32,598 nucleotides of DNA from Puniceicoccales bacterium (GCA_031284165.1 JAITAK010000035.1:1-32598); one strand, 5' to 3'; positions 1 through 32,598 are shown, numbered from the stretch's first letter. Notes: generated from the sequence alone by a model not told the origin. Numbers and translations are program-made.

Positions 1-704
1 TCTCTCAAATCGATCTCGTTTAAATCTAAAACATCCTGCAAAACTTCCTGCAAAATTGGCTTTTCACTGAGAATCAAGTGCCCTTGTGCATCTACATTGG
101 ATTTCAATGAACAAAATGCAAACCATGTATCGTCATTTGCAAGTCGAGCCTGCGTGCATAATGCCCATACGACGTGCTGATTGCTACTTTTTTTATTAAA
201 TAGGGCGAGCACTTTTGCAGGTACCGCTGCATTGATCCCTTTCAATATTGTTCCGTAGCCCAAAAACCTCTGCGAGTGGTCTCTTAGCACTTTGTTTTGC
301 ATCTCAACGTCAAAAAACTGCTCTTGCTCTCCATGCTTTCCTCCTACAAAACAGCGACATGCTATATCGAAACGAATCTCTCCGAGTCCACCTTCCCATT
401 TGTTTTGCCTGTAATTTTCCTTTATGAGCTCAACTCGTTCTATTTTTACCTCTCTCTCTTTAGGATAATACATAGCATTTAGAAAGCTCCTTAAGCGCGG
501 ATAATTCGTATCTGAATCTCTTTCAAATATCGCTTTAAAGGGGTCGTCATAGAACGGTCCCGCTATGTTAGCCGATTCTCCAGCTTCGTAGCTTTCTTCT
601 CCTTCTTCGTTTCCTACCTGAAACAGGCACTGTCCTCCTACAAATTTCCATTTCCCTTTAGCTCTTAAGAAAAGTGACTCTTCTTTACATTTCTGTTCTT
701 TCAT
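1..704 (-). CDS. PD-(D/E)XK nuclease family protein, Rpn/PDDEXK_2 transposase-like; 3' end lies outside the window
   Basis: Open minus-strand frame from ATG at 702-704 to the window edge with no stop, absent from the ORF track. Hand translation: MKEQKCKEESLFLRAKGKWKFVGGQCLFQVGNEEGEESYEAGESANIAGPFYDDPFKAIFERDSDTNYPRLRSFLNAMYYPKEREVKIERVELIKENYRQNKWEGGLGEIRFDIACRCFVGGKHGEQEQFFDVEMQNKVLRDHSQRFLGYGTILKGINAAVP... The pattern FKxIF...SFLNA...RFDIxC...FFDVEMQ...R...Y resembles PDDEXK_2/Rpn proteins. Confidence 0.72.
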   Translation of the reverse strand, partial: MKEQKCKEESLFLRAKGKWKFVGGQCLFQVGNEEGEESYEAGESANIAGPFYDDPFKAIFERDSDTNYPRLRSFLNAMYYPKEREVKIERVELIKENYRQNKWEGGLGEIRFDIACRCFVGGKHGEQEQFFDVEMQNKVLRDHSQRFLGYGTILKGINAAVPAKVLALFNKKSSNQHVVWALCTQARLANDDTWFAFCSLKSNVDAQGHLILSEKPILQEVLQDVLDLNEIDLR

Positions 705-726
705 TTTCTTGCTTACTACTTCTTAT

Positions 727-756
727 AATATACATACTCTATGACGGCTTTGTCAA
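727..756 (-). promoter_or_regulatory. Sigma70-like promoter for the PD-(D/E)XK ORF
   Basis: Reverse strand reads TTGACA (751-756), 18-nt spacer, TATATT (727-732), located just upstream of the ATG at 704. Confidence 0.5.
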
Positions 757-1045
757 TTATTATATTACAACATGCCTTGTTTTTCTATATTTTCATCTGA
801 TTATTGACCTTTGCTTTAGCTTCCAATCTCTAAATGAAAGGAAAATTTGCTTTAAAAAGTTTCTTGCCATGGAAAATTTTTCATTAGGATCCGAACTTAT
901 ATAAAGATTTTCTACAGCGAAGTATAATTTAGGTGAATCGTTTTTTTCCATACAGAGTTATTTTCCTGAAATTTTCTCTGAAAAAAGATTGAAGGAAGAA
1001 GGTTTTTCTTTAAGAAGAGTTTTGAGATTTGAAGGTTAACTTATT

Positions 1046-1119
1046 TGCCTGGTGGTGTAATGGTAGCACAACGGACTCTGACTCCGTTTGTCTAGGTTCG
1101 AGCCCTAGCCGGGCAGCCA
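1046..1119 (+). tRNA. tRNA-Gln (anticodon CTG), CCA encoded
   Basis: Acceptor tgcctgg/ccgggca pairs (one G-T), D-arm ggtgtaatggtagcac, anticodon loop ctctgac with CTG, T-arm ctaggTTCGAgccctag, discriminator G then CCA. Confidence 0.93.
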
Positions 1120-1204
1120 TATGTTTTTATCAGAGGTAGTTGCGCGCATGTTATCTCGCTTTTCTGAAAATTTCTTAAGATCATTAAAGCAAATGTGAAA
1201 ACTG

Positions 1205-3739
1205 TCAAATCTCTAAGTTCAATTGATTGCTCCAAATTTTGCTTTTCTTTTCTCCTTGTAAAATGTGCTGAGTGATATTTTTTTCTGATTCAAGCAATTC
1301 GAGAATTTCATTAGCGCGTTGAATGACTAAGGCAGGTATTCCTGCTAATTGGGCAACGTGTATACCATAGGATTTATCCGATATCCCAGGCTCAATGGAA
1401 CGGAGAAAAATGATCTCGTCATTCCATTCTTTGACCGCAATATGAAAATTCTTGACGCGATTTAAAGCCCTGGTCAATCTTGTCAGCTCGTGATAATGGG
1501 TTGCAAATAGAGTCCGCGGACCAAAATGCCAATGTTCATGTAAAAATTCTACGATGGCCCAGGCGATGCTCAACCCATCATAGGTGCTGGTACCACGCCC
1601 AATTTCATCTAAAATAATTAAGCTGCGCTCTGTCGCATTATTTAAGATATTCGCCGTCTCATTCATCTCAACCATAAATGTAGAGGTGCCACTCGCTAAA
1701 TCATCATTGGCGCCAATGCGGGAAAAAATGCGGTCCGCCAACCCCATACGACACGACTTTGCCGGTACCCAACAACCCATTTGTACTAAAATTGCTATCA
1801 GGGCAACTTGGCGAATATAAGTCGATTTCCCGGCCATATTCGGTCCCGTAACCAATGCGATTTGCGTTTCTATCGAAGAAAGATAAGTGTCATTGGCGAT
1901 AAAATCATGCATACCAGCCAGCGCATGATTTGATTCTTTGATAATTTTTTCAATGACCGGATGGCGCCCTCCTTTGATTTCCAATTCGCAAGCATCGACA
2001 ATTTCCGGCTTACAGTAATTCCAGCGTTTGGCCAATTGTGCCCAGCCACTTAAGACATCAATCTTTGCTAATGTTTCAGCAGTTTCAGAAAGGGAAATCC
2101 CTTCCTGTAAAATGCGATGGACCACATTTTTTAATACCTCCTGTTCGACCGTGACGAGCTGTTCATTGGCGGATAGAATCTCCTGTTCTCTTTGTTTTAA
2201 AGCTTCAGTGACGTAGCGTTCGCCATTGACGGTGGTTTGACGGCGGATATAATCCTTAGGAACAAGGTTCAAATTGGCTTTGGTGACTTCGATAAAATAA
2301 CCAAAATTGTTGTTATATTTAACGTGCAAGTTTTTAATTCCAGTACGCTGTTGTTCAGCGCGTTCAAATTCACAGAGCCATTCGTTCGTATTAAATACCA
2401 GTTTCCTCAGGCGATCAACCTGTTCGTCAAATCCATCACGAATATAACCTCCATCGGCGATATCGTTAGGTAAATTTTCTGCCAGTGCATTATCGAGTAT
2501 GGAACGCAATTCTGGAAATAAACAAATTTTCTCGGCTAACTGTTTAATTTCCTTAGCTTCAAACCCCTCTATAGTATGGACAATTTCAGGAAGTTGCGCT
2601 AAGGTTGAGCGCAGTGATCCTAGTTCGCGTGGATTGCGCAGGTGATGATTCATACGCGTCAAGATGCGCGGGATATCGGCAATTGGATCGAGGTGTTTTT
2701 TTAATGTATCGATGAGCGTGCTGTACTTTAAAAATCCTTCCACACTATTGTGACGCTCCGTAATTTCTATCCTATTAATTTGCGGTTCCATCAACATTCT
2801 TTCCAGTAAGCGGGCTCCCATAGGCGTTTTGGTATAATCGATGGTAGAAAGTAACGTGTGCGTCCTCCCTCCTTTGGCGTTCCGAAAGAGTTCTAAATGG
2901 CGTACGGTGTTGGAATCAATCATTAATGCGTGTTGCTGTTGAAATTTTCGAATTTTAGTAATGTGATTGGGTTTTTGGCGCAGATTTTCTGAGACATAGA
3001 GAATGAGCGCCCCCGCAGCCATAATTGCAGGATCATCGGATTCGACACCGTAACCGGATAAATTACTGACTTTAAAATTTTCCAATAGTAAATTCAGATT
3101 GCGTTCCTGATCAAAGTAATAACCGGGAAGCTCTGTGGGAGAACGGTGGGTCGTAATGGAATGCAGTGTTTCTGAATCGCGACTAGGGAGTAGTTCTATC
3201 CTCTCTTTATCGCTAGCGTCAATAATGATTTCTTTGGGATCTAAAACGAAAATAAGATAGGCCAAATCGTTGATGCCGTCACCATTAACCATTTGAAATT
3301 CTCCTGTGGAAACTTCGAGCCAAGCCATTGAAATGCTATTTTTATGGAACTTAAGGCTCAGAAGATAGTGATTGTGCTTCGGATTGAGGAGATTTTCACC
3401 AATAAGCGTTCCTGGGGAAAAAATTTTAGAGATTTGTCGATGGACAATTTTTCCAGGACGCGCAGGTTCCGTTTGATCACAAATGGCGACTTTGTAGCCA
3501 CTATGAATGAGCTTCTCAATATAAGTATCGGCACTGTGATGAGGAATCCCTGCCATAGGGATATTTTGCCTTTGGGTTAGCGTAATGCCGAGAATTTTTG
3601 AGCCAATCAAGGCATCCTCATTAAATAATTCATAAAAATCGCCGAGGCGAAAGAGGAGTAATGCATCGATAGGAATTGATTTTTTTAATTCCTTATACTG
3701 TTGCATCATCGGCGTTTCGCCCTTATTATATTCAACCAT
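1205..3739 (-). CDS. mutS: DNA mismatch repair protein MutS
   Basis: LLLFRLGDFYELFNEDA N-terminal domain, Walker A TGPNMAGKSTYIRQ, IILDEIGRGTSTYDGLSIAWA, FATHYHELT. Start taken at internal Met (MVEYNKGETPMMQQYKELKK), since the 49 upstream residues in the track ORF do not look like MutS. Confidence 0.96.
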   Translation of the reverse strand: MVEYNKGETPMMQQYKELKKSIPIDALLLFRLGDFYELFNEDALIGSKILGITLTQRQNIPMAGIPHHSADTYIEKLIHSGYKVAICDQTEPARPGKIVHRQISKIFSPGTLIGENLLNPKHNHYLLSLKFHKNSISMAWLEVSTGEFQMVNGDGINDLAYLIFVLDPKEIIIDASDKERIELLPSRDSETLHSITTHRSPTELPGYYFDQERNLNLLLENFKVSNLSGYGVESDDPAIMAAGALILYVSENLRQKPNHITKIRKFQQQHALMIDSNTVRHLELFRNAKGGRTHTLLSTIDYTKTPMGARLLERMLMEPQINRIEITERHNSVEGFLKYSTLIDTLKKHLDPIADIPRILTRMNHHLRNPRELGSLRSTLAQLPEIVHTIEGFEAKEIKQLAEKICLFPELRSILDNALAENLPNDIADGGYIRDGFDEQVDRLRKLVFNTNEWLCEFERAEQQRTGIKNLHVKYNNNFGYFIEVTKANLNLVPKDYIRRQTTVNGERYVTEALKQREQEILSANEQLVTVEQEVLKNVVHRILQEGISLSETAETLAKIDVLSGWAQLAKRWNYCKPEIVDACELEIKGGRHPVIEKIIKESNHALAGMHDFIANDTYLSSIETQIALVTGPNMAGKSTYIRQVALIAILVQMGCWVPAKSCRMGLADRIFSRIGANDDLASGTSTFMVEMNETANILNNATERSLIILDEIGRGTSTYDGLSIAWAIVEFLHEHWHFGPRTLFATHYHELTRLTRALNRVKNFHIAVKEWNDEIIFLRSIEPGISDKSYGIHVAQLAGIPALVIQRANEILELLESEKNITQHILQGEKKSKIWSNQLNLEI

Positions 3740-3959
3740 GGATAAAATAGTAAATGCCTTTTCATAAAAGCTCAACTCCAAAATGGATCCAAGATTTGGG
3801 GCTTTGTTTAAAACCCTACAAGGCGCTGATTGTGTTCCATGATCGGTTTTAATGACGAAGTGACCCGGCGGTGTTGCGTACCTCACGGATCACGGCACAC
3901 AGTCTATTATATCTTGCATCCAAGATTAAAAGTTCTACAGAAGCGATAGAGCAATTCGT

Positions 3960-5414
3960 ATGGAGACGATTAAACTTTATAATACGCAAAGCCGCGCCAT
4001 CGAGGTTGTTGTTCCTCAACATATCGACAATGTATTGAGGATTTACTGCTGCGGGCCAACGGTATATCATTATGCGCACATTGGCAATTTTCGCACATTT
4101 TTAATTCAGGATATTTTACGGCGTTTATTGTTAGCAATGGGTCATCGCCTGCGATTCGTACGCAACTTAACGGATGTGGATGATAAAACGATTCATGGAG
4201 CGCAAAGGGAAAATACGTCCCTGGAAAACTTTACGGCTCAATGGACCCATATTTTTCACACCGACTGTCAGGAGTTGAACATTTTGGATCCCGACGTAGA
4301 ACCTAGGGCTACGGAGCATATCGGAGAACAAATTGCAATGATTGAGACTTTGATTCGAAAAAAGCATGCCTATGTAGTTTCGGAGGGTTCTGTATATTTT
4401 CGCATTTCGTCCTATACGGCCTACGGCAAGCTTTCGGGAATTGATCGTCAATCACTGCAAAATAATGAACATGGTGCAACCCAGGCTGATTTGGCAGATG
4501 AGTATGGACGAGACTCAATACGTGATTTTGCGCTATGGAAAGCTTATAAGCCCGAAGATGGCGCTGTATTTTGGGAAAGTCCTTGGGGAAAAGGACGTCC
4601 GGGATGGCACATTGAATGTAGTGCGATGGCAATGAAATATCTTGGAGAGACGATTGACATTCACGGAGGAGGCATTGATCTTTGTTTTCCGCATCATGAA
4701 AACGAAATCGCACAATCAGTATGTGTTACAGGAAAACCCTTTGTGCGTCATTGGTTTCATTCGGAACACCTACAAGTTGACGGCCAAAAAATGTCTAAAA
4801 GTCTAGGCAACTTGTTTACGTTAAAGGACCTAAAAAATAAGGGATATGGCGTACATGCGATTCGCTATGCACTGATAAGCGGTCATTATCGGCAGATTTT
4901 AAACTTTACCCTTTCGGGATTAGATGCAGCGCAAAGCGCGTTGAATAAACTGAAGACGAAAATAATGCATTTATTTCAAGGCTGCGATTTTTCGCCCGCT
5001 ATAGCCACGAATTTTCCTTCGCAAGCCGTCATCACCTATGAATACTTGCGCGGGGCCATCGAAGCGCTGAAGTGCGACCTTAACGTACCGCAATGTTTAG
5101 GAGAGATCTTTGCTGTTTTGAACAACGCTACGGTAGGCAATGAGCAATTATGGAAAGAACTGCAGACCGTTTGTTCCATTTTAGGGATTGAAACATACCT
5201 ATTTGATCGAGAGGAACCAAGGATTGTCGAAATTCCTAGGGATATCGAGATACTTGCTGCACGTCGTTGGCAGGCGAAGCAGGATAAAAATTTTAAAGAA
5301 TCCGATCATTTGCGTCGTTTATTGATGGAGCAGGGTTGGAGCATTATTGATCATCAAGAAGGCTACCGCTTGGAGAAAAAGCGAGATCCAATAATAGATG
5401 CTGCTAAAAATTAA
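3960..5414 (+). CDS. cysS: Cysteinyl-tRNA synthetase
   Basis: HIGN motif in [55 protein letters not shown]. Confidence 0.97.
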
Positions 5415-5488
5415 AAAAATTCAATTTCGTATTTTCTATTATTTACGATTAACACAAATACATTAGTATAAATTAGTATAAATATCTT

Positions 5489-7807
5489 ATGGAAGAGGGT
5501 AGTTTAATTCGTGACTTTGCAATTTTGATTGGTGTAGCGGGTGTTTCGGGGTTTGTTTTTCATTTTTTGCGATTACCCCTACTTCTAGGGTATATTTTGA
5601 GTGGTTTAGTCATTGGTCCTCATTTATTTTTTTCGCCCTACATACAGAATTACGAAATACTACATCAATTTGGCGACTTGGGCGTCATTTTCCTCATGTT
5701 TTATATTGGCCTTGAATTTGACCTCGATAAATTGCGACGAACGATGGGGCCTTGTTTATTGGCGGTCATTTTTCAGACCATTTGGATGACTTTTGTAGGG
5801 ATCATTTCCGCGAAATTTTTGCATTGGTCTGGGTTAAACGGCTTATTTTTAGGTTCTCTGATGGCCATCAGTTCTACAATGATGACTATCCCGGTCCTCA
5901 AAGAACAGAATGCGTTGCACAGCCATTATGCGCAACTTTCCATTGGGATTTTGGTATTAGAAGATTTTGTAGCCATTTTACTACTCGTCATCCTTTCTGG
6001 TATTTCGATGACGGGATTCTTTGAATGGGAAAACGTCAAACAAGTGACGTTTTTAGTAGGAATCTTTGTCGTTATGGTTTTTGTACTAGGGCGTTTTTTT
6101 GGCGCCAAAATAGCGAATTTGCTTCAAAAGATGTCATCACCGGAATTGCTTGTCATCGTTGCCGCAGGCTTTGCATTATTTCTAGGAGAACTGGCCAATA
6201 AAATGCGCCTTTCTGTAGAATTAGGGGCATTTTTAGCGGGATCGGTCCTTTCGCAATCGGTGATTGCCCATAAGATCGAAGGGGTGACGGAGTCGCTTAG
6301 AAATATATTTTCGGCGATTTTCTTCGTCACCATTGGCATGTTAATCGATCCCTCAAAAATTGCGGAGCACTGGGTTGCGATTATAGCGATTAGCTTATTT
6401 GCAGTCACGGCGCAGATTTTCGTATGTTGGTTTGGACTTTTCCTTTCGGGGGAGAATTCGAAAGTTTCCTTTTACGCTTCAGTTTATAAAGCGCAGATCG
6501 GAGAATTTAGTTTTGTCATTGCTGCATTGGGCACTTCGCTAGGCGTGACCGATCCTTCGCTCATGACCTTGGCAGTAGGGATTTCCATTTTCACGATCAT
6601 CATCAGTTCATTTTTGCGCAAGCACATCGAATCTCTCTACGCAATGCTCAGCAGAATGATTCCCAAAGCGATCATCAATATGGGAAGTTTTTACCTACAT
6701 TTTTTACAATTAGCGAAGATCGAAGTCGGAAAGATGGTTTTATTTCACGAAGCTAAGAACTTTTTACTGCGATTGCTTTGGTATTTTTTGCTTCTCGTAG
6801 GCTTGATGGGGTTATCCTCCTATCTATCGAGTTTAGTTCACAATAATGTGTTTTCATTGAAGATAGAGCACGAACTCCTTGCCTTAATTCTCATATGGGG
6901 AAGTGCTGCCTTCATCATCATGCCCATCTTTGCCGGTGTTGTAAAAAACATTGATGGGATCATCAGCGTCATCTTAAATAAGATTTTTGCAGCGACGAAT
7001 CAGATTGAACACCAAAATCAGCGCAGCATACAAGTATTACGCCATGCAGTTTTATCTATTGTCTTACTATTTTTCGGTATTGTTTTCGTTTCCGTTTCTT
7101 CGGCCTACATTCCCACAGGTTACCCATTGACGGTTTTCGTCATCCTATCAGGGCTACAGGGAATATTTTTCTGGCGCAATTTACTAAAGTCGAATAACCG
7201 CTTTGAACGCATGTTTCGGGAAACGTTTATTGCTGAGGTGCAAGAAAAGGATGATGAATATCGCAACGCCGTTCTACAGAAAGCAAAGGAAAAATATCCT
7301 TGGCTAGCGCAGATTAAGGATTATTATTTATCTAGGAACAGTATTTATGTGGGGTCCAAGATTTCGAGACTAAGGCTTCGGGAAGAGACAGGGACGACTA
7401 TTGTTGCGATTTCTCGGAGTGGTTACACTTGTTATTCGCCCTCTCCCGACGCCATTTTATTTCCGGAGGATCATCTTTTGCTTTTAGGAGAAGCGAAGCA
7501 AATTGAAGCTGCAATTAAGCTTTTAAGCAAGGAAGTTTCTGAAAATACTCACCTAGCCCATCGCGTTGAGTTTGCAATTGAGCATTATTGCATCACACCA
7601 TTAAGTCCATTTTTAGGCAAGGCAATTTCAACTACGGAAATTCGCAGCCGTTTTGGGGTCAATATTGCAGGCATTCAGCGCAATGGGGAGAAAATTACGG
7701 TTCCCCATCCCTCCATGATTTTAGAAAAAGACGATATTCTCATTTTAACCGGCCCCAAAGATTCCATCGAAAAATTAAAAGAATCAGAATTGACACCGAC
7801 ATTATAA
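5489..7807 (+). CDS. CPA2-family cation:proton antiporter (KefB-type) with two C-terminal RCK_C/TrkA-C domains
   Basis: Multiple hydrophobic helices including LRLPLLLGYILSGLVIGP and ELGAFLAGSVLSQS, then two TrkA-C-like repeats ending in PEDHLLLLGEAKQIEAA and EKDDILILTGPKDSIEKL; no obvious RCK_N nucleotide-binding domain. Confidence 0.85.
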   Translation: MEEGSLIRDFAILIGVAGVSGFVFHFLRLPLLLGYILSGLVIGPHLFFSPYIQNYEILHQFGDLGVIFLMFYIGLEFDLDKLRRTMGPCLLAVIFQTIWMTFVGIISAKFLHWSGLNGLFLGSLMAISSTMMTIPVLKEQNALHSHYAQLSIGILVLEDFVAILLLVILSGISMTGFFEWENVKQVTFLVGIFVVMVFVLGRFFGAKIANLLQKMSSPELLVIVAAGFALFLGELANKMRLSVELGAFLAGSVLSQSVIAHKIEGVTESLRNIFSAIFFVTIGMLIDPSKIAEHWVAIIAISLFAVTAQIFVCWFGLFLSGENSKVSFYASVYKAQIGEFSFVIAALGTSLGVTDPSLMTLAVGISIFTIIISSFLRKHIESLYAMLSRMIPKAIINMGSFYLHFLQLAKIEVGKMVLFHEAKNFLLRLLWYFLLLVGLMGLSSYLSSLVHNNVFSLKIEHELLALILIWGSAAFIIMPIFAGVVKNIDGIISVILNKIFAATNQIEHQNQRSIQVLRHAVLSIVLLFFGIVFVSVSSAYIPTGYPLTVFVILSGLQGIFFWRNLLKSNNRFERMFRETFIAEVQEKDDEYRNAVLQKAKEKYPWLAQIKDYYLSRNSIYVGSKISRLRLREETGTTIVAISRSGYTCYSPSPDAILFPEDHLLLLGEAKQIEAAIKLLSKEVSENTHLAHRVEFAIEHYCITPLSPFLGKAISTTEIRSRFGVNIAGIQRNGEKITVPHPSMILEKDDILILTGPKDSIEKLKESELTPTL

Positions 7808-7929
7808 CTTATATTAAAAAACACGGCCGCAAGGGTCAAGGTATTTTATAAAAGCCTAGGGACTTTTTTTAAAGACAAAGGATTGGAGGTTCGAGGTTCT
7901 CGGAATTCTTGAGGTATTGAAGGCGTTCT

Positions 7930-8808
7930 ATGAAAGGAGTTAAAGAAGTTAAAAATCGAATTCGAGCGGTGGAAAGTGCAGCAAAGATCACGTTTGCGAT
8001 GCAGCTCGTCGCTGCTTCAAAGATGAGGCGTGCCCAGGATTTTGCCATAGGGAGTCGTCCTTATCTACTGCGTTTATCGGAAATTATTTGTTGCCTTTCG
8101 GAAAAGAAAATTCAAAAAAATATGCATCCCTTTTTTCTTCCTCAGGAAGGGAAAAAGCGATGTATAATTGTCGTGGGAACAGATCGAGGATTATGTGGCG
8201 TTTTAAATCATACGTTATTTAAAGCTATTCCCGAAGGGGAAATTGATTTTATTTCCATTGGCCGCAAGGCGATGCAATTTTTAAGTCGAACGCAGTGTTC
8301 GCTTCTTGCGAGTTTCTCCGTCAACGATCGCGTGCAGTACCATGAAGTTTTAGGGATCTGCGATTTTGTAGCCCAATTATATTTAGAAGGTAAAGTAAGT
8401 ACGGTCGAGATTTTATATCAAAAATTTATAAATACACTGACCTATACCTCTTCCTTACAGCGCCTGTTACCCATGAGTGGATTCTTCGATGTCTTTAACC
8501 AAATGTTAAGTACGGCGCATATCGAACCGGAATGTTTTCGCCGCGATGTTCGGGGTTTACTATTCGAGCCTGATCTCAAACAAATTATTGATCATATCGC
8601 GAAAATCTTTCTGAAATATAATCTACATCAAGTTCTCCTTGAGGCCAAGGCCTCGGAACATAGTGCAAGAATGGTCGCCATGAAAAATGCGACAGATAAC
8701 GCAGCATCGCTTTCGCAGCGATTAAAATTGGAGTATAATAAAGCGCGGCAGTATGCGATTACCAGTGAAATTATAGAGCTTGCCGCCTCTACAGTGGAAT
8801 ATCGTTGA
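7930..8808 (+). CDS. atpG: ATP synthase F1 gamma subunit
   Basis: N-terminus KEVKNRIRAVESAAKITFAMQLVAASKMRRAQ, GTDRGLCGVLN, C-terminal ARMVAMKNATDNAASLSQRLKLEYNKARQYAITSEIIEL. Confidence 0.96.
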   Translation: MKGVKEVKNRIRAVESAAKITFAMQLVAASKMRRAQDFAIGSRPYLLRLSEIICCLSEKKIQKNMHPFFLPQEGKKRCIIVVGTDRGLCGVLNHTLFKAIPEGEIDFISIGRKAMQFLSRTQCSLLASFSVNDRVQYHEVLGICDFVAQLYLEGKVSTVEILYQKFINTLTYTSSLQRLLPMSGFFDVFNQMLSTAHIEPECFRRDVRGLLFEPDLKQIIDHIAKIFLKYNLHQVLLEAKASEHSARMVAMKNATDNAASLSQRLKLEYNKARQYAITSEIIELAASTVEYR

Positions 8809-10221
<1,413 letters not shown>

Positions 10222-10222
10222 T

Positions 10223-10636
10223 ATGGCGATTTGCGTTGAAGTTATTACTCCTTATCAGGTTGTTTGTACTGAGGAAGTGGTTTCGTTGACCGTGAACACC
10301 GTTATGGGAGAAATTGAAATCCTTCCCATGCACCGACCGCTAATGACTATTTTAGAAGTCGGTAGTGCTCGTCTAAAACTTCTCGACGGCTCCCAGAAAA
10401 CTATTGCCACTTCTAGTGGTATTTTTAAATTGGAAAACGATCGGGCAGTCTTAACCGTCGAAGAAGCGGTTAAAATTTATGGGTTACGCGTGGCTTCTTC
10501 TATAGAGGAGGCTAAAATGCTTGCTAAAAATGCGTTAAAAACAACCCTGATTCGCGGCAATTTGGAGCAAAACGAATTAGAACGTTTAGAGGCGAAGGTA
10601 CGTTCAGAATTGACCAAAAAATTGCTTAAACAATAG
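10223..10636 (+). CDS. atpC: ATP synthase F1 epsilon subunit
   Basis: 137 aa; VVCTEEVVSLTVNTVMGEIEILPMHRPLMTIL is typical of the epsilon N-terminal domain; directly follows atpD. Confidence 0.93.
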   Translation: MAICVEVITPYQVVCTEEVVSLTVNTVMGEIEILPMHRPLMTILEVGSARLKLLDGSQKTIATSSGIFKLENDRAVLTVEEAVKIYGLRVASSIEEAKMLAKNALKTTLIRGNLEQNELERLEAKVRSELTKKLLKQ

Positions 10637-10643
10637 ATATGTC

Positions 10644-10715
10644 GGGGTACGACTCCCCTGATAAATGCCCTGGTGATTAAGAAGGCAATCGACCCTTTAC
10701 AGGGTTTCCAGGGCA
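10644..10715. other. Structured intergenic element between convergent genes (nested hairpins)
   Basis: tgccctgg (10666-10673) pairs exactly with ccagggca (10708-10715) and encloses gaccct-ttac-agggtt (10691-10706). A separate gggg(7)cccc hairpin occurs at 10644-10658. Confidence 0.55.
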
Positions 10716-10745
10716 AAGCCGAGATCTCAGCACATATTATAAAAC

Positions 10746-11618
10746 CTAAGCACGTACAATAAAACGGCGAATTTCATCAATGGCCTCCTGCGCATCTTCT
10801 AGAACATAATGGCCGCAGTCCTCATAGACTATACTTTTCGCTCTGGGGAAAAATCGTTGCCATTCTTCTAAAAAAGATCTCGTAAAGCAAAAGTCGCGGG
10901 CTCCCCATAGGAAAAGGACTTTCTTGGGACTCAATAAAAACAATTCGTTTTGAATTCTTGAAAGTGTTTCCCAAGAAGGATGATTGGCATAGAGAGGAAT
11001 ATCGTTCACAAATTTTTTAATCCCGATGCGATTTTTCCAGGAATCGTAGGGAAATTTATAGCCGAGGGCTACCGTTGGTTCTAACTTATGTATCGTTGCC
11101 ATGGAATTGGCCGCCCAAACAAAGGCGTTTAAACCGCGAACCAAAAAGCTCCCCAGAAAGGGCATTTTACAGAGCGCAATGCGTTTAGGGATCAACGAGG
11201 AATGAAAGGCCGCACCGTTCATCATGACAAGACTTTCGATGCGTTCTGGCCAGTGTTCTGCCAAAGCCATGCCAATGGCACATCCCCAATCATGCATCAC
11301 CAGATGAAAGCGTTCTAATTGGAGATGTTCCACAAGTTTTTGTAGATTACAGATATGGTCAGTTAAGCGGTAAGGATATTTTTGCGGCTTATGAGAAAGT
11401 CCACAACCTAGGTGATCGACGGCAATACAGCGAAACGTCGATTTAAGATTCTGGATGAGATTGCGATAATAAAACGACCATGTCGGATTGCCATGCAGCA
11501 TGATTACCGCATTGCCCTTTCCTTCATCGACATAGTGCATCCGATGATTATCACCGATATCTAAAAAGTTATCCTGAAATGGATAAATCTCTTTCAAAGC
11601 TTTAGGTAATGTTTTCAT
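10746..11618 (-). CDS. Alpha/beta hydrolase, haloalkane dehalogenase/OleB-like
   Basis: VIMLHGNPTWSFYYRNLI, DHLGCGLSHKP, LVMHDWGCAIGMA (Asp nucleophile), CGHYVLEDA (catalytic His). Confidence 0.85.
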   Translation of the reverse strand: MKTLPKALKEIYPFQDNFLDIGDNHRMHYVDEGKGNAVIMLHGNPTWSFYYRNLIQNLKSTFRCIAVDHLGCGLSHKPQKYPYRLTDHICNLQKLVEHLQLERFHLVMHDWGCAIGMALAEHWPERIESLVMMNGAAFHSSLIPKRIALCKMPFLGSFLVRGLNAFVWAANSMATIHKLEPTVALGYKFPYDSWKNRIGIKKFVNDIPLYANHPSWETLSRIQNELFLLSPKKVLFLWGARDFCFTRSFLEEWQRFFPRAKSIVYEDCGHYVLEDAQEAIDEIRRFIVRA

Positions 11619-14117
11619 TCAAATTTTCAAAAAATCGACCATAATGCGTAGACTTTCCTTCAAATGGGTATCGATATATTCCAATTCGGGAGTAGTCGTC
11701 GATGATTTCGCCTTTTGTTCTGATTTTTCCGCATTGCGCATTACGATGGCGTCCAATAAAATTTCCTTAAAAGGCTCATTATCTTTCGCTAAGAGCTTCA
11801 TGCGTTGATCCAATACCCGCTGGATCGCTTCATCTTCGCATTTCTCGTTACGTCGTTGTTCCAAGTCTACGGCTAAAATTTTCATATCCAGGACTTTTTT
11901 TAGACGAAGTATGCGATCATTTAGTAACTGAAATTCGGGATAATTTTGTTGACGCTTTTGACTAAGATCCTTTAGCTGAGCCAAAATTTCCGCTGAAATT
12001 TTATGCTGCGGGTTCATTTTTAGCGGATCGATCTTATCCCATGGGATAGCGTGCGGAAGGTCAACTTCTCCTAGAGGGAGAAGCGAATCGAAAGAGGGAT
12101 AGGCGATATCAGCTTCGACACCCATAATTTGCGTCGAAATTCCACTGGGACGATACCATTTTTGTATAGTAACCCGTGATGCGCCTAAATTCTCTTTATA
12201 TTTAAATCTTGAAAATAACTGTTCCATCGGCAGTAGGACCTGCACGGTTCCTTTACCGTGAGTATTTTTATCGCCGACGATGATCGCTCGATTATGATCT
12301 TTCAAGGCTCCGGCCAAAATTTCAGCGGCTGAAGCACTCATTTTAGAAACGAGGATTATGAGCGGACCGTCCCATAAAATTTGATTAGTCTTCGTATCGA
12401 AGCGTTCAATATTACCGTATTGGCCGCGGACCTGAACCATGGGACCTTCTACAAATAACCCTCCAATGAGTACGGATTGCTCTAAAATTCCCCCATTGTT
12501 ATTGCGCAGGTCTAAAATCAATCCTTCCATATTTTCCGTTTTTAGTTTTTGGATGAGGGCAGTCATATCCGCTGCGCTATCGGAATGTCCGGCCTCCTTT
12601 TCATTTTCCCCGTAAAATCCTGGCAAATTGACAATACCGACATGCCATGTTTTTTCTCCATCTTTGAGTTGAAAAAGCTTTGCGCTGGCACGGCTCTCAG
12701 TTAATTCAATTTCGTCGCGATTAAGTGCAACCGTTTTTAGTTCACTGATATCACCCGAGGGCTGCAATTTCACAAAAACTTTTGTTCCTCGCTTGCCCCG
12801 CAATAGCTTGGTAATCTTATTGAGAAGCATCCCTGAAACATCCACATATTCTCCGGATTCTTGAGCTATGGCAACAATACAATCGCCCACCTGAATTTCT
12901 TTACTCTTAGCCGCAGGTCCGCCAGGAATCAATTCCCTGACAATGCAACGGCCGTTGTCATCGCCCAAATAAGCGCCAATGCCGACAAAAGAATGGTGCA
13001 ACATCTCCCGTAGTTCTTCCATCGATTCATGAGCCATAAAAGAGGTGTGTGGGTCGTAAACTCTGGCAATGCTATTTAAAAATTGTTCTTGAACGATCCA
13101 GGATTCCAGTTGAGCGATATTCCGCAAAAGACTTTGATAGCGCTGCTTGATATTTTTCTTTGCCAATTCGACTTTCTCGTCAAAATTTAGCGGTAATTTA
13201 ATGTCTCCGCCATCGAGATAAAGGCGATACACATTGCTTACGATGCGGCGGGCAAGACATAGGCTGCGATGAAACGCAAAGAGTTCTACCAAGTTTCTCG
13301 GGATAGGACGGTGCGTCTTTAAAGGTAATCTTGGTTCTCGACAGCGTACTTTGGGAGAGAAATATTGCTGGCTCATCTCCTTAAAAAAAAGGGCAGGTGT
13401 ACGACTTTCCTCTTTCATCGAAGCATCAATGATGCTCTGTTCTCGACGCCGCTCCAAAGATTCCTGCAATACAATTTCATTGATAATTTCAAAATTAAGA
13501 CGACAAGTCCATAAGTGTTCGAGTGCCTCTCGATATTTCACAAAATCCTCTTTTTCTCGATTAAAAGAAAATACTTCATCGGAATGGAGCTCAAATTGGT
13601 TCTGATCCATGCATTTAAAAATCCATTGAACGCGATCACGAATCTTTTGGCGGTATACATCGAAAATCGAAAATCCCGGAGTTAAGCTGCCTCCGTTAAG
13701 AAAAGCGTCTAACGTCGGAGCAAAGCGTTTCGTGAAATTGTCGATTTCGCTCTGCAGAAAAAACATTTTGGAAACATCGATAAGGGAGACATATTCCTCG
13801 AGAATCTTTTTAAAATCGAGGCTCTTAAGTTTCTTATGCAAATAATGGACATCTTCAAGGCACCGCATCATGCAAATCGTCTCTAAACGCATAGCGCTGG
13901 TTTGCTCTAAAGGCATAAATTGTGGCTCTTCAAAGGTAATTTCCTGGCTCGTTTTCTCGCGTTTTTCTCTGTAGCGTTCTTCTACCTTTTCCTGAGGGAA
14001 AAAAATTGGCGGGGTAGCGTTTGCACCGCTATTAGTGCGCGTCTCCGCAACACATACTCCTTGGTTCACAGTGAAAGCAATCCCTAGGAATAAAAGATTT
14101 CTTCGAATCGATATCAT
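11619..14117 (-). CDS. Carboxy-terminal (tail-specific) processing protease, S41 family with PDZ domain
   Basis: Signal-like N-terminus; PDZ GIGAYLGDDNGRCIVRELIPGGPAAKSKEIQVGDCIVAI; LILDLRNNNGG; ILVSKMSASAAEILAGALKDHNRAIIVGDKNTHGKGTVQ. Confidence 0.93.
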   Translation of the reverse strand: MISIRRNLLFLGIAFTVNQGVCVAETRTNSGANATPPIFFPQEKVEERYREKREKTSQEITFEEPQFMPLEQTSAMRLETICMMRCLEDVHYLHKKLKSLDFKKILEEYVSLIDVSKMFFLQSEIDNFTKRFAPTLDAFLNGGSLTPGFSIFDVYRQKIRDRVQWIFKCMDQNQFELHSDEVFSFNREKEDFVKYREALEHLWTCRLNFEIINEIVLQESLERRREQSIIDASMKEESRTPALFFKEMSQQYFSPKVRCREPRLPLKTHRPIPRNLVELFAFHRSLCLARRIVSNVYRLYLDGGDIKLPLNFDEKVELAKKNIKQRYQSLLRNIAQLESWIVQEQFLNSIARVYDPHTSFMAHESMEELREMLHHSFVGIGAYLGDDNGRCIVRELIPGGPAAKSKEIQVGDCIVAIAQESGEYVDVSGMLLNKITKLLRGKRGTKVFVKLQPSGDISELKTVALNRDEIELTESRASAKLFQLKDGEKTWHVGIVNLPGFYGENEKEAGHSDSAADMTALIQKLKTENMEGLILDLRNNNGGILEQSVLIGGLFVEGPMVQVRGQYGNIERFDTKTNQILWDGPLIILVSKMSASAAEILAGALKDHNRAIIVGDKNTHGKGTVQVLLPMEQLFSRFKYKENLGASRVTIQKWYRPSGISTQIMGVEADIAYPSFDSLLPLGEVDLPHAIPWDKIDPLKMNPQHKISAEILAQLKDLSQKRQQNYPEFQLLNDRILRLKKVLDMKILAVDLEQRRNEKCEDEAIQRVLDQRMKLLAKDNEPFKEILLDAIVMRNAEKSEQKAKSSTTTPELEYIDTHLKESLRIMVDFLKI

Positions 14118-14214
14118 TCTAGATATGTTTATTATTTGTAAGCCTCATTTTTTAGCAAGTTAATAAAATTAATCTTGCCTTCAAATGAATAAAGAATACC
14201 TCTGCATTCCGTCA

Positions 14215-14288
14215 GCAGGCATGGTATAGAGGTAATACGTAAGCTTCCCAAGCTTGAATCGAGGGTTCGATTCCCTCTGCCTGCACCA
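14215..14288 (+). tRNA. tRNA-Gly (anticodon CCC), CCA encoded
   Basis: Acceptor gcaggca/tgcctgc, anticodon stem taagc/gcttg with loop TTCCCAA, T-arm gaggg TTCGATT ccctc, A discriminator then CCA. Confidence 0.92.
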
Positions 14289-14422
14289 TACCCCGCAGTT
14301 TTCCAAAGTGACAAAAGATAGCAAAACTCAACAAAGAAACATAAAAAATATTGACTCGTCGTTCAATAAAAATAGAGAAAATTAACTGGTGAGGGGTTGA
14401 TTATGAAGCGGAATATAGAGCG

Positions 14423-15790
14423 ATGTTTTTTAAAGATTTAAATCCGGAATGTGACATTGGCGCTAATTGTCATTATGTGAAAATTGGCCCATTTAATATT
14501 GTTATCGATGCAGGAATGAGCCCGCGGGAAGTTGGGGTAGATGCTTTGCCAAATTTTTCAGAAATTCCCCCTTATTCTCTCGACTTTGTAGTCGCCACCC
14601 ATTGTCATTTGGATCATATTGGCTCCATCCCAGTTTTAATGCGCCATCATCCTCAAGCGCGGCTATTAGTCACACCTCAATCGCGCGTGCTTATGCCGGT
14701 CTTGCTGGAAAATAGTCATACAGTGATGAAACATCAACGCAGAGAACTGGGCATTAAAGAGTATCCTCTTTTTGAAATCAGCGAGATTGATGGTTTAAAG
14801 GAACATTTTTTCGAAATAAAATATGGTCTGCGGCGTACTTTTCGCAAAGGAGACGATAAAATTGATATCGAATTCTTCGATGCAGGACACGTTGCTGGTG
14901 CAGGTGGGGTTCTTTTAGAATACAAACATCGAAAAGTATTTTTCTCTGGCGATGTACTCTTTCGCCGCCAGAAAATTCTTCCTGCGGGTCAATGGCCTGA
15001 AGAAAAGATTGATATATTGGTTATGGAGACTACCCGCGGCGCTACAGAGCGTACGGAAGTAAAACAGGTCGAACTTGAAATCGAACGCCTCATCCTGACC
15101 ATTCAATACACGCTTCAACAGGGAGGGTCTGTCCTTATCCCTACCTTCGCCTTTGGCAGGACCCAGGAAGTATTAACTATACTTCATGAAGCCGTTAGGG
15201 CAAAAAAAATCGATAAAAAAGTACCCATTATTTGTTCTGGGCTTGGCCTTGCCATTGTAGATACGTTCGACGAAATTTCTAAAAAATATCCTTCTTTACG
15301 CTTTCGAAAGGGTATTCTTAAGGATTTGGGCGTTATTTCACTCAATAAAATAAAATATCTGAAACCAGGTGATGAGCCTAAAAAACCGACGATTTTTGTG
15401 ATTAGCAGCGGAATGATGGTCGAAAATACACCTTCTTATAATATTGCAGCATGCCTATTAGGCAATGCTAAAAATAGCGTTTGTTTCGTTGGTTATTGCG
15501 ATCCAGATACTCCTGGCGGCCAATTACTGGCAGCGTCTTCAGGAGAGAGTTTTTTATTTTCGACCCTTAATTATTCGACACCGGTTCGTGCTTCTATTGA
15601 GCGTTTCGATCTCAGTGGTCATGCTGATCGTGAAGAATTGCTTCAGGCGGCAATCCGATTAGATCCACGTGCCATTATTCTCACTCATGGCAATGAGGAG
15701 TCGCGCCATTGGTTTCTCGACGAGTTTACTTACAACGCCCCGCAGATTAATGTTTTAAGCCCTAAAGTGATGACAGGATACAATGTTTAA
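14423..15790 (+). CDS. MBL-fold/beta-CASP nuclease (CPSF73-like RNA processing exo/endonuclease family)
   Basis: THCHLDHIGS (HxHxDH), DAGHVAGAGG, VFFSGDV, SVLIPTFAFGRTQEVLTIL, IFVISSGMM, FDLSGHADREEL, AIILTHGNEES. Confidence 0.9.
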   Translation: MFFKDLNPECDIGANCHYVKIGPFNIVIDAGMSPREVGVDALPNFSEIPPYSLDFVVATHCHLDHIGSIPVLMRHHPQARLLVTPQSRVLMPVLLENSHTVMKHQRRELGIKEYPLFEISEIDGLKEHFFEIKYGLRRTFRKGDDKIDIEFFDAGHVAGAGGVLLEYKHRKVFFSGDVLFRRQKILPAGQWPEEKIDILVMETTRGATERTEVKQVELEIERLILTIQYTLQQGGSVLIPTFAFGRTQEVLTILHEAVRAKKIDKKVPIICSGLGLAIVDTFDEISKKYPSLRFRKGILKDLGVISLNKIKYLKPGDEPKKPTIFVISSGMMVENTPSYNIAACLLGNAKNSVCFVGYCDPDTPGGQLLAASSGESFLFSTLNYSTPVRASIERFDLSGHADREELLQAAIRLDPRAIILTHGNEESRHWFLDEFTYNAPQINVLSPKVMTGYNV

Positions 15791-15844
15791 TTAAAGAGAG
15801 GGGGACGCTATATGCTTGTCTATAAGCGAACGTTACCCCAATCA

Positions 15845-16900
15845 TTATAAATTGATCTTATAATCGTAATGTATTCCATAAAAAGGTAATTTCAGCGATA
15901 CACATTCCTTTTCCATGGCGTCAATCATTTCGGAATGGTCATCGATGCCAACAATAACCATAGGTGGCCAAGATTTAGGTTCATTTCCAAACACAGAAGA
16001 CAAAAAGGCGTGCATGGCGATTCCTTTAAGTGGTACAGGTACATTATCTTCGCACTGCTTTAAGAAAATCATACCGCGGTTGTAGACGGAAAAAGCGCAA
16101 ATTTTTTTATCATATTTTCCCGGAGATGTTTCAAGATAGTATTGTCCGTCTTGAACTTGAACTTTAGAAGGTTCTTCGCCATCTTTTTTAAACAGAGGTT
16201 CACCGCCGATATCGTCCGACTCTACGATGAAAGGAAGTTCTTTCATTCCCGACCAAAATGACGTATTCAATGGAATCTTCAGATATTCCATGGCGTCGCA
16301 ACGAGTCTCAATCATCGATTTGCCATTTTCATCGACAGGTACGATATTAGGGTACCCTTCTGGGGTGATCTCCAATTTCAGGGATGAGACATTTGTTAAA
16401 CCTATAAATTTCAAGTTTTTTTTCTGAGAATTTAAGTCACGGAGCTTTTGAGCAAGATCTAAATTGACGGCCCGCATTTGACTAAAATTAAAACAATGCT
16501 TATATGAATTCGTATCTGAAGCTTCCTTAATCAATGTTTCGTCGATATCAATGAACATCAGCAGCGTTTTATTGGCATTTTCCATGGAGGTGTAAATCTT
16601 ATAAACCTCATCTAAAATTTCGCAGGCTACCTTTTCTGATTCCGGCTGAAATTTCTTACATAAAAATTGAGCCGTTGAAGCTACGGCGGTTTCTCGATTG
16701 GAATTTTCAGGCGGTTTAGGTAATGATGACGGGGCGATATCAGGTTTTGGAAGATTAAGTTTATGCACTTTAGGATGCCTTGTTGTGACAGAAGTTCTCG
16801 AAGCATGGTTATTTTCAGTAGGAAGATTTCCTTGCAAAGATGATGAAAAAGGAGTTCCAAGGACCAAAAATACATTTACAAGATATAAAGAATTTCTCAT
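15845..16900 (-). CDS. Secreted HAD-like protein of DUF2608 type
   Basis: Signal peptide at internal Met (MRNSLYLVNVFLVLGTPFSSS, ATG at 16898-16900); HAD motif I LLMFIDIDETLI, FIGLTNVSS, C-terminal PPMVIVGIDDHSEMIDAMEKEC. The track ORF extends to 16978. Confidence 0.75.
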   Translation of the reverse strand: MRNSLYLVNVFLVLGTPFSSSLQGNLPTENNHASRTSVTTRHPKVHKLNLPKPDIAPSSLPKPPENSNRETAVASTAQFLCKKFQPESEKVACEILDEVYKIYTSMENANKTLLMFIDIDETLIKEASDTNSYKHCFNFSQMRAVNLDLAQKLRDLNSQKKNLKFIGLTNVSSLKLEITPEGYPNIVPVDENGKSMIETRCDAMEYLKIPLNTSFWSGMKELPFIVESDDIGGEPLFKKDGEEPSKVQVQDGQYYLETSPGKYDKKICAFSVYNRGMIFLKQCEDNVPVPLKGIAMHAFLSSVFGNEPKSWPPMVIVGIDDHSEMIDAMEKECVSLKLPFYGIHYDYKINL

Positions 16901-16912
16901 TATGATGTATGT

Positions 16913-17977
16913 ATGATTTTTTTTCGTAAAAATACAAATTTTTTCGACAAATTTCCACGCGAAAAAATAAGGTGTCACACAGCGGAATGGTGGAAAAATT
17001 TGGGGATAAGGATAAGCTTTGGTTTTTATCTCTGTTTTTTTCCGATGAGTTCATTAGCCGAGGATGAAAAAGTTCTTCAACGAGGTAGTGAAGATAAAGA
17101 AAGAAGTTTTGGAAGTATAACGATTAGCGAGGATCAAATCAAGATCATGAAAGGCATTGCCGATCTCCTTTTTCCTTATCAAGATAGTACTGAAAATTCA
17201 GCTTTAAATACGCAGAATAAGAATCAAGAAAACGTCATTCGAGATGTTATTCCTCCAAAATCTGAAAAAGTTTTAAAAATAGGGATCATTGACGATAATC
17301 TGCCATTTGCGGCGATACGCCATGGAGTTCCAGTGGGCTTTGAAGTGGACTTAATCCGTTTGATCTTAGAAGAAGAGATGGCGAGCATTGAAATTTTGCC
17401 AATAGACATCATGAAAATCAAAGAGAGTATTGAAGGAGGTAAGGTTGACGTTGTTTTAGGGGGGTTGATCAGAGATTGCCGAGAGGATTGTGCGTTAGGG
17501 TTAGAATATAGCGATAGTTATTTAAATGCGGATATCGCAGCAGTTGTCCCAAAAAGAGTCAAAAGAGATTTGCAGGGAAAATCGGGAAAAGATTTACAAA
17601 AGTTTTCCTTTGAAGGAAAGCGTATTGGGGTTGTGAGCGGTTCTTTTTTTGAGCGTTATATACGTGCGGCACGCATTCAAAATGCCGAGGTTGTCGTCTG
17701 GCCATCCCATGGGGAAATGCTTAAAAGTTTTCTAAAAGGCGATAAAAGTTCCGCGCAAAGCATGGATATTTTGCTGACCCATCACCATATTGCTCGAGAT
17801 TGGATAGCGAGGAATCCAGAATTAGAGACGCTGCCGTTGAAAATTGGAGGCGAAGTTGCTATCCAAATGCGGAAGGATTCCCCATGGTTAGCGATCATTA
17901 ATCAAAGAATAAAAAAATTGATAGGATCGCAGCGATTTTTAGACCTCATGTCCCGTTGGTCAATCACCACAAATTGA
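16913..17977 (+). CDS. Periplasmic solute-binding protein (SBP family 3-like) with N-terminal signal and linker
   Basis: LKIGIIDDNLPFAAIRHGVPVGFEVDLIRLILEEE, GKVDVVLGGLIRD, YSDSYLNADIAAVV, GKRIGVVSGSFFERYI. Signal-like KNLGIRISFGFYLCFFPMSSLAEDE; a TTG at about 17000 is a possible alternative start. Confidence 0.78.
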   Translation: MIFFRKNTNFFDKFPREKIRCHTAEWWKNLGIRISFGFYLCFFPMSSLAEDEKVLQRGSEDKERSFGSITISEDQIKIMKGIADLLFPYQDSTENSALNTQNKNQENVIRDVIPPKSEKVLKIGIIDDNLPFAAIRHGVPVGFEVDLIRLILEEEMASIEILPIDIMKIKESIEGGKVDVVLGGLIRDCREDCALGLEYSDSYLNADIAAVVPKRVKRDLQGKSGKDLQKFSFEGKRIGVVSGSFFERYIRAARIQNAEVVVWPSHGEMLKSFLKGDKSSAQSMDILLTHHHIARDWIARNPELETLPLKIGGEVAIQMRKDSPWLAIINQRIKKLIGSQRFLDLMSRWSITTN

Positions 17978-18074
17978 TATAAAATTTCGATAAAATTATG
18001 TACCGTGCATGATTTTGAAATCCATACCGCTTTTTGTATTTAAAGTTTTATAAAATCCCCTACATTTTTTCTTC

Positions 18075-19835
18075 ATGCGTGAATGTAGGATGAGTACGCG
18101 AAGCCTATTTGGTTATTTCCGCTTTCTCAGCGATGCGAAGAAAGAGGTTGCCATCGCAGTGATTATGGGGGTAGTTTACGGCCTATCCAGTGGCTTTGGT
18201 GTTCCGGTCATTCTCAAATACTCCTCAGGTATATTATTTAGCGGTCAAGAAGTTAAGGGGACAGTCTTGATAACTTTGACGCTACTTCCGATGGTCGTCA
18301 TGTGGATTCGCGGCGTTTCGGGACTGTTAAGTTCTTATTATTTTGCTGCGTGTGGTCAACATATTGTTGAGGAATTGCGCATGATGATTTTCAAAAAAAT
18401 CCAGCGCTTACATTTGGGTTTTTTCAACGATTGTCCTCCGTCGGAACTTATTTCTCGTTCCGTCAATGCCAGTACGATTATTCAAACCAATTTGGTCGAC
18501 ATTTCTCACGATATCATCACCCAACCCATGGCATTGCTTGGCGCCATTATTTATTTAATTTATATTTGTATTCAACAATCCGATCTCGTCATTCTATTGT
18601 TATTTCTCGCTGCCTTACCGATTTTTATCTTTCCTATTCGAAAAATTGGACAGCGCTTGCGCAAAAAATCGGGACAAATGCAAGGGCGTACCGCGGCCAT
18701 TATTGATAAGCTTAATCATAATTTAGCGGCGATTAAGGAAATACGCGCTTTTGGCTTAGAAGAACAAGAAGTCGTTTGCTATCGCAAAGCTTGTCATGGA
18801 TTTTCGGAGGCCTTTTTAAAGGTGATCAAATATCAATTAATCATTTCCCCTATTGTAGAAGTTATTTCGGCGATAGGCGTCGGTTTTGCGATGTTTTATG
18901 CCTATGAGCGCAACCTCAAACTGGAAATTTTTATGTCCTTAGCCACAGCGCTTTATTTCGGCTACGATGCCATTAAGCGCCTAGGTGACCTCAGCAATAA
19001 AATTCAAAATAGCATGGCTGCCGTTGATCGCATCGAGGTCATTCTCAGCGAACCGGAAAAAATCCACGATCCTGAAGATCCCATTTCTGTAGACAAGCTT
19101 CACGGCGATATCGCATTTCAGGACGTGTCTTTTGCTTATTTAAAAAACAGGGATGTGCTGAAAAAGTTAACTGTGACCATGCAGCATGGGAAGACTTATG
19201 CTTTAGTTGGCAGTAGTGGTGCAGGTAAGTCCACATTTGTCAATATGGTCTTGCGATTTTTTGATCCCGATCGCGGCAGCGTGACGATCGACGGCATCGA
19301 TATTCGGGCGATGTTAAAGCATGATTTGCGAAGGAATATTGCTTACGTCCCCCAAGATCCGACACTGATCAACGATACGGTATATAATAATATTATTTGG
19401 GGCAAGCTGGACGCTACCCGAGAGGAAGTCATCGCCGCAACACAAAAGGCTTACGCTCATGATTTCATCATGCAAATGCCCAAAGGTTATGATACACTGA
19501 TCGGCGAAGAAGGCAATTGCCTCTCTGGAGGACAACAACAACGCATCGCTTTAGCACGCGCATTTTTAAGGGATTGTCCCATCTTGATTTTTGATGAAGC
19601 CACATCCGCCCTAGATTCGGAAAGTCAGCACGCCATCTATATGGCAATTAAAAGCTTGGCTCGCAATAAAACTATTATCATGATTTCCCATCGATTTAGT
19701 ATGATGTCCATTGTTGACGAAGTTTTTGTTTTCTCTCGAGGGGAAATCGTGGAACAAGGCTCGCATCGCGATCTGTTGATGGGGGATACGTTGTACCGTA
19801 AATTGTACGAAAAACAACAGGTGATGAAATCGTAA
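18075..19835 (+). CDS. MsbA-like ABC transporter (fused permease/ATPase)
   Basis: N-terminal TM domain; Walker A ALVGSSGAGKSTF, signature LSGGQQQRIALARAFL, Walker B ILIFDEATSALD, H-loop ISHRFSM. Start may be ATG at 18090 (MSTRSLFGYF). Confidence 0.9.
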   Translation: MRECRMSTRSLFGYFRFLSDAKKEVAIAVIMGVVYGLSSGFGVPVILKYSSGILFSGQEVKGTVLITLTLLPMVVMWIRGVSGLLSSYYFAACGQHIVEELRMMIFKKIQRLHLGFFNDCPPSELISRSVNASTIIQTNLVDISHDIITQPMALLGAIIYLIYICIQQSDLVILLLFLAALPIFIFPIRKIGQRLRKKSGQMQGRTAAIIDKLNHNLAAIKEIRAFGLEEQEVVCYRKACHGFSEAFLKVIKYQLIISPIVEVISAIGVGFAMFYAYERNLKLEIFMSLATALYFGYDAIKRLGDLSNKIQNSMAAVDRIEVILSEPEKIHDPEDPISVDKLHGDIAFQDVSFAYLKNRDVLKKLTVTMQHGKTYALVGSSGAGKSTFVNMVLRFFDPDRGSVTIDGIDIRAMLKHDLRRNIAYVPQDPTLINDTVYNNIIWGKLDATREEVIAATQKAYAHDFIMQMPKGYDTLIGEEGNCLSGGQQQRIALARAFLRDCPILIFDEATSALDSESQHAIYMAIKSLARNKTIIMISHRFSMMSIVDEVFVFSRGEIVEQGSHRDLLMGDTLYRKLYEKQQVMKS

Positions 19836-19925
19836 GCCCGGAAAAAATAGGTTGAATCAAGGCGACATTAAATTTTATTGGGATAGCTGTAGAAAATTAC
19901 AAATTTAGTAAAAATAAATCGCCAA

Positions 19926-20921
19926 ATGAGATTATCAGAAGGAAGAATTTTAGTAACAGGAGGTGCCGGATTGATCGGCAGCGCATTAATTTGGGCATTA
20001 AACGATCTGGGGATTGAGGATATTGTCGTTTGCGACCGCATGAGCAATGATGAGCGTTACAGGAACTTAGTACCCTTGCATTTTAACGATTATGTTGATG
20101 CCGATGATTTGATGCTCTATTTACAGGGCGATTCCAAGATTAGGACGATTTTTCACCTAGGCGCCTGTGCAGACACCATGGAGAAGGATTGCCGATTTCT
20201 GATGAAAAATAATTTTGAGTTTACGAAGACTTTAGCGCACTGTGCTGAAAACCGTGGGATACGCTTTATCTACGCATCTTCGGCGGCGACCTATGGGGAT
20301 GGAGCGCAAGGAATGGACGATGAGGAGTTACGGCTGCAAGATCTACGACCACGGAATCCCTATGGCTATTCAAAGCATTTATTTGATATCTACGCCCAAT
20401 CTCAATGGATGAAGCTTTACGGGATAAAGTATTTCAATATATTCGGTCCTAATGAATACCATAAGGGTGCCATGATCAGTAAAGTGGCGCATGCCTACAT
20501 ACAGATTCGCGATACCGGTGAAGTCAAATTATTTAAGAGTCATCATCCTTCCTATGCCGATGGACAGCAGCGGCGAGATTTTTTATATATCAAAGATGCC
20601 GTTGCAATGACGATTTTTCTAGGTAACGCTGCGGAAAAGGTGGGCAATCACGCAACAACAGGGATTTACAACGTGGGTTCCGGTGTGTCACAGACATGGA
20701 TTGATCTCGTGGCTCCCATCTTCGAAGTACTACAAAAACCGCAGCGCATCGTATTCATCGACATGCCCGAACATTTGCGGACACAATATCAATACTATAC
20801 CTGTGGGAACATAAAAAAAATTCGTTCTCTAGGTTACGAAGCGCCATTGACACCGTTACGTGAAGCGGTCATCGACTATGTAGCAAATTATCTAATACCG
20901 GGGAAACATCTTGGTGAGTAG
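19926..20921 (+). CDS. hldD: ADP-L-glycero-D-manno-heptose-6-epimerase
   Basis: ILVTGGAGLIGSALIWALN, FHLGACADTMEKD, IYASSAATYGDG, NPYGYSKHLFD, KYFNIFGPNEYHKGAMISKVAH, QRRDFLYIKDAV. Confidence 0.93.
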   Translation: MRLSEGRILVTGGAGLIGSALIWALNDLGIEDIVVCDRMSNDERYRNLVPLHFNDYVDADDLMLYLQGDSKIRTIFHLGACADTMEKDCRFLMKNNFEFTKTLAHCAENRGIRFIYASSAATYGDGAQGMDDEELRLQDLRPRNPYGYSKHLFDIYAQSQWMKLYGIKYFNIFGPNEYHKGAMISKVAHAYIQIRDTGEVKLFKSHHPSYADGQQRRDFLYIKDAVAMTIFLGNAAEKVGNHATTGIYNVGSGVSQTWIDLVAPIFEVLQKPQRIVFIDMPEHLRTQYQYYTCGNIKKIRSLGYEAPLTPLREAVIDYVANYLIPGKHLGE

Positions 20922-20949
20922 TAATATTGCCGGGATGATGTTAAAATAG

Positions 20950-22713
<1,764 letters not shown>

Positions 22714-22768
22714 TTCCTTCTCAATTTATTTGCCTCACAACAAAGCTATAGGACTAGGACTGACCTGA

Positions 22769-24016
22769 TCATTGACACTGGCTACTGTCAGCTCCATTTT
22801 TATTTTCATCTTCGACCCAATGAATTTTGAAGCCGAGACCATCGGCTTTAATCCCAAGGATTTTAGCTGTGTCTTTATTTATTGAGCAAAAGAACTCTGG
22901 GAATTGTACGGGAATTGCGGCGATCGGGACATTAAAATTATAATTCATGTCCAAGATTTTAGCGGCCATTCTTCCTGAAGATTCATAATACGCTGCCGTA
23001 CCCATTAAGGCTCCATGGACGACCATATCCATTTGTTCTGCAATGATCGGTATTTTTTCTGAACGACCATAATCGAAAATAAGTTTCCCATTTTCCGTAA
23101 AGAAAGAACTCGATGTGACGTAAATAGCACCATCTGATAAATGTTTTTCCTCTTTAATTTCCGATAATTTAGTGACGATTTCATTTTCGTCGCTCATATC
23201 TACACGAGACAGCGTAATATCAGCGCTTTTAGCTACCTCTTGGAGGGCTTCAAAGCTGTCGAAACAATTCTGTTCCTTGGGATTGATGAGCACTATGAGA
23301 TGTTTGATAGGAAAAATAGCCTTGGCGTTGCTTATTTGAACACTCATAGGTGCGGAAGTGGCGACGCCAGATAAATTGCCGCCATTATGTCCTTCATTGC
23401 GAGCGATAAGTCCAGTTTGAACGGGATAACTGACGACATTAAAAATCACGGGAGTGACGTCGTTAGCCCATTCTGTAGTTATAAGAGAAGCTAAAGTACC
23501 GAAAGTATAGATATAGTCATAATCTTCTGGATGCAGTTCATTATAAAGTACTTGTTTAAGATATTTTGGGCTGCAATCGACATTGATCGCGGTAATCAAT
23601 GTTTTATAATCCAATGCGCTCAGTTCTTCAATAAACCCCCGTTCGGCATCAGTTTCTCCGCGCCATAGGAGCATTAAAATTTTGATTTCCTTATTTTTTT
23701 TTTGTTCCGATGGGCTAATCATCGTATGATGGTCTAAAATAACTTCAGAGAAGAGTGCACTTGTCTCTGATTTATTTTCATGGGATTTGTTTTTTTCGGG
23801 TGAAAACCTCTTTAGGGACGATAAGAAGCCTTTTGGAGGTGGAGGTACTGCGTCGGAGCTTTGTTCCTTTTCCCTCGGGGAAAGGCACAAAAATTTTGGA
23901 AACGTCATGTCTAAAGCTCCACTTTTTATGGCTTTTTTTGTAAAAATCGTGTCTCCATGCATGCCCCATGCAAAGATAAAGATCATACATAGCATTCCAC
24001 AAAATTTCCCCATCAT
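22769..24016 (-). CDS. ABC transporter substrate-binding protein (ABC_sub_bind/TrpX-like), secreted
   Basis: Signal peptide MMGKFCGMLCMIFIFAWGMHG; core TPVIFNVVSYPVQTGLIARNEGHNGGNLSGVATSAPMSVQ, GAIYVTSSSFFTENG, IPIIAEQMDMVVHGALMGTAAYYESSGRMAAKIL. Confidence 0.8.
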   Translation of the reverse strand: MMGKFCGMLCMIFIFAWGMHGDTIFTKKAIKSGALDMTFPKFLCLSPREKEQSSDAVPPPPKGFLSSLKRFSPEKNKSHENKSETSALFSEVILDHHTMISPSEQKKNKEIKILMLLWRGETDAERGFIEELSALDYKTLITAINVDCSPKYLKQVLYNELHPEDYDYIYTFGTLASLITTEWANDVTPVIFNVVSYPVQTGLIARNEGHNGGNLSGVATSAPMSVQISNAKAIFPIKHLIVLINPKEQNCFDSFEALQEVAKSADITLSRVDMSDENEIVTKLSEIKEEKHLSDGAIYVTSSSFFTENGKLIFDYGRSEKIPIIAEQMDMVVHGALMGTAAYYESSGRMAAKILDMNYNFNVPIAAIPVQFPEFFCSINKDTAKILGIKADGLGFKIHWVEDENKNGADSSQCQ

Positions 24017-24059
24017 ATTGGGTATGATAAACTTTTTTGCAATAAAATCAACAATTACT

Positions 24060-27000
24060 TTACGCTTCTATGAGAAACGGAATGGCTAAAGCTTTTATTT
24101 TCTCGTAGTCAAAATTACAATTAAGCTGTTCCGAGACATGGCGACGCAATTGTTTACCGTCTTCAAAATTAAAGACCAGGACATTTTGCACTTTTCCTGC
24201 ATTGCTGTAGATGTAATCCCAAATACTTTCCAAAAGCGCTGGGTTGCGAGGATCAATAATCCAGTGAATTTTTTTCGCCATTTTTGCCAATGCCGCATGG
24301 AGGTGAGTGATTTCTTGAAGTACGAAGCGTTCATTTTCATCCGACTTTTTCAGAATTCCCGCAGCCACAATGACATTTCCTTCAATCAAAAGGTGGCCAT
24401 ATTTTTCAAAAACGCTGGGAAAACAGTTCAGGGTCAAGCTTTCGGAGAACATTTCCAATTGAAATGTGGCCCATAAGCGGTTGTCTCTTTTACTAATCCG
24501 CTTTTCAATCAGAGCAACGACGCCACATAAGCGGAAATCATCGGCAATCGCTTCCACAGACTTGACCAAATTGACTTGATTGAGAATGGAGCGATAGTCG
24601 TCTAACGGATGGCCACTAATATAGAATCCCAATAATGCCTTTTCGTGATTCAGTTTCTCAATTTTTGTCAATGAAGGTCCGTCTTGTCGGATGACGGATG
24701 ATAGGGGATGAGTCCCTGCAGAATCTAACATATCGAAGAGCTGAAACTGTCCGACATTGCGATCCTTTTGCAATGAAGAAGCTTCCGAGATGATGTGCTC
24801 AAGGGACTGAGCCAAATGAAGACGATCAATAGCGAACTCGTCAAAGGCACCGCTGAAGATTAAACATTCTGCAACGCGTTTGTTGACGATCCTGAGATCA
24901 ACACGCGCCATAAAGTCGAGAAAATCCTTAAAGAGGCCATTGCGCTTACGTTCTTTAATGATATTTTCCGCGGCACTATCCCCAACGCCCTTAATGGCGC
25001 CGAGACCAAATCGAATGGAGTGCTTCTGATGATTAGGAGTAAAATTATTGAGGGATTGATTGATGTCTGGCCCCAAGATATCGATGCGCATGCGATTACA
25101 TTCGGCGATAAAGTAAGCCACCTTGTCTCCATTCCCTAGGACAGACGACAACGTCGCAGCCATAAATGCCACAGGATAATTCGCTTTAAGGTAAGCCGTT
25201 TGATAAGTAATAATTGCATAAGCCATTGAATGGGATTTGTTGAATCCATAACCGGCAAATTTTTCAAGAATGGAAAAAATTTCCTCGGCTTTTTCCCTAG
25301 GGATTGCATTGTATTTTTCAGCGCCTTCGATAAAAACGCTGCGCTGTGCGTTCATAACTTCGACTTTTTTCTTACCCATAGCGCGCCGCAAAATGTCAGC
25401 TCCTGCTAAGGTATACCCAGCGATAATGCGGACAGCTTCCATAACTTGTTCCTGGTAGACGAGGATCCCATAAGTTTTCTTACAAACCCCTTCCAATAGA
25501 GGATGGGGATATTTAATTTTCTGAGGATCTTTCTTCCCGGCGACATAGTCATTGATCCACTCCATAGGTCCAGGCCGATAGAGAGCGCTAATGTCGCTAA
25601 TTTCTTCCACGCTGCTAATTTCAAAGCGCTTACAAAGGGCGCGCATTCCCGCTGATTCCCCTAACTGAAAGACCCCAATCGTTTCACCGCTATTGAGTAG
25701 TTTATAGGTATTTTCATCGTCATACGGGATAGAATGCATGGAAAATTTAGGATCATATTTTTGAATAAAGCTCTCACTATCGGCGATGATGGTCAATGTA
25801 GTTAGCCCTAAAAAATCCATTTTAAGTAAGCCTAAATCTTCGACGGCTTCCTTGGCGTATTGAGTAGTGAGGATTCCATCTTGGAGCGTCACAGGAAGCA
25901 TATTTTCGACGATGTCTTCTGTAATAATAATCCCTGCGGCATGGGTACCGGTATTGCGAACGGTACCCTCGAGGATTTTTCCGTCATCTAAAATTTTCCC
26001 GATTTTAGGATTGAGGTGAATTTCTCGTTGCAGTTCTTTTGATTTTTCGATGGCATGATCGATAGAGATATTGAGTTCATCGGGGACCATTTTGGCGATG
26101 CGATTGGCTTCACCGTAGGGGACATCATTGACACGGCAGAGGTCACGAATCACCATTTTTGCTCCAAAAGTTCCAAAAGTAATAATATTAGCCACGTGAT
26201 CATTACCGTACTTTTGTCGGACGTAATCGATGACTTCGCCGCGACGACGCATACAGAAATCAATATCGAAATCGGGAGGAGATACGCGCTCTGGATTAAG
26301 AAAGCGCTCAAAAAGCAGCCCAAATTGTATAGGATCCACATCGGTAATTTGGACTAAATAAGCGATGATTGAACCCGCCCCCGAACCTCTTCCAGGCCCT
26401 ACAGGAATATTATGGGATTTTGCCCAATCGATAAAATCCCAAACAATGAGAAAATAATCTACAAAACCCGTTTTGGCTAAAGTCGATAATTCATAATCGA
26501 GGCGGTGACAAAGCATCGCTTCTCGTGACCCTGCGATGCGATCTTGGGTTTCGACATAATCGATAGCGTAACGCAATTTTAAGCCACGGAAACACAAATT
26601 TTTAAGATAGGTAAAGTTATCACAATGGTCCTGAGATTGTTGATGTGGAAGGCGAAAGACAGGGTAATGATTTTCACCGTATGTGAGCGTAAAATCACAC
26701 ATATCGGCAATAAGTTGCGTGTGATCGAGACACTCGGAATGGTCCTTAAACATGAGTTCCATTTCTTCGCGCGATTTTATATAAAGTTGATGGGTAGTCA
26801 TCCGAAAGCGATTCACATCCGTTACTTTGGATATTGTTTGGACGCAAAGTAATTGATCATGAGCTTCCCAATCTTCCTGTAGAACGTAGTGGGCATCGTT
26901 GGTAGCAACCGTTTTAACTCCATTTTCTGCCGCTAACTTGAAAAGTGTAGGAAGAATGACTTCTTTGGATTCTGGCATACCATGGTCCTGAACTTCAATG

Positions 27001-27512
27001 AATAAGCGATCCTTACCGAAAATTTCTATCAGCCAATCGAGTCCTTTTTGTGCGGCCTCGTAATCGTTTTGTAGCGCCATCGCAGAGAGATAACCTTGAT
27101 AACATCCCGTTAAACAAATCAGGCCTTCTCCATATTGAGCAATAGTTTGCCAATTGAGTCGTGGCTTGTAATAAAATCCCTGAGTATGGGACAGCGAAAC
27201 AAGTTTGGAAAGATTCTTATAGCCGATGGGGTTCATGGCCAAGAGGCCCATATGGTAGAGAGGAAATTTTGCTTTCAAACGATAATCTCTGTCAAAAGTC
27301 GTATAAATTTCGCAACCGATAATCGGCTTAATCTTGAACTTTTTGGCATAGCTAAAAAAATCGGGGACGCCGAAGAGATTACCATGGTCGCTGATGGCGA
27401 TGGCGTTCATGGCGAGTTCTTTAGCGCGAGTAAATAAACGATCCATGCGACAAGCGCCGTCGAGAAGACTGTAATCCGTATGGACGTGTAGATGGACAAA
27501 TGATTTTGCCAT
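24060..27512 (-). CDS. dnaE: DNA polymerase III alpha subunit
   Basis: PHP N-terminus FVHLHVHTDYSLLDGACRMDRL, PVGPGRGSGAGSIIAYLVQITDVDPI, PPDFDIDFCMRRRGEVIDYV, ADILRRAMGKKK, GYGFNKSHSMAYA. Confidence 0.98.
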   Translation of the reverse strand: MAKSFVHLHVHTDYSLLDGACRMDRLFTRAKELAMNAIAISDHGNLFGVPDFFSYAKKFKIKPIIGCEIYTTFDRDYRLKAKFPLYHMGLLAMNPIGYKNLSKLVSLSHTQGFYYKPRLNWQTIAQYGEGLICLTGCYQGYLSAMALQNDYEAAQKGLDWLIEIFGKDRLFIEVQDHGMPESKEVILPTLFKLAAENGVKTVATNDAHYVLQEDWEAHDQLLCVQTISKVTDVNRFRMTTHQLYIKSREEMELMFKDHSECLDHTQLIADMCDFTLTYGENHYPVFRLPHQQSQDHCDNFTYLKNLCFRGLKLRYAIDYVETQDRIAGSREAMLCHRLDYELSTLAKTGFVDYFLIVWDFIDWAKSHNIPVGPGRGSGAGSIIAYLVQITDVDPIQFGLLFERFLNPERVSPPDFDIDFCMRRRGEVIDYVRQKYGNDHVANIITFGTFGAKMVIRDLCRVNDVPYGEANRIAKMVPDELNISIDHAIEKSKELQREIHLNPKIGKILDDGKILEGTVRNTGTHAAGIIITEDIVENMLPVTLQDGILTTQYAKEAVEDLGLLKMDFLGLTTLTIIADSESFIQKYDPKFSMHSIPYDDENTYKLLNSGETIGVFQLGESAGMRALCKRFEISSVEEISDISALYRPGPMEWINDYVAGKKDPQKIKYPHPLLEGVCKKTYGILVYQEQVMEAVRIIAGYTLAGADILRRAMGKKKVEVMNAQRSVFIEGAEKYNAIPREKAEEIFSILEKFAGYGFNKSHSMAYAIITYQTAYLKANYPVAFMAATLSSVLGNGDKVAYFIAECNRMRIDILGPDINQSLNNFTPNHQKHSIRFGLGAIKGVGDSAAENIIKERKRNGLFKDFLDFMARVDLRIVNKRVAECLIFSGAFDEFAIDRLHLAQSLEHIISEASSLQKDRNVGQFQLFDMLDSAGTHPLSSVIRQDGPSLTKIEKLNHEKALLGFYISGHPLDDYRSILNQVNLVKSVEAIADDFRLCGVVALIEKRISKRDNRLWATFQLEMFSESLTLNCFPSVFEKYGHLLIEGNVIVAAGILKKSDENERFVLQEITHLHAALAKMAKKIHWIIDPRNPALLESIWDYIYSNAGKVQNVLVFNFEDGKQLRRHVSEQLNCNFDYEKIKALAIPFLIEA

Positions 27513-27544
27513 GAATTGATTATACGGATTTTAGAAAATTTCGT

Positions 27545-28498
27545 CTATCCACAAATTTCCCTAAATGTTTTAAAATGCACTTTACTATACTTAGCCAATG
27601 CTTCTGCTCCTTTTTCCTCGAAAATTCGTCGCCCCATTTCTTTTACTTTGTAGCCTGCCCCTTTGGGCAGTGGTTCCTGTGCTTCTTTGGACAGAGCTTC
27701 GATGCGCCGTATAAATTCTGCACGAGCGATAATGGATGCTGCGGCAACGATGGGATCGTCTTCCGCTTTTATACGCATATTCAAAGTAAAATCCGGAAAA
27801 TCCCGTTTCAAAAATTCTTGGACAATAGGGGATTTCGAAAATTGATCTAAAATACCTTCTGAAACATAACGGCGCTTGAGCGCATTTCTCAAGGAACATC
27901 CGTGCATCCAGCCAAGTAATTGATTCAAGTTATTTCCAAAGCGTCCATAGAGTTCGTTATACTTGGCCATCGACAGGGTCATAACTTCGATAACGATGTC
28001 AGGAACTTCGCGAATTTTTTCTTCTATAGCTAAGATTGTGCGGTCGCTGCTAATCTGTTTACTATCCTTGACGCCTAAATTTTGAAGGGTACGCACTTTA
28101 TCGCCATCAGCGATAACGCAAGCGGTCACAATAGGACCAAAAAAGTCTCCTTTGCCACTTTCGTCAAGTCCAGCATGAGCGGTAAACCATTCTGGATGGA
28201 AGATATTGTCATTCCCTAAAAGAAATTTTTGAGTAATTTGAGGTTCGATCGTAAAAGTGACAAAATCAGCGGCTTCTTTTCCCTGCAAAACGAGTTTCCC
28301 GCTGTGATACATAACGAGATTAAATCCATTGGCTCGAAAAGCGTAACGTGCATGATTAACGTCATAGGGTTCAAAGTTACGTGCTCGACAGATTTCATAT
28401 AGGGTTTTCGATTGATCGTCGTTCAATACGAAAGTAAAGCAAGATATCTTAGGATTAGGATGATGATGCATAAAGAATAGGTTTAAATACAGATTCAC
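27545..28498 (-). CDS. rnhC: Ribonuclease HIII
   Basis: HAGLDESGKGDFFGPIVTACVIAD, GVKDSKQISSDR, MHGCSLRNAL, AEDDPIVAAASIIARAEFI. Start may be the second Met (MHHHPNPK). Confidence 0.9.
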   Translation of the reverse strand: MNLYLNLFFMHHHPNPKISCFTFVLNDDQSKTLYEICRARNFEPYDVNHARYAFRANGFNLVMYHSGKLVLQGKEAADFVTFTIEPQITQKFLLGNDNIFHPEWFTAHAGLDESGKGDFFGPIVTACVIADGDKVRTLQNLGVKDSKQISSDRTILAIEEKIREVPDIVIEVMTLSMAKYNELYGRFGNNLNQLLGWMHGCSLRNALKRRYVSEGILDQFSKSPIVQEFLKRDFPDFTLNMRIKAEDDPIVAAASIIARAEFIRRIEALSKEAQEPLPKGAGYKVKEMGRRIFEEKGAEALAKYSKVHFKTFREICG

Positions 28499-28550
28499 CT
28501 GTCAAGCTTTAGGGCATTATGACATGGAATGGAAAAGTCTTCTTTGATAG

Positions 28551-29243
28551 CTATCGACCATGGACAGATTTATCGGTACCTTTTTTTAAGAGCTGATTAT
28601 ATTTTTTACATCTTTCAAGATAAAGTTCTTGTAGTTTTTTTTGAAGTTCTGCTAATAATAATCTTTTCAATTTACTATCCTGGACATTACTATCCTGGAC
28701 ATAAAGATTGCTAAACTCACTAAAGTCATTAAATAGTTCTTTTCCCAGAAAATGAGGATTGCCAAACTTATCGCACGATTCATCACAACACCCGCTCTGA
28801 TTGATCAAATAGCAATCAGCGATTGTATCGTCTGTATTGTCGATAGTGATAATATGACTGGGGCTATAGTGACGTATTAAGCTTGAACTGAATTGGTAAT
28901 CCTGGCCATTGAGTACGTGCTTTATTTCACCCCATTTTACGCGAGCGGCCTTCAGTGAAATCTCTGGCCTTTGCCAATGGTCGGCCAAAATTTGACACGT
29001 TAATCTCCCGCCATGCTTACAAGCAAGTTGCAATAAATAATCAAAGTCATCCAATGTCCATGTATGTTTTGTATGAGCGGCAAAGTCAGCGCTTTTAGGA
29101 GAATTTTGAAGACTTTGAAAAGAAGCGCAACATAACTCAACATTTCCTGCCCAAAGGACTGTTATTAAATATTGACCCAGAGTTTTTTTTTCAAAAACAG
29201 ACCCTAATTCAGAAAGAATTTTCTGCTTAAAAAAGTTCTTCAT
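28551..29243 (-). CDS. Uncharacterised protein A, putative member of the WT(x)D(N)L-core family
   Basis: 230-aa ORF; KHTWTLDDFDYLLQLACKHGG...HWQRPEISLKAARVKWGEIKHVLNG resembles the 30417-31499 and 31815-32598 ORFs. Contains a duplicated VQDSN/VQDSK. Confidence 0.6.
   Translation of the reverse strand: MKNFFKQKILSELGSVFEKKTLGQYLITVLWAGNVELCCASFQSLQNSPKSADFAAHTKHTWTLDDFDYLLQLACKHGGRLTCQILADHWQRPEISLKAARVKWGEIKHVLNGQDYQFSSSLIRHYSPSHIITIDNTDDTIADCYLINQSGCCDESCDKFGNPHFLGKELFNDFSEFSNLYVQDSNVQDSKLKRLLLAELQKKLQELYLERCKKYNQLLKKGTDKSVHGR
28673..28702 (-). repeat. Exact 15-bp tandem duplication inside the uncharacterised ORF
   Basis: tactatcctggacat x2, read on the plus strand. Confidence 0.9.
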
Positions 29244-29345
29244 TTAAACCGATTCACTGCATACCTCTTTGCTTATTCATCCATAAAATCGTGTGTAAGT
29301 CAAGAAACAATGATAAAACATAAAGGCGATTTTCGACGAAATTTT

Positions 29346-30284
29346 TTAAAATTCTGCGAGGATTTGTTGTGTATATTCGGCAATAACTTTTGCGCAGCGA
29401 TCTAAGGCGCTATGTTCTTCAGGCGCAAGATCTGGGTATAGGACTTTTATGATACCGGAGCGACCGACAACCGTGGGCATCGCTAAGCATACATCGTGAA
29501 CGCTTTCAATGGATCCGTGGTGAGAGGAAACCGGCAATAAACTGTGAGCGTCCATAGCCAATGCATGGCAGATTTTTCCCAAAGCTCCTGCAATGCCATA
29601 AAATGTAGCCCGTTTACCTTCGATAATTTTATAGGCGGCATTTCTGACGTTATCGTCGATAGTTGCGACGACGTCGTCAGTAAATGTTTTACCGATAGTT
29701 GCGGCAAACTGATGGATATTGATAATGCCCACATTGGCCTTAGACCAGGCTAGAACCTCGTTATCGCCGTGTTCTCCTAGGACATAGGCCTGAATTGATT
29801 CCGGTGAAATTTCCAAAAATGCGGCCAATTCTGTACGGAAGCGTGCACTATCCAAAAGCGTACCGCTACCGATAACGCGTGCCTTTGGAAATCCTGAGAT
29901 TTTTAAGGTAATCTCCGTCATGAGATCCATCGGGTTTGAAGCAACGAGGAGGATGGCATGAGGAGCGTATTTGATGACTTGAGGGACAATTTCCCTGAAA
30001 ATTTGGGCATTAATTTTAAGGAGATCGAGGCGCGTTTGTCCCGGTTTTTGATTTGCGCCGGCAGTAAAAATAACGATATCCGCATCGCGCAAAGCATCAT
30101 AATCTCCTGCTATAATGCGATTGGCATAGGCACAGGGTGTAGCATGGCGAATATCCATTGCTTCTGCTTTAGCCCGGGCGGTATCCTTATCCACGAGAAT
30201 GACCTCATGCGCGATGCCCCCCATAATTAATTGAAATGCTGTCGCACTTCCCACAAAACCTGAACCTATAATACCAATTTTCAT
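29346..30284 (-). CDS. L-lactate dehydrogenase (lactate/malate dehydrogenase family)
   Basis: MKIGIIGSGFVGSATAFQL, GANQKPGQTRLDLL (Gln in the substrate-specificity position favours lactate), VASNPMD, GSGTLLDSARFR, VLGEHGDNEV. Start taken at internal Met at 30284. Confidence 0.92.
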   Translation of the reverse strand: MKIGIIGSGFVGSATAFQLIMGGIAHEVILVDKDTARAKAEAMDIRHATPCAYANRIIAGDYDALRDADIVIFTAGANQKPGQTRLDLLKINAQIFREIVPQVIKYAPHAILLVASNPMDLMTEITLKISGFPKARVIGSGTLLDSARFRTELAAFLEISPESIQAYVLGEHGDNEVLAWSKANVGIINIHQFAATIGKTFTDDVVATIDDNVRNAAYKIIEGKRATFYGIAGALGKICHALAMDAHSLLPVSSHHGSIESVHDVCLAMPTVVGRSGIIKVLYPDLAPEEHSALDRCAKVIAEYTQQILAEF

Positions 30285-30361
30285 AAACACTATCGCATAT
30301 AGTAAAATTCCCGCTAATTGCAATTAAAATTAATCTTTTTACGAGGAATGATCAGTTCTTT

Positions 30362-30466
30362 TTGCATCATTAAGTTGTTTTTCTGGCATGCTAAGTTATT
30401 CTCTTGGCATGTTAAATTATTTTCTTAGCTCGTTAAGAAGCCAACTTAGCACGCTAAGTCTGTCAG
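30362..30466 (-). repeat. Degenerate 21-bp tandem array, about 5 units, spanning the stop codon of the 30417-31499 ORF
   Basis: Plus-strand units: ttgcatcattaagttgttttt / ctggcatgctaagttattctc / ttggcatgttaaattattttc / ttagctcgttaagaagccaac / ttagcacgctaagtctgtcag. Confidence 0.85.
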
Positions 30467-31499
30467 ATTTTGCCAATACTACGGGTGAAGGAAAAAGAAG
30501 ATGCCCGTGAATGATTTGACACGCCTCGGTCAAGGCGGCATCGTTTTTTATACAAGCTAACCAGTTATTGCTGTGTTGCAATATGGAAGTGGGTTCATTG
30601 CTATTTATGAATGAAGATATGGTGTGCAGGACTTCTTGCGCTTCCTGTAGCGTAAAGCCCGTGTCACTCCTCCACCTTTGTTCGTCGATTTCGGTGTTAA
30701 ATTTGCGTTCCTTCTCATTCCACGCGGAGAGCATTAAGTTTTTTAAATTGTCAATGGTCCATTTTTTTCGTTTATTTTTTATACGATAAAAAGTTCTCAA
30801 TTTCTCACGAAACTGTTTCTGCAAATCCACACTAACAGAAGCCTTGTTTAGGTAACAACTCAATAGCGCTCTCAGTAGCAATAGATTACCTTTGTTGTTA
30901 TTTATGAGACAGACAATGATCTCGCTATATTTACATTTAGCTTTAGCTGCATCTACCTTATAAAATTTAGGATTCCATTTCTTCCAAGAAACTTTTCCTT
31001 TATTATTAATGTTGTCAATAATATAATTGAATAATATATCGAACATTGGCCAATTGTTCCATAGGTCTCTGTTCTTTTCTTGGTGCTTCTTGCCACTGCT
31101 TATCTGCGTATTAGCCCAAGGGTTGAGACTATTAGCCCAAGGGTTGAGACTGAGACTATTACTTATCTGCGTATTAGCCTGAGGGTTGAGACTAATAGCC
31201 TGAGGGTTGAGACTAATAGCCCAAGGGTTGAGACTATTAGCCCAAGGGTTGAGACTATTAGCCCAAGGGTTGAGACTATTACTTATCTGCATATTAGCCT
31301 GAGAGGAGAGAATATTACTTGTCTGCTTTGTAGTATTGTCCTCGAAGATCCACTTATTGCGATCGAAAATATTATGGAAACTTTCAGCAGCCATGGAAGT
31401 GTTACTAAAACTTACAATCCACGGAAGTAACAGCATGTTAAGACATAACTTAGTGCCATATTTTCTTACGGCTTTGTTTTTATTTATATGTGTGTTCAT
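30417..31499 (-). CDS. Uncharacterised secreted protein B with NSLNPWA heptapeptide repeats
   Basis: Start at internal Met (MNTHINKNKAVRKYGTKLCLNMLLLPWIVSFSNTSMAAES, signal peptide); repeat block NSLNPWA; core RKKWTIDNLKNLMLSAWNEK...RWRSDTGFTLQEAQEVLHTISSFIN. Confidence 0.75.
   Translation of the reverse strand: MNTHINKNKAVRKYGTKLCLNMLLLPWIVSFSNTSMAAESFHNIFDRNKWIFEDNTTKQTSNILSSQANMQISNSLNPWANSLNPWANSLNPWAISLNPQAISLNPQANTQISNSLSLNPWANSLNPWANTQISSGKKHQEKNRDLWNNWPMFDILFNYIIDNINNKGKVSWKKWNPKFYKVDAAKAKCKYSEIIVCLINNNKGNLLLLRALLSCYLNKASVSVDLQKQFREKLRTFYRIKNKRKKWTIDNLKNLMLSAWNEKERKFNTEIDEQRWRSDTGFTLQEAQEVLHTISSFINSNEPTSILQHSNNWLACIKNDAALTEACQIIHGHLLFPSPVVLAKSDRLSVLSWLLNELRK
31099..31302 (-). repeat. 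21-bp tandem array coding for SLNP[WQ]A[NI] heptapeptides, 7 units
   Basis: Plus-strand unit attagcccaagggttgagact and variants (agcctgagggttgagactaat), interrupted by a recurring acttatctgc(g/a)tattag module; protein NSLNPWANSLNPWANSLNPWAISLNPQAISLNPQANTQISNSLSLNPWANSLNPWANTQIS. Confidence 0.95.
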
Positions 31500-31527
31500 T
31501 GTATGTGTTTTATTAAAGATGGTGTGC

Positions 31528-31556
31528 ACAATGATAGAGGAAATCTGAAGTGTCAA
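31528..31556 (-). promoter_or_regulatory. Possible promoter for the 30417-31499 ORF
   Basis: Reverse strand TTGACA-like -35 (exact TTGACA needs the adjacent base; tgtcaa at 31551-31556) and a weak -10 CATTGT at 17-nt spacing. Confidence 0.3.
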
Positions 31557-31776
31557 GTCGTAAATGATAGAAATAAATAGATAAATTTTGCGAGGCAATG
31601 TGCTACACTTTCTGGAGCTGTTTTCGTTAAAGATCAATAGCCATAGGTTGGCGTCGTTACCTAGGAAGAAATACCAATGGTGACTACCGATGCATTCCTA
31701 ACGCGCAAGGAGTTTTAAGACATGCGCAACCTCCACACGTAAAAAGCAGGAAATGGCCGCTGTTTATAAAAAATCA

Positions 31777-31801
31777 AGCCGTTTCGCAAGGCGAAACGGC
31801 T
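31777..31801 (-). terminator. Rho-independent terminator for the 31815-32598 ORF
   Basis: Perfect 11-bp stem agccgtttcgc-aag-gcgaaacggct; on the minus strand it is followed by tgatttttt. Confidence 0.85.
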
Positions 31802-31814
31802 CAAGATCTTCCCT

Positions 31815-32598
31815 TTAATCATCAAAAGCAATCAATCGATAAAGGTTTGCATCAGCATCAGCATCCTTGGGAATATTATTTAAGCTACCTTGTTGACCCT
31901 TAGGTCTACCTTGTTGACCCTTAGATTTACCTTGTTGATCCTTAGATTTACCTTGTTGATTCTCAGATTTACCTTGTTGATTCTCAGATCTACCTTGTTG
32001 ATTCCTAGAGCGAGGTTTTGGATTTTGACTTTTTTTTGGCTTTTTTTCGCTAGTGCGATTTTTGATGATGAATTGACCGCTAGGCGCTAGTCGACTAAGT
32101 TCTTGCAACAACTGTGTATCCACGTTAGGATTTGGGTTGGTATAAGTGTCGATTATCGCTTGCCTCAAGGAACCACTACCAAGTTTATTATTAAATACCC
32201 CAAGTATACTATACCATTTTTTTATAATATCTTCAATTGTAGGCTCTTTTGAGAGAGAAGGAAAAAACGTTGAAACAGACTGGGAGCTTCCCTGTATCTG
32301 CAATACATTATTGTCTTGATCGCATTTAATGTACTCAGCGAGTTTAATGAATTTCTCGGGTTTCATTGATCCGTTAAAACAAGAATCTAATAATGCGTGA
32401 AGGTTTTCATTTGACCATTTTGTATCCTCCTGGCCTATACCCTGCGGATTACGTTTTAGCCTATTACGAATAAAATATAATTGATATAATGCTTGCCAAA
32501 GGCTTTTCAAGAACACCTGCTTTTGTTCATCTATTGTTTCTTCTTTGCCCGATTGAATAGAATTAAGATAATCAGCATTAAAATAACACTCCTTAAAC
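31815..32598 (-). CDS. Uncharacterised protein C with QQG[KR] heptapeptide repeats; 5' end lies outside the window
   Basis: The frame stays open to the window edge; the track's start at 32516 is a GTG, and upstream in-frame residues read FKECYFNADYLNSIQSGKEETIDEQKQ. Core DTKWSNENLHALLDSCFNGS; C-terminal NQQGRSENQQGKSENQQGKSKDQQGKSKGQQGRPKGQQG. Confidence 0.7.
   Translation of the reverse strand, partial: FKECYFNADYLNSIQSGKEETIDEQKQVFLKSLWQALYQLYFIRNRLKRNPQGIGQEDTKWSNENLHALLDSCFNGSMKPEKFIKLAEYIKCDQDNNVLQIQGSSQSVSTFFPSLSKEPTIEDIIKKWYSILGVFNNKLGSGSLRQAIIDTYTNPNPNVDTQLLQELSRLAPSGQFIIKNRTSEKKPKKSQNPKPRSRNQQGRSENQQGKSENQQGKSKDQQGKSKGQQGRPKGQQGSLNNIPKDADADANLYRLIAFDD
31885..32008 (-). repeat. 21-bp tandem array coding for [NDG]QQG[KR][SP][EK] heptapeptides, 6 units
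   Basis: Plus-strand unit taccttgttgacccttagatt with variants, repeated six times in frame. Confidence 0.92.

What the first reader, a model, noticed from the sequence alone, without database searches (positions are those of the whole stretch)
28551..32598. Cluster of three divergent paralogues sharing a W[TS]-x-[DE]-[ND]-L core, possibly an undescribed protein family
Three minus-strand ORFs without a recognisable family carry comparable cores: A KHTWTLDDFDYLLQLACKH; B RKKWTIDNLKNLMLSAWNE; C DTKWSNENLHALLDSCFNG. B and C also share an upstream CY[FL]N...F(x)3LxxxYxI(R/K)N(K/R) stretch (C: CYFNADY...VFLKSLWQALYQLYFIRNRLKR; B: CYLNKAS...QFREKLRTFYRIKNKRKKW). A and B share a downstream W-x-R-x3-[IF]-[ST]-L-x2-A-x5-I-x2-[VF]-[LI]-N. 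B has a signal peptide. An exported, repeat-bearing local family in a possibly host-associated genome would fit secreted host-interaction factors, but function is inference.
Basis: partly seen in the sequence, partly recalled or inferred. Interest (0 to 1): 0.75.

Follow-up and report, generated by a model that had tools for sequence, protein, structure and literature searches.

The report
Secreted Myb/SANT-like proteins in protist symbiont
The three odd proteins belong to a fast-evolving family of exported proteins in a roughly 1-Mb bacterium whose named genus relatives come from termite guts; at least one is a diverged copy of the eukaryotic Myb/SANT DNA-binding fold, and its close relatives carry up to 35 further Myb repeats each, which suggests that these bacteria send gene-regulator look-alikes into their host cells.

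Summary
The ORFs and cores exist, but A, B and C share no significant direct pairwise similarity. The family becomes visible through two further genes on contig C56 (D, E). C-E are 47% identical. D-E share domain 1. B, D and E share signal-peptide DNA, with 94% over 371 bp for B-D ending at the cleavage site. C and D look like two halves of one gene split by a contig break; fabI-mdh synteny in relatives supports this.

The family is not wholly new. A and its fabI-linked relatives form a profile whose best matches in the whole PDB are c-Myb (E 0.004; top eight hits all Myb) and which aligns with canonical Myb repeats (89%, E 2e-6; 0/60 shuffles). AlphaFold gives A a confident three-helix core, with mostly Myb/TRF/SANT Foldseek hits, none individually significant.

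The genus (Opitutales MAGs, termite-gut isolates, ATP/ADP translocase) carries 2-35 canonical Myb domains in 10/12 genomes. 28/33 canonical Myb ORFs have signal-peptide-like leaders. No larger-genome relative has any.

Best reading: exported Myb/SANT proteins acting on host chromatin, possibly in intranuclear "Nucleococcus"-type symbionts. Export and host-nucleus action are inferred. For B, C/D and E the Myb assignment rests on linkage, not significant sequence similarity.

The parts
28551..29243 (-). Gene A, 230 aa: signal-peptide-like leader, one Myb/SANT-like domain, long C-terminal helix
   Evidence: ORF; profile link to relatives and Myb; AlphaFold
29124..29243 (-). Signal-peptide-like N-terminus of A (residues 1-40)
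   Evidence: read from the sequence: long n-region, hydrophobic run LGQYLITVLWAG, CCA/S; not tested with a predictor
28905..29069 (-). Myb/SANT-like three-helix domain of A (residues 59-113)
   Evidence: profile A2 match 28878-29069, E 7e-22 (A is in the profile); AlphaFold pLDDT about 90, helices at A residues 64-76, 83-89, 97-113; Foldseek hits c-Myb, TRF1/2, PHR1, ISWI SANT
29346..30284 (-). Lactate/malate dehydrogenase family gene (mdh), synteny anchor
   Evidence: Pfam Ldh_1_N/C; next to fabI in genus relatives
30417..31499 (-). Gene B, 360 aa: signal peptide, NPWANSL tandem repeats, two W-domains
   Evidence: ORF; leader shared with D and E
31389..31759 (-). Leader cassette of B (about 260 bp upstream plus signal-peptide codons 1-37), 94% identical over 371 bp to that of D; identity stops at the cleavage site
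   Evidence: blastn
31099..31281 (-). 21-bp tandem repeat (SLNPWAN) between leader and domains of B
   Evidence: Tandem Repeats Finder
30879..31061 (-). W-domain 1 of B (divergent)
   Evidence: position in the shared architecture only; no significant profile match
30591..30779 (-). W-domain 2 of B (core KKWTIDNLKNLM)
   Evidence: weak alignment with C/E
31815..32597 (-). Gene C, 3' part of a gene whose 5' part is probably ORF D on contig C56
   Evidence: open 5' end at contig end; E spans the D-C junction; fabI-mdh synteny
32190..32426 (-). W-domain 2 of C (core TKWSNENLHALL)
   Evidence: 47% identity with E; weak profile similarity to A and relatives (5.7%, 0/60 shuffles)
31885..32009 (-). 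21-bp tandem repeat in the C tail (ENQQGKS), shared with E

Best explanation
A, B, C/D and E form a local, rapidly diverging cluster of Sec-exported proteins in an endosymbiotic Opitutales bacterium of a genus whose named members are termite-gut MAGs. Their globular units are, for A, and probably for the others, highly diverged Myb/SANT three-helix domains: an extreme branch of a genus-wide repertoire of secreted Myb-repeat proteins that resemble eukaryotic R2R3 Mybs. Proposed mechanism: the signal peptide takes the protein across the inner membrane, a secretin-based system (two or three secretin genes per genome) or another route takes it out, and in the host protist cell the Myb/SANT domains bind host DNA or chromatin and alter host transcription. 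Tandem duplication with a conserved promoter/leader and hypervariable bodies diversifies the set. Shown: the genes, leaders, synteny, the Myb link of A, the genus-wide Myb set, secretins, ATP/ADP translocase. Inferred: Myb nature of B, C/D and E, actual export, nuclear action.
For: Profile of A plus fabI-linked relatives hits only Myb in the top eight of all PDB chains (c-Myb E 0.0036), and its next-best genomic hits after the family are canonical Myb ORFs. hhalign against the genus Myb profile: 82-89%, E 1e-5 to 2e-6, 0/80 and 0/60 shuffles. A versus relatives: 75%, 0/80. AlphaFold three-helix core at pLDDT about 90; Foldseek dominated by Myb/TRF/SANT. Relative L089 gives a sub-threshold Pfam SANT hit, E 0.001. 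The same locus (next to or between fabI and mdh) holds secreted SANT-like genes in G001, G003, G005, G007, G010 and G011. Canonical Myb domains in 10/12 genus genomes, none in larger-genome order relatives. 28/33 Myb ORFs have leaders against 38/117 control ORFs by a rough rule. ATP/ADP translocase in 13/14 family genomes; secretins in 12/12 genus genomes.
Against: B, C/D and E have no significant direct similarity to Myb. Foldseek E-values for A are all above 0.4. The C/B model is unusable (pLDDT 47). The A domain has net charge only +2 and a displaced second tryptophan, so DNA binding may be lost. No evidence of expression, export or host location. A Sec leader alone leads only to the periplasm.
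Confidence: 0.55

Rival explanations
1. The domains are SANT-like protein-interaction modules (histone tail or other host-protein binders) rather than DNA binders; the proteins are exported host-interaction factors without sequence-specific DNA binding.
For: Weak positive charge of the A domain and roughly neutral domains in C, D and E domain 1; ISWI SANT and DMAP1 among Foldseek hits; SANT_DAMP1_like is the one sub-threshold Pfam hit in a relative.
Against: A helix 3 is +3; B domain 1 and its connector are strongly basic (+6, +9); the canonical genus Mybs keep typical R2R3 sequences.
Confidence: 0.3
2. B, C/D and E are a separate lineage-specific family of exported proteins that only shares the W-x-x-[DE]-[ND]-L helix start with Myb by chance; only A belongs to the SANT-like group.
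For: No significant profile match of B, D/E domain 1 or C/E domain 2 to Myb or to A's relatives; A-B and A-C p values are not significant.
Against: Same locus as SANT-like genes of relatives, D-A local match p 9e-4, C/E domain 2 against A's relatives above all 60 shuffles, similar INK leader start in relatives.
Confidence: 0.3
3. The proteins are not effectors but envelope or surface proteins of the symbiont, or cytoplasmic regulators with mispredicted leaders.
For: Only a signal-peptide-like leader has been shown; no translocation signal or dedicated secretion gene was found in the cluster.
Against: Myb repeats are typical of eukaryotes, are absent from larger-genome relatives, and co-occur with ATP/ADP translocase; leaders are conserved as cassettes while the bodies differ.
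Confidence: 0.15

Closest known systems
Myb/SANT DNA-binding superfamily (Pfam PF00249, PF13921; R2R3 Mybs such as c-Myb and Trichomonas vaginalis Myb proteins)
   Same: Three-helix core, leading W[ST]xE/D, helix-3 basic residues in A; the profile of A and relatives hits c-Myb first in PDB. Canonical Mybs of the genus match c-Myb and MYB21 with E down to 1e-38.
   Different: A, B, C, D and E miss Pfam thresholds, lose the second tryptophan spacing, carry signal peptides and (B, C, D, E) tandem repeats, and lie in a bacterium.
Eukaryotic-like gene sets of clostridial endosymbionts of termite-gut protists (PMC10579323), which include Myb-like transcription factors
   Same: Intracellular lifestyle in the termite gut, ATP/ADP translocase, eukaryotic-like regulators, many with Sec signal peptides.
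   Different: There Myb is named only in passing among small GTPases and kinases; here there is a genus-wide Myb/SANT repertoire of up to 35 domains per genome plus a diverged fast-evolving branch.
'Candidatus Nucleococcus' cluster (intranuclear Opitutales of termite-gut flagellates; described via PMC8204192 and PMC11257099)
   Same: Opitutales, about 1 Mb genome, ATP/ADP translocases, termite gut.
Nucleomodulins (bacterial effectors acting in the host nucleus)
   Same: Exported proteins with DNA/chromatin-binding type domains in an intracellular bacterium.
   Different: Translocation and nuclear action not shown; no known nucleomodulin family with Myb repeats was found in the papers searched.

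Membership tests
Myb/SANT superfamily | Three-helix helix-turn-helix fold of about 50 residues | tested here: met
   For A only: AlphaFold helices 64-76, 83-89, 97-113 at pLDDT about 90; C/B model not usable
Myb/SANT superfamily | Profile similarity to Myb repeats | tested here: met
   For A together with relatives: hhalign 89%, E 2e-6, 0/60 shuffles; PDB profile search top eight all Myb. Not met for B, C/D, E
Myb/SANT superfamily | Score above Pfam gathering threshold | tested here: not met
   A, B, C, D, E: none. Met by L008:17591-18322 and dozens of genus proteins
Myb/SANT superfamily | Three regularly spaced tryptophans | tested here: not met
   Read from the sequence: A has W at 0, 28 and 42, against about 0, 20 and 39 in c-Myb R2; relatives keep only the first
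Myb/SANT superfamily | Sequence-specific DNA binding | not testable with these tools
   needs in vitro binding
Nucleomodulin / secreted effector | Export signal | tested here: inconclusive
   Clear leaders by inspection in B, D, E, less clear in A; 28/33 canonical Myb ORFs against 38/117 controls by a rough rule
Nucleomodulin / secreted effector | Delivery into the host cell and nucleus | not testable with these tools
   needs localisation in host cells
Candidatus Nucleococcus cluster | Opitutales from the termite gut with a reduced genome | tested here: met
   fabI loci of genus relatives are Puniceicoccales/Verrucomicrobia MAGs whose isolate codes I read as termite samples; genome 995 kb
Candidatus Nucleococcus cluster | ATP/ADP translocase | tested here: met
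   13 of 14 genomes of the family
Candidatus Nucleococcus cluster | 16S rRNA placement in the cluster; location in the host nucleus | not testable with these tools
   no 16S reference set or microscopy

The most novel reading that the evidence does not exclude
Protist-dwelling, possibly nucleus-dwelling, Opitutales carry and diversify a large arsenal of secreted Myb/SANT proteins, probably acquired from the host lineage, that act as foreign transcription factors on host chromatin; the window cluster is its fastest-evolving branch, with a conserved promoter/leader cassette joined to hypervariable DNA-binding bodies.
Probability: 0.35. Interest if true: 0.85.

Novelty: new variant of a known kind. 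Interest (0 to 1): 0.6.

Why it matters
How endosymbionts that live inside protist cells, or even nuclei, control host gene expression is open. A genus that spends a 0.6-1.1 Mb genome on up to 35 exported-type Myb repeats, plus a fast-diverging SANT-like branch next to fabI, gives named genes with a directly testable DNA/chromatin-binding prediction. It would be an unusually large Myb repertoire for bacteria and a case of eukaryotic transcription-factor domains turned into bacterial effectors.

Tried and rejected
Direct pairwise paralogy of A, B and C (not significant). Pfam hits TPR_BSK1_C, Sterile, PilN, CobT (E 0.07 or worse, far below cut-off). A profile built from the canonical genus Mybs does not detect A, B or C directly. 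C with B in AlphaFold (pLDDT 47, not used for fold search). Scan of viral contigs with the canonical Myb protein (one weak hit over about 33 residues). C/E domain 2 against the second domain of relatives: no similarity. Exact overlap of contig ends C13 and C56: none, so adjacency rests on synteny and on the E alignment. Literature: no paper found on Myb proteins in Opitutales symbionts; Sato et al. 2014 not held.

Full report
What is there. The window is a complete contig (C13, 32,598 nt) of a 995-kb, 75-contig genome. On its minus strand lie A (28551-29243), B (ATG 31499, stop 30417) and C (31815-32597, open at the contig end). None has a Pfam match above threshold.

The family becomes visible elsewhere in the genome. 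Contig C56 (L008) begins with two related minus-strand ORFs: D (1-768, cut off at its 3' end by the contig end) and E (967-2223). C and E are 47% identical; D and E share a first domain (p 1e-13); A matches D in KAARVKWGEIKHVLNGQDYQF (p 9e-4). B and D share 371 bp of DNA at 94%, covering about 260 bp upstream plus the signal-peptide codons and ending at the predicted cleavage site; E shares the signal-peptide part with D at 92% over 133 bp. The mature parts of B and D are otherwise unalignable. The pattern is a conserved promoter/leader joined to hypervariable bodies.

Synteny. In G001, G002, G003, G005 and G010, fabI and mdh are neighbours. In the window genome fabI is on C56 and mdh on C13, so the two contig ends probably abut and the order on the minus strand is fabI, E, D/C, B, mdh, A, rnhC. 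D ends PWSFELNK and C begins FKECYF, where E reads PWNSELRNEFDKCYI; D and C are therefore probably halves of one gene. There is no exact sequence overlap of the contig ends, and I did not write out a joined sequence. In G001 one gene lies between fabI and mdh (L086:4517-5377), core KWTLEDYNYLLRFIHEN...KNKCCHVERIL, like A's WTLDDFDYLLQLACKH...RVKWGEIKHVL. In G003, G005, G007, G010 and G011 proteins just upstream of fabI have the form WTLxEYExIVRAxL...LPGRTxxAI. Those with a visible N-terminus have leaders, and many begin with an INK-containing leader, as do B, D and E.

What the core is. A profile of A and these relatives, with no Myb protein in it, finds c-Myb first among all PDB sequences (E 0.0036); the top eight hits are all Myb. 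In the genomes its next hits after the family include canonical Myb ORFs (E 0.02-0.1). Profile-profile comparison with the genus Myb repeats gives 82-89% and E 1e-5 to 2e-6, with no column-shuffled version reaching the score. A alone against the relatives gives 75%, 0/80 shuffles. AlphaFold (eight sequences) gives A's core three helices at pLDDT about 90. Foldseek's list against PDB is mostly TRF1/2, c-Myb, PHR1, ISWI SANT, DMAP1 and homeodomains, but no hit is significant on its own (best E 0.41; PHR1 Myb 1.6 A over 56 columns). I take A as a diverged Myb/SANT domain. For B, C/D and E the evidence is position, leader, architecture and weak profile scores (C/E domain 2 versus A's relatives above all 60 shuffles but only 5.7%; B none); the C/B structure model was unusable.

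The wider setting. The same genome carries canonical Myb proteins on C56 (17591-18322, Pfam E 3e-16) and C48. In the genus 10 of 12 genomes carry Myb_DNA-bind_6 domains, 2 to 35 each at E <= 0.001; the only other relatives with them are two small genomes of another family; all larger-genome order relatives searched have none. Of 33 canonical Myb ORFs whose start lies in the fetched loci, 28 have a signal-peptide-like leader by a simple rule against 38 of 117 control ORFs; this rule is rough. Some carry an extra C-terminal region that looks OTU-like to me by eye (L047, L055, L060), but Pfam reported no OTU domain in the two tested. Best PDB matches of the canonical Mybs are c-Myb and MYB21 (3osf); from memory 3osf is a Trichomonas vaginalis protein, and 3zqc and 2kdz are T. 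vaginalis Myb3 and Myb1 according to PMC7145699. That fits, but does not show, a parabasalid origin.

The organism. fabI loci of the relatives belong to Puniceicoccales/Verrucomicrobia MAGs with isolate codes I read as termite samples (the reading of the codes is mine). ATP/ADP translocase is present in 13 of 14 genomes of the family, which points to an intracellular life. Papers describe intranuclear Opitutales of termite-gut flagellates ('Ca. Nucleococcus', about 1 Mb; PMC8204192, PMC11257099) and Myb-like factors among eukaryotic-like genes of clostridial protist symbionts (PMC10579323). Membership of the window genome in the Nucleococcus cluster was not tested.

Mechanism. Step 1, Sec export: supported by leaders. 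Step 2, release: every genus genome has two or three secretin genes and C56 has a pseudopilin-like protein, so a type II-like route is possible; inferred. Step 3, action on host DNA or chromatin: inferred from the fold. Step 4, diversification by tandem duplication with a kept leader: shown by the DNA pattern; its selective cause is inferred. Rivals are protein-binding SANT modules, a chance resemblance for B, C/D and E, and non-effector envelope proteins.

Verdict. The cluster is a new, fast-evolving variant of exported Myb/SANT-type proteins; the larger surprise is the genus-wide secreted Myb repertoire.

Noticed in passing
L008:17591-18322 (-) and L063:4105-4962 (+): Canonical Myb-repeat proteins in the window's own genome; the C56 one has a plausible leader by eye (missed by the rough rule), the C48 one has at least four repeats and runs to the contig end.
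   Followed up: yes
L046, L047, L053, L054, L058, L059 and others: Tandem clusters of secreted Myb proteins in genus relatives, often at contig ends, each species with its own leader type.
   Followed up: partly
L047:3559-5493, L055:3019-4032, L060:1678-2727: Myb proteins with an additional conserved C-terminal region that by eye resembles an OTU-type protease; no Pfam support.
   Followed up: no
G070 and G038 (another family of the order, 0.8-0.9 Mb genomes): Myb domains (20 and 3) in a second small-genome lineage, suggesting separate acquisition or shared ancestry followed by losses.
   Followed up: no
window 3-704 (-): PD-(D/E)XK nuclease family transposase-like ORF (Pfam PDDEXK_2); a similar ORF with a leader occurs in L059:1148-2539.
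   Followed up: partly
window 15845-16978 (-): Leader-bearing protein with a DUF2608 match, next to a family 3 solute-binding protein (16913-17977); their 5' ends overlap.
   Followed up: partly
L093:5944-6468 (+) and L094:274-843 (-): Further secreted SANT-like candidates (YTPxxIxxLFxMV core) downstream of fabI in G007 and G011.
   Followed up: partly
L008:13712-14164 (-): Type II secretion/type IV pilus pseudopilin-like protein (N_methyl motif).
   Followed up: no
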